NCBI GenBank assembly: GCA_005808665.1
Contig: SYLG01000107.1
Span: 1 to 64,000, forward strand
Origin: Planctomycetia bacterium
GTDB taxonomy: Bacteria; Planctomycetota; Planctomycetia; Gemmatales; Gemmataceae
Direction: 5' to 3'
Length of the DNA stretch: 64,000 bases
This document shows positions 1 to 64,000 of this stretch, piece after piece. The translations under genes were made by a program, and so were the position numbers. The first letter of the stretch is position 1. Each line of letters opens with the position of its first letter. A model generated the notes under the pieces. That model was given only the letters and a program-made list of their open reading frames with translations. It searched no databases and was not told the origin of the DNA.

Positions 1-29
1 AACAAAACCCAAAATGGAAAGGAAATTTA

Positions 30-60
30 GGCCCCCGTCAGGAGGCACGGGGCTTTTCCT
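30..60 (+). terminator. Rho-independent terminator of a gene left of the window
   Basis: GCCCCCGT (31-38) pairs with ACGGGGC (47-53) with one bulged C, followed by a short T run (TTTT at 54-57). It points in the plus direction, so it most likely ends a plus-strand gene lying outside the window. Pairing was judged by eye. Confidence 0.6.
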
Positions 61-239
61 TTTCAAATTGCCATTCAAGGAACATGCTATTTTTTGAAGT
101 TGCTTCCCGCCGATTTGGATTTTCCTGAAATTTTATTTTGCCTCGTGGGTAATAGGGAAGTGAGGCCTATCCTTCCTCCCATCCCTCCTTCCCACCCATG
201 AAATCAGCCCAATGAATACACCTGATTCTCCCCTGAAAT

Positions 240-664
240 GAAACAAAGCGGAAATCGGTTATGAAGCCCCTGTTAGCCAATTTGCCCTTGGCACCATCAT
301 GCCCGGTGAATACGGGATCTATGTGTTTAACCCCGAAACCAAGGTTTCGGATTTCGTGGCCGCCTGAGACAACGGAATGGATTTGGCTGGAATTGGCCCA
401 GGATACGGAGTTCGGACCATGAAAACCTGGTTTTTCCGGGGAATATTCAAATCCGTCGGCTAAAAACGGGCCAACAAATTCCTTTTTTCGGGATCCGGTT
501 CAAGCGTTAGCACCCTGTTTCCCAATAGCTTACAACCCTTCAAAACCACGCAGGTGGTTGGGAACCTTTCAGCGTATCTCCGAACAATTTCAACCTCCCT
601 TGTTCAAATCGCACAAGGAACTCCCAATATCAAGTACTTTGTTATTGATTACATCCCGTTTTGA
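240..664 (+). pseudogene. Decayed reading frame, possibly a toxin-tip relic
   Basis: One reading frame can be followed from about 240 to a stop at 662-664, broken by TGA at 365-367 and TAA at 461-463. The conceptual peptide looks protein-like (for example EYGIYVFNPETKV before the first stop and FLFSGSGSSVSTLFP after the second), and no start with a ribosome-binding site is visible. I do not recognise the family with certainty; the FLFSGSG...LFP stretch is loosely like the tips of some polymorphic toxins, which is an inference. A repeat also found behind the toxin-immunity pair at 56 kb follows directly. Confidence 0.35.
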
Positions 665-763
665 ACTCGACATACTCCCAAATTCCCGGGAAAAAACTCA
701 ATCCGAAACACAAAATAGGCCAAAAAATCGTTGAAAAACACTCCAACCGCGTTATTTGGGGTA
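662..763. repeat. Copy A of a ~100 bp dispersed repeat
   Basis: This stretch, starting near TGAACTCGACATACTCC and ending near GCGTTATTTGG, aligns with 56383-56484 over about 100 bases with a few single-base gaps; shared blocks include GACATACTCC, AAAAAACT, CAAAATA and AAAAATCGT. Read on the minus strand both copies could encode a related peptide (AVGVFFNDF here, AVEVIFDDF in the other), with extra bases here that break the frame, so this may be the more decayed copy of a coding fragment. 764-898 holds no further feature I can support. Confidence 0.6.
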
Positions 764-898
764 ACAAATAATTTGGAAAGCGATAACCAAGTCTGACTGT
801 TTCCATCGACATTTAGAGTCTCGAAGGAAAAATTGAGCTTGCCCTGTTTGCCATAATCGTGCTAAACCCTCCGGTTGATACTTATTGCGGAGGCGGAA

Positions 899-3700
899 AT
901 GGTATACACTTGGCGAAACCTTTTGGTGTCAATGGGTTTATGGCTAGGGATTGCTCCGCTTTGCCTTGCCCAGCAGGCACTCAATCTGGGATTTGAGGGA
1001 CGCGAAACTTTTTTTCAGGCAGGGCAAGCAACCGGGCCCGTAACGGTTCAAAGCCACCGGATTACCGAAGAGATTTTTCACAGCGGCCAACGCTGCGAAG
1101 AGTTGAAAATTTCGTTATCCAAGCCGTCCTATGTGCCCTATTTTATCGACATTGGCAAAGCCCCTGTCTCGGAGGAGCTTGCGATCGGGAGTTGGATTAG
1201 GGCCAATCGGCCGGGCATTCAAATCCTTTGTCGGGTGGTTCTTCCCAAGGAACGCGATCCTGCCAACCCGGATCGGGCTTTAACCGCTGTTCTTCCTGGG
1301 GATATTTACCAACTAACCAATCGGTGGCAGCAATTAAGCATTCGTCAACCCACCAAAAAACTCAAAGAGCAGCAACAAATCCTGCAACTTGAGGCCAAAC
1401 GCCAATTGTCCATTGCGGATGCCTATGTGGATTCCATTTTGGTAAATGTTGGCGTTGGGCCAGGCAATGTGGAGGTTTGGTTTGATGACCTTGAAGCTGG
1501 GCCTCTAAGCGAGGCCAAGAACCCCACCGGTTTGGCTGGTCAAGGCGGGACGCCTTCGGCAGCAGTTCCCGGGTCCATTGCAAGGCGGATTTCCGAAGTC
1601 AAGGTCCGGGGGAATCACCTTGAAGTGGGTGGGCAAAAATTTTTCCTTCGGGGTGTAAGGCATTCGGGGACCCCGTTAAAAACGCTTCGGGATGCTGGGT
1701 TCAACACCTTGTGGCTGGATGGGGCAACCCCACAAGGATTGTTGGATGATGCGGTTACCCAGGGGTTTTGGGTGGTTCCCGGGCTTGGGCCCATCGCCTC
1801 CGAAACGGTTTCAGGCAATGGAGAAACACCTGGCACCCTTACAGGTGGTGGCAATTTAACCAGTGGTTCGGTAAACGGGGCGTTGCTTTCCAGGAAGATG
1901 GGGCGATTTTTGGAGCAGGATGCGGTCATCGGGTGGGATCTTGGTTCCAATTTGGCGATGGAGAAGGTCACGCAGACCGTTCGCATGGCCCAGTCGTATA
2001 AAAATGCCGACCCGAATCGACCGGTTTTTGTGGATGTGGCGGATGGATTTGGCCGGTTTGCCAAGGGAATAGACCAGGTCCTTTTGGGGGCTCACCAATT
2101 TCCCCTTGGGACGACTCTGGAATTGCCCGGATATCGTGATTGGTTGATGCAAAAGCGCAACCTTTCACTTGATGGGGTATACACCTGGACCTGGATTCAG
2201 GCCCAGCCTCCGGAATGGACCGCCCCATCGTTTCACCAGGAGGCAGGAACCTCGGCGGATCCGGCCGGGCCCTCTCCCGAGCAGATCCGGTTGCTGGCGT
2301 ACACCGCCATTGCCAGCGGTATCAAGGGACTTGGATATTGGTCGGATGGGGCCCTGTCCGATGCCCAGGCCGGCCGGGACAGGTTGCTTCAGATGGCGCT
2401 ATTGAATCAGGAATTCCAATTGTTGGAGCCAGTACTTTTGGCAGCGGAGAAACCGTATTGGATCGAAACAAGTCACCCGGATGTTAAAGCAGCGGTTTTG
2501 CGATCTGAAAAGTCGATTTTGGTCCTTCCCATCTGGATGGGAAGGGGAGCGCAATGTACTGTTCCCCAAGGAGCGGCAGCGGAGTTGGCCATGGTTATCC
2601 CGGCCATTCCCGCAGGTCACCAGGCTTGGGAGGTCAGTCCCCACCAGGTGCGTTCGATCCCTTGGAAAAGGGTGACTGGGGGTTACCGGATCGTATTCAA
2701 GGAATTCAATTTAACCGGGGCGGTGGTCTTTACTTCGGACCTCAGCCCTACCGGGCTTGTGGTGCGCTTTCAGGATTTGCAACGCAAGATGGTGCCAACG
2801 GCTGCCCAATGGGCAGTGGACCTGGCGGGGATCAGCATCGACCGGACGGCAAGAATTTATGCCGACATCGAAGCCCAGGGCAGGGGACAACCGGATGGTC
2901 AAGCCCTCATTACCAAGGCGAAATCCTATTGGGAAAGTGCTCGTAGCCATTTCAATTCAGGGAACCACCAGGACGCCTACGCCGAGTCGATGCGGGCCAT
3001 GAGGCCCCTTCGGATTTTGCAAAGGGCTTGTTGGGACCATGCTTTGATGGAATTTGACAATTTGGTGGCGGCCCCAGGGTTGTCCGGGTTTTACAGTTTG
3101 CCCGGTCATTACAAATGGCTTGCCTCAACAGGAGGCCTCAAAACAGGGGAAAACCTTTTGCAGGGGGGCGATTTTGAATTGATTGGAGGGCAATCCCCTC
3201 AAGGGTGGATGACCCAAAGGGACATCCCTTTGGAGGATGTCCTGCCTACGATTCAGCGGACCCGTTTGGCCAAACATACAGGTGCGCAGGCTTTGGAATT
3301 GAAGCTTGATGCCAAGGATCCAAACAATCCACCGGCCGCCCTGGAAAGGGCTTTGTTGGCGATACACACGCCCGATTTGAAAATGGCGCCAGGAAGTTGG
3401 GTGAAACTTTGTGCGTGGCTCAATGTAAGGCAACCTGTGGCTGGTTCCGTGGATGGGGCTCTTTTTTATGACAGCGCTTCGGGGGAACCCCTTGCTTTTC
3501 GTACCACCCATACACAAGGTTGGCGAAAAGTAACGCTTTATCGTCAGGTTCCTATTTCCGGCCGCATTCGTGCGGTAGTAGCTTTAACAGGCTTGGGGTC
3601 GGTTCTGGTGGATGACCTCACTATCGAGCCTGTTTTAACCAGCCCTGAAAAACCGGGTTTTACCACAAATACCCGCACTCAGTTGGGCAACAATCCATAG
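899..3700 (+). CDS. Exported glycosidase-like protein with carbohydrate-binding-type modules
   Basis: The protein begins with a signal peptide ([19 protein letters not shown], cleavage near CLAQQ), so it is exported. I chose ATG 899 over an upstream TTG because GGAGG (889-893) sits five bases before it. Residues ~25-200 look like a jelly-roll carbohydrate-binding-type module (ending [10 protein letters not shown]). Residues ~220-560 resemble a TIM-barrel glycoside-hydrolase-like region ([14 protein letters not shown], then [13 protein letters not shown]), as in families where a heading sentence about the hero residue is followed by a barrel. The C-terminal ~160 residues repeat a binding-type module ([12 protein letters not shown] ... 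[11 protein letters not shown]). I could not assign catalytic acids, so enzymatic activity is uncertain. Its 3' end overlaps the 3' end of dapA, transcribed oppositely, by 22 bp. Confidence 0.7.
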
Positions 3701-4575
3701 TTCACAAGGGTTTGTCGCACTTTTTGTTCCCCAGCAATGTCTAGTGGACATAGGGGAAGTCGTAGTTCGCCGGTATCCCGACCCAAAAGTTTGAGGGCGG
3801 TTTTAACCGGGATGGGGTTTGTGGCAATACCCAACAAATCCCGGCAAAGGAAAAAGAGTTTGCGGTGCCAACCCAAGGCTGTTTCCAATTGTCCGGAAGC
3901 GAATGCATGAACCATGGCTTTCATGTCGGCTGGGACCAGATTGCCAACCACGGAAACGATTCCTTCGCCTCCAATGGACATAAGGGGCAGAGTCAGGCTA
4001 TCGTCCCCGGAAAGGATGGTAAGGTCACAAAGGGCGGCAATTTGGCTTGCCTGATCGAGTGAACCGGTTGCCTCTTTTACCGCCACTATCTGAGGGATCT
4101 CAGCCAACCTGGCAATGGTTTCCGGAAGGATATTGGATGCGGTCCTTCCGGGAATGTTATAAAGAACCACGGGAAGGCCCGCTTCTTCCGCAATGGCTTT
4201 GAAATGGAGATAATACCCATCTTGTGTGGGTTTGTTGTAATAGGGGCCAACCACCAAGGCTCCATCGGCCCCGGCTTTTTTCGCAAATTTGGTTAACCTT
4301 ACCGCCTCCTTGGTGGAATTGGAACCTGTTCCAGGCATCACCTTAATGCGCCCAGAAGCCTGTTGAACAACCGTTTCAATGATTTTCTCATGTTCCTCGT
4401 GATCCACTGTTGGGGATTCACCGGTTGTGCCTACCGGAGCCAGGCAATGAGTTCCTTGGGAAATATGCCAATCCACCGATCGGCAAAGGGCAGGGTAATC
4501 CACCAATCCATCCCGAAAGGGAGTAACAATGGCAACGGTGAGGCCTGCAAACATCCGCCCTTTGGTGCTACGCAT
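3679..4575 (-). CDS. dapA: 4-hydroxy-tetrahydrodipicolinate synthase
   Basis: DapA condenses pyruvate with aspartate semialdehyde, the first step of the lysine/diaminopimelate branch, in the cytoplasm. At 298 residues it has the normal length for this (beta/alpha)8 aldolase. Visible family features are GTTGES (T50-T51), the GPYYNKP segment with Tyr112, Tyr139 in VVLYNIPGR, and the Schiff-base lysine K167 in [14 protein letters not shown] lies about seven bases before ATG 4575. It is divergent from the HAD-like gene and convergent with the exported protein on its left. N-acetylneuraminate lyase-type relatives share the fold, but the GTTGES and Tyr/Arg pattern favours DapA. Confidence 0.93.
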
Positions 4576-4705
4576 GAAACATTCCTTATTTGAGGCAATT
4601 GCATGTAGTTTACAAAACCAAGGCCGCTCGCAAACCCATCCAGGGAAGGAAGGGTTGTTAATATGTGGGGTTTCGGTCGGTAAGATAAAGGTAAGGAACT
4701 TTGCC

Positions 4706-5383
4706 GTGATCCGCTTTATTTATTTCGATGCCGTAGGAACCATTCTCCACCCGAGCCCTTCCGTAAGTGAAATTTACCACCATTATGCCCGAAAACATGG
4801 GTATCCTGCGGAGTTTACCAAGCTCAAACAGCGCATTCGGGAGGCGTTTGGCCGGCAGGAAGCGATGGACGCAAGCCTCGAATGGAAAACCAATGAGTCT
4901 CGTGAAGAAAACCGGTGGCGCTCCATCGTTCAGGAGAGTTTTCCCGGCATGAATTCCCTCGAAAAATGTTTTCAGGAACTTTATCAAGTGTTTGCCACGG
5001 CCTGGGCTTGGAGGGTGGAACCCGCTTTGGCTGGCTGGCTGGATTTAGCCAAAAGTCGTGCAATCAGGGTTGGATTGGCCTCGAATTTTGACCATCGACT
5101 AAGGAACCTGATCGGGGAATTTTCTCCATTACGGGCATTTTCCGAGGTCATTATCAGTTCCGAAATAGGGTGGCGAAAGCCTGCACCCCGATTTTATGAA
5201 TTGGCCTTAATGCGGGCAAAACAAAAACCCTCCCAAGTCCTGTTTTTGGGGGATAACTTCCGGTTTGATGTTCAAGTCCCGCGCGAAATGGGGATGCACG
5301 CCGCCCTAATCAGTGCGTTTGCCATTTCTCCCTTGGCCTACCTTTCCCTGGAAAAGGTGACGGATTTTGCTGAAGTAATGTAA
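4706..5383 (+). CDS. HAD-superfamily protein with an altered motif I
   Basis: This is a haloacid-dehalogenase-fold protein of about 225 residues. I chose GTG 4706 because the HAD strand FIYFDAVGT follows at once and AAGGTAAGGAA lies just upstream; a longer frame back to 4529 would overlap the dapA start region. Motif I is DAVGT (Asp8), motif II is in GLASNFD, the conserved Lys is in GWRKPAP and motif IV is FLGDNFRFD. The residue two after the nucleophile is Val instead of the usual general-acid Asp. Families with DAVGT are known in other bacteria and their substrates are mostly unknown, so a phosphatase function is not secure. Confidence 0.8.
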
Positions 5384-5470
5384 TTTTCCGGCATTCCAGT
5401 TACTGCCTGACCTCCAGTAATCCTAATAAGTCCTTTGGAATCGCCTTCTTGATTGGGTTGGGTGGCCTAC

Positions 5471-6688
5471 ATGACAAAGCGTTATTTTGCGGAGCCCTAT
5501 CAGTTCGTTGTACCCGAGGAATCGACCTGGTTCATTGAATTATTCCGTCATATCACCCCGTTTTACTATCCTTGGGTTTTGAACCTGAAACGATGGAGTT
5601 TTCCGGGTTTGGAATATCTGCAAGAGAGCTATCAAAAAAACGCTGGGATCCTCCTTTGTTCGAACCATCAAAGCGGTATAGACCCCCTTCTGCTTGGAAA
5701 ATTGGCGGAGGCATCCGGAAGGTGGATTCATTTTATCGCTTCGCACCACCTCTTTAAGGAGGGCGAAATACTAGGGGAAGTCATTCGTCGCCTGGGTGGG
5801 TATAGCATTTTTCGTGACGGACCCGATTTGTCAAGCGTCAAGAAAACAATCGACCTTTTGTGTAAGGGGAAACGAGCCGTTCTGGTGTTTCCGGAGGGCA
5901 CCTATCTGAAACAAAATGACAGGATTGGTCCCCTCCTGGAGGGGACCGGTTTGATTTTGCGCAATGCTTTGAAAAAGGCAACCCGGCCAATGGTGGTCCA
6001 CCTTATTGCCGTCAAATATTGGTTTTTGGAAGACCCTATGCCATCACTGAGGCATAAATGGAGCAGATTGGAAAAGGAATGGGGTTTAAGGAATGCTTCC
6101 CAAGAGGATGACCTGAACCGGTTGGAGGCGATCCTTCGTACCGGGGTGGTCAGGCTTTTGGGAAACGAGGCGAAAATGGTTTTGCAGCAGGGTTTTTTGA
6201 GGAATGAGGACTTTGACACGGCATTAGGCCGGTTGGTCGCCAACCACTTTGAGGTGGAACCCGCAAAGGTTGGTGATCCCAAAGCATCCATTGGGCTTGC
6301 CATCCGCAAACAAAGGCAAGGATTGATCAGGGAATTGGCCCAAACGGCGGGATTCCCAAAAGAGGAGGAATCGGTTCAGGAAAAACTTGCCTCCCTTTTG
6401 AAATGGGAAAGTGTAACCACCCTTTCCATGGACTATGTTCGGGAAAAGCCAACGGTGGAGAGGATATGGGAATCCTTTGCCCGATTGGAAGAGGCCTTTA
6501 CCGATTGTGAATCGGTATTTCCGGTTCCCGTGGAGGCGGTTTTGTCCGTCAGTGATGGAATCGATATTTCGGCCCAGAGGAAAGGGATGAGCCTTGATCC
6601 CCAAATGGGAGATTTCGGTAGTAAGCTCCGCCAAAGGATGCAAAACCATTTGGATTCCATTACCTTGAAAAGCCCAATCGGGCGGTAA
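5471..6688 (+). CDS. PlsC-type 1-acylglycerol-phosphate acyltransferase-like protein
   Basis: The N-terminal half carries the glycerolipid acyltransferase signature: NHQSGIDP (the H-x4-D catalytic motif, near residue 65) and VFPEGT (near residue 145), so it probably transfers acyl groups to lysophospholipids or a related acceptor at the membrane. The C-terminal ~200 residues are an extension without a motif I know. ATG 5471 is preferred over TTG 5453, though no strong ribosome-binding site separates them. It lies 107 bp upstream of btaA on the same strand, which suggests, but does not prove, a joint role in membrane lipid synthesis. Confidence 0.8.
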   Translation: MTKRYFAEPYQFVVPEESTWFIELFRHITPFYYPWVLNLKRWSFPGLEYLQESYQKNAGILLCSNHQSGIDPLLLGKLAEASGRWIHFIASHHLFKEGEILGEVIRRLGGYSIFRDGPDLSSVKKTIDLLCKGKRAVLVFPEGTYLKQNDRIGPLLEGTGLILRNALKKATRPMVVHLIAVKYWFLEDPMPSLRHKWSRLEKEWGLRNASQEDDLNRLEAILRTGVVRLLGNEAKMVLQQGFLRNEDFDTALGRLVANHFEVEPAKVGDPKASIGLAIRKQRQGLIRELAQTAGFPKEEESVQEKLASLLKWESVTTLSMDYVREKPTVERIWESFARLEEAFTDCESVFPVPVEAVLSVSDGIDISAQRKGMSLDPQMGDFGSKLRQRMQNHLDSITLKSPIGR

Positions 6689-6795
6689 TCCTTTGGCCCG
6701 TATTTGCCTGTTCCAACATTTCAAAGGACAGTGGTTCCAATCAAAGTAAGATGACCTGAAAGGGTATTGGCGATTTCCGGCAAGGACTTGTTTGC

Positions 6796-7986
6796 ATGCA
6801 TGCAAAGATCTTTCAAATGGTTCACAAAGGCAATCTCATTTACAACACCTGTTGGGAAGACCCGGTGTTGGATCAGGTAGCGTTTGGCCTCAAACCCAGG
6901 GACAGGGTATTGGTAATTACCAGTGCCGGCTGCAACGCCCTGGATTACCTCCTGGCCGGAGTGGCCGGGGTTCATGCCGTGGATATGAACCCGATTCAAA
7001 ACAGCCTTCTTGAACTCAAAAAAGCAGCAATCAAGGTACTCGATTACGACGATTTTTGGAGGATGTTTGGCGAGGGGCATCACCCCCGGATCAGGGAAAT
7101 GTATCACCAGCGCCTTCGCCCGGCAATTCCCGAGTATGCCCGGGTTTGGTGGGACAGGAAAATAGGCTACTTTGCCGGAAAAGGCTGGCGAAGCAGTTTC
7201 TATTACCGGGGAACCTCAGGCCTTTTTGCAAAACTGGTTATGACCAAACTGAACCTTTTCGGTCGTATGCGAACGGTGATTCAGGACTTTATCAAGGCAC
7301 CTACCCTGGAAAAGCAAGCCGAAATATGGTTCTCAAAGATTCATAAAAAAGTAATGACCCCTTCCATGAGGTGGTTTTTGGGTCGGCAATTTACCATGAC
7401 CCTCCTCGGGGTCCCTGGGCCGCAAATCCAGCAGATTCGTAATCAATATCCAGGCGGATTGGTTCAATTCATCGAAGATTGCATAACCGCGGTTACCACC
7501 AAACTTCCTATCCATGACAACTATTTCTGGCGTGTCTACATGGAGGGCCGGTACCACCACGATTCCTGCCCTTCGTACCTCAAGGAGGAAAACTTTGAAA
7601 AACTCAAAGGACTCGTTGACCGACTCGAGATTACCACAAACTCCGTGGAAGGATTTCTCAAATCGACTCACCATAGGATCAACAAGTTTACTTTGCTTGA
7701 TCACATGGACTGGATGGCACGAAAAAACCCCAAGGGGTTGGTGGATGAATGGAATGCCCTGATCCAACGGGCCCAACCTGATTCGGTTATCCTGTACAGG
7801 AGTGCGGGATTAAATGTGGACTTTCTGGATGACCTTTTGGTGAAAACGGCTCATGGCACAACCAAACTTGGCGATTGCCTGCTTCATGACACGGCCCTTG
7901 CCCAAAGGCTTCACCCAACTGACCGGGTTCACACCTATGGCAGCTTCCACATAGCACGCCTGAAACCCGGTACCGTTTCGGAGTGA
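6796..7986 (+). CDS. btaA: S-adenosylmethionine:diacylglycerol 3-amino-3-carboxypropyl transferase
   Basis: The protein (396 residues) matches the BtaA/DUF3419 family, which moves the aminocarboxypropyl group of SAM onto diacylglycerol to make diacylglyceryl-homoserine. The family start LIYNTCWEDP is present near residue 15, followed by a SAM-binding loop (VLVITSAGCNALDYL) and AVDMNP. The conserved RYHHD and LLDHMDWM segments lie in the second half. AAGGA lies nine bases before ATG 6796. The stop codon overlaps the btaB region by a few bases, so the two are translationally linked and form a betaine-lipid operon. Confidence 0.9.
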   Translation: MHAKIFQMVHKGNLIYNTCWEDPVLDQVAFGLKPRDRVLVITSAGCNALDYLLAGVAGVHAVDMNPIQNSLLELKKAAIKVLDYDDFWRMFGEGHHPRIREMYHQRLRPAIPEYARVWWDRKIGYFAGKGWRSSFYYRGTSGLFAKLVMTKLNLFGRMRTVIQDFIKAPTLEKQAEIWFSKIHKKVMTPSMRWFLGRQFTMTLLGVPGPQIQQIRNQYPGGLVQFIEDCITAVTTKLPIHDNYFWRVYMEGRYHHDSCPSYLKEENFEKLKGLVDRLEITTNSVEGFLKSTHHRINKFTLLDHMDWMARKNPKGLVDEWNALIQRAQPDSVILYRSAGLNVDFLDDLLVKTAHGTTKLGDCLLHDTALAQRLHPTDRVHTYGSFHIARLKPGTVSE

Positions 7987-7988
7987 CC

Positions 7989-8726
7989 ATGAGTTTTTGG
8001 AGTGATATGCGGGTGATTTGGGGAATGGCCTTTCATCGGGGCTCATCAACCGACCTGAAATCCCGCCTCGAAGAGTTTTATTCCGGCCAAAGTGGCGACT
8101 ACGACAGTTTCCGGAAGAAACTCCTCCATGGACGGGAAACGCTCATGGGGGAAATCGGTCAAAGGCTTGAGCCGGGTGCCACGGTTTTGGATATGGGGGG
8201 TGGCACGGGCCATAACATTGCCGGGCTTGGTACCCACCTGGCCAAGCTTGGTAGAGTGGACATTATTGATCTTTGTAGTCCCCTTTTGGGTGTGGCCCAG
8301 GCGAGGATCACCAAGGAGGGATGGACTAATGTCCATACAGCCGAGGCAGATGCGACAAAGTTTGTGCCACCTGCCGGGCCAGTGGACGCAATCACCTTTT
8401 CCTATTCATTGACCATGATCCCGGATTGGTTTCTGGCTTTGGAAAGGGCCTTTTGCAATCTTAAGCCTGGGGGAATAATCGGAGTGGTGGATTTCTATAT
8501 TTCCCGGAAATGGCCTGAGGGAAAATACAAGAAACACGGCACCTTAACCCGTGGCCTATGGCCCTTATGGTTTGCCAATGATAATGTTTTTCCAAGCCAG
8601 GATCATCTTCCCTGGCTTGGATCCCATTTTGAGTCGCTAATTTTGGAGGAGGGAAAGGGAAAAATTCCCTATGTGCCTTTTCTCAAGGCACCATATTATG
8701 TCTTTTTAGGTCGCAAAAGCCTTTAG
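7989..8726 (+). CDS. btaB: Homoserine-lipid N-methyltransferase, BtaB-like
   Basis: A class I SAM-dependent methyltransferase with motif I VLDMGGGTGHN (near residue 67), followed by VDIIDLC and the post-motif LKPGGIIGVVDFYI. Directly behind btaA, it is best read as BtaB, which adds three methyl groups to diacylglyceryl-homoserine to give the betaine lipid DGTS. ATG 7989 follows GGAG at 7979-7982; a GTG at 7983 overlapping the btaA stop is the alternative. The assignment rests on family resemblance plus the btaA neighbour. Confidence 0.87.
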   Translation: MSFWSDMRVIWGMAFHRGSSTDLKSRLEEFYSGQSGDYDSFRKKLLHGRETLMGEIGQRLEPGATVLDMGGGTGHNIAGLGTHLAKLGRVDIIDLCSPLLGVAQARITKEGWTNVHTAEADATKFVPPAGPVDAITFSYSLTMIPDWFLALERAFCNLKPGGIIGVVDFYISRKWPEGKYKKHGTLTRGLWPLWFANDNVFPSQDHLPWLGSHFESLILEEGKGKIPYVPFLKAPYYVFLGRKSL

Positions 8727-8892
8727 AATTTGCCTTTTTTATTTCTTTTGGCAGGATTCCATTTGCCGTTCGGACAAGTTTTTATCCCATTTGAGACGAG
8801 AAATCGGCCCAGGAGGATTCGGTGTTCCAAACTGAAAAAACCCGGTTGCTTCTGGGCCTAAACCAGGCCACCTGGCCTTTATGCCTTAATAG

Positions 8893-9180
8893 TCAGCGAA
8901 TGCGGATCCTCTTGCCAAAGGCAGCAGGATTGATCGGGCCGTAAATGTGAGGATAGCATTCCCCATTGCTTGACGGTTCCAATCGCAATTCACTGGTCAT
9001 GGCACTAGGTTCGATTTCAAAACCCCAGATTTTCCCCTCCTTTGGAAAAAAACGATCAATTACCTTTAAGGCCTGATGTTGAAAACAACAATGGATGAAA
9101 CCCTCTGCTTCGAGGGAAGGATGGGTGTAAGGGGTGGTGGGAGCACTTGGGTCGGTTCCCGCCACAAGGTGTAAAATCAT
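8893..9180 (-). CDS. DUF952 family protein
   Basis: A 95-residue protein with the DUF952 pattern: ILHLVAGTD at the start, PSLEAEGFIHCC near residue 25 and CYPHIYGPINP near residue 75. The biochemical role of the family is unknown; it is usually a small cytoplasmic protein. It begins 18 bp after the TPR lipoprotein gene and is probably cotranscribed with it. The 166 bp between btaB and this gene (8727-8892) show no feature I can name. Confidence 0.85.
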   Translation of the reverse strand: MILHLVAGTDPSAPTTPYTHPSLEAEGFIHCCFQHQALKVIDRFFPKEGKIWGFEIEPSAMTSELRLEPSSNGECYPHIYGPINPAAFGKRIRIR

Positions 9181-9198
9181 GGTATTTTCAGGTTAGCC

Positions 9199-9849
9199 CT
9201 ATCGGTCAGGTGTGGGTAGGTGGACCCCTGCTTTTTTCATTTGATCGATTTTCGTTTGGAGAGCCACCTGTTTTGGCCGAACTTCCATAGCCCTTTCATA
9301 AAGGGCAAGGGCACGATCGGGCCGGTTGAGGGATTCAAAAAGGCTTCCCAACTCAATCATGGCAACCAGGTCGCTTGGATTAATGGCAAGGGCCTGTTGG
9401 AGGCGGGCTTGGGCTCGGGCCACATCCCCGGCTTGCAACCACAAGTAACCATCGTCCGCAAAGGCTTGAGCGAAATGGGGATGGGATTTCATCCAGGTTT
9501 CGACTTGGGTTTGGGCGTATTCCCGGCGTCCACTTCGATTCCAGAGGACGACCAAGGCATGGCGGGCCTGATTGAGTCCGGGATCCTTTTCCAATGCCAC
9601 GGTATACAACCGCTCGGCTTCGGTAATGTTCCCCAAGGCCTCTTCTACCTGGGCTTTGTTGTATAAAAGTTGGGGATTCTCGGGGTCCTTGGCAAGTGCC
9701 TTAACAAAATATTGTTTCGCCTCGGGATAAGCACCCATTTGAAAAAGGTAAACTCCATCCTGGGTGTAGGAACGGATTTCGTCCTGGCGTTGCAAGGCAC
9801 ACCCTCCGGCCAAGAAAATGCCCAACAGCCCCATCCAGCCCGGTCGCAT
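9199..9849 (-). CDS. TPR-repeat lipoprotein
   Basis: A lipoprotein signal (MRPGWMGLLGIF, lipobox LAGGC with Cys16) is followed by about five tetratricopeptide repeats over residues ~28-205, with the spacing of A-x3-Y/F and P at repeat ends (for example AKDPENPQLLY and EKDPGLNQARHAL). GGAGG lies seven bases before the ATG. Such proteins act as assembly scaffolds at the inner or outer membrane, similar to PilF/NlpI-type proteins, but the partner is unknown. Its downstream neighbour is the DUF952 gene. Confidence 0.85.
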   Translation of the reverse strand: MRPGWMGLLGIFLAGGCALQRQDEIRSYTQDGVYLFQMGAYPEAKQYFVKALAKDPENPQLLYNKAQVEEALGNITEAERLYTVALEKDPGLNQARHALVVLWNRSGRREYAQTQVETWMKSHPHFAQAFADDGYLWLQAGDVARAQARLQQALAINPSDLVAMIELGSLFESLNRPDRALALYERAMEVRPKQVALQTKIDQMKKAGVHLPTPDR

Positions 9850-10046
9850 GGAAATACCTCCAACCGGGCCTCATAGCTCTTTGGTTGTGGGGTGAAAAGG
9901 TCAATTTGTCCTGGGACCGAACGATCTTATCCCTTGGGGGGCCAAGCTTTCCTTTCGAATAATTCTTGGGGGACTAAAGCAAGAAAGACCTCCTTAGGGA
10001 CAATTGATATTCATGGTAAGCTTTTGTTGTTGTGGTAAACCCAAAA

Positions 10047-10430
10047 CTACCTGGTTTTCAAGCTGCTTTTGTTGGTAAGCTTTTGTAGCTCAGCGCGAAA
10101 CCATTCGTTGCTTTTGACTTCTTTACCCTCCTGAAATCGAATCAGGTACGGTTTGCCTGAGGTGCCTGATTTTGTCGCCACCTTGGCAATAAAGTCATCC
10201 ACGGTTTGAATGGTTTTGTCGTTGGCCCATTTTCGCCTTAGGAAGGTGGCGGCCGATTGGGCATCATATTCCTGATCATTTCGGACAAACTTGGCTTTTT
10301 TTAACCCCTCCACCTGCTTGATGAGGGTTTCGATTTTTTCCTTTTCAGGAACTTGCTCCTCTTTGGATTTGCCTTCTGGTGGGTCGATCCAAAACCCTGC
10401 GAAAACCAGAACGAGTAAGGAAAAGGCCAT
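10047..10430 (-). CDS. DUF5329-like exported or anchored protein
   Basis: After a hydrophobic leader (MAFSLLVLVFAGFWIDPP) the mature part has the DUF5329 pattern: KIETLIKQVEGLKKAKFVRN, then EYDAQSAATFLRRKW and a C-terminal SGKPYLIRF. The function of this family is unknown; the protein probably sits in the periplasm. I chose ATG 10430 because GGGAG lies seven bases upstream; a TTG at 10487 would add 19 residues in frame. The region 9850-10046 between it and the lipoprotein gene shows no feature I can support. Confidence 0.75.
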   Translation of the reverse strand: MAFSLLVLVFAGFWIDPPEGKSKEEQVPEKEKIETLIKQVEGLKKAKFVRNDQEYDAQSAATFLRRKWANDKTIQTVDDFIAKVATKSGTSGKPYLIRFQEGKEVKSNEWFRAELQKLTNKSSLKTR

Positions 10431-10669
10431 GAGGATACTCCCACTTGTGTTAGCCTTGTGAAAAAACCATGCAATCCACCCTGTCAACCTATTGTGATAG
10501 CCACGATTATTTCGGGTTTCCGAGAAATTTTCTCCTTTGAAGGGGTGAATTCCAAAGGATTGAGTATTTGGAATGAGATAGAGCTGAAAAATGCCAGGAA
10601 AACTTCCCGTTTGTTCTCGCCGATATTGTAAAATGGACTCTGAATGAATTTAGCCATTGGGTGTTGAAT

Positions 10670-11614
10670 ATGAATATTACCTGTTTTGGTTTGGTAGTCC
10701 TTTTGGGGGGATTGTGTTTGGGCCAGGGCCCTGCCCACCCCAAGGTCGTATTGCAACAGAATTTGGATATTACCTATGCCAAGGTTTCCAAACGGCAAAA
10801 GCTGGATGTTTTTCGTCCTTCCGGGAGTGATAAACTGCCCATTGTGCTGTTTGTCCACGGTGGGGCATGGTTTATGGGCGATAAGGATTTCTTCGGAGTC
10901 CACCGAAGTGTGGCTAAATCCATTGCCACCAAAGGCTTTGTGGTTATTGCCACGAATTACCGGCTTTCCCCCGATGTGAAGCACCCAGCCCATGTTGAGG
11001 ATGTTGCCAAGGCTTTGGCGTGGGTATTTGCCAACCCCACGATTCATGGGGGGGATGTTACCAAAGTGAGTTTGGTAGGTCATTCCGCGGGAGCCCATTT
11101 GGTGACCCTTTTGGCGACGGATAGTGAACTCTGGGGAAAAACCGATGGCCCCAAGGCAAGTGATCGCTCCTCCGTTTGCGGGGTGGTTGGCCTATGTGGA
11201 GTCTACCGGATCCCCGCAGGAAACCAGATCAAAAACCTGGCAGAACAGATTGGTCTGGCCCGCCAGATTGCCGGGATCACCGGTCCTGGCGGGAAAACAT
11301 TTAATCCATTCAAGATTGCCTTTGGTGAAGATGAGGCCATTTGTCGAAATGCTTCGCCTGTAAACCATGCCAAAAAAGGTCTGCCTCCTTTTTTGCTGTT
11401 GGTTGCAGAGCGCGATTTGCCCGGCCTTGGGTTCATGGCGGGCGAATTTGAAGGGGCTTTGGTCAAATCCGGGGTTCCATGCCGGAACCGGACCATCCCT
11501 TCCACCAACCACATATCCCTATTGGCAGAAATCAATCGCCCCAAAAGTCAAACCGCAACCGAACTGACCTCCTTTCTTCAGGAGGTTTCCCGGCACCGGA
11601 TCTCCAATCCATGA
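10670..11614 (+). CDS. Exported alpha/beta-hydrolase (carboxylesterase-like)
   Basis: A signal peptide (MNITCFGLVVLLGGLCLG) precedes an alpha/beta-hydrolase of the BD-FAE/esterase-lipase type. The oxyanion motif HGGAWF lies near residue 65, the nucleophile elbow GHSAGAH near residue 140, the likely acid Asp in LLLVAERD and the His in STNHISLL. The substrate is unknown; in planctomycetes such enzymes often deacetylate polysaccharides, which is only an inference here. The stop codon overlaps the gluQ start (ATGA, 11611-11614), so the two genes are cotranslated. The start could also be GTG 10661. Confidence 0.83.
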   Translation: MNITCFGLVVLLGGLCLGQGPAHPKVVLQQNLDITYAKVSKRQKLDVFRPSGSDKLPIVLFVHGGAWFMGDKDFFGVHRSVAKSIATKGFVVIATNYRLSPDVKHPAHVEDVAKALAWVFANPTIHGGDVTKVSLVGHSAGAHLVTLLATDSELWGKTDGPKASDRSSVCGVVGLCGVYRIPAGNQIKNLAEQIGLARQIAGITGPGGKTFNPFKIAFGEDEAICRNASPVNHAKKGLPPFLLLVAERDLPGLGFMAGEFEGALVKSGVPCRNRTIPSTNHISLLAEINRPKSQTATELTSFLQEVSRHRISNP

Positions 11615-12606
11615 GTATTGGGAGGGAAGGCAATTCGAAAAACCTGATCTTTCCTCCCGTGGGGCGGTTGGCCCCATCTCCTACCGGGGAGATGCACCTT
11701 GGAAATTTGCGGACATTTTTGTGCGCATGGTTGTCGATAAGGGCCAACCACGGCAAATTATGGATGCGGATGGAAGACATTGACCTTTCCCGGGTTCGGC
11801 CATTGTCGGTTGAGTCGATTGTTGATGACCTTGCCTGGTTTGGATTGGATTGGGACGGGGAACCCCTGATTCAATCGGATCGTTTTTTAGAACACAAGGA
11901 ATCCCTTGAAATTCTTCAATCCAGGGAATTGGCCTATCCTTGTATTTGCACCCGGGCCGATGTGGAACGGGCAGCCAGTGCTCCCCATGCAGGCCAACAA
12001 GGTCAACAGTATCCCGGAACTTGTGCCCAAAATACTACAAGCACAGCTCAAGAATTGACTGTGCCCTTTGCCTGGCGGTTTCGTCATGACAGGGAATCAG
12101 AAACCTTTCGGGATTTGGTCAAGGGGGAGGTTTCCGAGGCGGTTAGGGGGGATTTTGTCATCTGGAAAGCAGGGAAGGGGATTCAATCGGTTGGCCCTTC
12201 CTACCAATTTGCCGTGGTTATGGATGACCATTTTCAAGGCGTGACGGAAGTTGTTAGAGGAGATGACCTTTTGGCATCGACTGCCAAACAGATTGGCATC
12301 GCCAGGGCTTTGGGTATTCCAAGCCCTGCCTGGATTCATGTCCCGTTGGTGATAGGGGAGGACGGTCTCCGTTTGGCCAAACGGCATGGCGATAACAAAG
12401 TCTCGTCCTTCCGAAAGCAAAAGGTCCCAAGTGATGTTTTATGCGGATATTTGGCGTGGTCTTTGGGGTGGAACGATGCAAAGGTGCCGATGGTCCCCAA
12501 GGACCTTTTGCATAATTGGAGTTGGCAATCCATGAACAAAATGCCCTGGGTCCTTGGAAAAGATACCCTAAGGGAAATGGGCTTTGATCCTGCCAAAGCC
12601 GGATAA
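11611..12606 (+). CDS. gluQ: Glutamyl-Q tRNA(Asp) synthetase
   Basis: A truncated glutamyl-tRNA synthetase paralogue of about 331 residues without an anticodon-binding domain, as expected for GluQRS, which attaches glutamate to queuosine in tRNA-Asp. The HIGH-like motif is PSPTGEMHLGN near residue 25, followed by RMEDID. The zinc site pattern C-x-C (YPCICTRADVE) and YPGTC is present, and the KMSKS region is reduced to RLAKRHGD near residue 250. ATG 11611 overlaps the esterase stop; the longer frame upstream lies inside that gene and was rejected. Confidence 0.9.
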   Translation: MSIGREGNSKNLIFPPVGRLAPSPTGEMHLGNLRTFLCAWLSIRANHGKLWMRMEDIDLSRVRPLSVESIVDDLAWFGLDWDGEPLIQSDRFLEHKESLEILQSRELAYPCICTRADVERAASAPHAGQQGQQYPGTCAQNTTSTAQELTVPFAWRFRHDRESETFRDLVKGEVSEAVRGDFVIWKAGKGIQSVGPSYQFAVVMDDHFQGVTEVVRGDDLLASTAKQIGIARALGIPSPAWIHVPLVIGEDGLRLAKRHGDNKVSSFRKQKVPSDVLCGYLAWSLGWNDAKVPMVPKDLLHNWSWQSMNKMPWVLGKDTLREMGFDPAKAG

Positions 12607-12646
12607 AGGAAAGGAATTGGGTCTTTGGGGATTATGCCATCGAAAC

Positions 12647-13588
12647 TTAGGCCGCAGCCCTTAACCGAAGTGACCTTTGCCAATCCAGTTGTAGCGATAG
12701 CCCTTCATCCAAGCTTATTTTGGGTGCCCAACCAAGGTGGCGCAATAGTTTACCGGTATCGGCCCCGGTGTGGCGTTGATCTCCGTCACGGGGTTTGTCC
12801 ATTTTGACCTGGGCCCGGCGGCCTATAAGCCGCTCCAGCTTGCCAAGAATATCCCAAACGGAAGCGGTTTCGCCCCCGCCAATGTTATAAATCTCGCCTA
12901 CGGGGGAGTGCAGGGTGGAGATGGTTGCATCGATACAGTCACTAATATAGGTGTTACCCCGGGTTTGTTGGCCGTCCCCAAAAACGGTAATTGGCCTGGC
13001 TTCCAATAGGGAGTCAATGAATTTGTGGTAGCCCATATCCGGGCGTTGCCTTGGGCCATAGACCGAGAAGTAGCGAAGGACTGTTAGCGGGAGGCCTCGT
13101 TCCTCGGCATAGGCTCGGCAAAGGTGTTCCCCTGCCAATTTCGTGGCCCCGTAAGGGCTGGAGGGGCGGGTTGGCAGGTGTTCATCCCCGGCTGCAAACC
13201 GACCATATACCGACGAGGTGGATGCGTATACAAATCGCTCCAGGTTTTGATGGGCCAAAGCCTCCAATAGCCGTTGGGTTCCCGTTACATTACAAGAATT
13301 GTAAAGGTCGAAATCGGTCCAACTTTTGACAAGGCCCGCGGTTGCTGCCAGGTGAAATACGACGCTTGTGCCTTCGACCGCTTGATCGAGGGGATCATTA
13401 CGAAGGTCCAATTCCAGGAATTCAAACCGACCATCCTGCCTGAGCCGATGGAGGTTTGCTTCCTTCCAAGGCCTTGGATAATACGGGATAAACGCATCGA
13501 TTCCGGTTACCTGATATCCCAAATCCACCAATCGTTCACAAAGGTGTGATCCAATGAAACCGGCTGCACCAGTTACCAAACAACGCAT
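12647..13588 (-). CDS. NAD-dependent sugar-nucleotide epimerase/dehydratase
   Basis: An extended short-chain dehydrogenase of about 313 residues. The N-terminal Rossmann motif GAAGFIGSH is followed by VFHLAA, then the catalytic STSSVYG with Ser/Thr and the YGATK Tyr-Lys pair near residues 145-150. It closely resembles UDP-glucose or UDP-glucuronate 4-epimerases, and likely makes a sugar nucleotide for envelope polysaccharide; the exact sugar cannot be told. ATG 13588 is favoured by AGGAGG six bases upstream. The neighbouring gene on the same strand upstream is a methyltransferase, 180 bp away. Confidence 0.87.
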   Translation of the reverse strand: MRCLVTGAAGFIGSHLCERLVDLGYQVTGIDAFIPYYPRPWKEANLHRLRQDGRFEFLELDLRNDPLDQAVEGTSVVFHLAATAGLVKSWTDFDLYNSCNVTGTQRLLEALAHQNLERFVYASTSSVYGRFAAGDEHLPTRPSSPYGATKLAGEHLCRAYAEERGLPLTVLRYFSVYGPRQRPDMGYHKFIDSLLEARPITVFGDGQQTRGNTYISDCIDATISTLHSPVGEIYNIGGGETASVWDILGKLERLIGRRAQVKMDKPRDGDQRHTGADTGKLLRHLGWAPKISLDEGLSLQLDWQRSLRLRAAA

Positions 13589-13767
13589 GATAGGCCTCCT
13601 GCCCATTTGAGTCACCTTTGGCCAAGGCAACTTGGGAATAGTACCTGAAATGGGGGGTCGGTCGCAAGGGCGGAGTTGTGACCACCCGAACCGGTTTACC
13701 TAACCAGATTATCAGCCAATATTATCTAACCTGACAAAGGGGTGCCATTCCCCCACTAAACACCGGA

Positions 13768-14592
13768 TCAAACCGGTCGGGTGGCCACGATTTCAAGAAC
13801 CATAGGGGAGGTCATCAGGCTTGACCTGGATTTTTTGACACTATCAAGCCGTGCATGGAACGCATTCGCCCACTCCAAGGTAACTGTTCCGTTTTCAAGG
13901 GACCGTTGGGTATTGACCCGCATAAAGCCTTCGATCCATTGCCAAACTGGTTCTCCCGGACGAGCACAAAAAACATGGGGCCTCGCCGATACAAGGGTGA
14001 AACCCAATGTGTGCAATGCTCCTACCAACGAAGGAGCGACATCCGGTTCTCCACCTGTTTCACGCCAGGAGGTCATCACCCGGGTTACAAAATCCAAAAC
14101 CATCGGTTCATGGGGAAGCATCCGCCAGGAAGCGTAATCGAGGTATTCAAAAAAAATTGCCGTTCCGCCAGGACGAAGGAAATCATGGATGTTTTGCACC
14201 AGTTTCAATGGTGACGAAACAAAGGAGGCTACCCAACGACACCAGGCGAAATCCATGCCTTTTACAGGCAAATTGTCCCCCATAAGGTCTGCCGTTTGGA
14301 TGGTCACATTTTGAATCCCTTGGGAAAGGACTTGTTCCTTTGCCGCATTTGAAAAATTGATTGATCGTTCCAGGCCGATCACTTGGCCGGTTGGGCCAAC
14401 CACAGGGGCAAGGTCAAGGGTGGCAAAACCTGGACCACAACCGACATCCACAACCCGGGACCCGGTTTGAATCCCCACCCTTTGCCAACAAGCCAACACA
14501 GTGTCCTTCCAAACGCCATGTTGAAATGAAAGGCGATCAAACTCGTCGGCGTTTGTGCCAAGTACATAATCCGTTTGGCTTGTTTCACCCAT
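13768..14592 (-). CDS. Class I SAM-dependent methyltransferase
   Basis: A 274-residue methyltransferase with motif I VVDVGCGPGFATLDL near residue 50, an acidic second strand (VIGLERS) and the later LRPGGTAIFFEYLDY. Residues ~150-270 form a cap-like C-terminal part without a known motif. The substrate is unknown; small-molecule methylation is likely. It reads away from the selenoprotein candidate and its start overlaps upstream sequence on the other strand only, so the region 14593-14850 is a shared divergent promoter region. Confidence 0.82.
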   Translation of the reverse strand: MGETSQTDYVLGTNADEFDRLSFQHGVWKDTVLACWQRVGIQTGSRVVDVGCGPGFATLDLAPVVGPTGQVIGLERSINFSNAAKEQVLSQGIQNVTIQTADLMGDNLPVKGMDFAWCRWVASFVSSPLKLVQNIHDFLRPGGTAIFFEYLDYASWRMLPHEPMVLDFVTRVMTSWRETGGEPDVAPSLVGALHTLGFTLVSARPHVFCARPGEPVWQWIEGFMRVNTQRSLENGTVTLEWANAFHARLDSVKKSRSSLMTSPMVLEIVATRPV

Positions 14593-14850
14593 TCGTTTTT
14601 TCCTTTAATAACAAGGTGCTTATATCGGTTTTTTGTCCGGAAAGGGCTGGTATTGGGCCATCAAACTTTCACCCTAAATGCCTACTGTCCCCTAGGTCGT
14701 TGGTTTGGTTTCTTTCCTTTGGGGATTTTATGGGCCCTTGTCGGGCGGAGCAAAGGTTGCACCATGAACCTCAGGCCAACATTTGGAATATTCCTAATCC
14801 CAACAAAAGAACGAAAAGGCTTTCATGATTTGTCCAACAAGGGGAGGGAA

Positions 14851-16080
14851 GTGATCCTTTTTATCCAACAAATACCTGTAGTTATTTTTTTGGTTTTGGG
14901 ACTAATGGGCCCTTGCCTGGTTGCCCAGGATACACCTATCCCTCCCCGGGTCAAGTTCCAAGCCCTTTTGAAAGAGTATCAGGGTGCGGCATCAAGTGGC
15001 AAAGTCCTAACCGACCAGGAGAGATTGGCGTTTGTGGGCCAAGCCTACATCCAGAGGGACAAAATTGCCTCGAAATTTGTCGACCTTGCCTTGAAGCATC
15101 CAGGAGATCCGATCGCTCTGGATGCGTTGCTCCAGGCCATTTGGCAGGTAAACACAACCCCCTGGCCGGTGGAAATTGTGGGTCGGAACAATTCCTGGCT
15201 ACGGGCATTTTCAATCTTGGTCCGGGATCATTTAGGCAGTGAAAAACTTGGCCAGGCGTGCATGCGACTTTCACCAGGATTTCGTAAGGAGTATGAAACC
15301 TTTCTTCGTACTGTTATGGAAAAGAGTCCAAGCAAGGCGAATCGGGGTCAGGCGACCATTGCCCTTGGAAATTTCCTTGCGAACCGAAAACAAAGGGTGG
15401 AAATCATAAAAACGGACCCCATGCAATCCACTGCATTTGAAAACCTGTTCGGGAAAGAATACCTGAACGGTTTGCTCCAAAGGGAACCGATAATAGCCGA
15501 CCGGGAAGTTGAGGCAATACTAAAACTAGCCATCAGGGACTATGGCCATGTGAAATGTGAGGATGGGGGAACCGTTGGGGATTTGGCCAAAGCCAGCCTG
15601 TTTGCCCTCCGTAGTCTTGGCGTTGGGGCCAAGGCGCCAGAAATCGAGGGGCGAGATCAAGACGGTTTGCTAACAAGGTTGGGGGATTACAGGGGTAAGG
15701 TGGTGGTCCTGGATTTCTGGAGCGAATACTGACTTTCTTGAAGGGCCCATTGGCCCCACGAGCGGTCGCTCGTGAAAAAATGGGAAGGGCGTCCATTTGC
15801 AATCCTTGGGGTCAACATCGTTGGTCATCAACCCAAAGAGTTAAAGGCGGTAATGGAAAAGGCGATGATTCCCTGGCGATCTTTTACCGACACAGGCCCA
15901 ATAGGGAGAGGTCCAATTGCAACCCAATGGAATTTTCCTGCCACCCCAACCTTCTATGTCCTTGATGGCAAGGGAATTATCCGTTACAAATGGGTAGGCA
16001 GTCCCGCGGAAAGGGTAATGGACAGCGCAATAGAAAAACTGGTCAAGGAAACCGAAGGGATTGGGGAACCCAAGCATTAG
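14851..16080 (+). CDS. TlpA-like thioredoxin-fold protein, likely selenoprotein with UxxU motif
   Basis: An exported protein (signal MILFIQQIPVVIFLVLGLMG, cleavage near LVAQD) with an unassigned helical region (~30-255) and a C-terminal redoxin domain. The domain begins GAKAPEIEGRDQDG and runs through GKVVVLDFWSEY to TGA 15730-15732, LS, TGA 15739-15741, then RAHWPHERSLVKKWEGRPF and on to the stop at 16078, all in one frame. In TlpA/AhpC-TSA proteins the two TGA positions are the CxxC cysteines, so the natural reading is Sec294-x-x-Sec297. The cis-Pro loop is ATPTFYVLDG. GTG 14851 follows a GGGGAGG ribosome-binding site; ATG 14764 is possible. A hairpin after the second TGA fits a bacterial SECIS. 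No selA, selB, selC or selD is in the window, so host capacity is unproven. A conventional annotation would show a truncated gene plus a fragment from 15772. Confidence 0.82.
15742..15775 (+). promoter_or_regulatory. Candidate bacterial SECIS element
   Basis: CACGAGC (15757-15763) pairs perfectly with GCTCGTG (15768-15774) around the apical loop GGTC. The loop starts 22 bases after the second TGA and 31 bases after the first, both inside the 16-37 base range known for bacterial SECIS elements, and G is present in the first two loop positions as required. A second short hairpin (GGGCC, loop CATT, GGCCC; 15743-15756) lies between. The element is inside the coding sequence, as is usual in bacteria. 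Confidence 0.65.
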
Positions 16081-16093
16081 TTCGGTTATTGTA

Positions 16094-16306
16094 CTATAGG
16101 GAAGTAATAGTTGGATCCCTTTTGTCCACAATGGCGATTTGTAGCAGATTTGTTTCAGGGGTCCCGGTGGATTTTTCTTTGCAACCGCCACATCCTTTGC
16201 CGCAACCACCCCGGGATCCGCGAATCCTCAATTGAACCTGATAAAGTGCGAACGCCAAGGCCCCTGCCACACACAAACCCGCCAGTATTTGTTGGAAACT
16301 CTCCAT
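16094..16306 (-). CDS. FeoB-associated Cys-rich membrane protein
   Basis: A ~70-residue protein with one N-terminal membrane helix (QILAGLCVAGALAFALYQV) followed by a Cys-rich stretch, GGCGKGCGGCKEK, as in the small proteins found behind feoB in many bacteria. It starts 12 bp after the feoB stop. Its role is thought to lie in FeoB function or metal handling at the membrane, but this is not established. An upstream in-frame extension to 16408 would run into feoB and was rejected. Confidence 0.8.
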   Translation of the reverse strand: MESFQQILAGLCVAGALAFALYQVQLRIRGSRGGCGKGCGGCKEKSTGTPETNLLQIAIVDKRDPTITSL

Positions 16307-16317
16307 AAAAAAGGGTC

Positions 16318-18450
16318 CTAACCCCAGATCCATGTTCCCAATTGAAACGCCACCCATGCTCCAGCATAGGCCAGAATGGTCATGTAAGTGAAGGTGAAAA
16401 GAGGCCAAAACCAGCTATTTGTTTCACGACCAATAACCACCAGGGTAGACACACATTGGCAACATAAGGCAAAAAATACCATAAGCGACAATCCTGCCGC
16501 GGGTGTCAAAGGCGAATCGGTGGCTTGCAATGCCTTTACAATATTGTCCTCTTCCTCCTCCTGGGCATAAAGCTGGGCCAATGTTCCTACCACGACTTCG
16601 CGGGCGGGAAAACTGGCGATTGCCGCAACTGAAAGCCTCCAATCCCAACCCAGAGGCCTGAAAACAGGCTCCATGGCTTTTCCTGCTATTCCAAGATAGC
16701 TTTGTTCTCGCCAGATTGCCTGCCAATGCAAGGCTTCCTCGCCTTTACCTTCCTGTTTCAACAAATTGACCCGTTTGGGATAGGAACCCCCTTTGAGGTC
16801 GTTGGTGGGAAAATAGAGTAACGCCCAAATCAAAACCATGGCGGCAAGGATCGTACTCCCTGCCCTGCCCACAAAGCTCCATCCCGCATCCATAACTTTG
16901 TGCAGGACACTTTTCCAATTGGGAATCTGATATCGGGGAAGCTCCAGGACAAAAAGGGGAGCTGGGCCGTGTAAAAGGGTTCGTTTGAGTACCAGGGCAA
17001 CCAATGGTGCCAATATCAGACCCAACATATACATCGCAAATAACATTACCCCCCCAAGCCAGGGAGAGTGCCCAAGTTCAGGTGCAAAGCAAGCCGCTAC
17101 CACAAGGGTGTACACCGGGAGGCGGGCGGAACAACTCATCAGGGGAGCAACCAAAATGGTGGCAAGGCGATCGCGGCGATCTTCTATGACCCGTGTGGAA
17201 AGGATGCCAGGTACGGCACAGGCCAGCGACGAAAGCAAAGGAATGAAGGATTTGCCACTAAGCCCGCATCGGGCCATGAGGTGATCCACCAAAAAAGCGG
17301 CTCGGGCCATGTAACCTGTGTCTTCAAGGATAGCCAACAGGGTGAAAAGGATGCATATTTGGGGAAGGAAGACTAGGACTCCACCTACTCCCTGAATGAT
17401 GCCGTGGGCCAATAGGTCCGTAAATGGCCCTTCTGGCAAGGTGGTAAGGACCCAATCCCCCAACATTTCGTGAATTGCGGAAAGCCAATTCATGATTGGG
17501 GTTGCCAACAAAAAAACCGATTCAAAGACTAAAAACATTGCTAACAAGAAAAATAGCGTTCCTGAGACAGGGTGGGTAAGCCAGGCATCCAACCGGTCGG
17601 TCCATGATACCCCAGCCTTGGGTAATTCCTGGACGCCCACGAGCCGTTTGCGAATATCCTCATACCGTTGGATGGATTCTGCCTGGGGTAAAAGGAATCC
17701 TGAATCTGCAAGCCCTTTTCGGGCTTTGGCGAGCGCCGATGCCAAAAGTGGTTTTTCAAGAATCAGGTCTTTTGCCGCCTCCCCATCGGTGTCAAAAAGG
17801 GCTCGGCGGATCATGAAATCCGGAGTTTCCTTTTTGCAAAGGGTTTTAACCTGTTCAGTCTCCTTAACCAAGGCAAGTGGCCAATCCATAGGCTTGGGTT
17901 TTGGGGTCTTTTGATACCCCAAAATGGTATCCAAAAGGATGTCGATACCCACCCCTTTAACAGGGTGTACCCAAACCACCGGGCAACCCATCCGTTCGGC
18001 CAAAAGGTCACACCGGATCGTGGCTCCTGCGGCCTCGGCCATATCCACCATGGTGAGGCAAATAATGAGGGGAAGATCTACCTCAAGCACCTGGTGAACA
18101 AGGTATAAATTGCGCTCCAGGTTGGTTGCATCCACCACCGCAACCACCACATCCGGGCGGCACTCCACACAATGAAGCCCCAACAATATCTGGGTAGGAA
18201 TGAGCTCATCTGGAGAACGGGCTGCAAGGGAGTAGGCACCAGGAAGATCCAAAAGATCTATGGGAACTCCCTTGTGAAGGACGGACGCTTTTTTGATTTC
18301 AACCGTAACACCAGGATAGTTGGCGGTGTGCTGCCTCAATCCGGAAAGGGAATTAAAAAGCGTGGTTTTCCCTACATTGGGATTGCCTACCAATGCAAGG
18401 GTAATGGGTTTCAGAGGAGCAGGAAATGCCTTTGCCACCAGTGGAATCAA
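16318..18450 (-). CDS. feoB: Ferrous iron transporter B
   Basis: FeoB imports Fe(II) across the inner membrane. The N-terminal G domain has G1 GNPNVGKTTLFN and G3 DLPGAYS; the G4 position reads LTMVD where most GTPases have N-x-x-D. The C-terminal half has many membrane segments with gate motifs (for example SLACAVPGI and FPAREVVVG). The likely start is TTG 18450, overlapping the feoA stop (TTGA), with GTG 18438 as an alternative; the longer frame to 18513 lies inside feoA. Operon order is feoA-feoB-Cys-rich protein. Expression is usually controlled by Fur, but I did not find a clear Fur box. Confidence 0.92.
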   Translation of the reverse strand: MIPLVAKAFPAPLKPITLALVGNPNVGKTTLFNSLSGLRQHTANYPGVTVEIKKASVLHKGVPIDLLDLPGAYSLAARSPDELIPTQILLGLHCVECRPDVVVAVVDATNLERNLYLVHQVLEVDLPLIICLTMVDMAEAAGATIRCDLLAERMGCPVVWVHPVKGVGIDILLDTILGYQKTPKPKPMDWPLALVKETEQVKTLCKKETPDFMIRRALFDTDGEAAKDLILEKPLLASALAKARKGLADSGFLLPQAESIQRYEDIRKRLVGVQELPKAGVSWTDRLDAWLTHPVSGTLFFLLAMFLVFESVFLLATPIMNWLSAIHEMLGDWVLTTLPEGPFTDLLAHGIIQGVGGVLVFLPQICILFTLLAILEDTGYMARAAFLVDHLMARCGLSGKSFIPLLSSLACAVPGILSTRVIEDRRDRLATILVAPLMSCSARLPVYTLVVAACFAPELGHSPWLGGVMLFAMYMLGLILAPLVALVLKRTLLHGPAPLFVLELPRYQIPNWKSVLHKVMDAGWSFVGRAGSTILAAMVLIWALLYFPTNDLKGGSYPKRVNLLKQEGKGEEALHWQAIWREQSYLGIAGKAMEPVFRPLGWDWRLSVAAIASFPAREVVVGTLAQLYAQEEEEDNIVKALQATDSPLTPAAGLSLMVFFALCCQCVSTLVVIGRETNSWFWPLFTFTYMTILAYAGAWVAFQLGTWIWG

Positions 18451-18698
18451 TGGATAGAAGTTTTTTGAAGGTGGATACGGGCCGCCTCTTGCCGCCTTAA
18501 ACCCAAACGCCAATTGCCAACCCGCAACCGGAGGGGATCGCCCCAGGGAGCCCGACCCAATAATTCGATCTCAACTCCCCTTTGGAGGCCAAGATCACCA
18601 AGGCGTTGACTCAAGTCATCGGTCCCGTCGACATGCGTAACCCAAGCGATTTCCCCAGGGCGAAGTTGATCCAGGGAACAAAAATTCGAAGGGGTCAT
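18447..18698 (-). CDS. feoA: Ferrous iron transport protein A
   Basis: A small SH3-like protein (about 83 residues) with the FeoA pattern: LRPGEIAWVTHVDG near the start, QRLGDLGLQRGVEIELL in the middle and LRVGNWRLGLRRQEAARI at the end. FeoA is a cytoplasmic partner that supports FeoB transport. I chose the ATG at 18698 because the FeoA fold begins right after it. It overlaps the feoB start by four bases. The 220 bp up to pyrF hold the divergent promoters. Confidence 0.9.
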   Translation of the reverse strand: MTPSNFCSLDQLRPGEIAWVTHVDGTDDLSQRLGDLGLQRGVEIELLGRAPWGDPLRLRVGNWRLGLRRQEAARIHLQKTSIH

Positions 18699-18920
18699 AG
18701 AGATATTCCTGATATTGAGACTAAATCTCAACAAGAACGCATTCCCCTACAGTCTAGGTCCAGCTTTGGGTCCTGTCCAATCTTTTTTTTGCCATTTTCC
18801 CAAATTTCAAAAGGTTTAAACCCTTCCCCTACACCCATTCCCTGGAGGAATCCTAAGAAGACAGTTTGGACTTCCTGACGGCGGTTGAGATTCCTTGGCC
18901 TGTGGGATTTTGGAGTTGGC

Positions 18921-19838
18921 ATGTTGGGATTTGCGGAGCGTTTGGTGGAGGCGGTTAGGCGCTTCAAAACGCCCTTGTGTGTTGGGATTGATCCGAGGTG
19001 GGACCAAATTCCCTTGGCGGTTCGCCAACCCTTTGGCGGGGCCGTCCCAAACTCCCTGGAGGCTGTTGCCCTCGCCTATGAGACTTTTTGCGGGCGGGTT
19101 TTGGAATTGGTGGCGGGTAAAGTTGGGGTTGTCAAGTTTCAGGTCGCGTTTTTTGAACAGTGTGGCAGCCATGGAATTGCTTGCCTGGAAAGGCTCTTGG
19201 TCAAGGCCAGGGAGTTAGGCTTGTTAAATATTCAGGACGGCAAGCGAAACGATATTGCCAGCACGGCAACCGCCTATGCCGAGGCCGCTTTTGGGGGCCC
19301 CTCATTTGGCGGAAAACGGTTTTTGGTGCATTCCATCGATGCCATTACCGTAAATCCCTATCTCGGTTCTGATGCCGTGGAGCCATTCATCCAGCAGGCA
19401 CGATCTTTCCAAGGGGGAATTTTTATCTTGGTGAGGACAAGTAATCCCGGGGCCGGGCTTTTCCAGGACCTAATGTGCCCGGAAGAAAAGCTCTACCGTC
19501 AGGTGGCCAAACTGGTTGAGTCATTCAATCTGGGTAATTCAGGACCCGCCGGATTTGGTGATGTTGGGGCCGTAGTTGGGGCAACCTATCCCGCAGAACT
19601 TGCCGAATTGCGCCAACTTATGCCAAACACACTTTTCCTTGTGCCAGGTTATGGAGCCCAAGGGGCAAGTGCTTCCGACCTGGCTGGGGCTTTCCGACCG
19701 GATGGCACCGGGGCAGTAATAAATAGTGGCAGGGCAATCACCTTTGCCGCCAAAACGAACCAGCCCGATTGGGAATCCCAGCTGGAAATGGCTTGCGAAA
19801 AAGCAAAAGGGGAACTGGCCGAGGTCTGTCCCCTTTGA
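18921..19838 (+). CDS. pyrF: Orotidine 5'-phosphate decarboxylase (type 2)
   Basis: PyrF makes UMP from OMP in pyrimidine synthesis. At about 305 residues it fits the longer type-2 subfamily. The catalytic region reads NIQDGKRNDIASTATAYA near residue 105, with the Asp-Lys-Asp set; LCVGIDPRW at the start and FLVPGYGAQG near residue 240 are typical of the family. ATG 18921 follows GGAG at 18912-18915. It ends two bases before the converging DJ-1-like gene. Confidence 0.92.
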   Translation: MLGFAERLVEAVRRFKTPLCVGIDPRWDQIPLAVRQPFGGAVPNSLEAVALAYETFCGRVLELVAGKVGVVKFQVAFFEQCGSHGIACLERLLVKARELGLLNIQDGKRNDIASTATAYAEAAFGGPSFGGKRFLVHSIDAITVNPYLGSDAVEPFIQQARSFQGGIFILVRTSNPGAGLFQDLMCPEEKLYRQVAKLVESFNLGNSGPAGFGDVGAVVGATYPAELAELRQLMPNTLFLVPGYGAQGASASDLAGAFRPDGTGAVINSGRAITFAAKTNQPDWESQLEMACEKAKGELAEVCPL

Positions 19839-19840
19839 TC

Positions 19841-20371
19841 CTAGCTATTGCTCAATCCCTGACTGACCGGTTGGTTGCCAAACAGGGTTTGGAACCAGTG
19901 GGACAAATCTTGCCAGGATCGGCAGGAATGGAGGTTTCCCTCAACAACCGAGGGAACATCGACCCAAATGCCCCCGGAAGCACGAATATCATCCCGGATA
20001 GCATGGGGGCAGGCAATCCGCTTGGCATCAATCGCCCCTGCACTCAAAAGCACTTGAACGCCACGACCGATCGAGGCAACCTTCCGACCATCTTCGATTT
20101 GGGTCCTGGCAATGTCGAGAACTTCTTCACGGAGGCGCAATTTTTCCGAGCAAGCCCCACCAGGAATCACCAACCACTCATATTCCGCAGGATTAAGTTC
20201 CCTGATGGGCGAATCGGGATGAACCTGGTAGCCATGAAGCCCCGTGCAAGGGGTCCCCTTGAGCGATGCCAAAACCACCTGGTAGCCCGCTTCCCGAAAC
20301 CGGTGCATGGTGAAAAGGACTTCCATATCCTCAAACCCATCGGTAACAAACATCAAACATTTTGGCTTCAT
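19841..20371 (-). CDS. DJ-1/PfpI-fold protein lacking the catalytic Cys
   Basis: A 176-residue class I glutamine-amidotransferase-like protein of the DJ-1/PfpI family, with the conserved acid in DGFEDME (near residue 14) and VIPGGA near residue 70. At the nucleophile elbow, where the family has I-C-H-G, it reads SIGRGVQ (G102-R103), so both the reactive Cys and the adjacent His are missing. Protease, glyoxalase or amidotransferase chemistry is therefore unlikely and a binding or regulatory role is more plausible. The gene converges on pyrF. Confidence 0.78.
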   Translation of the reverse strand: MKPKCLMFVTDGFEDMEVLFTMHRFREAGYQVVLASLKGTPCTGLHGYQVHPDSPIRELNPAEYEWLVIPGGACSEKLRLREEVLDIARTQIEDGRKVASIGRGVQVLLSAGAIDAKRIACPHAIRDDIRASGGIWVDVPSVVEGNLHSCRSWQDLSHWFQTLFGNQPVSQGLSNS

Positions 20372-20565
20372 AAACTAACGCTCCCTGGGAAGTCCACCCT
20401 GATAACCAACCCCGTTCCCCAAGCCAAGGTCTATTTTATCACCCATCAAGAGGGTATTCACCCTTGCCCAAGGGTTGGCTTTGCCTTTATGCTCAAAGAT
20501 TACCGACCAAATCCTTTCATTCGTAACCATTGGGTTGGGACCCATTCGTCAAGGAAGACCCATTC

Positions 20566-22374
20566 ATGAATTATGACCCCAATAACCCCTTGATTGTCCA
20601 GGGGGACCGGACCGTGTTGGTTGAAGTGGATAATCCCCGGTATGCAGAGGCCCGGGATGCCATTGCCCCCTTTGCAGAAATTGAGAAAAGCCCGGAACAT
20701 ATTCATACCTACCGAATTACCCCATTGTCGCTTTGGAATGCCGCAGCTGCTGGGATCCAAGCGAACGAAATGGCGGCCACTCTCCAAAAGTATTCCAAAT
20801 TCGCTGTCCCAACCAATCTCCTTTCCGACCTTCAGGAACTCGTTAGCCGCTATGGTCGGGTTCGGTTGGAAAGAAATGGTAATGAAATGGATACCTGCCC
20901 AACGGGCCTAAAACTCATTTGCAACGACATCCCCTTGCTTGAGGAGTTGGCTCGCCAACCCAAGGTCAGGGTATACCTTGGGCCCAAAATTGACCGTTCC
21001 AGTTATCAGGTGGACGGAGCCTATCGGGGAGTGCTTAAACAGGCTTTGGTGGCCGTGGGCTATCCCGCCGAGGACCTTGCCGGATACACCGAAGGGGCCC
21101 CACTAGCGGTTTCCCTGCGGGAGCAAACCCTGGGTGGCCTGCCTTTTCAACTCCGGGATTATCAGAAGGACTCCAGCGCCGTTTTTCATGCGGGAGGGGA
21201 TGTTCGGGGCGGGTCCGGGGTTGTTGTTCTCCCTTGTGGGGCGGGCAAAACCATTGTTGGCATCGCTGCCATCGCCCTTGTCGGTCGGAACACCCTGATT
21301 CTAAGTACGGGCATCACTGCGGTTAAACAATGGCGGCGGGAGATCCTGGACAAAACCACTTTGCAAAGTGATGAGGTAAAGGAATATACCGGGGAAAACA
21401 AGGAGATCGGCCCGATCACCATTGCCACCTACCAGATTCTTAGCCATCGAAACGACAAGAATGAAGATTTCCCCCATTTTGATATCTTTGATAAACGGGA
21501 TTGGGGCCTGATCATTTATGATGAGGTCCACCTTTTGCCTGCGCCGGTTTTTCGGATCACCGCCCAAATCCAAGCCAGAAGGCGACTTGGACTTACCGCA
21601 ACACTTGTTCGCGAGGATGGCCGCGAAGGGGATGTCTTCAGCCTGATTGGCCCCAAAAAGTTCGATGTGCCTTGGCGTGACCTTGAATCCAAGGGCTTTA
21701 TTGCTGAAGCGTCCTGTACCGAAGTCAGGGTGGCACTCCCGGACAAGGTGCGCATGGATTATGCGGTCGCAGAACTTCGCCACAAACACCGGATTGCAAG
21801 TGAAAACCCTGCAAAAGAGGACATAGTTGGATTCCTCCTCAACCGCTATCCCGACAAACAAACCCTTATCATTGGCCAATACCTAAGCCAATTAAGGAGC
21901 CTGGCGGAACGATTCAAGATTCCCCTTATCACCGGGGCAACTCCCAACTTTGAACGGGAGGAACTTTTCCATGCGTTCCGGGCGGGTACAGTAAGCCAAA
22001 TCATCCTCAGCCGTGTTGGAAACTTTGCCATCGACTTGCCGGATGCCTCGGTTCTCATCCAGGTTTCCGGTTCCTTTGGATCAAGGCAGGAGGAGGCCCA
22101 GCGATTGGGGCGAGTCCTCCGGCCCAAATCCGCCGGGGAGATGGCCCATTTTTACTCCGTCGTCAGTCGTGACACCCGGGAACAGGATTTTGCCCATCAT
22201 CGACAACTTTTCCTCACGGAACAAGGCTACAGCTACCAGATTGCCGACGGGGCGGACATGGGAGCGAATTATACCTCCCGTATTGACGGGGACCTGATTA
22301 CCAATTTATCCCCTGGCACCGATCCCATGGAATGGGACCCGGAAGACGGATTGGTGGACGACCAGATCGGTTGA
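20566..22374 (+). CDS. XPB/Rad25-type DNA helicase
   Basis: A superfamily 2 helicase of the XPB type (about 602 residues). The N-terminal ~200 residues include the helicase-associated domain; Walker A is PCGAGKT near residue 225, Walker B is YDEVH, and the XPB-specific RED motif is present in TATLVREDGRE. Motifs V-VI read NFAIDLPDASVLIQVSG and QEEAQRLGRVLRP. ATG 20566 is preferred over TTG 20530 because AGGAAG lies upstream. It leads a three-gene operon with a small protein and a helicase-associated protein, an arrangement that resembles the XPB/Rv0862c pair of actinobacteria. A role in DNA repair or transcription-linked DNA opening is inferred from the family. Confidence 0.9.
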   Translation: MNYDPNNPLIVQGDRTVLVEVDNPRYAEARDAIAPFAEIEKSPEHIHTYRITPLSLWNAAAAGIQANEMAATLQKYSKFAVPTNLLSDLQELVSRYGRVRLERNGNEMDTCPTGLKLICNDIPLLEELARQPKVRVYLGPKIDRSSYQVDGAYRGVLKQALVAVGYPAEDLAGYTEGAPLAVSLREQTLGGLPFQLRDYQKDSSAVFHAGGDVRGGSGVVVLPCGAGKTIVGIAAIALVGRNTLILSTGITAVKQWRREILDKTTLQSDEVKEYTGENKEIGPITIATYQILSHRNDKNEDFPHFDIFDKRDWGLIIYDEVHLLPAPVFRITAQIQARRRLGLTATLVREDGREGDVFSLIGPKKFDVPWRDLESKGFIAEASCTEVRVALPDKVRMDYAVAELRHKHRIASENPAKEDIVGFLLNRYPDKQTLIIGQYLSQLRSLAERFKIPLITGATPNFEREELFHAFRAGTVSQIILSRVGNFAIDLPDASVLIQVSGSFGSRQEEAQRLGRVLRPKSAGEMAHFYSVVSRDTREQDFAHHRQLFLTEQGYSYQIADGADMGANYTSRIDGDLITNLSPGTDPMEWDPEDGLVDDQIG

Positions 22375-22414
22375 ACGGTTGTTTGCTTGAAATGATTTGG
22401 GAGCTTGGAATAAA

Positions 22415-22651
22415 ATGGACCCCGGACAGTCGAGAATTCCAGTCAAAGTTCATCGCAGGGTATGCATCCTAAGGTCCGATGATGCCACCATCATTGAAGA
22501 AGTCTTGTCCAGGAAAAAACTCCAGAATGAAATTGCCGGAAGGTTGACTCCCTCTTCCATACTCATTCGGCCGGGCCGGACGGAACCCATCATTGCAGAA
22601 CTTCTCAAACTAGGTCATACACCCAAAATCATTCAGCGTCCTCCACTATGA
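22415..22651 (+). CDS. Small protein of the XPB cassette, similar to the partner's C-terminus
   Basis: A 78-residue protein between the helicase and its partner gene, whose stop overlaps the next start (ATGA, 22648-22651). I do not know the family. Its C-terminal part (RLTPSSILIRPGRTEPIIAE, then LLKLGH) has the same layout as the last ~30 residues of the following protein (R-x-x-P-x-x-I-x-I-x-P-x-R, then LL-x-x-LG), so it may be a stand-alone copy of that strand-helix unit. The start is ATG 22415; TTG 22397 would add six residues. Confidence 0.65.
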   Translation: MDPGQSRIPVKVHRRVCILRSDDATIIEEVLSRKKLQNEIAGRLTPSSILIRPGRTEPIIAELLKLGHTPKIIQRPPL

Positions 22652-24945
22652 CACCAAACTCACAGTCCCTTATTACGAATTGGCCAATATGCGTGGCCGA
22701 GGCGTTTGACCGTTATGGAGATGACCTCGTTGAGGTGGTTTCCACCAATCTTTTAAAGCCAAGGGCTAAACTGACACGGGAAATCACCAAGGAAAAAGCA
22801 TTAGAGATTTTTTCGAACCCGGTTATCCTCGATAGACGCATCCTGGGTTTGGAGACCTCCGCACAAATGTTACTTGAGGTGGCGGCAAAATCCCAAAAAA
22901 CGGTCTGGTTTATGGGAAATTTGATCGAAATCGCCCTCGCCCTTGGCTGGAAAGATGGGGTTGCCACCGTCGTCAATCTGCTCGAATCAGGTTTGGCTTA
23001 CCCGGTTTTTAAAACTACCGAAATCCTGAACCCGGCCCAGGATCCCTTTGAGGCTTTGGATCCAAAGCCAGCTCAGTCTCCTGTTATTTCTCCCCATCGC
23101 CAAACCTCAAACAAGTACCAAAGTTTTTTGCATTGGGTTGCCAGTCCAGGAATCCTGGGCCACACCATTTTTATTGTGCCCAATGCCCTTCAACGCATGA
23201 TTGGTCGGGAACCCGGCCTTCCCGACATCTCCCAATTTCCAAAGGCAAAAGCACCTGGCCTTGCCAAGGATGACACGGTCCCGCCCGACGAGGGCGATTC
23301 CAACCCGGAAAATCCCACTCCTGTTCCCATGTTTCCGGGCATTGTTACGGATGGCTGTGAATGGTTCATTCGCATATCGCTTTTATGGCAAAAAACACTG
23401 AAGAATCCGCTCCGTCTGACCCAAGCTGGGGAATACTTCAAAAAGGACCAGGACCGGCTGGAGGATCCCCAACTTGTCAGCCCGCCTTCTGATTGCCCGG
23501 TGACGGTTCCCGATTTGGGATATTGGATTGCTCAAATGGCCGAAGGCGTCGGCGTATTTGAACGGGTCGACATTGAAGTCCATGCCCGAAGTTTTCCAGA
23601 ATCCTGGGAAAAGGGTAAAACAGGGGCACTAAGGGCCTTGCTCCAATGCTCTTTTGATCCCTCCTCCTGGACCCCCCAGGACGGTTGGAAACCCCAGGTG
23701 CAAGGCGATTCCTACGATCCGTTTCCCTCTGCCCTTGCCATCGCCTGGGCCTTTTTGGGGACCATGAAGCCCAATGCCTGGATTCCGTCCGCGGTTATCG
23801 AAGCATGGATCCTTCGAAATCATCCAGGGTGGTCAGGTGCCGGGGTCCGCCCCTCACGGAAGAAACCCTTTTTGGAAACCTGGTTGGCGGGTATCGTTTG
23901 GCCTATGGGTTTGGTGGAGATGGCCAAAGGGAAGGAGGGGCAACTCCTTTTTCGCCTTTCCGAATTGGGATGGTTAGTCCTTTCCGGTGCCATGGGAGAT
24001 CCGGAAACGAGAGTTGTACCCAAAATGCTCCTCATCCAGCCCAACTTGGAAATCATGGCGTTTCGCCAAGGCCTTGACCCCTCCATTATCGCCAAACTTT
24101 CCATGATTGGACTCTGGAAGGCATTTGGGCCCGCATGTGTTCTCCAACTTACCCCAGACTCGGTTTACCGAGCCTTGGAGCTTGGCGAATCTTTCGAATC
24201 GGTGAGGAATTTTTTGGATGGGCATTCCACCCGCCCCGTTCCTCAAACAATCATCGACCAGGTAGGCTCGTGGGCCTCCAAACGCGAAAGGGTGGTCATC
24301 CATTCCTCTGCCATGGTGCTGGAGTTTACCTCGGGACCCGACCTTGAGGAGGCTCTTGGCCGCGGGTTAATGGCGGTCCGTTTGGGCGAACGACACGCTC
24401 TGGTGGATAATGAGGAATCCGTCGATTTTCGGATGTTTCGCCTTTCGGGCAGTCGGGATTACCGCATTACTCCCGAGCCCTGCATAAGGGTTGGACCAGA
24501 TGGACTGGAGCTATTTGTCGAGGAATCCAAATCCGACCTCCTTTTGGAAACGGAAATTCCGGTAATTTCTGACCCCTTGCCTGGAAAAAACGGGGCCATT
24601 TCCAACCGCTTTCGCATCACACCCGGTTCCATGGGGCGAATCCGGGAACGGGGCTGGACCTTGGAAACTTTGGACCATTGGTTTCGCCTTCGGACAGGAG
24701 AAGCTCCCAAGCCGGCGGTGAAGCTCTTTTTCCTGGCCAGGGCAAGGAAACCGATCGAGGTGATTCCAAGCATCCTTTTTCAGGCCGAAGACGAGGAAAC
24801 CACCGATGGACTTTGGCTTTGGCAAGAGTTCAAGGCGGTCGCTCTCGAACGGGTGGGGCCCCGTACCATTTCCATTCATCCCGATCGGGTGGGTCAGGCC
24901 AAGGAACTTTTGCAATCCCTGGGATTGAAATGGACAGGATATTAA
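22648..24945 (+). CDS. Helicase-associated (XPB/Ssl2 C-terminal-like) domain protein
   Basis: A large (765 residues) protein without Walker motifs. The order of a winged-helix-like N-terminal part (LTREITKEKALEIFSNPVI), a long alpha-helical middle and a C-terminal Helicase_C_3-like portion (MLLIQPNLEIMAF near residue 465, VVIHSSAMVLEF near 550, then ALVDNEESVDF) matches the helicase-conserved-C-terminal family that partners XPB helicases in actinobacteria and planctomycetes. It probably forms a complex with the upstream helicase. A terminator hairpin follows 31 bp after the stop. Confidence 0.75.
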   Translation: MTPNSQSLITNWPICVAEAFDRYGDDLVEVVSTNLLKPRAKLTREITKEKALEIFSNPVILDRRILGLETSAQMLLEVAAKSQKTVWFMGNLIEIALALGWKDGVATVVNLLESGLAYPVFKTTEILNPAQDPFEALDPKPAQSPVISPHRQTSNKYQSFLHWVASPGILGHTIFIVPNALQRMIGREPGLPDISQFPKAKAPGLAKDDTVPPDEGDSNPENPTPVPMFPGIVTDGCEWFIRISLLWQKTLKNPLRLTQAGEYFKKDQDRLEDPQLVSPPSDCPVTVPDLGYWIAQMAEGVGVFERVDIEVHARSFPESWEKGKTGALRALLQCSFDPSSWTPQDGWKPQVQGDSYDPFPSALAIAWAFLGTMKPNAWIPSAVIEAWILRNHPGWSGAGVRPSRKKPFLETWLAGIVWPMGLVEMAKGKEGQLLFRLSELGWLVLSGAMGDPETRVVPKMLLIQPNLEIMAFRQGLDPSIIAKLSMIGLWKAFGPACVLQLTPDSVYRALELGESFESVRNFLDGHSTRPVPQTIIDQVGSWASKRERVVIHSSAMVLEFTSGPDLEEALGRGLMAVRLGERHALVDNEESVDFRMFRLSGSRDYRITPEPCIRVGPDGLELFVEESKSDLLLETEIPVISDPLPGKNGAISNRFRITPGSMGRIRERGWTLETLDHWFRLRTGEAPKPAVKLFFLARARKPIEVIPSILFQAEDEETTDGLWLWQEFKAVALERVGPRTISIHPDRVGQAKELLQSLGLKWTGY

Positions 24946-24975
24946 GGTGGTTGGAGACGGATCAAAACGAAAACA

Positions 24976-25012
24976 GAAAAGCCCAGTGGGTTGAACCACC
25001 GGGCTTTTCATG
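24976..25012. terminator. Bidirectional terminator between the XPB cassette and tRNA-Glu
   Basis: AAAAGCCC-A-GTGG, loop GTTGAA, CCAC-C-GGGCTTTT forms a strong stem with A and T tracts on both sides, so it can end the plus-strand helicase operon and the minus-strand tRNA-Glu transcript. Confidence 0.8.
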
Positions 25013-25023
25013 CGGCTAAGCAA

Positions 25024-25096
25024 TGACCCTATCGGGATTCGAACCCGAGTCTTAGCCTTGAGAGGGCTATGTCCTAGGCCTCTAGACGATAGGGCC
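25024..25096 (-). tRNA. tRNA-Glu (anticodon CTC)
   Basis: Read on the minus strand the 73 bases fold as a tRNA: acceptor GGCCCTA / TAGGGTC, D-arm GTCT...GGAC, anticodon stem TAGCC/GGCTA around loop CTCTCAA with anticodon CTC, and T-arm TCGGG-TTCGAAT-CCCGA. The discriminator base is A and CCA is not encoded. Confidence 0.95.
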
Positions 25097-25993
25097 ATGT
25101 ACAAGGGATACTTTACGGTTGGATTCGGGGTTGTCAAGAATTCTTGTCAGGCGGTCCGCTAGGGATCCCGATCGGTCGGATGGTACCCGCTTGCGGGTAG
25201 GGAAAGGGACCGTTACAGGTGGATTCCAGGCGAAAGAATAAACCGATTGAAGGGAAGGCCTTGATTTTCAACCATGTTAGGATCCTGATGCCGAACCAAT
25301 TTGCAGAATTGATAGTCAGCGGCCCCGAAACGAATGATTGGTGTTACGGAAGTTTGGAAAAGGAGGCTAAAAGTTCCTGCAAATTCCAAAGGATTTTGGA
25401 GACCCCCAAAGTGGTTTTTGCCCAAGGGTAATAGGGGTGTTCATCCAGGAGGCCCAACAGGGTGGGAAGTTTTTTGATCGGGTCCCCCATTTCATCCTGA
25501 GCCGCAAAGGGACCGCCAAGGAATTGGGGAAACGGTAAGGGGCCATTGGGGCATCGAAAAAAAATTGCATTGGCAGTTGGATGTTTCGTACAAGGAGGAC
25601 AAATGTCGGCTCCGAATGAGCTATGCAGATGCACACTTTGCCTTCCTCAGACGACTTACTTTGACCATGCTCAAAGCCAATAAAACCGCCAAGGTAGGTA
25701 TTAAGAATAAAAGGCTAAAAGCAGGGTGGGATTTGAAGTTTTGCGAACCGATCCTTACAGGATAAGGACTTATGACGCGTAAGCCCTGTTCAGAACCACT
25801 TCTGAACCACTCTTTGATCGCATATTACCGCCTGTCGCTCAACCAAAAACAGTTTATCAACAGGAGGCCTTTCACAATGGGTAAATCAGGGCGCATCTTT
25901 TTTTTGAAGCCGGGAATTACTGGTATTTTACAACACCCAAAAAAAATCGTTCGACCTCAAATTCAAAGTGTTTGATGTTTTTGCAAGAAAGTA
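25097..25993. other. Gene-poor stretch beside the Rhs locus
   Basis: No gene can be supported here. A minus-strand frame (25344-25634) has a damaged zinc-ribbon look (ICPPCTK, then RCPNGPLP with the last Cys missing), so it may be a gene remnant, but it has no convincing start. Other frames look like chance. The position downstream of a decayed toxin locus suggests accessory debris. Confidence 0.4.
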
Positions 25994-26293
25994 CTATTTG
26001 TCTTTGGCCTTTTCTTCAAAATAATGCACTGAGTCCGTTGTTTTAAAACGGAACCGATCACGAAAATCTTCATAGCAATCCTTGCATACCCAATGTTTTT
26101 TATTTTCAGTAACAAATCCATCAGGAAAACAGCCTTCCCCTTGATCTGCACAGAATTTGACCAAACAAAATTCGCAATGATCGTGGTCCCAATCAATTCG
26201 AGGTGGTTCGTATTTGCGAAATTCGAATGATGCGCCAAATAGATATTTATCCTGCCCCATAAGGCGCCAATCCTCGTCTCCTGAAACTTTCAT
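25994..26293 (-). CDS. Zn-binding immunity-like protein of the Rhs toxin
   Basis: A 99-residue protein that starts within the stop of the toxin frame (ATGA, 26290-26293) and has its own ribosome-binding site (GAGGGG). It has two cysteine pairs typical of a zinc ribbon, DHDHCEFCLVKFC and HWVCKDCYEDF. Proteins of this pattern follow Rhs or other polymorphic toxin tips in many bacteria and are believed to neutralise the toxin; this is an inference from position and family pattern. The gene looks intact, unlike its toxin partner. Confidence 0.72.
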   Translation of the reverse strand: MKVSGDEDWRLMGQDKYLFGASFEFRKYEPPRIDWDHDHCEFCLVKFCADQGEGCFPDGFVTENKKHWVCKDCYEDFRDRFRFKTTDSVHYFEEKAKDK

Positions 26294-27822
26294 TGAATTC
26301 CCCTCTGTTCAATTTTTCCACCAGGGAGCAGTCTCCAATAATTTCCGTCGGCGTCTCGCCAATCCCAATGTGAACCAACTTTGCCACCATGCCCCAAATC
26401 CGGGTGAAGTGTTTCGCCGGTTTTGGGATTGAACCAGGCTCCTTTATCCCCGCCTGCTGGTTCGCCAGGTTTTCCTCGCCATACCCAATCCGAACCTGGG
26501 GAATTAGCGGGATTATTCGGAACGCTTGGAACAGAATACTTTGGAAGATTACCACTATTAGGAGTGCTACTTGGTTGTCCATTTGGAACATTTTTGGCTT
26601 GATTACCCGAGCCTTTTTCCTTTGGGACACTTGGTTTTTTCTTGATAATCGTTTGGCCAACCACTCCCACAACTACCCCACCAGTATCCACCACACCACC
26701 GACAATTCTTCCTGTAAACCCACCCGCAGCAACCCCGGTTACCTTTTCAACTGAATTCGGGAGAGGAATCACCGTTTCTCCCGGTTGGGTTGGGGCTTGA
26801 GCAGGAGGAGGATCTGCTAGTAGCCAACCAAGTGCCATCCCTCCAACGATTAATAAAGGCCATATTTCCCCATTAGGATCTACCCGATGCCCGGGTCCAT
26901 TACCCTAATATCGATATAGGTTCACATCCCCTGCTTCAATCCCCAACGGATCATTGGTCAACCATCGTCCCAAGGTCTGACTATAAACCCGATTTCGGAA
27001 CTCGTAATTCCCTCCAGCGATTATCTCGCCTCCCTGATGGAGGAAGACCCAGTCCTTGGCACTTGAGTTGATAACAGATCCGGAACCATCCCGAAAGGTT
27101 ACCACCCCAAAGGGCGTGTAGGTGTCTCGCTCCACCACGGTTCCGCTTATGTTCACCAACCCTGTCGTGTTCCAGTTGGCGTCCTGAAGGGGATAAATTC
27201 TTTCATCCATCGTCCCGTTGCTGTCCGTATCCCGGTTCCGGGTCACCAAACCATCCAAATAAGCCGGACTCCATACATACCGGTTCAGGGTATTGGACCC
27301 ATTCTTATCCTCGAACACCTGCCATTCATTTGCGCCAAATATCTTGTCAATCAGTCCAGCACTGGTGGTCACCTGGACCTTGCGATTTAGCCCATCAAAG
27401 GCATTGGTGGCTATTTCCGTGTTCGAGGAGTTCTTGATTTTCGCTTGCCGGTTCCAGGCATCCCACACGAACCGGTTATCGTTCTCATCCTTGGTCTGGT
27501 TGCCATTGTTGTCATAAGTCGGCGTTATCGCCCCGCTGACACTGGTAATTTCGTTTTGCCTGTTCGCGCCCCGGGTCTGGGTCGTGCTGTTGGTCGTCAC
27601 CGAATCCCAGTTACCCACCGCATCATAATCCCAACTTTGGGCATTGGAGGGCATGGGGCAAATGGGCGGCCGATTGAAATGAGAATCAAAACAGGGTTTG
27701 CAATTTGGGTAATTTGATGAACGGTTAGAAAAAATGGTGGAAGGCATTCGCCAAGGCTTGGTGGCCCAAGGCGCAACACTTACGGATCGTTTGGTTTGAC
27801 AAAGGCTTGCGGTTCTGGCCAT
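26290..27822 (-). pseudogene. Rhs core and type-37-like toxin tip interrupted by an amber codon
   Basis: The frame carries the Rhs repeat-associated core: SWDYDAVGNWDSVTT near 27640, FVWDAWNRQAKI, then RNRVYSQTLGRWLTNDPLG and GDVNLYRY. TAG at 26905-26907 follows, and the same frame goes on with GNGPGHRVDPNG, the hallmark Rhs boundary motif, so the stop is a single in-frame nonsense codon. After a proline-rich linker the last ~65 residues (GSDWVWRG ... GAWFNPKTGETLHPDLGH ... HWDWRDADGNYWRLLPGG) resemble polymorphic toxin type 37. The first ~58 residues from 27822 do not look Rhs-like and may be out-of-frame debris. The protein would lack the large Rhs shell, so it is a remnant; the toxin tip could in principle be made only by read-through. 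Confidence 0.72.
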
Positions 27823-27857
27823 GAACTTATCAGCAGGGGGTTAGGAATCTGGTAATC

Positions 27858-28094
27858 TTACCCAATTCGCATATTAAATGTAAACGGGAAAACCAATCGC
27901 CAGTAGTTGTCGAGGATTTTTTTCCAGGGACGGGACAACAGCAGGGGAGCCAACGGCAAAAAGATGGGTTGCGAGAGAAAGCGATCCTCAAGGGGATCCA
28001 ATCGGGGAGTAAAGGGAGCGGAAACAGGATTTAGTTGCTTGAACCAAAGTGAAAGAAGACGCTTGAGACGGGAAATAAGGGGGTGAATGAACAC
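27858..28094 (-). pseudogene. Exported N-terminus of the Rhs protein (LEDR leader), detached
   Basis: A ~78-residue frame starts near GTG 28094 (or TTG 28112) with RLKRLLSLWFKQL and the motif RLDPLEDRFL, which is the leader motif at the start of many giant planctomycete surface proteins, followed by a hydrophobic stretch (FLPLAPLLL). It stops at 27858, about 220 bp before Rhs-core homology begins. The simplest reading is that most of the original Rhs gene was deleted between the two pieces. The sequence 28095-28380 upstream holds the likely promoter area and no other gene I can support. Confidence 0.55.
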
Positions 28095-28380
28095 AGGGCG
28101 ACTCCAGATCAAGGGGGGATTTGCCTGGCTGATTCAAATGCTAGCCGAACATCGGAAAGGGTCAAGAAAAAAATCGGAAATTGAATCCCAAATTTGACAC
28201 CTATCCGCTCTCTTTCCCATTAAGCCAAACCTCCCCAAATCCGTACCGTTTCGACAGGTGCTTTCCGTGGCTCACAACAATTTACTGGGATCGGCAGGAG
28301 ACTCCAGAATGGGCCACTCAAACCGAAGGATTATATGGCCGAATATTCCTGGCAGGTATCAAGGAAGGCATTGAACCGCT

Positions 28381-28764
28381 TTACGCGAAGGAGGCAAGGT
28401 TAGAAAGGGCCCGCCTGACATCCTTTTCCAATTGGATCTTTGTTGAATAGGCCGGAATAAGGGCAATTAACCCAAGGAGGTAAAACCAAACCCCCAAAAT
28501 GACAATTATCCAGGCCAACCCCGTTGGAAAACATTTGTAGGTCAAAATGATCCTGAATTCATGATCCTTTGTCTTTTTTATGTTTCCATAGATTTCCGTT
28601 GAGACCAAATTGCCGTTGTATTTTTCGCTGGAAACAAGTGAAATTCCGCCGTTCCTTGAAACCGTTGGATCCCCCAAATCGGACAAATAATCCTCTAAAA
28701 TCGTTTGAAGGTCAGCCAGGGACTTAATGGATTCAAAACGAACTATCTCTTCGTTGCCAAACAT
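28381..28764 (-). CDS. Small membrane protein of unknown function
   Basis: A protein of about 127 residues. Residues 1-80 are soluble (ESIKSLADLQTILEDYLSDL), then two adjacent hydrophobic segments (LAWIIVILGVWFYLLGLIAL) suggest a C-terminal membrane hairpin. I do not recognise the family. ATG 28764 is preceded by AAAGGGG at a good distance; ATG 28791 would add nine residues. The region 28765-29011 to the next gene shows no other feature. Confidence 0.6.
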   Translation of the reverse strand: MFGNEEIVRFESIKSLADLQTILEDYLSDLGDPTVSRNGGISLVSSEKYNGNLVSTEIYGNIKKTKDHEFRIILTYKCFPTGLAWIIVILGVWFYLLGLIALIPAYSTKIQLEKDVRRALSNLASFA

Positions 28765-29011
28765 GGGTTCCCCTTTGCCCAAACTGGACATGGTTTAATC
28801 TATCCCATTGTTGTTTTGAAAGAATGAAAGGGGTCTTTTCGCAAGGGGATTATGGCAAAGCCTTACCCAAAACCAAAGCCCATCCACGATTCTGCGATTC
28901 CCCCTGAAAAATCTCCTTCCTTCAGAATTTCCCGGTCCTTGGGGCTTTCAGGGTGCCAAGTTGCCCTTGGTTGCCTATTTATTTGAGGAACCCAAATGTT
29001 TCGGAGCATTC

Positions 29012-30064
29012 ATGCATTCTCCCCTGTTGGCCCTGCTTTTCATGTTTCAGATTCCTACCGGGGGCGAGGGCAAGTCCGTAGACTGGCAGTCCGCTGAAGC
29101 ACCCTTTCTTACCAACATTCGGCAATTGACCACCGGGTTTTCACGGGCTGGCGAGGGATATTTTTCCCCGGATGGCAAAACGATCATCTACCAGGCGGAA
29201 GAAAAATCGACAGGTAACCCCTTTTATCAGATTTTTTCCCAACCTCTTGAGGGAGGTGCACCAAGGCGGATTAGTCCTGGCTTGGGCAAAACCACTTGTG
29301 CCTATTTCCGGCCTGATGGCAAGAAGGTGATCTTTGCCAGCACTCATCAGGACCCCAATGCAAAATCGCATTATCAGGCCGAGATCGATCAAAGGGAGGA
29401 AGAGAAGAAATCAGGGAAAAGGCGGCGTTACCAGTGGGATTTCGATCCCTTCATGGACATTTTTGAGGCAAACCCCGATGGTACCCAGCTTAAAAAATTG
29501 ACGAATAGCCAAGGCTACGATGCTGAGGGTTGTTACTCGCCTGATGGTAAATGGATTGTCTTTTCATCGGAAAGGAACGGCAAAGGGAGCCTTGAGCTTT
29601 TCATCATGGATGCTGAGGGTGACCATGTTCGCCAACTCACCAAGTCCCCGGGTTGTTACAACGGTGGGCCCTTCTTTTCTCCGGATGGCAAAAAGGTGAT
29701 TTTCCGAAGCGACAGGAAGAAAAAGGACCACCTCCAAGTCATGGTAATCAATGCGGATGGTTCTGGCGAAAGGGTCCTTGCCGAAAACCTTGATTGGGTG
29801 CAATGGGGGCCCTATTGGCATCCGGACAACCAACACATCGTCTATGCCGGGGCCAACCATGCTGTGGCAGGTCGGCCGAATTATGACATTTATTGGATGG
29901 ATACCCAAACGGGTAAACAAATCCGGGTCACCCACGCCCCCGGGGCAGATGTTCTGCCGGTTTTTTCCCCGGATGGCAAGAAGATGATGTGGACCTCGAC
30001 CCGTGATGGCCGTCAGCCTTCCCAACTGTTTCTTGCCGATTTCAAGGCACCCAATAATCCCTAA
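29012..30064 (+). CDS. Exported TolB-like PD40 beta-propeller protein
   Basis: After a signal peptide (MHSPLLALLFMFQIPTG) the protein consists of WD40-like PD40 repeats, each with a SPDGK or PDGKK turn: YFSPDGKTIIY, YFRPDGKKVIF, YSPDGKWIVFSS, FFSPDGKKVIF and VFSPDGKKMMW. This is the TolB-type six-bladed propeller layout. It lacks the N-terminal TolB domain, so it is not canonical TolB; planctomycetes have many such periplasmic proteins of unknown role. GGAG lies before ATG 29012, and a longer frame back to 28961 lacks support. Confidence 0.85.
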   Translation: MHSPLLALLFMFQIPTGGEGKSVDWQSAEAPFLTNIRQLTTGFSRAGEGYFSPDGKTIIYQAEEKSTGNPFYQIFSQPLEGGAPRRISPGLGKTTCAYFRPDGKKVIFASTHQDPNAKSHYQAEIDQREEEKKSGKRRRYQWDFDPFMDIFEANPDGTQLKKLTNSQGYDAEGCYSPDGKWIVFSSERNGKGSLELFIMDAEGDHVRQLTKSPGCYNGGPFFSPDGKKVIFRSDRKKKDHLQVMVINADGSGERVLAENLDWVQWGPYWHPDNQHIVYAGANHAVAGRPNYDIYWMDTQTGKQIRVTHAPGADVLPVFSPDGKKMMWTSTRDGRQPSQLFLADFKAPNNP

Positions 30065-30118
30065 GTCAGGTATTCGTCAGGTCTTAAGTAAAATTGCAAA
30101 TAAAAGGAGTTTCTTGAA

Positions 30119-31309
30119 ATGGGTATCAACGCGCCACTTAACCGCAAACTGAGGATGGGCTTGGTGGGAGGAGGGCAGGGGTCCTTTATTGGACGGGTCC
30201 ACTCCATTGCGGCTTGCCTTGATAACCGGGCCGAGTTGGTCGCCGGTGCCCTTTCCTCTGATCCAGACCGGGCCAAGGCAAGTGCCCCGGATTATGACAT
30301 CCAGCCGGATCGGGCCTATGCGGGCATCAAGGAATTGATCGAAAAAGAACTAGCCTTGCCCACCGAAAAACGGATCGACTTTGTCTCAGTGGCTACGCCC
30401 AATCACACCCATTTCGAGGTTGCCAAGGCCGCCGCAGAGGCGGGTTTTGCCGTGTTTTGCGATAAACCAATGACCTTTGATCTCTCCCAGGCCGAAGAAC
30501 TGGCCAGGATTGTGGAAAAAACCAAAGGGGTTTTTGTGGTCACCCATAACTACACAGGCTATCCCCTGGTCCGTCAGGCCCGGGAGATGATCCTTGCCGG
30601 GGAATTGGGCGAAATCAATGCGGTTCGGTCTTGTTACATTCAAGGTTGGCTTCGCAGTCGGTTGGAATCCTCAGGGCAAAAACAGGCAGAATGGAGAACC
30701 GACCCCAAGCGATCGGGGATAGCCGGCTGTTTTGGCGACATTGCTACCCATGCTTACAACCTTGGACGATTCATGACCGGATTGATTCCGGATACGGTAT
30801 CCTGTCATCTGAAAACCTTCGAACCAGGCCGAGCCCTGGACGACTACGGAACAGCCATTATCCGTTACAAAAATGGCGCCTTGGGATCGGTCACAGCTTC
30901 GCAAATTAGCCACGGGCGGGAAAATGACCTTCGGATCGAGATTGACGGCACCAAAGGCTCCCTGGAATGGAATCAGGAAAACCCCAACCAGATGATTTAC
31001 CGCCGGAACGGTCAGCCAATGGCCCTTTATACCCGCGGAGGAGGCCCCTATTTGGGTTCGATGGCGGCGGGGGCAACACGAATCCCCGCCGGTCACCCAG
31101 AGGGCTACCTGGAGGCCTTTGCCAACATATACGCTGCCGGTTTTGAAGCCATCGCTGCCAGGGCGGCTGGCAATCATGCCGATTGCCGTAATTCCTTATT
31201 TCCCAATGTGTTTGATGGAGTGGATGGAATGAACTTCATCACCCAATGTGTGGCAAGCTCCCAACAAAATGCCGGTTGGCTCAGCCTTTACCATTCCGCT
31301 TGCCGGTAA
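30119..31309 (+). CDS. Gfo/Idh/MocA family oxidoreductase
   Basis: An NAD(P)-dependent sugar or inositol dehydrogenase-type protein (396 residues). The Rossmann start reads MGLVGGGQGSFIGRVH, followed by FVSVATPNHTHF (residue ~95) and CDKPMTFD (residue ~120), where the EKP/DKP lysine is part of the catalytic set. A C-terminal alpha/beta domain follows (HAYNLGRFMTG with the likely catalytic His). AAGGAG lies before the ATG. The substrate is unknown. A strong terminator hairpin follows. Confidence 0.88.
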   Translation: MGINAPLNRKLRMGLVGGGQGSFIGRVHSIAACLDNRAELVAGALSSDPDRAKASAPDYDIQPDRAYAGIKELIEKELALPTEKRIDFVSVATPNHTHFEVAKAAAEAGFAVFCDKPMTFDLSQAEELARIVEKTKGVFVVTHNYTGYPLVRQAREMILAGELGEINAVRSCYIQGWLRSRLESSGQKQAEWRTDPKRSGIAGCFGDIATHAYNLGRFMTGLIPDTVSCHLKTFEPGRALDDYGTAIIRYKNGALGSVTASQISHGRENDLRIEIDGTKGSLEWNQENPNQMIYRRNGQPMALYTRGGGPYLGSMAAGATRIPAGHPEGYLEAFANIYAAGFEAIAARAAGNHADCRNSLFPNVFDGVDGMNFITQCVASSQQNAGWLSLYHSACR

Positions 31310-31320
31310 CAACGGAAAAA

Positions 31321-31350
31321 TAAAAGGCTCGCCAAAGCGAGCCTTTTATT
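31321..31350. terminator. Bidirectional terminator
   Basis: AAAAGGCTCGC, loop CAAA, GCGAGCCTTTT: a perfect seven-base stem (31326-31332 with 31337-31343) with A and T tracts, ending the oxidoreductase gene on the plus strand and the tRNA-His transcript on the minus strand. Confidence 0.88.
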
Positions 31351-31357
31351 GAACAAG

Positions 31358-31432
31358 GGTGAGTGAGGGGACTTGAACCCCCGACTTTCGGAGCCACAAT
31401 CCGACGCTCTAACCAACTGAGCTACACCCACC
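31358..31432 (-). tRNA. tRNA-His (anticodon GTG)
   Basis: On the minus strand the sequence gives acceptor GTGGGTG / CACTCAC (one G-T pair), D-arm GCTC...GAGC, anticodon stem TCGGA/TCCGA around TTGTGGC (anticodon GTG) and T-loop TTCAAGT. The extra G at position -1 opposite C73, the identity element of tRNA-His, is encoded. CCA is not encoded. Confidence 0.95.
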
Positions 31433-31532
31433 ATGGTGAACAGTTGAAATTCTAACCAAAAACCCAATTACGGCAAGAAACAACCGGCCGAGTTTTTACC
31501 ACAATACCCCTTTTGATCCTTAGGACCCGACC

Positions 31533-32402
31533 ATGAATCCATTCCTATTGGTGGCAATGTGCATGATTCCCAGTCAACCAACTCACCACGACCGACCTAT
31601 TGTACCCCTTTGGGAAGGTCCGGTTCCCATGGCGAAAGGGGAAACGCCAGCTGATCGGCCCGAAATACAGGTTTGGCTAGCCAAAGGCTCCAAAAATAAT
31701 GCTCCTGCCATATTGGTTGTGCCAGGGGGAGGCTACGGCGGTTTGGCCAATAATCACGAAGGAAGTCAAATCGCCGATTTCCTGAATGCCCGGGGAATGC
31801 ACGCATTTGTTCTCAAATATCGCCTTGGCCCTAAGTACAATCATCCTGTCCCGTGGTTGGATGCCTCGCGGGCCATCCGGTTGATTCGCTCACGGGGCGA
31901 GGAGTGGCATGTTGATTACAATCGGCTTGGGATTTGGGGTTTTTCGGCAGGGGGGCACCTAACCTCCACGGTGGTGACCCGGTTTGACATGGGCAATACT
32001 CAAGCCGTGGATCCCGTGGAACGGCAATCGAGTCGTCCCGATTTTGCGGTACTTTGTTACCCGGTCATCAGTATGGAGGCACCCCTAACCCATCAGGGTT
32101 CGCGAAATAACCTCCTTGGTTCCAATCCCGATCCGGTATTGGTCAAATCGCTCTCCAACCATTATCAGGTGAAATCCAATACTCCTCCCTGTTTTCTTTT
32201 TCACACAGCCGCCGATTCGGCAGTTCCGGTGGGAAATGCAATTGCCTTTTATCAGGCTTGTCTGGAAAAGAAAGTGCCTGCGGAACTCCACATATTTGAG
32301 GATGGGCCCCATGGAGTGGGTTTGGCCCAAAAGGATCCCATTCTCAAGGTTTGGCCCAACCTGCTTTGGGGTTGGCTTAACAAACATAAATTCACCCCGT
32401 AA
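31533..32402 (+). CDS. Alpha/beta-hydrolase, acetylxylan-esterase-like
   Basis: An esterase-lipase-fold protein (289 residues) with VPGGGYGGLA (oxyanion region, residue ~65), the nucleophile elbow GIWGFSAGGH (residue ~135), an acidic residue in FHTAADSAVPV and His in EDGPHGVGL. The start MNPFLLVAMCMIPS could be a short export signal, which fits other planctomycete esterases that deacetylate polysaccharides, but this is an inference. It follows tRNA-His on the opposite strand. Confidence 0.83.
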   Translation: MNPFLLVAMCMIPSQPTHHDRPIVPLWEGPVPMAKGETPADRPEIQVWLAKGSKNNAPAILVVPGGGYGGLANNHEGSQIADFLNARGMHAFVLKYRLGPKYNHPVPWLDASRAIRLIRSRGEEWHVDYNRLGIWGFSAGGHLTSTVVTRFDMGNTQAVDPVERQSSRPDFAVLCYPVISMEAPLTHQGSRNNLLGSNPDPVLVKSLSNHYQVKSNTPPCFLFHTAADSAVPVGNAIAFYQACLEKKVPAELHIFEDGPHGVGLAQKDPILKVWPNLLWGWLNKHKFTP

Positions 32403-32511
32403 AGGATTCCGGATTATTAAAAAAGTTGAATTATTTGCTTGACCCCAGCTGGGTATCCCGATTCTACTAAACCCCGTAACAACCACTTTTTCGACCATGG
32501 AGGGTCGCCGA

Positions 32512-32784
32512 ATGTTCTTTCAATCCGAATCCAAAGCACAAACTTGGCGTGCCGTAGCACAGTTTGCCGACAGGCCCGAATTGCTCATTTACCTTGGACG
32601 GTCATCTACCCAGGTTCGTAATTCTTTTTCCGAAGCCTTTTCCGAGATACTCGACGAGGAAGAACAAGCCGCCTGCATTGCGGTGGCCTTGGAGCGTTGG
32701 AACGGGACACCTGATTCTGGCCGATGGCTCAATCAGGCAACCCTTAATGTTCCCACTTCGGCCCTGTTGGTCAAAGTTGCCTAA
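32512..32784 (+). CDS. Small conserved-looking protein of unknown function
   Basis: About 90 residues, soluble, with no motif I recognise. The start is ATG 32512, after GGAGGG at 32498-32503. It contains RPELLIYLGRSSTQVRNSF and EILDEEEQAACIAVALERW, which looks like a compact helical protein. It reads in the same direction as the next gene, 184 bp away. Confidence 0.55.
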   Translation: MFFQSESKAQTWRAVAQFADRPELLIYLGRSSTQVRNSFSEAFSEILDEEEQAACIAVALERWNGTPDSGRWLNQATLNVPTSALLVKVA

Positions 32785-32968
32785 ACTTTTGCCAAATACG
32801 ATCCTGACCTTTTTGCCGTAGGAAACAATCTGTTTTCTACGGTTTTTTTAAAGTAGGTGTTGGAATATCCCGATGCCGGTTCCCTACCATACAATATCCC
32901 AATACCTACCCTGATCGGGTTTGGAAATTGTTGGGATTTGGCGGGACGGCCGCACTAGAGGCTTTTTC

Positions 32969-33715
32969 ATGGTGCATTTCGGTTCGATTTCAGATGATTA
33001 TGGCCTTGCCACCTACATCAATACCAAACTGGATCTTCCCACCCAGCGCTCTTCCCTGATCAATTTTTTTGACGGGATGCGCAAACTCCATCCCGGCATG
33101 ACCGAGATGGAGCGCCGGGAAACAGGCGAATTGGCTTTTGAAGAAGATCGGGACCAGGGCAGTTACCGGTGGGTAACGGTGGAGCCCCGCCGATTTGCCG
33201 CAGGGTTTATGAATCCGCCCGACCTGGAGTCGGCGGATAAAATGGCAATGTCCGCCTTGGACCTGGCCCCCTACCATCTGGACATTAGCCCTATTGATTG
33301 TGAAGCGCTTGATGTCATGATGTCCTTTGATTTCGTATATAGTGGCAACCATGACGAAGTGGTTGCCGAAGCCCTTGGTACCCAAACCACCCTGGAAGGG
33401 TTTCTCCAACATCCTGGGGCCAAGGTGTTAAGTTATGAGCCTTCCGTAATGATCGCCCTCGATGATGCCTGTCGAATGCAGGCCCGGCTTTCGATTGAAA
33501 CCCGTTCCAATCCTTTTCAGGTTCGCACCGGGCAATTTAGCGAAGCCCCCCTTTCTGTCTATTTCACGGTTCGGAACTACTGGGCCAAATCCGGTCCCCG
33601 TGATTTTCAACAGGCGTTCAAACAACAGCGAAAGACCTGTGTGGAAATGGTGGAGTCCTATGTCATTCCCTCGGTAGTAAAACCATTGGCCCAAACCATT
33701 GCCACCCGGCAATAG
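32969..33715 (+). CDS. Conserved protein of unknown function
   Basis: A protein of about 248 residues; I chose ATG 32969 because the frame before it looks unstructured, though an earlier codon is possible. It is soluble, with ordered-looking stretches such as YRWVTVEPRRFAAGFMN, HLDISPIDCEALDVMMSFDF and EAPLSVYFTVRNYW. I do not recognise the family. It ends 61 bp before the aminotransferase gene and may share its transcript. Confidence 0.65.
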   Translation: MVHFGSISDDYGLATYINTKLDLPTQRSSLINFFDGMRKLHPGMTEMERRETGELAFEEDRDQGSYRWVTVEPRRFAAGFMNPPDLESADKMAMSALDLAPYHLDISPIDCEALDVMMSFDFVYSGNHDEVVAEALGTQTTLEGFLQHPGAKVLSYEPSVMIALDDACRMQARLSIETRSNPFQVRTGQFSEAPLSVYFTVRNYWAKSGPRDFQQAFKQQRKTCVEMVESYVIPSVVKPLAQTIATRQ

Positions 33716-33776
33716 GCCGGGGCCCGGGAAGGATTCTTTTCGAAGTTCTCTCAGGGAGGTTGCAACAAGGGTAATC

Positions 33777-35096
33777 GTGTCGATGCAACTTAGCCTAAGC
33801 CAATTTGCCCAAGGCCTGAAAACCGAAACTGCGTTTGATGTTCTTGCTTTGGCAAAAAAGTTGATTCGTCAGGGCAAAAGGGTTTACGAGCTACAGATCG
33901 GCGATTCGCCCTTTGAAACCCCATTTCATGCCCGCTTGGCGGGAATATCAGCTATCGAGGCGGGGGACACCCACTATGGTCCCTCGGTGGGAGTTCCTTC
34001 CTTTCGGGCAACCATTGCCCAATCCCTTGGGGCAGAGCTTGGTATTACCATTGATCCCGAGGAAGTTTTGGTAGCCAACGGGGCCAAAATCTTCCAAACC
34101 TTTTTTTGTGAGGCATTTCTTGATCCAGGCGATGGCGTTTTGGTTTTTTCCCCTCATTTTCCCACTTATCCCCCCAACATTGCCAGGCGAGGGGCAAGGA
34201 TGGTTTTGGCACCTTTAAGGCCCCAAAGGCAATTTCGTCCGGACCCTTGTGATGTTCAAAAATTTTTGTTGGAAGACCCTAAACCAAAGGCCATTTTTCT
34301 CAATTTCCCTCACAACCCTACCGGGGGCGTGGCCACCCCAAAAGACATCGAGGAAATAGGTCGATTGATTCAGGGTAAGGATATTGCCCTATTCAGTGAT
34401 GAACCCTATTGCCATATGGTTTGGGGTGAGGGTAACGAGGCCAACCAAGGTCTTTTCCCGGGGAAATCCCCAGGATCCGCTTTGAACCAAATTTCGGATA
34501 AACATGCTTCCCCATTACAATTTCCCTGGCTCAGGAGCCAAACGGTTTCCTGTTACACCTTTAGCAAGTCCTACAGCATGAGTGGTTGGCGCCTGGGATT
34601 TTCCATTGCACCCAAGGCGTTCACCCTTGCGATGGGGAAAATGACGAACACAACCACCTCCTGTGTCCCTCCGTTTATTCAGGCAGCAGGGGAGGCCGCC
34701 CTTCGCCAGGACGGATTTGAAAGGGATCGGCAAATGGGACTTTTCAAGGGGAAGGTACGGCTTCTGGTCGAAAAACTGGCGGGAATTCCGGGGGTGACGG
34801 CGACCGTTCCCGCCGGGACCTTTTACGCTTTTCCTGATGTAAGAAAACTTTGTGAATCGATTGGGATCACATCCCACGGGTTAGCCCTTTACCTCCTTGA
34901 AAGGGCAGATGACTCGGTTGGGTTGGCCTGTTTGGGAGGAGAATGTTTTGGGGAAGCAGGTCAGGGGTTCCTCCGGTTTAGTTGTGCCGGGTCAGATGAA
35001 GATTTGATCCAGGCCATGGATTTTTTCCGTTTGGCCATCACCAGGACCGATCGGATAAAGGCCTTTCTGGCTGAGCGGCCCAAATATTGCCTTTGA
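33777..35096 (+). CDS. Class I/II PLP-dependent aminotransferase
   Basis: A fold-type I aminotransferase of about 440 residues. The start of the substrate-binding region reads YELQIGDSPFETP, then YGPSVGVPSFR, NFPHNPTGG (near residue 180), the internal aldimine context SDEPYCHMV and the PLP lysine in TFSKSYSMSGWRLGF. The C-terminal FLRFSCAGSDEDL is typical of aspartate/aromatic aminotransferases. GTG 33777 has AAGGG five bases before it; ATG 33783 is the alternative. The donor and acceptor cannot be told from sequence alone. Confidence 0.87.
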   Translation: MSMQLSLSQFAQGLKTETAFDVLALAKKLIRQGKRVYELQIGDSPFETPFHARLAGISAIEAGDTHYGPSVGVPSFRATIAQSLGAELGITIDPEEVLVANGAKIFQTFFCEAFLDPGDGVLVFSPHFPTYPPNIARRGARMVLAPLRPQRQFRPDPCDVQKFLLEDPKPKAIFLNFPHNPTGGVATPKDIEEIGRLIQGKDIALFSDEPYCHMVWGEGNEANQGLFPGKSPGSALNQISDKHASPLQFPWLRSQTVSCYTFSKSYSMSGWRLGFSIAPKAFTLAMGKMTNTTTSCVPPFIQAAGEAALRQDGFERDRQMGLFKGKVRLLVEKLAGIPGVTATVPAGTFYAFPDVRKLCESIGITSHGLALYLLERADDSVGLACLGGECFGEAGQGFLRFSCAGSDEDLIQAMDFFRLAITRTDRIKAFLAERPKYCL

Positions 35097-35191
35097 ACCG
35101 GCAAAAAAGATTCCAAGCCCGGGCAAATTCCAACATTATTGGCCAAACCCGGATTGCAGATGGGCCCGAAAGATCGTAGATTTCCATTGCC

Positions 35192-35280
35192 GGAGAGGTG
35201 GCTGAGTGGTCGAAAGCACCGGTTTGCTAAATCGGCGTGGGTCGAAAGATTCACCGCGGGTTCAAATCCCGCCCTCTCCG
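35192..35280 (+). tRNA. tRNA-Ser (anticodon GCT)
   Basis: 89 bases with acceptor GGAGAGG / CCTCTCC, class II long variable arm (GTGGGTCGAAAGATTCAC), anticodon loop TTGCTAA with anticodon GCT and T-arm GCGGG-TTCAAAT-CCCGC. Discriminator G, no encoded CCA. A T run follows (CTTTTTT). Confidence 0.95.
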
Positions 35281-35519
35281 CTTTTTTCGTTATAACCACT
35301 TGTTTCAAGGGACTTGATGGGGCCTTCGGCCCAAATGCTCCATCACACTCACCCCTTGTCTTTGAATATCACCATTTGGGGGCAGTAACGGGGTCAGTGA
35401 AACCAACTGTTCCGGTTGCTTGTGCCGGTTCCAGCTTGGGGGAATCAACCCAGGTAACCGGGTCGGGAATCCTTTCCACCGGTCTGATCAAGTCGAAAGC
35501 CCAGGGGGCTTTTCCCGAT

Positions 35520-37025
35520 TCATTCCCCAAACTGTTTTTCTGCAACCTCAATAGCTCGAAGGAGGCCGCGAGCTTTGTTAAGGGTTTCTTCACGCTCCAA
35601 CTGGGGGACACTATCCGCAACGATTCCTGCCCCGGCTTGGACAAAGGCGGTATCGCCCACCATTACAATGGTCCTAAGCGCAATGCAGGTATCCATATTG
35701 CCAGAGAAGTCGATGTAACCGACCGCCCCGCCATAAGGACCACGCTTGTGGGGCTCGAGTTGGTCGATTATTTCCATGGCCCGTACCTTGGGAGCCCCTG
35801 AAAGAGTTCCTGCAGGAAGGCACGCCTTGAGGGCCTCCATGGGAGAACAATTTTCTTTGAGTTGCCCCTGGACCGTGCTGCAAAGGTGCATTACATGGCT
35901 GTATTTTTCAACCGTGAGGACATCTTTCAGGTTCACCGACCCAAATTGGGAAACCCTGCCAATGTCATTGCGACCCAAGTCAACAAGCATTATGTGTTCC
36001 GCCCGTTCTTTGGGATCCCCTAAAAGCTCACGGGCAAGAGCTTCATCTTCGTCAGGGGTTTTCCCCCGTTTTCGGGTGCCTGCCAGAGGTCGGATGGTGG
36101 CAAGACCCTCCTCCACCCGAACCATGATTTCGGGTGAACTGCCAATGAGGCTAAGGTTGTCCGAGCGAATGAGAAACAGAAACGGACTGGGATTGACCAC
36201 TCGCAAAGCCCGGTAAATGGAAAGCGGGGTGGCTGTGGTTTGGGTCGTGAGCCTTTGGCTTAATACGACCTGAAAGATATCTCCCGCGCGGATGTATTCC
36301 TTGCACGAGTCTACCGCGGCTTCAAATGCTTCGGGCTCAAAATTGGAGCGGTACGCTTTGGTCACCTCACCCAAAGGCCTGACATCCTGAATGGGAAGGC
36401 TAATAGGCTGGGCCAACCGCGAGGTAAGAAGGTCCACCTCGTGACAAGCGGCGGCATAGTTTTCCTGTAAATTCCCTTCCACCTGGGCATGGACTACTAC
36501 AAAGATTGTTTTTGTGATATGGTCAAAAACCACCATGCTTTGGTAAAAACCAAGGACCACATCCGCAAGGGCCCGATCATCCTTTGGGGTGTTGGGCAGG
36601 TCCTCCACTAAACGAACCGTGTCATATCCCAGATAGCCTACAGCTCCACCCAGAAACCTTGGAAAGCCGGGAAAGTGCGGCGCGCGACAAGAATTCAATT
36701 GCCGTTGAATCTCGCCAAGGGGATCATAAGAATCCCACGAAACCGGCGGTTGGCCCGGTCGAAACCTGGTTAGGGTTTTTCCCTGGACCTGGATTTTTTC
36801 CAAAGGGTTTGCGCCAAGGAAACTATACCGGCCCGGTTTTTCGCCCCCGATCACGCTTTCGAAAAGAAAACTGTCATCGGCATCACCCACAATGCGGGCA
36901 TACGCCAAAACCGGGGTCAGGGCATCCGAGGTGATCTGCCGAAAGATCGGAACAAATGCGAATCCTTCTTTTGCAAGTTCCGCAAAACCGGAAAAATCCG
37001 GGGAATGGAGTTTTTCCGTTATCAC
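35520..37025 (-). CDS. trpE: Anthranilate synthase component I
   Basis: TrpE converts chorismate, with ammonia from a glutaminase partner, to anthranilate. The 501-residue protein has the chorismate-binding core motifs: SSPEIMVRVEEG, RPLAGTRKRGKT, DLGRNDIGRVS, LPAGTLSGAPKVRAMEII and GPYGGAVGYIDF. The start is GTG 37025. The N-terminal region has the inhibitor-site-type ESVIGGEKPGRYSF, so feedback by tryptophan is plausible. No glutaminase gene adjoins it; the nearest is at 58.5 kb. It ends the long minus-strand run of genes. The region 35281-35519 between tRNA-Ser and the trpE stop has no supported feature. Confidence 0.92.
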   Translation of the reverse strand: MITEKLHSPDFSGFAELAKEGFAFVPIFRQITSDALTPVLAYARIVGDADDSFLFESVIGGEKPGRYSFLGANPLEKIQVQGKTLTRFRPGQPPVSWDSYDPLGEIQRQLNSCRAPHFPGFPRFLGGAVGYLGYDTVRLVEDLPNTPKDDRALADVVLGFYQSMVVFDHITKTIFVVVHAQVEGNLQENYAAACHEVDLLTSRLAQPISLPIQDVRPLGEVTKAYRSNFEPEAFEAAVDSCKEYIRAGDIFQVVLSQRLTTQTTATPLSIYRALRVVNPSPFLFLIRSDNLSLIGSSPEIMVRVEEGLATIRPLAGTRKRGKTPDEDEALARELLGDPKERAEHIMLVDLGRNDIGRVSQFGSVNLKDVLTVEKYSHVMHLCSTVQGQLKENCSPMEALKACLPAGTLSGAPKVRAMEIIDQLEPHKRGPYGGAVGYIDFSGNMDTCIALRTIVMVGDTAFVQAGAGIVADSVPQLEREETLNKARGLLRAIEVAEKQFGE

Positions 37026-37121
37026 AAGTCATGACCTTTCCAAAGCATCTTATCCATTAGGTTAATCCCAACCGGTCCAATGACCAGAAAGCTCCCTGGA
37101 ATTGCCCTGATTTTGTTACAA

Positions 37122-37412
37122 TCAACGCATGGTTTCGCGGGAGGTGGGTCGTTTTGCCAACAATTGCGATGCCTCTCCAACCACTGTATCCCCGGCGGTT
37201 GCACTACGAACCCAAGCTTCCCGGCAAATGCGTGCGGCAATCGCAACTTTGAGGAGGTGAATCCCGCCTCGAAAGACAAAAACGGCCATTACCGCAAGGA
37301 TGGCAGCTTCAAGGATCCATCGGTTTTGGCAGTACTCTATGACAATTCCCATGAGCCATAGTCCAACCAGAATGAGTAACCAACCGGCAATCTCCCGCAA
37401 CCAATATGACAT
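37122..37412 (-). CDS. Small membrane protein of unknown function
   Basis: A 96-residue protein with two hydrophobic segments near the N-terminus (GWLLILVGLWLMGIVIEY and LEAAILAVMAVFVFRGGIHL) and a basic C-terminal tail. It starts three bases after the preceding membrane-protein gene and 97 bp before trpE, so it belongs to the MoxR-DUF58 group. No family was recognised. Confidence 0.6.
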   Translation of the reverse strand: MSYWLREIAGWLLILVGLWLMGIVIEYCQNRWILEAAILAVMAVFVFRGGIHLLKVAIAARICREAWVRSATAGDTVVGEASQLLAKRPTSRETMR

Positions 37413-37415
37413 GGC

Positions 37416-38180
37416 TCACCCTACCTTTTGTTGCTTTTGCATGGTTCGCACAAGCCATTGTTGCGACCGGGACTGTTCACGCCTTGTTTCCCGCCAAAGG
37501 ATGTTCTGGAAAAAGGCCAGCGAGATCCCATAGGACTTGGGGTTTCGAAGGAAAAGGCTCTGCCAAAGTTTCACAAGTAAGAACCCCAGTCCCCATATCC
37601 AAATCAGAATTAAAAACCTGCCCCACCTTTGAGGACCATGCCAACCCAATTCCGAAAGGATGGGGCCGGGTTGTTGAATGAGGATTTCGAAACACCCAAT
37701 ACTGGCAAAGACAGCAAGCGACAAAACCCAGGTCCAAGTCAGCCATCCTCCCTCGTGGTAAAAAAACAGGGGGGATAGCGGTCGCAGGGGCAATACATCA
37801 CCACCCACTGTTTTTTGAAAGCCGGCGAAAAAAAGCCAGTAGCCTGCCATGATCCCCATGGCAATCAAAGCGATTGGGAAAGTACCGGCGTTATTGTTGC
37901 CAAGCTGCGATGTGGAATAGCTCCACATGGGAGTATCCATCCAAAGGTAATTCAATCGAAAACCTCTTATTTCCAAAAGGAGAGTCAAAAAGATACTTGT
38001 CAAAAGGGGTATCCCCGTTGCATAGGAATTACGCCACAAAATCCAAACGCCACCAAATATGGGCAAAAGGGACCATTCATTCGCCCCGGCAAAATAAAAC
38101 GAAAGGGCAATGAGGCCCAAGCCGCCCCAACTGACAATGGAAGCGTTGCCAAAGGGTTCATTTTTTGCGGGAGCTGACAA
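37416..38180 (-). CDS. Multi-pass membrane protein of the MoxR-DUF58 group
   Basis: A 254-residue protein with about six hydrophobic segments, for example GLGLIALSFYFAGA, FPIALIAMGIMAGYWLFFAG and WVLSLAVFASIGCFEIL. It overlaps the end of the DUF58 gene by 23 bp and precedes the small membrane protein by three bases, so it is translationally linked. The family was not recognised; by context it belongs to the MoxR/DUF58/DUF4129 membrane assembly. Confidence 0.72.
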   Translation of the reverse strand: MSAPAKNEPFGNASIVSWGGLGLIALSFYFAGANEWSLLPIFGGVWILWRNSYATGIPLLTSIFLTLLLEIRGFRLNYLWMDTPMWSYSTSQLGNNNAGTFPIALIAMGIMAGYWLFFAGFQKTVGGDVLPLRPLSPLFFYHEGGWLTWTWVLSLAVFASIGCFEILIQQPGPILSELGWHGPQRWGRFLILIWIWGLGFLLVKLWQSLFLRNPKSYGISLAFFQNILWRETRREQSRSQQWLVRTMQKQQKVG

Positions 38181-39942
38181 GGAGTCCCTCCCTTCTTAAC
38201 AGGTCATCAAAACGGGCCAAAATGTCCTCGGTTTCCCCATGCCAATAGGTAACCCCGGTTCTTGAAAAGGCTTTCGCCAGGTCGGTGGTGACCTTTTGTT
38301 CGATCAGGTTGGTGGCAGGAGGGGCCCCCGTTGGGGTAGGATCCCAAACAAAGACCCGATGTCCCCGGGCAATGCAGCGCTTTAAGGCTTCCAAAATAGG
38401 GCCAAGGCCAAAGGCAATGGGTGCTGCCCGGAGGATCAAAACAAATACCTGGTGGTCCCGGGCAACGGACAGTCTGCCAAGAATTGCCCGTGCCAATCTT
38501 TTGCCTTGGCGTGTTTGTAAATCAGGGTCCTCCATGGTCTCGGGGTTAACCATGGGAACGGAGTCAATTCCCAATTGAAAAAGGCTTCTGACCGTGGTGT
38601 TTACAAAGAAGGAATCATCCTGGAGCATTCGTTCCAAAGCCCCAGGTGGAAGTGGAAAAAGGGTATTAAGGCAGGCAGCAACCCGTTTGCGGGCCTGGTC
38701 TATTCTCCTTTTGCGATCTGTCATGCCGAAAAGAAGGGGAAGCATCATCCATCCAATAGGTCCCGCCATCCAGAACCAGAACCGGTACCGGTCAACCCTT
38801 TCGAAAAAGGGAGTTTTTATTGCCGGATTTGGTAAGGGATAGGCAGGAAATCCTTCTACCCAACGGTTCCAAAAGGGGAGTTTGTTCACCGAGGGATTCA
38901 TGAGATTTGGGAAAATCCCCATCAAATGGTCATCCGCCCATGTCGCAACCTGCGAGGCATTTGTCGACTTTGGAATGGAAGGCAAGTTTGCCATTTCGGA
39001 AAAAGCCAACTCGGTTCGAAGGAGGTGGGATGGTCCAAGGGCCGGAGGTTCAAGGGTCATCGACTGTTCGGAAACCAAGGCCAATCCGGTTGGATTGCCA
39101 TGGCCTGTTACCTTTCTGAACAGGTTTCCAGCCAATACCGCCATTTTCTCTAACGGCCTGGTTTGAGCTCTTGGCACCGCACTTCTGTTGTACCGGCCGA
39201 CATCGACGATGCACTGCACCATGGTAGGTACTTCCCATTCGGTTTCCCGAATAAGGATCCTGTCTCTTCTCAGCGAGGCTTTCCAGGAAATGCGGCGAAA
39301 GGAATCCCCTGGATGAAAATCCCTAAGGCCGAGAAACTCCATGCTTTGACCAGGTTTCTCATGGAGAAATATTCCGGATCGAACCAAAACATTGGAACTC
39401 TTCCGGGTGGACCGGGGAGTTAAACGGGATACTGACAGGGACACAAGGACCTGTTTCACTGCCCTTGCCGAGCGAAAACCCCGGTAGCCAAACCACCCTG
39501 CCGGATCTTGCAAAGCAAACCGGAGACCAAGGATTCCTGTTCGTCCCAAAAGAGCTGGCTCGGGAGTAAAATCCCCTGACCATTCACCGTTTTTTTGCTC
39601 TTTCCAATCCACCGGGGTGACGGTCCCTTTTACAAAACAACCCATGGGCACCGGTTCCATTCCCAGACCATAAAGCAGCCTTTGTGTCAGGCCACCAACC
39701 CGGATTCGAATGTGCATGCGTTGGCCCAATCGTAGAGGCCCCGCCAAGGGGGATTCAGCATGGACGGTAAGGGAGTTATCCAGCGAATGTGCCCTTCTGG
39801 CCATTATCAACCAGGTTCCACCCACAAGGCCCATCGTAATAAAGCCAAGCAGGGTCATTACAAGCACCTCAAAAGCAATTCCCAGGGCGACCAAAGCCAG
39901 GGCAAAGGTAGCGGTCCACCAGCCTCTAGGGGTGATCACCAT
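38158..39942 (-). CDS. DUF58 domain protein
   Basis: A 594-residue protein starting with two hydrophobic segments (TATFALALVALGIAFEVLV, then ITMGLVGGTWLIMA). The DUF58 hallmark lies near residue 210: EFLGLRDFHPGDSFRRISWK, followed by LIRETEWEV and CIVDVGRYNRS, a von Willebrand-A-like strand with a metal-site-like Asp. DUF58 proteins travel with MoxR ATPases and are thought to take part in folding or activation of envelope proteins. The C-terminal ~250 residues contain a further hydrophobic segment (WMAGPIGWMMLPLLFGM). It begins nine bases after the MoxR gene ends. Confidence 0.88.
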   Translation of the reverse strand: MVITPRGWWTATFALALVALGIAFEVLVMTLLGFITMGLVGGTWLIMARRAHSLDNSLTVHAESPLAGPLRLGQRMHIRIRVGGLTQRLLYGLGMEPVPMGCFVKGTVTPVDWKEQKNGEWSGDFTPEPALLGRTGILGLRFALQDPAGWFGYRGFRSARAVKQVLVSLSVSRLTPRSTRKSSNVLVRSGIFLHEKPGQSMEFLGLRDFHPGDSFRRISWKASLRRDRILIRETEWEVPTMVQCIVDVGRYNRSAVPRAQTRPLEKMAVLAGNLFRKVTGHGNPTGLALVSEQSMTLEPPALGPSHLLRTELAFSEMANLPSIPKSTNASQVATWADDHLMGIFPNLMNPSVNKLPFWNRWVEGFPAYPLPNPAIKTPFFERVDRYRFWFWMAGPIGWMMLPLLFGMTDRKRRIDQARKRVAACLNTLFPLPPGALERMLQDDSFFVNTTVRSLFQLGIDSVPMVNPETMEDPDLQTRQGKRLARAILGRLSVARDHQVFVLILRAAPIAFGLGPILEALKRCIARGHRVFVWDPTPTGAPPATNLIEQKVTTDLAKAFSRTGVTYWHGETEDILARFDDLLRREGLLVSSRKK

Positions 39943-39951
39943 GGGTGCCTT

Positions 39952-40923
39952 TTATGCTTGAATGACAGGAACAGAGGTCAAAGCCTCGGCAATAATGGCC
40001 TCCCCTGACCAACCATCCAGTTCGGCCTCGGGGCGGGCAATCAGGCGATGGGAAAGGACATGTTTGGCCACCGATTGGATGTCTTCGTGGGTTACATGGG
40101 AGCGCCCCTGACAAAGTGCCCGGGACCTGGCCATGCGTAAAACCGCAAGGGCGGCCCTTGGGCTTGCCCCTAAAAGTGCCATCGGATGCTTGCGTGTGGC
40201 CCGGGCCAAATCCACCACATATTCAAGGACAACATCCCTTGCCACCACTTGGTCCACCAAAGCCTGCCACGCACCAATCGTTGCTCCATTGGCAATCGGT
40301 TTTGGAATTTCCGGTTCCCCGCGAACGAGGGTAAGCATTTCAATTTCCTTGGCTCGTCCGGGATAATCCAGGCAAATGCGTACCAGAAAGCGGTCCAACT
40401 GTGCTTCGGGGAGACGATACACTCCTTCCTGTTCGATGGGGTTTTGGGTTGCCATGACCAAAAAAGGATGGGGCAAGGCCAGGCTTTGACCTTCGATGGA
40501 TACTTGGCGTTCCTGCATGGCCTCGAGAAGGGCGGATTGCGTTTTCGCTGAAGCCCGATTGATCTCATCCGCCAGGAGGATGTTTGAAAAGACCGGACCC
40601 TTGCGCAAAACCCAATCTCCCGTTTTCCGGTCGGGAACGGTGGCCCCTGTTACATCCTGGGGCATGAGGTCGGGAGTGAATTGGATGCGCTGGGAATCCA
40701 AACCCATGAGTCCTGCCAAAACCTTTGAAAGAGTGGTTTTGGCTACTCCGGGAACCCCTTCAAGGAGAATGTGGCCGTTGGCTAATAAAGCCATTACGGC
40801 AAGGGAAACGGTATCGTCCATTCCCACTAGCAATTTTCCCACGCCAAGGATCATATCATCGTGGAATTTTTTTGCGGATAGAGCTTGTGCACCGAATTGG
40901 CCCCCGTCAAATCCCGAATTCAT
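39952..40923 (-). CDS. MoxR-family AAA+ ATPase
   Basis: A 323-residue AAA+ ATPase of the MoxR type. Walker A is EGVPGVAKTT near residue 56-64, Walker B LLADEINRA near residue 115, sensor I is in MATQNPIE, and the C-terminal lid has SPRAALAVLRMARSRAL. MoxR ATPases act as chaperone-like enzymes for protein complexes, together with DUF58 and DUF4129 partners, as seen here. The start overlaps the previous stop by four bases (ATGA). Confidence 0.92.
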   Translation of the reverse strand: MNSGFDGGQFGAQALSAKKFHDDMILGVGKLLVGMDDTVSLAVMALLANGHILLEGVPGVAKTTLSKVLAGLMGLDSQRIQFTPDLMPQDVTGATVPDRKTGDWVLRKGPVFSNILLADEINRASAKTQSALLEAMQERQVSIEGQSLALPHPFLVMATQNPIEQEGVYRLPEAQLDRFLVRICLDYPGRAKEIEMLTLVRGEPEIPKPIANGATIGAWQALVDQVVARDVVLEYVVDLARATRKHPMALLGASPRAALAVLRMARSRALCQGRSHVTHEDIQSVAKHVLSHRLIARPEAELDGWSGEAIIAEALTSVPVIQA

Positions 40924-42500
40924 TCCTTCTCCCTTTCCTGGAACCGTCGCACCTTTGTCGAGGAATTGTCCATTCGATAATCCCTCGAATCCAAGGATTT
41001 CACTAACCTGTCAAGGGCCAATTCCACCTTCGAATGCCTTGACGAGAAACCGCCAGCTATCCAATCCATGAACCGTGGCAGAAAGGCCCACCAGGGTACG
41101 CTTGGATTTGGAGTGGTATTCCGGGCAATCCAATCCATCAATTGTTTGGCTGATTTCATTTGAATTTTTTCAGAACGGGAAAGGATTTGCGCCTTTATTC
41201 CACCAAGGTTGGGGTCCGCGAGTTTCCCCAATTCCCATAGGGGAATTTCCCCGGTGTTAATTTTTTCCATCCAACTTTGCAAAACCGCCTTTGATGTCGA
41301 TTGGGATTTTGAGGTCCCGGATTGGGATTGGGATTCTTTGACCGTTTTTGAGGCCTTAAAGGTACCATGAAATCCCAAGCGCATTTGGGCATACCTCCAA
41401 AGGGCAAAGATCGAAAGGGCAACGCCTCCCATAGTGACCCAAAATCCCAGGGACATGAAGCGGGACAACCGGCGGGAAATAAGGTCAAAGGGTCCACCCG
41501 GGGATTCCCATTCCGGAAGCTTTTCCCCAACAACCCGGACGGCCAAGCTGGCCAGTTGAAAGGGATCCAAATCGGGTAAAGGCACAGGAGGGATGGGAAG
41601 GTAATAGACTTCGGATTCCACTTTTTGGCCAACAATCATTACTGAAAAAGGGGCGGTGGGGCTTGGAGTGTCATTGAGGATCCTGCCCAGCAGAGACCAG
41701 GCAAAAGAAAAGTTCCAGGGTAATTCCAACATTTGGTTGGAAAAAACATCCGGATCTGCCAATTGAATGATGCGCCCCCGCCCACGGGTTGCTTGGGTTC
41801 CAAATACCAACCGGAAAGGAGCGAGTCGCAGGGAAAGTCCATTGCTGACATCCAATTTTACATCAGGCGAGAAGGTGGCGAAAACACTACCCTGGGGAGT
41901 CCCCCCTTCCAAAGGTAACAAAAAAGAGGGAAAATTCGAATGTGCCTTGCCAGAGAGTGTTTTTTCGCTGGATGGGTTGATGCCTGGTTTTGGCCATATG
42001 TGCCATTCAAAGGGGACGATTTTTTGGATTTCAGCAAAGGAATGTTCCGGGAGTTGATCTATCCCACTTTCCCCAAGGTGGAGGAGGCGAAGGTTGGCCC
42101 ATTGATACCCTGTAATTCCACCAATGGATGCCTGTAGGGGGCGGGATGGGTTATCATCCATGGCAACCAGCAGGACCCCTCCCCGCCTGACCCATCGATC
42201 AATACTTGGCCAATTCACATAGGAGCTTTGGTTTCCCAAAAGAAAAAGCAATCCGGATGAACTCTTTTCCAGCTCCTCAAAGGAGGTTACTAATCTCATT
42301 CCTGCCCGAAAGGTCATGAGATTGAGAAGGTCGAAGCCCTGGACCGGAAGGATGGACTCCTGATTTTGGCCGGAAGGAGTATTTTCTTCCTGGGAATAGG
42401 CTGTCCTGGAAAGGGTTGTGGAGGAAACCAATCCCAACAAAAATAAGTAAGCAATATTTCCCCGGAAGGACTTTAGCATTGCGCCTGCGAATTTAGACAT
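40920..42500 (-). CDS. DUF4350-like membrane protein
   Basis: A 526-residue protein with an N-terminal signal or anchor (IAYLFLLGLVSSTTL), a GATase-like soluble region resembling DUF4350 (residues ~70-300, including RWVRRGGVLLVAMDD and FGTQATRGRGRIIQLADPD) and a membrane segment near residue 360 (WVTMGGVALSIFALW). DUF4350 proteins occur in MoxR/DUF58 operons. The gene is fused by overlaps to its neighbours on both sides. The family call is by resemblance and context. Confidence 0.72.
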   Translation of the reverse strand: MSKFAGAMLKSFRGNIAYLFLLGLVSSTTLSRTAYSQEENTPSGQNQESILPVQGFDLLNLMTFRAGMRLVTSFEELEKSSSGLLFLLGNQSSYVNWPSIDRWVRRGGVLLVAMDDNPSRPLQASIGGITGYQWANLRLLHLGESGIDQLPEHSFAEIQKIVPFEWHIWPKPGINPSSEKTLSGKAHSNFPSFLLPLEGGTPQGSVFATFSPDVKLDVSNGLSLRLAPFRLVFGTQATRGRGRIIQLADPDVFSNQMLELPWNFSFAWSLLGRILNDTPSPTAPFSVMIVGQKVESEVYYLPIPPVPLPDLDPFQLASLAVRVVGEKLPEWESPGGPFDLISRRLSRFMSLGFWVTMGGVALSIFALWRYAQMRLGFHGTFKASKTVKESQSQSGTSKSQSTSKAVLQSWMEKINTGEIPLWELGKLADPNLGGIKAQILSRSEKIQMKSAKQLMDWIARNTTPNPSVPWWAFLPRFMDWIAGGFSSRHSKVELALDRLVKSLDSRDYRMDNSSTKVRRFQEREKE

Positions 42501-43803
42501 ACCGTTTTAGCATCTCCACCAATCGCTCATCTGTTTCCCAATCAAGATCCTTTTTACTGTATTTTGCGGTTTCATACACCGAAAAAACATGGTCAACATT
42601 CTCTTCCGCCATCCCAAGGGCAACCAATAGGGGTCTACATTGTTCCTTCCAAATCATGTGGTTTCCAAAGGCCAATTGTTCTCCCCCCAATTTCATTACA
42701 AGCCCCTCTAGCCGGGCGACAAATCCTTCACCCTTTTTCGAGGAAGCAAAAACGGGGAAAGGCTTGGCTGATAATGGACCATTCCTAATCACTTTGGGGA
42801 GGAACCAAATCAACAGGATCAAAAGGGCAAAACTGCCCACAAATCCCAACATCATTTTCGCACCGGAAATGCTATCTCCCATGGGAGCTCGAGGCAGGGA
42901 GGGTGTCATTCCCCCAAGATTATTTGGGAGCGTGAAATCCTTGAATGCATTCCTTAATCCAGGTTTCCAGGATTCCGGTATTTTGAAGCCCCGGAATACA
43001 TCCTTGGCATTCCTGAACATCTCTTTGCCAAGTGGGGCCAAGGTTTTATCCAATCCAAAAGGGAGTACCCGGGCAAACATGCGAGATAAATCCCCAATCC
43101 TTGGCGGGTTCATAGGTCCAACCGGAGAAGGGCTAACGGGAATCGGCTGGGGTGGGGTGGACGGTGCCTGGGATTGGTTCCCCAAGGGGCCACCTGGATC
43201 GGGAATGGGGGGTGCGATCATTTTGGAAAAAAACGGATTTTTGGGCAAACCTTGATTGGTTGGTTGGCCAGGCGGAGTGATTTTCCCAAGAGAACCGAGC
43301 AGGTCGGCAACCCCGCCGGATTTCCCCATCCCGGCCAATTTTTCCCGAAGAAAATCCTGTTGGGCAGGATCTGCTTTTGAGATCAGGCCTTTGGCAAGTT
43401 CCTTAAGGCTTTCCACCCCGGGGCCAGAGGTCCCAGGTTCCTTAATCAGGTTTTCCAAAAGCGATTTTTGTTGGGAACTGAAAGGAAAATTTTGCCCTTC
43501 AAGGAGTTTTTTCAGGGCCTTCAACTGTAACTGGGTTGCCGCATCCCGTCCATCCGGACCCGTAACCCCATTTTGTTTGAAGAACGATTCCAATACCCAT
43601 GGGTTTTGCCCCAGTCCAGGAATGCGAACCTGAAACGATGGCTGGTTGCTTAAGGTTTCGAATTGCATTGCCTTGCCATGGGCCGTTGAGGAAGTAACCA
43701 TTTCCAATACCAGGATAGCTAAAAAGGGAATCAATCCCCTGGTTTTGACACCAAGGAACCGGAGTTCAACCAAGCTTGGACAGGTGCAGGTCATTAGTTC
43801 CAT
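42493..43803 (-). CDS. DUF4129-like membrane protein
   Basis: A 436-residue protein with a signal or anchor (GLIPFLAILVLEMVT), a long proline/glycine-rich periplasmic region, one membrane segment (MLGFVGSFALLILLIWFLP) near residue 325 and a cytoplasmic C-terminal tail (ENVDHVFSVYETAKYSKKDL) like the YE-x-x-rY element of DUF4129. Overlap with the GH63-type gene is 10 bp from the first ATG, or one base (TAATG) from the ATG at 43794. It heads the MoxR-DUF58 group. Confidence 0.72.
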   Translation of the reverse strand: MELMTCTCPSLVELRFLGVKTRGLIPFLAILVLEMVTSSTAHGKAMQFETLSNQPSFQVRIPGLGQNPWVLESFFKQNGVTGPDGRDAATQLQLKALKKLLEGQNFPFSSQQKSLLENLIKEPGTSGPGVESLKELAKGLISKADPAQQDFLREKLAGMGKSGGVADLLGSLGKITPPGQPTNQGLPKNPFFSKMIAPPIPDPGGPLGNQSQAPSTPPQPIPVSPSPVGPMNPPRIGDLSRMFARVLPFGLDKTLAPLGKEMFRNAKDVFRGFKIPESWKPGLRNAFKDFTLPNNLGGMTPSLPRAPMGDSISGAKMMLGFVGSFALLILLIWFLPKVIRNGPLSAKPFPVFASSKKGEGFVARLEGLVMKLGGEQLAFGNHMIWKEQCRPLLVALGMAEENVDHVFSVYETAKYSKKDLDWETDERLVEMLKRYV

Positions 43804-46481
43804 TCGTCAATCAGATTGGCGATGAGGGCGGTCCACCCGGTCTGATGGGAGGCACCTAGTCCCTTACCATTATCGCCATGAAAGTACTCATAAAAAAGGA
43901 CAATATCCCGCCAATGGGGGTCATCCCGGTACCGGGGTTCATTGCCATGGATGGGCCTGTGACCCATCGAATCTTTGAGAAAAAGGGCCTTCATCCGATT
44001 GGCGATATCCCTGGCAATTTGGTTGAATGTAACGGGGACATCGGGAGAAGCCGGGGTGTGGATTTTGAAATCATTTCCAAATGCCTTTCCCAGTTTCCGG
44101 AGCGATTCGATGAGCAGGAACCCGGTAGGAAACCAGACGGGACCACGCCAATTGGAGTTGCCCCCCTTCAGTTTGGAGTCACTTTCACCTGGTTCGTAGT
44201 GAACATCCACCCCGTTGAATTGAAAGGGGTTTTGTTCGTGAAATTTGGACAGGCTGCGGACTCCATAATCCGAAAGGAATTCGTCCGGATTATGAATCCA
44301 ATTCATGGTTTTTCGCAACTGGTCCTGATCAAGTATGGTAAGGGAAAGGGTAGGGCCGCTTTCGTTTTCCGTCAGGTGGACAACGCCTTCAATCAAATCA
44401 TGCCGATTATTGACAAACCAGATCAAATTTTGATGAAAGTGCTTAAACGGCCGAATCCATTCCGCTTCAAGTCGTTCTACAGCAAACAGGGGAATCAGGC
44501 CGACGAGGGAGCGCAAGCGGAATTTTTCAAACGAACCGTCCGGACGACGCAAAACATCGTAGAAGAAGCCGTCCTTGTCATCCCAAAGGGAATAGTTCCG
44601 ATTTCCCATCCGTTTCATGGAACCGGCGATATAGGCATAATGTTGGAAAAACTTGATTGCCATAAACTCGTAGGAACTGTCAATTTTAGCCAATTCCAAG
44701 GCGATTCGCATCATATTCAGGCAGAACATGGCCATATAACCTGAAGCGTCTGATTGTTCCAGGGTTGACCCATCTCCAATGGGAATACTCCGATCGACAA
44801 CTGTGATGTTGTCCATTCCAAGGAATCCGCCTTCGAAAACATTGTTCCCTTCTTTGTCGACTTTGTTGATCCACCAGGCAAAATTGATCAATAGCTTGTG
44901 AAAGCACTTGGAAAGAAATTCCCTGTCAGCCGTTCCCAAACGGATTCGATCCATGTTGTAAACGCGCCAAACAGCCCAGGCATGAACCGGTGGATTCAGG
45001 TCGGAAAACTCCCATTCATACGCCGGGATCTGCCCGTTTGGATGTTGGAATTGCTCGAAAAGCAGCATATAAAGCTGATCTTTGGCGAATTTGCCATCCA
45101 CCAGGGCAATGGCCGGGCAAGTGAAAGCCAAGTCCCATGCTGCAAACCAGGGATACTCCCATTTTTCGGCAGGAATCAGGACCCTTTGGGAATTGAGGTG
45201 GCCCCAATGGCGATTGCGGATGTTTCGATGCGATTCGGGCGGTGGCCAATCCGCATTATCACCATTCAACCAAATATCCACATCGAACAAGTAGCACTGT
45301 TTTGTCCACAACAATCCGGCAAGAGCCCGCCTTTGCACCCATTTTTCATCCAGGGTCGCTTTCGGGGGGTGAATGGTTGCATAGAATTCATCCGCTTCCG
45401 CTTTTCGCTGGGCAATGATCGGATCGACAAGTCCGATGGGATCAACCATGGGAGTGCGCGGGGTGAAAAGCATTCGGACAACGACTGAAGCACCGGGCTT
45501 TATTGCGGGAAAATGGTAATGGACGCATGCCTTTGTTCCACACAAATCTTCTTTTAAACAATTTTCCGATTCGATAAGGTGACGATGGAAAGCGTCTTTG
45601 TGATGGGGTTTGCGGTCCCTTGCCTTTGGTCCAAAAAGTTTTTGACCGTTGGTTTCATTGTCTGTAAACCACGCCTGTCCTCCAGGACTGCAATACAATT
45701 GGCGTACTCCAATCTGATAGTCAAAGGCGAGAATTTTCCGAATACGGACACCGCAATCATCCGCCACCAGGGATACATGGTCTGCTGAGGAGAGTCCTTG
45801 ACGAATTTGCGGTTCCAGGGGGGGATAGGGCCCCCAGGCTTGGGTTGACCATCCCCAATTGTTTCTAAACCATATATGTGGAAGAATATGCAAGGGTGCC
45901 TCCAGGTCCCCCCGATTGTGTGCCTCGATTTTCATTGCAATGGTTTGTTCATCCACTTTTGCAAATTCGATAACGATGTCAAAATAGCGGTTTTGGTCGA
46001 AAATCCCGGTATCCAAAAGTTCGTGTTCTTCGCCTCTTCCTCCCCTGGACCGGTTCACTTCAGCCAACTGGCGGTATGGAAATTCCCCTTGGGGGTATTT
46101 GTACAAATACCTCATGTAGGAGTGGGTAGGAGTATTGTCCTCATGGAAATAACATTCTTTGACATCCTCGCCGTGGTTGCCATCGGCTGGTGTTAGGCCA
46201 AAAAGCCGCTCTTTCAGGATCGGATCCTTTTCATTCCAAAAAGCTGGGGCCATACACAGAAAGCCATATCGGTCACATAGCCCTGCGATGCCATCCTCGC
46301 CCCAGCGATAAGCCCTGCTCCTTGCGTGGTCATGGGGAAAATAACCCCAAGCGTCCCCATTGGGGCTGTAGTCTTCCCGAACAGAGGCCCAGGATCTTTC
46401 CGATAAATAAGGTCCCCATTGGCGCCATCCATAGATGTCATCGACGATTTGGTTGATTCGTCCCTGTTCCATGGATGGCAT
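43794..46481 (-). CDS. GH63/MGH1-like glucosidase
   Basis: A large cytoplasmic protein (about 895 residues) of the MGH1-like (alpha/alpha)6-barrel glycoside hydrolases related to GH63 processing glucosidases. Characteristic stretches are NGDAWGYFPHDHARSRAYRW near the start, WEYPWFAAWDLAFTCPAIAL near residue 470 and NSNWRGPVWFPTGFLLIESL near residue 775. These enzymes hydrolyse alpha-glucosidic bonds, for example in glucosylglycerate or similar compatible solutes; the substrate here is not known. ATG 46481 is preceded by GGGAGGA. The gene lies 62 bp behind glk, which fits release and phosphorylation of glucose. Confidence 0.85.
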   Translation of the reverse strand: MPSMEQGRINQIVDDIYGWRQWGPYLSERSWASVREDYSPNGDAWGYFPHDHARSRAYRWGEDGIAGLCDRYGFLCMAPAFWNEKDPILKERLFGLTPADGNHGEDVKECYFHEDNTPTHSYMRYLYKYPQGEFPYRQLAEVNRSRGGRGEEHELLDTGIFDQNRYFDIVIEFAKVDEQTIAMKIEAHNRGDLEAPLHILPHIWFRNNWGWSTQAWGPYPPLEPQIRQGLSSADHVSLVADDCGVRIRKILAFDYQIGVRQLYCSPGGQAWFTDNETNGQKLFGPKARDRKPHHKDAFHRHLIESENCLKEDLCGTKACVHYHFPAIKPGASVVVRMLFTPRTPMVDPIGLVDPIIAQRKAEADEFYATIHPPKATLDEKWVQRRALAGLLWTKQCYLFDVDIWLNGDNADWPPPESHRNIRNRHWGHLNSQRVLIPAEKWEYPWFAAWDLAFTCPAIALVDGKFAKDQLYMLLFEQFQHPNGQIPAYEWEFSDLNPPVHAWAVWRVYNMDRIRLGTADREFLSKCFHKLLINFAWWINKVDKEGNNVFEGGFLGMDNITVVDRSIPIGDGSTLEQSDASGYMAMFCLNMMRIALELAKIDSSYEFMAIKFFQHYAYIAGSMKRMGNRNYSLWDDKDGFFYDVLRRPDGSFEKFRLRSLVGLIPLFAVERLEAEWIRPFKHFHQNLIWFVNNRHDLIEGVVHLTENESGPTLSLTILDQDQLRKTMNWIHNPDEFLSDYGVRSLSKFHEQNPFQFNGVDVHYEPGESDSKLKGGNSNWRGPVWFPTGFLLIESLRKLGKAFGNDFKIHTPASPDVPVTFNQIARDIANRMKALFLKDSMGHRPIHGNEPRYRDDPHWRDIVLFYEYFHGDNGKGLGASHQTGWTALIANLIDEWN

Positions 46482-46542
46482 AAGTCCTCCCGAACTCACC
46501 CGGTTATGTCAGCACCAAATGCCAAGGGCCTTTGATCAATTA

Positions 46543-47535
46543 TTAGTGTGCCACCATCCCCAAGGCGTATTCCGCCGCACCAATGATGGCAACCCTGGGA
46601 TTGGTGGTCAGGAATAAGGGTAGGGTTTTCATGAAAGTGGCGAACCGTCCCTTGCGAAGGAATCCCTGCAGGAAAAGGCCATTTTGGAGGAACGGAAGGA
46701 TTTTTGGTGCGATTCCACCTCCAATCATTACCCCACCTACCGCAAGAATTTTAAGGGCCATGTTCCCAGCCTCTGCACCATAGATCCGGCAGAAAAGTTC
46801 AAGAGTCTCACGCGAGGTGGGATCGGAATTGGTCAGACCCAAGTCGCTTACCACGGCACTTGGGTCTTCACCCCGGGAGAGGGCTTCTGCCACCTTCGGG
46901 TGGGGCCCGGTTCCATTGCGTTCGACCAAAAAGCTGTAGACATTGTAAATGCCTGGACCGGAAAGGATTCTTTCATAGCTGACATGATTGCCAAAACGAT
47001 CAATCAAAAAACGAAGCAATTGGTTTTCAATGACATCCTGGGGCGCAAAATCGGTATGGCCACCTTCGGTTGCAATGGTGTGATGCCGGTGCCCATCCCA
47101 AAAGAGAAACGCTTCCCCCAATCCTGTTCCTGCCGCAAGTACCGCAACATTGCCTTTTTTCCGGGGCCCTGCGTCCGGGTTCAGGGAAATCAAATCCGTT
47201 TCAGGGAGGTAAAGCATCCCATAGGCCATCGACTCAAGATCGTTTAATAACTTGCAACGGGCTGTTCCAAGTGCGGTGGAAAGTTCCTTCTCGTCCAATT
47301 CCCAGGCCAGGTTGGTGGTAAAGCAATGGCCATCCAAAATGGCACCGGCTACCCCGAAAGAGGCGGCCTGGATTTTGATGGGTTCATTTCCCAGGAACCG
47401 TTCAAGGATTTGTTCAAGGGATCCGAAATTGCGGCTGGGAAACACTTCCTCGCGAATGGGATCAGAGCTTCCCCTGGTGGGATCAAAGAGCCCCAGGACA
47501 GTTTTTGTTCCACCTATATCGCCTGCAAGTATCAT
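46543..47535 (-). CDS. glk: Glucokinase
   Basis: Glk phosphorylates glucose with ATP. The protein (330 residues) begins with the phosphate-loop strand MILAGDIGGTKTVLGLFD, has LNDLESMAYG near residue 95, AAGTGLGEAF near residue 130 and TEGGHTDFAP, matching the bacterial Glk (non-ROK) family. ATG 47535 is used because the family fold starts at once. It sits between rpe and the glucosidase gene, feeding glucose-6-phosphate into the pentose phosphate genes upstream. Confidence 0.92.
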   Translation of the reverse strand: MILAGDIGGTKTVLGLFDPTRGSSDPIREEVFPSRNFGSLEQILERFLGNEPIKIQAASFGVAGAILDGHCFTTNLAWELDEKELSTALGTARCKLLNDLESMAYGMLYLPETDLISLNPDAGPRKKGNVAVLAAGTGLGEAFLFWDGHRHHTIATEGGHTDFAPQDVIENQLLRFLIDRFGNHVSYERILSGPGIYNVYSFLVERNGTGPHPKVAEALSRGEDPSAVVSDLGLTNSDPTSRETLELFCRIYGAEAGNMALKILAVGGVMIGGGIAPKILPFLQNGLFLQGFLRKGRFATFMKTLPLFLTTNPRVAIIGAAEYALGMVAH

Positions 47536-47572
47536 GTACTGTCCGCCGATAAATGTTTTTGATTGAAGCAAA

Positions 47573-48232
47573 TCATGAATTGGATTTGAGCATGTTTATC
47601 GCTTTTTGAATTCCATGAGGTGAACCGAATACCGCCGAGCCTGCCACCAAAACGGTAGCCCCGGCAGCCACCACCCTTGGGGCACTGACGGGATCAATTC
47701 CCCCATCCACCTCAAGCTCAATGTTCAATTGGAGCTTTTCGATTCGATTCCGGATTTCGGTAATCTTGGGCAAGGTTCGTTCCAAAAATTTTTGCCCCCC
47801 AAATCCGGGGTTAACCGTCATAACCAATACGAGATCAACCATATCCAAAATAGGATCAAGGATCGTTGCAGGTGTAGCCGGATTGATCGCCACTCCAACT
47901 TTCAGGCCAAGCGATCGAATGCGATCCAGGGTGCGGTGAAGATGGTTAGCTCCCTCGGTATGAACAATAAGGCTGGATGCCCCCGCTTTGGCAAAATCTT
48001 CCAAATACCGATCCGGTTTTTCAATCATCAGGTGGGTTTCCAAAGGCAGTCGGGTTACCTTGGAAAGGGCTTGAAGCACCAATGGCCCGAAACTGATGTT
48101 GGGAACGAATTGACCATCCATAATGTCCATGTGGAGGCGATCTGCTCCGGCTTGGGCCACGGCCTCGACTTGGTCACCAAGGCGGGTGAAATCCGCCGCC
48201 AGAATCGATGGGGCAATTTTCGGTTCCACCAT
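47573..48232 (-). CDS. rpe: Ribulose-phosphate 3-epimerase
   Basis: Rpe interconverts ribulose-5-phosphate and xylulose-5-phosphate. The 219-residue TIM barrel has IAPSILAADFTRLG, HMDIMDGQFVPNISFGP (metal His/Asp), ETHLMIEKPDRYL, MTVNPGFGGQKF and EVDGGID with the catalytic Asp. It starts two bases before the end of pgl and lies inside the tkt-rpiA-pgl-rpe-glk run. Confidence 0.94.
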   Translation of the reverse strand: MVEPKIAPSILAADFTRLGDQVEAVAQAGADRLHMDIMDGQFVPNISFGPLVLQALSKVTRLPLETHLMIEKPDRYLEDFAKAGASSLIVHTEGANHLHRTLDRIRSLGLKVGVAINPATPATILDPILDMVDLVLVMTVNPGFGGQKFLERTLPKITEIRNRIEKLQLNIELEVDGGIDPVSAPRVVAAGATVLVAGSAVFGSPHGIQKAINMLKSNS

Positions 48233-48234
48233 GT

Positions 48235-48981
48235 TTACTTTTCCTCCGGGATAAGGGACAGGGCGGCCTTATCACCATACCAAAAGAGGTCCCCACAAGG
48301 ATTGAGCCCTTGAGAGGGGAATTGGTTTCGGTTGGGAGTTCCCAGGAGCACTTCGTGCAAAGGTTTTGCTTTGTCCAGGCCACAAACCAACAAACAAACA
48401 CATCGTGCGGCATTAATAAGGGGAAATGTAAATGTCAGACGGGTTGTGGATAATTTCGGCACATGGTTTCGAACGACCCAACGATCGGTAATGGTCAAAG
48501 CGGAAGTCTCTGGAAAAAGGGATGCCGTGTGGGCATCGGAACCCATGCCCAGGTAGATTAGGTCAAAGGGCGGTGGGGGGGCACCACGGCTTACCCCAAA
48601 ATCATCCGCAATCGTTTGTTCATAATGATTGTCACCAGCTGCTTCCAGGGGTGTTGCGGGCATGGGATGAACATTGGATGGTAAAAGGCTCACCCGTTCA
48701 ATCAAAAGATCCTTTGCCGTTTTGAAATTGGAATCCGGGTGGTCAAGGGGAACCGACCGTTCATCACTCCAAAACAGATGTACTTTGTCCCATTTAATCG
48801 CATTGCGGAAAGGGGCTTCCGCCAAAATCGAAAACATTCGTTTTGGGGTAGAACCACCCGAAAGGGCAACGCGAAAAACCCCTTGTAACAAGGTCGCCTG
48901 CTCTGCCCGTTCCAGGAACAACTCGGCCCCTGCAAGGGCAACCGCCTCGGGGGTCTCAAATGGGAAAATTTTTAAAGCCAT
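48235..48981 (-). CDS. pgl: 6-phosphogluconolactonase
   Basis: Pgl hydrolyses 6-phosphogluconolactone. The 248-residue protein belongs to the DevB/NagB-like family: ALSGGSTPKRMFSILAE near residue 43, VHLFWSDERSVPLDHPDSN near residue 68 and DLIYLGMGSDAHTASLFP near residue 142. No glucose-6-phosphate dehydrogenase or 6-phosphogluconate dehydrogenase gene lies in the window, so the rest of the oxidative branch must be elsewhere. Confidence 0.93.
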   Translation of the reverse strand: MALKIFPFETPEAVALAGAELFLERAEQATLLQGVFRVALSGGSTPKRMFSILAEAPFRNAIKWDKVHLFWSDERSVPLDHPDSNFKTAKDLLIERVSLLPSNVHPMPATPLEAAGDNHYEQTIADDFGVSRGAPPPPFDLIYLGMGSDAHTASLFPETSALTITDRWVVRNHVPKLSTTRLTFTFPLINAARCVCLLVCGLDKAKPLHEVLLGTPNRNQFPSQGLNPCGDLFWYGDKAALSLIPEEK

Positions 48982-49016
48982 GGATGCTTCCGGTCTCCTT
49001 CAATCAAAAGAAGATT

Positions 49017-49712
49017 TCAATCCTGGGTGGGTGAAACCCGGTCAAGGGTTTGCAAATAGTGAAACCCCTGTTTTTCGTCGCCAACCAAAATCCGGTCGGC
49101 TATCCCTTCGAAGAAACCCGTGTCAACCACGCCTGGCAAAAGTCGTATCCTTCGGGCCAGGTCGGGAACACTTGCCACCCCTTTGGTAGCACAATCAAGA
49201 ATGGGGTTGCCATTGTCGGTAAGGTGAGGCCCCCCATCCCCTTGCCATATTTGACCATCCGTCCCCCATTCCTTGAGTTTTTTCTGAAGCAAGGGCAGGG
49301 CAAAGGCAACGATTTCCACCGGAAGTTTTCCCCGATCCCCCAGTTTATTTACCAACTTGTCCCTTCCGACAAGGATTACCACCCTATTGCTGGAACAAGC
49401 AATGATTTTTTCACGGACCAAAGCCCGGCCATATCCCTTGATGAGGTTCAGGTTCCCATCCACCTCATCGGCACCGTCAACCGTAAGGTCAATGGATTGG
49501 TCGCCTAGTTGTTCCAGCGAAAGAAGTGGGATACCCATTTCCGCGGCGAGCGCTGCCGTTTCGTTTGAGGTGGGAATGCCACTACAGGCAAGCCCTTGGG
49601 CGACTTTTTTCCCCAAGGCCCTGACAAATGCCAGGGTGGTTCGTCCAGAACCCAATCCAAGGATTGCTCCTGGCTGGATCTCTTCAAGAATCAGGTCAAA
49701 AATGGACGCCAC
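49017..49712 (-). CDS. rpiA: Ribose-5-phosphate isomerase A
   Basis: RpiA interconverts ribose-5-phosphate and ribulose-5-phosphate. The 231-residue protein has AILGLGSGRTTLAFVRAL near the start, CSGIPTSNETAALAAEMGIP, DLTVDGADEVDGNLNLIKG (residue ~80) and KLPVEIVAFA, all diagnostic of the A-type enzyme. It begins 15 bp after the tkt stop. Confidence 0.94.
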   Translation of the reverse strand: MASIFDLILEEIQPGAILGLGSGRTTLAFVRALGKKVAQGLACSGIPTSNETAALAAEMGIPLLSLEQLGDQSIDLTVDGADEVDGNLNLIKGYGRALVREKIIACSSNRVVILVGRDKLVNKLGDRGKLPVEIVAFALPLLQKKLKEWGTDGQIWQGDGGPHLTDNGNPILDCATKGVASVPDLARRIRLLPGVVDTGFFEGIADRILVGDEKQGFHYLQTLDRVSPTQD

Positions 49713-49727
49713 GGAAGGGCCATCCTC

Positions 49728-51860
49728 TCACCGGGAAATGGGGTTTTTTCCAGCCACTTGGGAAGTGGCAAGTTCCACCAGGTTTTCGAGTGTAAAACCA
49801 AATTTTTTGAGCAAACCCTTGAACGGACCAGAGGCTCCAAAGCTGCGCATTCCCAAAATGGAACCGTCCAGCCCGGTGTATCGTTCCCAGCCAAAGGGAG
49901 AGCCCATTTCGACCGCAACCCTTGCCCGGATGGCATTAGGCAGGACCGATTCGCGGTAGGCCGGGTTATTGCCACAATACGACTCGAACAACTCCCATGA
50001 GGGCATGCTTACTACCCGGGTTTGGATTCCCTTGGCATCCAAAACCTTTTTGGCCGAAACACAAAGCTCAACCTCGCTGCCGGTGCCAATAAGGATTACA
50101 TCAGGCTTGCCCCCTTGGGCATCGAGGAGGACATAGGCACCTTTATGCAAACCCGTTGCGGGGGCGCACTCGGTCCGGTCGAATGTGGTGAGTTCCTGGC
50201 GAGTCAGGATAATGCAGGAGGGAGAATGGTTGTGCAAAAGGGCCGCACGATAGGCTTCTGAAACTTCATTGGCATCCGCCGGTCGAAGTACCAGCATTCC
50301 GGGTATCGCCCGAAGGGATGCCAATTGTTCAATAGGTTGGTGGGTTGGCCCGTCTTCTCCCACACCGATGGAATCGTGGGTAAACACATACATTGCCGGG
50401 ATGTTCATGAGTGAACCCAGGCGAAGGGCTCCCCTCCCATAATCACTGAAAATCAGGAAACCTGATCCATAAGGCAGCAAATTACAAAGGGCGATGCCAT
50501 TGAGGATGGCACCCATGGCGTGTTCGCGGATGCCAAAATGGAGGTTGCGTCCGCCATAGGTTCCGGCTTCAAAATCTCCGGCACCTTCAAAGGTGAGGCG
50601 TGTTTTGGTAGAGGGAGCCAAGTCCGCCGAACCACCTAACATCCAGGGGATATTCTTTGCCAGGGCATTGATTACCTTGCCGCCTGCATCGCGACTGGCT
50701 ACGGCTGCCACCTTTTTCTTGCCGGGGTTTTTGGGATCGTCAAATTCACCCCAGGGAAAAGCGGTGAGGGCGGCATCCCATTTTTCGGGAAGTTTGTGGG
50801 AGTTCATCAACTCGAGTTCCTTGGCCAATTCCGGATAGGATTTGGCATAGGACGAAAATGTTGCTGCCCATTTGGCAGATTCAAGGGCGCCTTTGGCAGC
50901 CATTCCTAACCTGAATGCCTCGTACGCTTCGGGTGGAACCGAGAATTGCGATTTTGGGTCGACCCCATAATTCGCCTTGGCCCCCTCGATGGCTGTTGCC
51001 CCTAAGGGTTCACCGTGGGCGGAATGGTGATTTTCCTTTCCAGGGACGCCCCAGGCAATCCGGCTATTCAGGACCACCAATGTTGGTTTGCCCTTGGTTT
51101 GGGCTGCATCGGCAAAGCATTGGCTTATTGCCTCAAGACAATTGGCATCGTTAATATGAAGTACATGCCACCCGTAAGCCTCAAAACGGGCCCCGACATT
51201 TTCACTAAAGGCCAACGAGGTTTCGCCCTCGATGGTGATATGATTGTTGTCATATACCCAAACCAAATTGTCGAGTTTGAGGTGCCCTGCCAAGCTGGCC
51301 GCTTCGCTGGCAACACCTTCCATAAGGCAGCCATCGCTGACCTGGGCATAAACCCTGTAGGTGAAAAGGTCAAAGCCTGGTTTGTTGTAACGGGAAGCCA
51401 GCCACTTGCCGGCAATGGCCATGCCGACACTGTTCCCAGCCCCGTTTCCAAGGGGCCCGGTTGTCGTTTCCACCCCTGCAGTATGCCGGTATTCCGGATG
51501 GCCCGGAGTCCGACTATCGATTTGACGAAATTGTTTTATCTGGTCAAGGGGTAACGACACCTCGTCCAAAACCCTTCCGTCATGATCCATATTGCGGACA
51601 CAGGCAAGGTGGATCATGGAATAAAGAAGCATCGAGGCATGACCACAGGAAAGGACATAGCGGTCCCGATCCGGCCAAAGGGGTTGCAAGGGATCATAGC
51701 GGAGAAACCGATTCCAAATGGCGTAGGTGACCGGCGCCAGGGCCACGGGGGTTCCCGGATGGCCAGAATTGGCTTTTTGAACCGCATCCATGGAAAGGAC
51801 GCGAATGGCGGTGACCGCAGCATGATCCATGGCGGAAGTAATAGGCGATTGTGCGGACAT
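49728..51860 (-). CDS. tkt: Transketolase
   Basis: Tkt moves two-carbon units between sugar phosphates with thiamine diphosphate. About 710 residues, normal length. The thiamine-diphosphate motif begins at GDGCLMEG-like VSDGCLMEGVASEAASLAGH and ends at NN (residues ~150-185); HGEPLGATAIEGAK and the second-domain EDGPTHQPIEQLASLRAIPG with the cofactor Glu are also present. I chose ATG 51860 (MSAQSPITSAMDHA), preceded by AGGAAT; the longer frame to 51944 lacks family sequence. It heads the pentose phosphate operon. Confidence 0.94.
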   Translation of the reverse strand: MSAQSPITSAMDHAAVTAIRVLSMDAVQKANSGHPGTPVALAPVTYAIWNRFLRYDPLQPLWPDRDRYVLSCGHASMLLYSMIHLACVRNMDHDGRVLDEVSLPLDQIKQFRQIDSRTPGHPEYRHTAGVETTTGPLGNGAGNSVGMAIAGKWLASRYNKPGFDLFTYRVYAQVSDGCLMEGVASEAASLAGHLKLDNLVWVYDNNHITIEGETSLAFSENVGARFEAYGWHVLHINDANCLEAISQCFADAAQTKGKPTLVVLNSRIAWGVPGKENHHSAHGEPLGATAIEGAKANYGVDPKSQFSVPPEAYEAFRLGMAAKGALESAKWAATFSSYAKSYPELAKELELMNSHKLPEKWDAALTAFPWGEFDDPKNPGKKKVAAVASRDAGGKVINALAKNIPWMLGGSADLAPSTKTRLTFEGAGDFEAGTYGGRNLHFGIREHAMGAILNGIALCNLLPYGSGFLIFSDYGRGALRLGSLMNIPAMYVFTHDSIGVGEDGPTHQPIEQLASLRAIPGMLVLRPADANEVSEAYRAALLHNHSPSCIILTRQELTTFDRTECAPATGLHKGAYVLLDAQGGKPDVILIGTGSEVELCVSAKKVLDAKGIQTRVVSMPSWELFESYCGNNPAYRESVLPNAIRARVAVEMGSPFGWERYTGLDGSILGMRSFGASGPFKGLLKKFGFTLENLVELATSQVAGKNPISR

Positions 51861-52168
51861 CCTGGTATTCCTGATGGGTTTCGCCAAAGGCCAAGGCAAA
51901 CCTTTTGCAGCTATTCCGTTTTTGAAATGGTATCCATTCCGCATTTTTTTTCAACGAATCCCAAAGACCTCCGGACTTGGTTGATTCTGGCATAACCTGT
52001 TCCCGGGTTGGTGCAAGAAACCCGATATCAAGGGCCTTATTTTGAAGTGGCCTGAGGTGCCGCCCTGATTTATTCAGGGATTCAAACGGAGGGATCCAAC
52101 CTGAGGCTCCTGGAACTGGCTTGGAATTATCAGGGGGCCTTATACAGGGAAAGGTGCAAGCATGCCAT
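51861..52168. other. Intergenic region, likely promoter area of the tkt operon
   Basis: About 308 bases between the Nudix gene stop and the tkt start with no gene I can support; the frames here are short and overlap nothing conserved. It probably contains the promoter for tkt-rpiA-pgl-rpe-glk. I found no clear operator or riboswitch by eye. Confidence 0.4.
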
Positions 52169-52705
52169 TCAATCGGTTTTTTGCCCAGGGGCCTCAAAGG
52201 GCAACGATGGGCCCCCATGACTGCAATGCCAAGAAACCGGCCTTCCATTCTGATAAGGCAGGACCCCGTGAAAGGTTGGCGATTGGGGATCGAGCACCTT
52301 GGGCAGGAAGAAACGATCGCCTTCCCAGTGGGGCAGGGAAAGCACTTTTTCGACCGGGACCCATTCCAACGATCCTTCCTTGGAGGCTTTTATTAAGGTA
52401 CCATCGACTTCAAATATGCGAAAAATAAAACCAAACCAGTCTTCTCCCCCCGTGCCAAATCCTGGCCAGCTAATGGTTCCCGCCAAACTCATTTTCTTGC
52501 AAATCAGACCCGATTCTTCAAAAATCTCGCGACACATGCCGACAACAATATCCTCATTCCGTTCGACCTTGCCCCCTAATCCGTTGTATTTTCCCAAATG
52601 GGGATCACCCTGGCGGGAATTGCGGTGAATGAGTAATACCTCTTTTTGGGAGGGAGAAAAAACATAACCCAAGGTTCCAATTACCGGGCGAAAGGATTCA
52701 CTCAT
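52169..52705 (-). CDS. Nudix hydrolase, MutT-like
   Basis: A Nudix protein of about 178 residues. The Nudix box G-x5-E-x7-REU-x-EE-x-GU is complete: GGKVERNEDIVVGMCREIFE then ESGL, near residue 42-65. WFGFIFRIFEV and LEWVPVEKVLSLPHWEGDR follow. 8-oxo-(d)GTP or a similar nucleoside diphosphate derivative is a likely substrate, as in MutT/NUDT1 proteins. ATG 52705 overlaps the end of the small gene upstream by eight bases; a longer frame to 52744 is possible. Confidence 0.87.
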   Translation of the reverse strand: MSESFRPVIGTLGYVFSPSQKEVLLIHRNSRQGDPHLGKYNGLGGKVERNEDIVVGMCREIFEESGLICKKMSLAGTISWPGFGTGGEDWFGFIFRIFEVDGTLIKASKEGSLEWVPVEKVLSLPHWEGDRFFLPKVLDPQSPTFHGVLPYQNGRPVSWHCSHGGPSLPFEAPGQKTD

Positions 52706-52994
52706 GTTTGCCCCAAATTTCAGGCAGGTTTGGCGGAGCAACAATCCCGGCCTCGATTGGATCCTCTTTCCAGCGTTTTCCGGAGCTGTCGTAGTAATAA
52801 ATTTTGGTATCGCTCCATGACCAAACCGCTGTTGCCCTCATCCGCCTGGGGCCATGGACGGCAATCTCCAAGGCACATCTGGTCTCATTTTTTACCAGAA
52901 AACGAAAATCCACCGGGGATTGGGTGGGATCCAATTCCTCGTGGAAACAAACCGTTTCAATAATCCTTTTTATTAGGGCTCGCCATGGTTCCAT
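52698..52994 (-). CDS. Small protein of unknown function
   Basis: A 98-residue soluble protein with a beta-rich middle (VDFRFLVKNETRCALEIAVH, then ATAVWSWSDTKIYYYDSSG). I do not recognise the family. It is overlapped by the Nudix start by eight bases and lies 16 bp behind trmL, so it is part of the same run of genes. Its role is unknown. Confidence 0.6.
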   Translation of the reverse strand: MEPWRALIKRIIETVCFHEELDPTQSPVDFRFLVKNETRCALEIAVHGPRRMRATAVWSWSDTKIYYYDSSGKRWKEDPIEAGIVAPPNLPEIWGKHE

Positions 52995-53010
52995 GTTTTT
53001 GCCGGGAGGG

Positions 53011-53469
53011 TTATTCAGGGAAATTCAACTGCCTTAATGCCTCATAAAGGCCAATTCCAACCGAGGTGGAGAGGTTAATGCTTCTCACCTCAGGGCAAAC
53101 CATTGGAATCCTCATGGTGTATTCGGCATGTCGGGCCAAAAACTCCGGGGGTAACCCCCGGGATTCCGGCCCGTAAAGGAGGCAATCCCCATCCTGAAAT
53201 TGGACTTGGGAATAGACCTTTGAGCCACGAACCGAAAAAGGCTTTAATTTGCCATTTGGAAACATTTGTTCTAAGCAATCTAGACTTTGCAATGTTTTTA
53301 TAGTAACATAAGGCCAGTAATCGAGCCCTGCCCGTTTTACGGCTTTATCGTCCATCCGAAAGTTGGGCTGACCTACAATCCATAGTATCGTTCGTGATGC
53401 TGCGCACAATCGTGCCACATTGCCAGTATTGGGTGGAATCTCGGGTTCCCAGAGTGCAACATGAAGCAT
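53011..53469 (-). CDS. trmL: tRNA (cytidine/uridine-34-2'-O)-methyltransferase
   Basis: A SPOUT-fold (trefoil-knot) methyltransferase of 152 residues, the usual size of TrmL, which methylates the ribose of wobble position 34 in certain tRNAs. The family motifs are ALWEPEIPPNTGNVARLCAA at the start, LLYGPESRGLP near residue 97 and RSINLSTSVGIGLYEALRQ near residue 130. I chose ATG 53469; the frame extending to 53550 shows no family sequence. It is divergent from ftsK, 58 bp away. Confidence 0.9.
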   Translation of the reverse strand: MLHVALWEPEIPPNTGNVARLCAASRTILWIVGQPNFRMDDKAVKRAGLDYWPYVTIKTLQSLDCLEQMFPNGKLKPFSVRGSKVYSQVQFQDGDCLLYGPESRGLPPEFLARHAEYTMRIPMVCPEVRSINLSTSVGIGLYEALRQLNFPE

Positions 53470-53527
53470 GAAGGGATTCCAAAGGGTAAATTGGCTTGGG
53501 AGCCGGTTGTGCCGGGAGGCCTTGGGG

Positions 53528-55654
53528 ATGTTTTTTTTTATCGGAAACAAAGAAGTTCATAATCCCAAGCCAATCTTATCCTCGGCTTTTGGGGCTGGTT
53601 TGCTTTTTTGGGCCCTTGGTTTTGTATGGATGACCGCCCTACTTAGCCAGGAACCGACTCCATGGACTGCCTCCCAGTCCTTGCAATCGTCCAATTTGTT
53701 TGGCAAATGGGGAGAATTCCTGGCAATTGGCCTTTGGAACGGTCTTGGTTTGGGAGTTGTCCCGTTGTCGTTTTTTTGGTTTTTCGTCGGTTTTTGCTTG
53801 GTTCGACCGGAATGGCGGTTGTCCATGGCGATTCGTTTGATTGCTTTGGGTTCCCTGGTCCCAACATTCGGATTGCTGGGGCAATCCTGGGATAGCCCGG
53901 CGCCCCTCGGAGGGCTGGTGGGTTACTGGCTAAAGGATCACTTGTTTGGGAATCAAATCCAACTCATCCTGACGGCTTCACTCGTACACCTGTTGGTGGT
54001 TCTTTGTTTGTTGGGGCTCCCTTTGGGCATGATCCGCCGGGTATTCACTTGGCAAGCTCAACCAAGCCAGCCGGTTCCCTTTTCCCTTGCTGAGCCTAGT
54101 GCGGTTCCCAAAGGCCTACCTGTCATTGCCCAACCCCAAAAGCCCAAACCCAGATCATCCCCAAAAACCGCCATCAAGGTACCCGGTTTGCCTTCATGGG
54201 ACCTCCTTGAGGAATCGGTGCCTTTGGATATGTCCAAATTCGAGGGTAGGTTGAGGGAACGGGCTGACTTGTTGGAAAAGACCCTTTTGGATTTTGGCTT
54301 GAAGGTCAAGGTTGTAGCCATAAACACCGGGCCGGTCATTACCCAGTTTGAAATCAGTTTGGAGACGGGATTAAGGCTAAATAAAGTCACCCGGCTAGCG
54401 GATGATATTTCGCTCAATTTGCGTGTTCCTAGTGTCCGCATTGTCGCCCCGATTCCAGGCAAAAACACTGTAGGGGTTGAGGTCCCCAATGAATTCCGGG
54501 CCATTGTCCGGATGAAGGAGGTCCTTCAAGCCATGGGGGATCAACTAGCCAAGTTTAAAATTCCCCTTTGCCTGGGAAAGGACAACGAAGGCCGTCCCCT
54601 TGTGGCAGATCTCGCCGATATGCCTCACCTCCTCATTGCGGGTAGTACCGGTACGGGGAAATCGGTTTGTATGAATTCCATCATTCTAAGTATGCTTCTC
54701 ACCCGAACTCCTGACGAAGTCAAGATGATCATGATTGACCCCAAAGTGGTTGAATTGGGTGATTATGCCAAAATCCCCCACCTCATGCACCCTGTGGTTC
54801 ACGACATGCGGAAAGCCGAGGCTATTTTGTCGTGGGCGGTTGACAAGATGGAAAAACGCTATGAGTTGCTCTACAAGGCCAGGGTCAGAAACATTGGTGG
54901 GTACAACGAGCTGGGTCATGCCGAAATATTAAAACGGGTTGGGGATATGTCCGAGTCTGCCAAGCTGGATATTCCCGCCAAAATGCCCTATATAGTCATC
55001 TTTATCGATGAGATGGCAGATCTCATGATGATGATGAAAAAAGAGGTGGAGTCGCACATCATCCGGCTTGCCCAAAAATCGCGAGCGGCTGGCATTCATT
55101 TGGTGGTTGCCACTCAAAAACCAACCGTGGATGTCATTACAGGCTTGATTAAATCCAACCTCCCTTCCCGCATTTGCTTTAAGGTGGTTAACAAATCGGA
55201 CAGTCGGGTGGTTTTGGATGAAATGGGTGCAGATCGCCTCCTGGGCAAGGGGGATATGCTCTATTTGCCCCCGGGAACCAGCCAACTGCTGAGGGCACAG
55301 GGGACCTTTGCCAGTGACTTGGAAATCCAATCCGTTGTCGGGGCCTTGGAGGGGGATCAATCGTTTGTCAAGGAGTTGGTGGACCTTGAAGTCGCACCCA
55401 AAGAGAAATCCGAAAGCTCCGGGAAAGCCCGAGCCAAGGATGATCTTTACCATGGGGCAGTTTTGGTGGTTATCCGTGAGGGTAGGGGCAGTGTTTCTCT
55501 CCTTCAAAGATCTCTTGGGATAGGTTATGGCCGGGCGGCGCGCATGATTGACTGGATGGCCGAAGACGGTGTTGTTGGGGCTTACAATGGCAGCAATGCC
55601 AGGGAAGTCGTTATTTCCCAAGAGGCTTGGGAGGCCAGGAAAGACGCCCATTGA
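53528..55654 (+). CDS. ftsK: DNA translocase FtsK
   Basis: FtsK/SpoIIIE moves DNA at the division septum. About 708 residues: four membrane segments in residues ~15-170 (for example GLLFWALGFVWMTALL and LTASLVHLLVVLCLLGLPL), a short linker rich in Pro (~175-220), the alpha/beta motor domain with Walker A AGSTGTGKSV (residues ~371-380), Walker B IVIFIDEMADLMM near residue 490, and the C-terminal gamma winged helix (LLQRSLGIGYGRAARMIDWM near 650) that reads KOPS sites. The linker is much shorter than in E. coli FtsK. ATG 53528 follows GGGAGG. Confidence 0.93.
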   Translation: MFFFIGNKEVHNPKPILSSAFGAGLLFWALGFVWMTALLSQEPTPWTASQSLQSSNLFGKWGEFLAIGLWNGLGLGVVPLSFFWFFVGFCLVRPEWRLSMAIRLIALGSLVPTFGLLGQSWDSPAPLGGLVGYWLKDHLFGNQIQLILTASLVHLLVVLCLLGLPLGMIRRVFTWQAQPSQPVPFSLAEPSAVPKGLPVIAQPQKPKPRSSPKTAIKVPGLPSWDLLEESVPLDMSKFEGRLRERADLLEKTLLDFGLKVKVVAINTGPVITQFEISLETGLRLNKVTRLADDISLNLRVPSVRIVAPIPGKNTVGVEVPNEFRAIVRMKEVLQAMGDQLAKFKIPLCLGKDNEGRPLVADLADMPHLLIAGSTGTGKSVCMNSIILSMLLTRTPDEVKMIMIDPKVVELGDYAKIPHLMHPVVHDMRKAEAILSWAVDKMEKRYELLYKARVRNIGGYNELGHAEILKRVGDMSESAKLDIPAKMPYIVIFIDEMADLMMMMKKEVESHIIRLAQKSRAAGIHLVVATQKPTVDVITGLIKSNLPSRICFKVVNKSDSRVVLDEMGADRLLGKGDMLYLPPGTSQLLRAQGTFASDLEIQSVVGALEGDQSFVKELVDLEVAPKEKSESSGKARAKDDLYHGAVLVVIREGRGSVSLLQRSLGIGYGRAARMIDWMAEDGVVGAYNGSNAREVVISQEAWEARKDAH

Positions 55655-56005
55655 GTGGGTCCTGCCAAATGGCCCTTGGCAATAAAGGATAATCGTTTTG
55701 AAAGTAAAGCAAAACCCAAAGGTGCTCGCTTCGGCGAGGAAAACCAGGTTTTTCCGGGAAATAGGCCAATTCAACTTGCAAAACATGGCATTGATCGTGC
55801 AATAGGCGACGGAGGAAATCGTGCGGGTACGAGTCCTACGGCAATTTTGGATGCTCTCAAAAACCCGTCGAATATTTCGGGCGAGGTTGACAAATTAGAT
55901 CGTCCGTTTGAAACTTTCACGGGACGCAATGCTCGGGTTGTAATAAATCCACAAACAGGTCAAATTATTTCCGTAAATCCCCTTAATAAGGGAGGCGTTC
56001 GTTAA
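55655..56005 (+). pseudogene. Orphan polymorphic-toxin tip, BECR-like
   Basis: Directly after ftsK, in frame with it but separated by its stop, a frame carries a toxin-tip-like domain in its second half (from ~55735): HGIDRAIGDGG, then TSPTAILDALKNP, FETFTGRNARVVINPQTGQI and ISVNP. The pattern of His/Arg in a first helix, an AL-x-x-P turn and a final N-A-x-VV-x-NP-x-TG strand resembles BECR-fold RNase toxins at the C-termini of Rhs and CdiA proteins. There is no shell or delivery domain and no convincing own start, so this is a displaced or orphan tip. The first ~27 residues after GTG 55655 look non-conserved. Confidence 0.55.
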
Positions 56006-56008
56006 CCG

Positions 56009-56269
56009 ATGGAAGAGATACAAATCAAATTCAAATTTACAGCGGAGGATTTGGCAGACATTAAGCATTTTTGTGTTGAACATTTCCCTGGTTTTAATCT
56101 CTTGGGGAGCAATTGTGCTGAAGCGATCAGTTTAACTCGCAATGAAGCAGAACTTTTGCGAAGCCATTTAACAACCATATTGGCCCGAATTGGTTTTGAT
56201 GAGAATTACGAACTTAATCTTGATGGAAATCGAATCGAGCTATTAATAGACATGCTTTTTGTTCAATAA
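56009..56269 (+). CDS. Immunity-like protein paired with the orphan toxin tip
   Basis: An 86-residue acidic protein starting three bases behind the toxin tip. It is mostly helical (KFTAEDLADIKHFCVEH, then NEAELLRSHLTTILARIGFD) with an ending (ENYELNLDGNRIELLIDMLF) that matches a widespread group of small proteins following toxin tips. The inferred role is neutralising the BECR-like toxin. It appears intact. 56270-56382 shows no other gene. Confidence 0.6.
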   Translation: MEEIQIKFKFTAEDLADIKHFCVEHFPGFNLLGSNCAEAISLTRNEAELLRSHLTTILARIGFDENYELNLDGNRIELLIDMLFVQ

Positions 56270-56382
56270 TTTATATCAACCTAGAGTGGCCCACATTTCA
56301 AAGACACCAAGTTTAGGGAATCCGGATTGGATAAGTGTTTCGGCATTCCAGAACCAAACCCTTCTGGTTTGGAGTTTCCGTG

Positions 56383-56484
56383 TTGAATCCGACATACTCC
56401 AATTTCCCGGAAAAAACTACAATCAGGGTCCCAAAATACCCCGAAAAATCGTCGAAAATCACTTCAACGGCGTAACTTGGTAAA
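56383..56484. repeat. Copy B of the ~100 bp dispersed repeat
   Basis: Aligns with 662-763 in the same orientation; the blocks GACATACTCC, AAAAAACT, CAAAATA and AAAAATCGT are shared, with a few one-base gaps. Read on the minus strand (56504-56313) it can encode a 63-residue peptide with AVEVIFDDFSGYFGTLIVVF, so the repeat may be the trace of a small gene linked to toxin-immunity cassettes. 56485-56549 shows nothing further. Confidence 0.6.
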
Positions 56485-56549
56485 ATCAAATTCCCATTCA
56501 GCACTTGGAAATCTGCACGAACACTTCATCGTCCCGGGAGGGCTGCCCA

Positions 56550-56930
56550 TTAACAAAACAAACCGTCCAGTTTGCGCGATGCAGGCCTTAAATACCAGGA
56601 ACAAGCCCCCAACCCCAACAAAACCAGGGGTGCAATCAATTCGAAAAGTTCATGGTTCAGAAAAATATGTGCCGCAGCGGCTCCGGTCAGGTTGAATAGA
56701 AACCCTGCATAGGCCCACTCTTTAAGGAGCTTCATTCCTGGAAGGAGAAGGGTAATGGCCCCAGCCAGTTTCCAAAAACCAAGGATTTTGGCAAAATACA
56801 GAGGCAATCCAAGTGAGGAAAATTGGTTGATTGTCTCCTCTCCGCCCCAAAAATGGAAAATACCTCCCATAAACATGGCAAAACAGAATAACCCGGTGGC
56901 GACCCAATAGCCGATGGTTTTTATTTTCAT
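56550..56930 (-). CDS. DoxX-like membrane protein
   Basis: A 126-residue protein with four membrane segments (TIGYWVATGLFCFAMFMGGI, LGFWKLAGAITLLLPGM, AYAGFLFNLTGAAAAHIFL and LIAPLVLLGLGACSWYL), the size and layout of the DoxX-like family. DoxX proteins are linked to quinone chemistry or oxidative stress, which fits the neighbouring superoxide dismutase, but the two genes are separated by 91 bp and the link is an inference. Confidence 0.78.
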   Translation of the reverse strand: MKIKTIGYWVATGLFCFAMFMGGIFHFWGGEETINQFSSLGLPLYFAKILGFWKLAGAITLLLPGMKLLKEWAYAGFLFNLTGAAAAHIFLNHELFELIAPLVLLGLGACSWYLRPASRKLDGLFC

Positions 56931-57021
56931 GAATACAGATTACCCCTGAAAAGGATCAAGAGGAGGAATAAATCTCCCTCCCCTTATTTGGAAGGCTTGA
57001 AGGGGCACCAAGGGCTTTGCC

Positions 57022-57717
57022 TTAAGCAAAAAGTTCATCCGCCCTGGTCCAATTGACCACCTTCCACCAGGCAGCCAAATAATCTGCCCGCTTGTTTTGA
57101 TATTTGAGGTAATAGGCATGTTCCCAGACATCTATTCCCAGGATGGGAGTATGCCCTTTCATGAGGGGACTGTCCTGATTTGCCGTGGAATAGGCCGACA
57201 ATTTGCCCCCTTGATCCTTTACCAGCCATGTCCAACCACTGCCAAACCTGGTCATGCCATTTACGGTCATCAAGGCCTGGAGTTTTTCCAGGGAACCAAA
57301 TGTCGAAACAATGGCCTCCTTCAAATTGCCGGTTGGCCCATCGGAACCACCCGCCTTCATCATTTTCCAAAAATGGGTATGGTTGGAATGACCGCCACCA
57401 TTGTTGATTACGGCCTGTTTGATTGACGGAGGAACCTCTCCGATTTCCTTCAGGATCTGGTCAACCGGTTTGGCAAGCCAATCGGCTTTACCTGCAAATG
57501 CCTTGTTCAGGTTGTCCACATAGGCCTTATGGTGCCTTCCCCAATGGATTTCCATCGTTTTCGCATCGATAACGGGCTCAAGCGCATCAAAACCATAAGG
57601 CAAATTTGCCAGTTCAAAACCACCCGCCTGGGCGGCGAAAAGGGGTTGGGTGCCGGTTAATGCGGCAAAACCAAGTGCGGATGCCCCTTTGAGAAACGAT
57701 CTGCGATTGGGATTCAT
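57022..57717 (-). CDS. sodA: Superoxide dismutase, Mn-type, Tat-exported
   Basis: The protein has a Tat signal peptide (NRRSFLKGASALGFAALTG) in front of an Fe/Mn superoxide dismutase, so it acts outside the cytoplasm and removes superoxide there. Metal ligands by alignment with the E. coli enzyme are His58 (EIHWGRHH), His113 (GHSNHTHFW), Asp196 and His200 (GIDVWEHAYY). GGGH before the second ligand and Gln in STANQDSP favour the Mn type. Length (231 with leader) is normal. The promoter lies in 57718-57926, shared with the gene reading to the right. Confidence 0.93.
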   Translation of the reverse strand: MNPNRRSFLKGASALGFAALTGTQPLFAAQAGGFELANLPYGFDALEPVIDAKTMEIHWGRHHKAYVDNLNKAFAGKADWLAKPVDQILKEIGEVPPSIKQAVINNGGGHSNHTHFWKMMKAGGSDGPTGNLKEAIVSTFGSLEKLQALMTVNGMTRFGSGWTWLVKDQGGKLSAYSTANQDSPLMKGHTPILGIDVWEHAYYLKYQNKRADYLAAWWKVVNWTRADELFA

Positions 57718-57926
57718 GAAGTAGCTCCTGAAAAAAACGAATCGTTGAAGGAAGGTTGGTGATACCCCACAAAGCTAGGGTAGGGCCTGATTGGCGATTT
57801 TGCAGTCGGGATCGGTTCGGATTGGACATGGAACCTTACCCTTTACCACCCTACCCGGTTACGGCAAACTAAGGTGTACCCTCCGGACGATTCCCTGTAG
57901 AATGACAGCTTAGGAGAATACAAATC

Positions 57927-58490
57927 ATGGCTTCAAACAAAAACAACTGGCAAGATTTTGCAAAGGATCTGGGACTTTCCTTTGAGATTGATCCCAATGC
58001 TCCCGAATTGCCCCTGGAACCCGAGGTGGTGGTATTGGAACCCGTGGTTGCGGCCGAAGTGGTGGCTCCGCATGAATTGGACCCCCTGAAGGCCGGGACG
58101 GATGAATCTGGTGTGGAAACGATTAGCGGTCCCGATGGAATCGGGGAACCAGAGGATTCAGGGGAACCCAAGCGCCGAAGGCGGGTGCGAAAGCGCCGGG
58201 GCTCCCGGGAAGAACCTGAGGGAGGCAATTCCTCCGAAACCCCAGAGGAAACCCTTCCGGAGGATGGAGAGGGTTCCCAGGGCCGTGAGCTTGTCGGTGC
58301 GGTGGCTGGGACACCGGACAATGGTTTACAGGCTGCTTCCAGGGAAAATCCTGGCCGCCATCCCCGGCATCACCATCATGATGAAGAAATCCAGGAAGAC
58401 GAGGAACCATTTGTCCTCGAAGACCTTTCCAACCTGAGCCTGCCCAATTGGACCGAATTGATCGATTCCCTTTATCGACCTGATCGCTAG
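57927..58490 (+). CDS. Disordered acidic-basic protein of unknown function
   Basis: A 187-residue protein of low complexity: an acidic Glu/Pro/Val part, a strongly basic block (PKRRRRVRKRRGSR, residues ~82-95), another acidic part and a His run (RHPRHHHHDEE). The ordered-looking ends are NNWQDFAKDLGLSFEIDP at the start and LEDLSNLSLPNWTELIDSLY at the end. The C-terminal motif ending in W-x-E/D-x-I-x-x-L recurs, as far as I know, in planctomycete proteins without known function. Nucleic-acid binding by the basic block is conceivable but untested. GGAG lies before the ATG. Confidence 0.65.
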   Translation: MASNKNNWQDFAKDLGLSFEIDPNAPELPLEPEVVVLEPVVAAEVVAPHELDPLKAGTDESGVETISGPDGIGEPEDSGEPKRRRRVRKRRGSREEPEGGNSSETPEETLPEDGEGSQGRELVGAVAGTPDNGLQAASRENPGRHPRHHHHDEEIQEDEEPFVLEDLSNLSLPNWTELIDSLYRPDR

Positions 58491-58515
58491 GAAGGGTTCG
58501 CTTGATTTTACCAAA

Positions 58516-58551
58516 CATGGACCACTTGCCCTTGCAGGCAGGTGGTCCATT
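58516..58551. terminator. Strong bidirectional terminator-like hairpin
   Basis: TGGACCACTTGCC (58518-58530) pairs with GGCAGGTGGTCCA (58537-58549) with one G-T pair around a six-base loop, ending the converging genes 57927-58490 and 58550-59137. The second gene's stop falls within its last bases. Confidence 0.78.
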
Positions 58552-59137
58552 ACCATTTGGCCTTTGGGAAATCGAGGAAATTTTTCAAAAGGTTGGGACC
58601 TTCGGTGGTAAGGAAACTCTCTGGATGAAATTGTACCCCATGTAGGGGGAAAGCCTTGTGACGGACCCCCATGATTTCCCCCTCCTCTGTCCAGGCGGAA
58701 ATTTCGAAATCCGGGTTGTGAAATGTCTCTCGCCGGATGATGAGTGAGTGGTACCTGGTGGCGTCGAAAGGATGGGGAAGGCCAGCAAAGAGCCCTCGGC
58801 CATCGTGATGGATGGAGGAAACCTTGCCGTGCATGACACGGTTGTTCCGGACCACTTCCCCACCAAAATTGTGGCCAATACATTGGTGGCCAAGGCATAC
58901 ACCCAGAATGGGAACTTTTTGATAAAAGGCCATGAGGACCGCATTTGAAATACCGGCCTCTTTGGGCGTGCAAGGCCCCGGGGAAATCAGGATGCGATCA
59001 GGTTTCAGGTCCCGGATCGTTGCCAAATCAATCTTGTCATTCCGGTGGACCAAAATGTCAAGGGAATTGTCGATTTCACCGAACCTTTGGACAAGGTTGT
59101 AGGTGAAGGAATCATAGTTGTCGATAATGAGAATCAT
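58550..59137 (-). CDS. pabA: Glutamine amidotransferase of anthranilate or aminodeoxychorismate synthase
   Basis: A 195-residue class I glutaminase (TrpG/PabA type) that supplies ammonia to a chorismate-using synthase. It starts MILIIDNYDSFTYNLVQRFG, has the oxyanion region SPGPCTPKEAG, the nucleophile Cys81 in GVCLGHQ and the His-Glu pair in GVQFHPES. TrpG and PabA cannot be separated from sequence alone, and one protein may serve both trpE (35.5-37 kb) and folate synthesis. It lies 15 bp downstream of the isomerase gene. Confidence 0.87.
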   Translation of the reverse strand: MILIIDNYDSFTYNLVQRFGEIDNSLDILVHRNDKIDLATIRDLKPDRILISPGPCTPKEAGISNAVLMAFYQKVPILGVCLGHQCIGHNFGGEVVRNNRVMHGKVSSIHHDGRGLFAGLPHPFDATRYHSLIIRRETFHNPDFEISAWTEEGEIMGVRHKAFPLHGVQFHPESFLTTEGPNLLKNFLDFPKAKW

Positions 59138-59152
59138 TTCAGATCGTTTTCC

Positions 59153-60130
59153 TCAAACACCATGGGTTCCTGAAATGAGTCGTGCCAAGCGGCGGGCCCA
59201 AGGAACGGATTCTGCCGCAACCACTGTACGATCAAGTTGGGAGTCTTTTACCTCCACCGAGAGTGCCCCGGCATATCCGCTCCTTGCCAAGGCCCGGCCA
59301 AACGATTCCCAATCCACGGATCCTCGACCGGGTGACCGATATTCCACCGGGGCCTGCCCTTTCCCTAAACCTATCGGATTGAAAAGGCTCGCCCCACCGT
59401 CAAGTCGGGTGGTGACATCCCGCAAATGGATGTGCCATATGCGATCGGAAAAGGTTCGGACAAATTGGACGGGGTCCACCCCTTGCCAAACCAGATGGGC
59501 AGGATCCAGGGTAAAACCCAAGGCTTGGTGGCCATTCAAGGACTCAAGCAATCGTTCCGTGGTTGGAATGTCAAAAGCCATTTGTCCGGGGTGAATTTCA
59601 AGGGCAAAACGAATCCCACTCTCAAGGCAGGCATCCAAAACAGGCTGAAACCGGGAACCCACCCATCCAAATCCTTCCTCAACCTCATCATCTCCCACGG
59701 TCGGATAGGTCCAAAACCTTGACCAGATAGGAGATCCCGTAAACCCACTTACCAATCCAATCCCAAAGGACTCTGCGGATCGCAAAAGGGATTGAAATTC
59801 TGTTAGTGCCCTTTCCCTGACTCCTGATGCTTCGCCATCTCCATAAACATGGGGAGGAAGGATCTTGCGCGAATGGGGACCGATAGGATCACAAAGGACA
59901 GTGGTCAAACCGTGGGCGGCCACAATGGGGATATCGAGTTGGTGCCTTCCTAAAAGCTCCCTGGTGGATTCCAGGAATCCATCCCTTTTGGCGTGGCTAA
60001 CCAAATCCCAATGGCCTGGGCCAACAACCACCTCAAACCCATCATATCCCCAATCGGCACTGCTGGCGGCAAGGTCCGAAAGGGGTATATCACGAAAGGA
60101 ATTCGTGCAAAGCAGAACGGGATGGGACAT
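59153..60130 (-). CDS. Sugar phosphate isomerase/epimerase-like TIM barrel
   Basis: A xylose-isomerase-like TIM-barrel protein (325 residues). Likely metal-site acids and histidines are in YDGFEVVVGPGHWD, FALEIHPGQMAFD (Glu and His near residue 195), GFTLDPAHLVWQG and VWHIHLRD-like IWHIHLRDVTTR, ending with GALSVEVKDSQ (Glu near residue 290). Substrate unknown; sugar or inositol catabolism is typical. It shares the run of minus-strand genes with pabA. Confidence 0.85.
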   Translation of the reverse strand: MSHPVLLCTNSFRDIPLSDLAASSADWGYDGFEVVVGPGHWDLVSHAKRDGFLESTRELLGRHQLDIPIVAAHGLTTVLCDPIGPHSRKILPPHVYGDGEASGVRERALTEFQSLLRSAESFGIGLVSGFTGSPIWSRFWTYPTVGDDEVEEGFGWVGSRFQPVLDACLESGIRFALEIHPGQMAFDIPTTERLLESLNGHQALGFTLDPAHLVWQGVDPVQFVRTFSDRIWHIHLRDVTTRLDGGASLFNPIGLGKGQAPVEYRSPGRGSVDWESFGRALARSGYAGALSVEVKDSQLDRTVVAAESVPWARRLARLISGTHGV

Positions 60131-60187
60131 GCGGTTTCCCCTGGGGCCTAAAGCTCTGCCTCACTTGTTGGAAATCGGTTCAAGGCG

Positions 60188-61936
60188 TCAAGTGGTGGGG
60201 TTGGTCCCACCCAAAACGGAGAGGGAAATGGCCCCGGGTTTGGTTGTCAAAGGGGGACCCCCACCACATCCGCCTTCCATTACCCTATCCACGGGAGTCT
60301 GGTTTGGGGAAGAACCCGGTTTGTAATCGGGAACCACGACCGGTGCGAAAGCGGGATCATCCTCCTCATCCAGGTAAATGTCCTGGATTTCCACATCATC
60401 GGTCTTTTTCCGGAGTACCAGGTATATGCCGGTAAGAAAGCACCAAAAAAACGAATAACCCAAACCAATCATGGGTAATACGGCCAAATAGAGCCACCCC
60501 GATGCAAGGAAGGCACCCGTTCTTTGATTGGCAGTCAGGGACTGGCGATATTGTTCAAGCAATTGGGGGTTGACTGACCCGTTTGCTACAATTGGATTTC
60601 CGCCTATTTGGGCACCTTCAAGGAGTAAGGTTCGCCAACCAAATGTGGTGGGAGCATAAACGAACAGGAACTCGGGGGATCGGCCCACCGCAACAACCCC
60701 GGGAGTTTGTGAAACCCCCCATTTGGCCAGGTAAACCCCAACCGAGGCGATCCAACAAACAAGGATTAACAAAATCGCACTATAGGCAGTGCAAAAGAGT
60801 CCGGCACCTAGGGCAAACCACCCCTTTTGACCCAGGTAACTATACGGTTTGGTGGTGGCGGCAAAAGCATCATCCGAGTCGACGGAAATCGCAACGGTCA
60901 TGATGGGCCACCCAAGAAGTCCGAAGGAAATCACGGTCAAGGCCAGACCCGACACCAACATCACCACCCAGCCCAACCCGCTGAAAAGGATGTCACCGAC
61001 CCAGGGAATCATGTGAAAGAAACCAAATACGACCATTCCAAGGAGAATAACTCCCCCCGGAACCAAGGGTAACCAGGGAGCAATGAGGTAGTTTTCCCGC
61101 CGAGCCTTTACATAGGCAAATGCCTTGGGAATACCAATGGTCTGTTTGCGGGTGAATTCCAGGGCCGCGATCCGGCTAATCATCCCGCCTATCAAGGTCC
61201 AGACACAAACGACACAGCCCAAAAGGACCAGGAAAAAGAGGCGTTGTCCCGGGGAAGCATTGGGATGGATCAGGTAATAAAGCGGCAGGAATATCTTGCA
61301 CAGGGGCTCCAAGGCGAATGAAACCTCTGAAAGGACAAGTTGCGAAAACCTCTCCACTACTCCGCCAGGCCCCGGCCCTCCCAAGGCCAGCACAGGGTTC
61401 GGACCACGATCTTCCGACCAAAGACACGATGCCAAACGGTTGGAAGGTTTTGCCCGGCCTAATTGTTTGGCAATGATTTTGGCTCGTTCCAGGGAAATGC
61501 CTTCCAGAGGAAGGCTCAATCTGGCCTGTGCCTCTTTCAGTTGTAAAGATGAGGAGGGGTCAAAAGGCTTACCGTCCTCCAATCCTGAGGAGAGGGCAAG
61601 ATATTCTTGTTCGGATTGGGCCAAATCGGCTAACCCTAAAACCGAATGAGGCCCCGTTCCACCAATCCCGGCAACCTCATGCCACAGGTTCCACCTGGTT
61701 ATTTCCCGTTTATAGGCATCCCACGGCTCGGTTTGTTCGCCTTTGACAAAAACGGGGGGCGGAGCACCGGGAGCAAACAGAGCGACAAGGGCCACTACCA
61801 GTCCATTGGCGGCAAGGACCCCGAGGATGGCAATCCCGATTTTCTTGATGCTAAGGCCAAGGTGGAGGCCCTGGGAAAGGTAGCCAATGATGCTCCAACC
61901 GGGATAGGTCCCAGGTGATTCTTGTTTGCTATTCAT
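60188..61936 (-). CDS. Large multi-pass membrane protein, planctomycete type
   Basis: A protein of about 582 residues with an N-terminal membrane segment (IGIAILGVLAANGLVVALVAL), a soluble part of ~160 residues and at least six more segments (for example LFFLVLLGCVVCVWTLIGG and GGVILLGMVVFGFFHMIPWV), then a cytoplasmic tail rich in Asp/Pro ending in a GGCGGG stretch. It resembles a membrane family common in planctomycetes whose role is unknown; I recognise it only by layout. ATG 61936 was chosen because the frame to 61984 adds unlikely sequence. Confidence 0.72.
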   Translation of the reverse strand: MNSKQESPGTYPGWSIIGYLSQGLHLGLSIKKIGIAILGVLAANGLVVALVALFAPGAPPPVFVKGEQTEPWDAYKREITRWNLWHEVAGIGGTGPHSVLGLADLAQSEQEYLALSSGLEDGKPFDPSSSLQLKEAQARLSLPLEGISLERAKIIAKQLGRAKPSNRLASCLWSEDRGPNPVLALGGPGPGGVVERFSQLVLSEVSFALEPLCKIFLPLYYLIHPNASPGQRLFFLVLLGCVVCVWTLIGGMISRIAALEFTRKQTIGIPKAFAYVKARRENYLIAPWLPLVPGGVILLGMVVFGFFHMIPWVGDILFSGLGWVVMLVSGLALTVISFGLLGWPIMTVAISVDSDDAFAATTKPYSYLGQKGWFALGAGLFCTAYSAILLILVCWIASVGVYLAKWGVSQTPGVVAVGRSPEFLFVYAPTTFGWRTLLLEGAQIGGNPIVANGSVNPQLLEQYRQSLTANQRTGAFLASGWLYLAVLPMIGLGYSFFWCFLTGIYLVLRKKTDDVEIQDIYLDEEDDPAFAPVVVPDYKPGSSPNQTPVDRVMEGGCGGGPPLTTKPGAISLSVLGGTNPTT

Positions 61937-62053
61937 GATCCCAAGCTTCTTTCCGTGCAGTCGTGCAAAAATCCTTCTCCACAATGGTTATTATGGCAGG
62001 ATAAGCCAAGGGTGGTAGGATCCGGGGTTGGGATTTGTAGTACAAAAAACTCA

Positions 62054-62129
62054 GCCCGGTCATCAGGGGTTAGCCTAATGACCGGGCCGGGGAGCGTTGC
62101 GGTTTCGCGTCAGGGGTGACGAAACCGCA
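62054..62129. terminator. Two tandem hairpins behind the BBP7 gene
   Basis: GCCCGGTCAT (62054-62063) pairs with ATGACCGGGC (62078-62087), and TGCGGTTTCG (62098-62107) pairs with CGAAACCGCA (62120-62129). Both stems are perfect and lie 15-90 bases behind the BBP7 stop (minus strand), so they probably stop or stabilise its transcript. Confidence 0.6.
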
Positions 62130-62143
62130 CGGTCGGGAGCTTG

Positions 62144-63391
62144 TTAAAACACAAAGGCAAATCCTGCGGTGAAGCCATCCAGGAGACGGAAGGTGGATTT
62201 GAAATCGGGATTGACACCCATCCAGTCGAAGGAAACAGGTACCGGGCTTGAGATGGTGTTGAAGAACATCATCACATCATAACCCACCCGAAGTTCGACT
62301 CCTTCAAAGGGATACCAGTTGAGCCCCAGGTTTGCCTGAAGTTCTGGAACAAAGGTGTACTGCTTGCGGCTTCGTTTGCTGGAGGGAGTCAGGTTTTTGG
62401 TGGTGAATTCATACTTGGCACGGGAGTTGACAATATCCACCATGGCGGCGGCCCGCATATCAAGAAAACCAGCAAAACCACGGCCCCAATACCACTCTTG
62501 CTGAACACCCGCAAAGAGCCCATAAAGACGGTTGGAAACGATATTGGTGTAAAGGGCACTATCGTATTCCCCGGAGTCACCCTGGATGTTAACATCCGTT
62601 GTGGTCCAGGCAAACCGTTCCCAGAACCATGCTGCCCGGGGGCCAACCACCGAGGAGACCCGATAGTTTTCGGTCTCGTAGATGGGCCTGCGGTAGGTAG
62701 CCTCAAGCTGTTGGAATTTCTGGGTAAACTTGAGGGTCATCAATTCCGCACCATTCCAGATACCGTAGGCGGTGCCATAGGCAAGCCCCGGCCCAGGAGA
62801 TGAAGTGGCGGGTGGGTTATCGACTTCGCCAGAAATGTTCCGCACATCGTCCAAGGGACCGGCAAAGTTATTGGGAAAATTGTAAACCGGCGCATAGAGG
62901 TAGCTATTCGCCAGGTTGGAACCAAACTGGAGGTTGGGAGGCACAAAAGACGACCCCCCGGTGTAGGAGGTTGGTGCCATATAGAGAAAATCGACGGTAA
63001 AACTGGATGAATCCTCAAACTTCCATCCTGCTTCAAACTTGAAGCCGGGCGAATAGCTGGAGGGACCGCTGACTTGATTGGTGTTCAGGGCTTCCACCCC
63101 GCTTCCCTGGAAAGATCCTGGAAAACCGGCTGGGTTAGCAGCCGTTGCCGTTGCCGCTCCTGTGGTGTCGTAGAATCCACGGACCGCAAGGGTTTCATTT
63201 CCCATGGGATTCGTCTGGCGATACATCAGGTAACTGCCACCAATAAAAAACCCGCTATCGGGTCTCGTATGGTAAAGGGGCAGGGGCAACTGGAAATCGG
63301 GCGGTGCCGCATCCTCGCCCCGGGTTGCACCGGACAATGCCAGTGTCAGCCATCCCAGGATTCCAAGGCTCCTGGTCAATTGGTTTTTCAT
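62144..63391 (-). CDS. BBP7 family outer-membrane beta-barrel protein
   Basis: A 415-residue exported protein with a signal peptide (MKNQLTRSLGILGWLTLALSG) and a beta-barrel-like mature part rich in aromatic residues: the family start SGFFIGGSYLMYRQTNPMGN, the middle TLKFTQKFQQLEATYRRPIY and the end VELRVGYDVMMFFNTISSP then GFTAGFAFVF with a terminal Phe, typical of outer-membrane barrels. BBP7 proteins are a planctomycete family thought to be surface barrels. GGAGGAGTCAGGGAG lies before the ATG. The two hairpins downstream mark a separate transcript. Confidence 0.87.
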   Translation of the reverse strand: MKNQLTRSLGILGWLTLALSGATRGEDAAPPDFQLPLPLYHTRPDSGFFIGGSYLMYRQTNPMGNETLAVRGFYDTTGAATATAANPAGFPGSFQGSGVEALNTNQVSGPSSYSPGFKFEAGWKFEDSSSFTVDFLYMAPTSYTGGSSFVPPNLQFGSNLANSYLYAPVYNFPNNFAGPLDDVRNISGEVDNPPATSSPGPGLAYGTAYGIWNGAELMTLKFTQKFQQLEATYRRPIYETENYRVSSVVGPRAAWFWERFAWTTTDVNIQGDSGEYDSALYTNIVSNRLYGLFAGVQQEWYWGRGFAGFLDMRAAAMVDIVNSRAKYEFTTKNLTPSSKRSRKQYTFVPELQANLGLNWYPFEGVELRVGYDVMMFFNTISSPVPVSFDWMGVNPDFKSTFRLLDGFTAGFAFVF

Positions 63392-63648
63392 CTCCCTGAC
63401 TCCTCCCTTACCCTGAACAATTGGTGTGCCAGTCCAAATCCCCCCGGACGACCGGCCAATACCCATCTGTTTTCCGCAAACGCTCCGTTGCGGCGTCCAA
63501 GATGTGGGCTTATCTCATGGATAAAATCACCCAACTCTTAGGGTCACACCGTATCTATCGGCACTTTCCATGGAAAACTCCTAAAAATTCCTTCGATCCG
63601 CACAAACCTTTTTTTCGGAAAATCCGGCAAGACAGGAAGAATAATCAA

Positions 63649-64000
63649 ATGGGGCAACATCGCAATCATCCCAATATCTCCAATATTCCCAAATCAACAG
63701 ATACTGGCCGACCTTTAGGGGCCCACCATTCCATTGCCGGGGGATTGATCCAAGCCGTATTCCTGGCAAAAAGCTATAGGTCCACCGCCTTGCAAATCTT
63801 CAGCAAAAACGCCAACCAGTGGTCAGGCAAGGCCATTTCGGACGCCGAGGCCCGCCTTTTTCGGGAAGGTGTAACCGAGGCGGGGCTTCGCTTTGTCGTT
63901 TCCCACGACTCCTACCTGATTAATTTGGGTTCTGCCAAGGAGGACCTGTTTGAAAAATCTGTTCATGCTTTTGTGGATGAGTTGCAAAGGGCGGAGTTAT
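63649..64000 (+). CDS. nfo: Deoxyribonuclease IV, 5' part, cut by window end
   Basis: The first 117 codons of endonuclease IV, which cleaves DNA at abasic sites during base excision repair. The start is ATG 63649, preceded by AGGAAGA. Family motifs visible are LGAHHSIAGGLIQAV (metal-site His), LQIFSKNANQWSGK, VVSHDSYLINLGS and VHAFVDELQRA. The frame is open to the window end, so the rest lies outside. The ~25 residues before LGAHHS are not conserved. Confidence 0.87.
   Translation, partial: MGQHRNHPNISNIPKSTDTGRPLGAHHSIAGGLIQAVFLAKSYRSTALQIFSKNANQWSGKAISDAEARLFREGVTEAGLRFVVSHDSYLINLGSAKEDLFEKSVHAFVDELQRAEL

Follow-up and report, generated by a model that had tools for sequence, protein, structure and literature searches.

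A planctomycete TlpA/ResA-type redoxin gene with UGA at both catalytic positions and one putative bSECIS hairpin: a predicted double-selenocysteine protein

A gene at 14851..16080 (+ strand) of the window, the whole 64,000-nt stretch of DNA analysed here, very probably encodes a double-selenocysteine (Sec) thiol/selenol oxidoreductase of the TlpA/ResA type, predicted to be exported, with the active-site motif UxxU and a single putative SECIS element that would decode both UGA codons. As read from the frame and from its relatives, the product has 409 residues including two Sec, a GTG start and a TAG stop. UGA1 (15730..15732, +) stands for the first Sec, at the N-terminal catalytic position, and UGA2 (15739..15741, +) for the second, at the resolving position; these two TGA codons are the sole interruptions of a frame that runs from upstream of 14764 to the TAG at 16078-16080. 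The translated active site reads ...DFWSEY-U-LS-U-RAHWPHERSLV...PATPTFYVLD... (in full, ...RGKVVVLDFWSEY-U-LS-U-RAHWPHERSLVKK...PATPTFYVLDGKG...).

The first-pass annotation of this DNA had described one continuous frame with TGA in place of both redoxin cysteines, had foreseen that automatic calling would break the gene and leave a fragment from 15772, and had judged the cis-proline loop ATPTF (15943..15957, +) to be well kept. Our reading of 14851-16080 agrees on each point: a standard ORF listing splits the gene into 14575-15732 and 15772-16080, and TPTF is kept in most alignment rows. The GTG at 14851, also that annotation's choice, is a plausible start, as a purine run (AGGGGAGG) lies just upstream and the resulting length matches that of the relatives; the purine-rich stretch AGGGGAGGG at 14840..14848 (+) is the putative ribosome-binding site. 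The ATG at 14764 is an alternative start. Scans of the sequence for sigma-70 promoters and terminators gave nothing clearly above chance.

The C-terminal part of the protein is a redoxin domain of TlpA/ResA type (15619..16065, +), recognized by Pfam (AhpC-TSA, PF00578, 1.5e-14; Redoxin, 2.4e-10), by its best match among solved sequences in the PDB (Bradyrhizobium TlpA, 1jfu, 3.7e-11) and by Foldseek, which returns ResA-type oxidoreductases with a TM of 0.88 over the domain. Taken together, sequence and model show a redoxin fold in which helix 1 begins with the catalytic pair and the cis-proline loop is present. The active site is UxxU instead of the CxxC by which TlpA/ResA proteins are recognized, and we assign the protein to this group by fold and sequence. 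In an AlphaFold2 model built with 30 family members (mean pLDDT 85.7), the N-terminal domain is all-helical and precedes the redoxin; this helical domain, at residues about 32-255 (14944..15615, +), has no match in a Pfam search. Ahead of it lies a hydrophobic N-terminus (MILFIQQIPVVIFLVLGLMGPCLVAQ, 14851..14955, +), a low-confidence stretch of the model that is predicted to be a signal peptide or anchor and that is also found in related sequences. This segment is our basis for proposing that the protein is probably exported or membrane-anchored. On the grounds of selenium chemistry, the redoxin may also be 'strongly reducing', as the first-pass annotation had it.

The source genome, a 4.48 Mb draft in 186 contigs, encodes the machinery that Sec insertion would call for. 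Profile searches identify selA (533 bits) with an adjoining selB (335 bits), whose product includes the beta-barrel and the winged-helix domain 3 (SelB-wing_3), together with selD (354 bits) and a tRNA-Sec (70 bits) with anticodon UCA. The selD gene (L069; G000:C155:15072-16007, - strand) is a selenoprotein gene in its own right: its catalytic GU site, which reads SCAGUAGK, contains an in-frame TGA. The genome therefore has a second gene whose Sec-type UGA lies at an established position, although selD lacks a GGUC hairpin of the kind seen in the redoxin gene. When the same genome was searched with a covariance model of the UGA and hairpin region, the UxxU gene was the one strong match; the runner-up (E 0.002) falls in a CxxC paralogue, and the other TlpA-like paralogues of the genome contain no TGA.

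An open frame with UGA inside it is also what would be seen if UGA were read as some other amino acid, through a variant code or general readthrough, and nothing besides the open frame speaks for this. Of the 34 long ORFs in the window, counted with the truncated ORF of the UxxU gene, 17 end in TGA, more than in any other stop codon, so TGA is not reassigned across the genome; relatives have Cys at both positions, and the tRNA-Sec has the UCA anticodon. We consider such recoding extremely improbable. A further tRNA-Sec candidate (50.5 bits), close to the G006 gene, found no confirmation with ARAGORN and was set aside.

The same double UGA recurs well beyond this genome. Protein searches of 59 related genomes, and then of 398 genomes of the class, found, in four families, genes with double in-frame TGA codons at the same positions, along with about 20 UxxC genes and many CxxC genes at identical positions, so that U and C alternate at exactly these two sites. 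A pattern scan (double TGA plus hairpin) over a collection of 84,980 species genomes returned 37 stretches, from Planctomycetota and Verrucomicrobiota; most of the relatives' records are MAGs, and single phylum labels therefore need care. Counting 37 distinct frames including the window gene, together with L082, L097 and L116, there are at least 38 other UxxU genes, among which L023 has decayed, while in L072 and L097 the similarity fades shortly past the motif. One carrier from the pattern scan, Paludisphaera soli JC670, is a named strain, which opens the claim to direct test.

These relatives bear on two simpler accounts of the TGA codons. Were the gene a decaying pseudogene, they would be ordinary nonsense mutations, and a visibly decayed copy does exist in the same genus (L023). 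The TGA pair, however, occupies both catalytic sites in no fewer than 38 further genes from different species, nearly all otherwise intact in frame, and the window copy has no lesion besides its two TGAs. Selection also continues past them: dN/dS (NG86) after the UGAs is 0.05-0.56; downstream of them the gene is at least as well conserved as upstream, and both parts are under purifying selection. Recurrence and downstream conservation together exclude chance, in line with the first-pass annotation's argument against random decay, and we regard a pseudogene as very unlikely. Errors of sequencing or assembly in both codons are a natural concern with a draft of 186 contigs and with many relatives that are also MAGs, but the identical double TGA occurs in many independent assemblies, including that of P. 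soli JC670, and an RNA hairpin tracks the UGAs; we give this explanation almost no weight. The sequences indicate that the gene is a member of a conserved family of UxxU redoxins, not a single oddity.

A tree built from 70 domain sequences places the 36 UxxU rows together on one side of a branch (99/90) that is recovered in 100% of 200 bootstrap trees and lies beside the UxxC rows; the UxxC-bearing group is the larger one. The simplest history suggested by these sequences would be a single change from UxxC to UxxU.

The putative bSECIS element is the hairpin CACGAGC-GGUC-GCUCGUG at 15757..15774 (+), with its apical loop at 15764-15767 and an MFE of -10.5 kcal/mol; it encodes HERSLV. The published bSECIS model calls for a loop of 3-9 nt, a stem of 4-16 bp, G in the first two loop positions, a spacing of 16-37 nt from the UGA and an MFE of at most -7.5 kcal/mol (PMC13188914). 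The hairpin, whose loop follows UGA2 by 22 nt and UGA1 by 31 nt, agrees with every rule of this model for both UGAs. RNAalifold independently predicts the same hairpin and nothing else. The 45 nt that follow UGA2 fold with an MFE of -21.5 kcal/mol; codon-preserving shuffles average -10.3, and 0.05% of them attain the native value.

Conservation of the hairpin follows the presence of Sec codons. Among loci fetched without using the hairpin sequence, 9/9 UxxU and 17/18 UxxC genes (26/27 U-forms) have the six-pair stem, against 0/12 CxxC genes. Within UxxC genes, which were not selected by the pattern, zero codon entropy among conserved columns is found only at four consecutive codons, CAC-GAG-CGG-TCG (H, E, R, S), and all other conserved columns vary synonymously. 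The nine UxxU genes obtained in the same pattern-free way keep these four codons and the next leucine invariant, as well as a few other columns of this small set. These codons are thus frozen in U-forms. The CxxC relative L121 provides a natural control: it has the identical peptide HERSLV, written with the codons CACGAGCGCTCACTC, and the loop is lost. Compensatory pairs occur in two genes only (L058 and L065), covariation being scarce because the hairpin is so invariant.

A second short helix, GGGCC-CAUU-GGCCC, lies 5′ of the hairpin at 15743..15756 (+), forms in most of the UxxU genes only and is of uncertain role. Its pairing counts raise the alternative that the UxxU selenoprotein uses separate signals, the hairpin for one UGA and an unrecognised element, perhaps this helix, for the other: 87% of cells pair in UxxU genes versus 42% in UxxC genes, and the helix loop lies 15 nt from UGA1. 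That spacing, however, is just under the 16-nt minimum, most genes lack an apical loop that starts with G, and the helix is broken in several UxxU genes (L019, L021, L022). It shows no covariation beyond shuffles and is absent from the RNAalifold prediction, so we rejected it as a second SECIS; it may be a by-product of conserved WP codons. Moreover, UxxC genes have their UGA at the UGA1 position, where it is already served by the main hairpin. We therefore think separate signals unlikely, and prefer a single shared hairpin: no other consensus element was found in the 16-37 nt range that applies to each UGA.

In the mechanism that we propose, SelA, SelD and tRNA-Sec, whose genes are present, would produce the Sec-tRNA, and SelB would bind the conserved GGUC-loop hairpin at 15757-15774, whose geometry would allow it to serve UGA1 and UGA2 alike. 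With one hairpin and two UGAs 9 nt apart, two successive SelB deliveries would be needed, and the yield may be low. The N-terminal hydrophobic segment would then direct export or membrane anchoring. By analogy with the fold, the redoxin domain would alternate between a diselenol and a diselenide state: the first Sec would attack an oxidised substrate, the second would act as the resolving residue, and re-reduction could come from a DsbD-type or other thiol pathway, with one DsbD_TM protein in the genome. UxxU would have arisen once, by a Cys-to-Sec change at the second position under a pre-existing SECIS; that element would come from a UxxC ancestor and would have served the first UGA there. 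On balance, we favour the broader proposal that a lineage across Planctomycetota and Verrucomicrobiota has kept one SECIS driving two Sec insertions nine nucleotides apart, possibly helped by the UxxU-specific helix, to yield an exported diselenide redoxin.

At G000:C118:13607-16485, a CxxC redoxin match adjoins this DsbD_TM protein, the only one in the genome; it is a candidate electron-delivery route to extracytoplasmic redoxins.

UxxU redoxins were described by the first-pass annotation as known but rare, and the literature concurs. Prx-like thiol:disulfide oxidoreductase selenoproteins (PF00578) are catalogued as UxxC and rarely as UxxU, a motif also listed for MerA-like and FmdB-like families (PMC9312934, PMC13188914); GOS Prx-like 2 proteins are marine metagenomic UxxU redoxins with low similarity to the SelP N-terminal region (PMC2398784); and SelL of aquatic animals has a diselenide (Shchedrina 2007, as cited in PMC2398784). 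Our finding is thus less singular than it sounds. Planctomycete selenoproteins are the subject of PMC4807772, in whose main text we found no UxxU redoxin family, and we did not find the planctomycete UxxU family in the openly available main texts that we searched.

The gene shares with the catalogued Prx-like oxidoreductases, whose listed record is WP_010940744.1, an AhpC-TSA domain (PF00578), the existence of UxxC and UxxU forms and a predicted redox role; unlike the descriptions of those proteins, it belongs to a planctomycete family with a helical N-terminal domain and a shared hairpin as analysed here, the comparison being one of motif and domain. With TlpA, ResA and CcmG (DsbE) it has in common the fold, the position of the catalytic pair and the cis-proline loop, and it would probably be exported as they are, but it differs in having Sec for both catalytic Cys, a helical N-terminal domain of ~220 residues and no conserved neighbours. 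SelL, a eukaryotic family, resembles it in motif alone, and GOS Prx-like 2 is likened to it, as a UxxU redoxin, by description. Among NCBIfam models none reaches the protein above its cut-off: WAxxUGC_long (NF041054) and the TUGYCR redoxin (NF053656) show weak redoxin similarity (8.5e-5, 22 of 300 bits cut-off, and 0.0034, 17 of 100 bits cut-off, respectively), so far below their curated cut-offs that current models miss the UxxU family. The gene therefore adds a conserved double-Sec redoxin family that standard gene calling splits and that lies beyond these models. With its UxxC and CxxC relatives, including natural controls that have the same peptide and no hairpin, the family is a good system for studying how one bSECIS serves two close UGAs, and it also suits the question of what advantage a diselenide offers over a disulfide in an active site outside the cytoplasm.

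Clustering of the ORFs that neighbour UxxU loci revealed no conserved operon partner and so no pointer to a substrate; it yielded pieces of the UxxU gene and weak groups of two or three loci, with clear shared neighbours only in the same-genus pair. The other member of this pair, L023 (G002), is a syntenic orthologue with a FeoB gene downstream. It has decayed through TAG codons in the reading frame, a frameshift and a tandem duplication of 18 nt, itself in frame, that starts in the SECIS hairpin, although the duplication and frameshift could partly be assembly errors. In G001, of the same genus, a protein search found no close match to the UxxU gene. The gene is thus dispensable in some relatives within the genus.

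Some genomes carry additional copies or relatives of the gene. In L107, two divergent UxxU genes lie next to each other on a single contig, with TGA pairs in the matches at 3150-3193 and 5712-5755 (- strand), and more than one UxxU gene is also present in G044, G047, G162, G251 and G257. L120 (G271:C269) has tandem TlpA-like genes, one of which is UxxC with the hairpin; its neighbour has the active site SLPS, with Ser at both catalytic positions, yet keeps ACGAGC-GGUC-GCUCGU, possibly reflecting a recent loss of both catalytic residues. In the window itself, the UxxU gene is followed by a FeoB-like gene (16318-18513, -), with a small Cys-rich ORF (16094-16408, -) on one side of it and a FeoA-like ORF (18447-18734, -) on the other, all three recognized from their translations; the FeoB-like neighbour is kept in G002.
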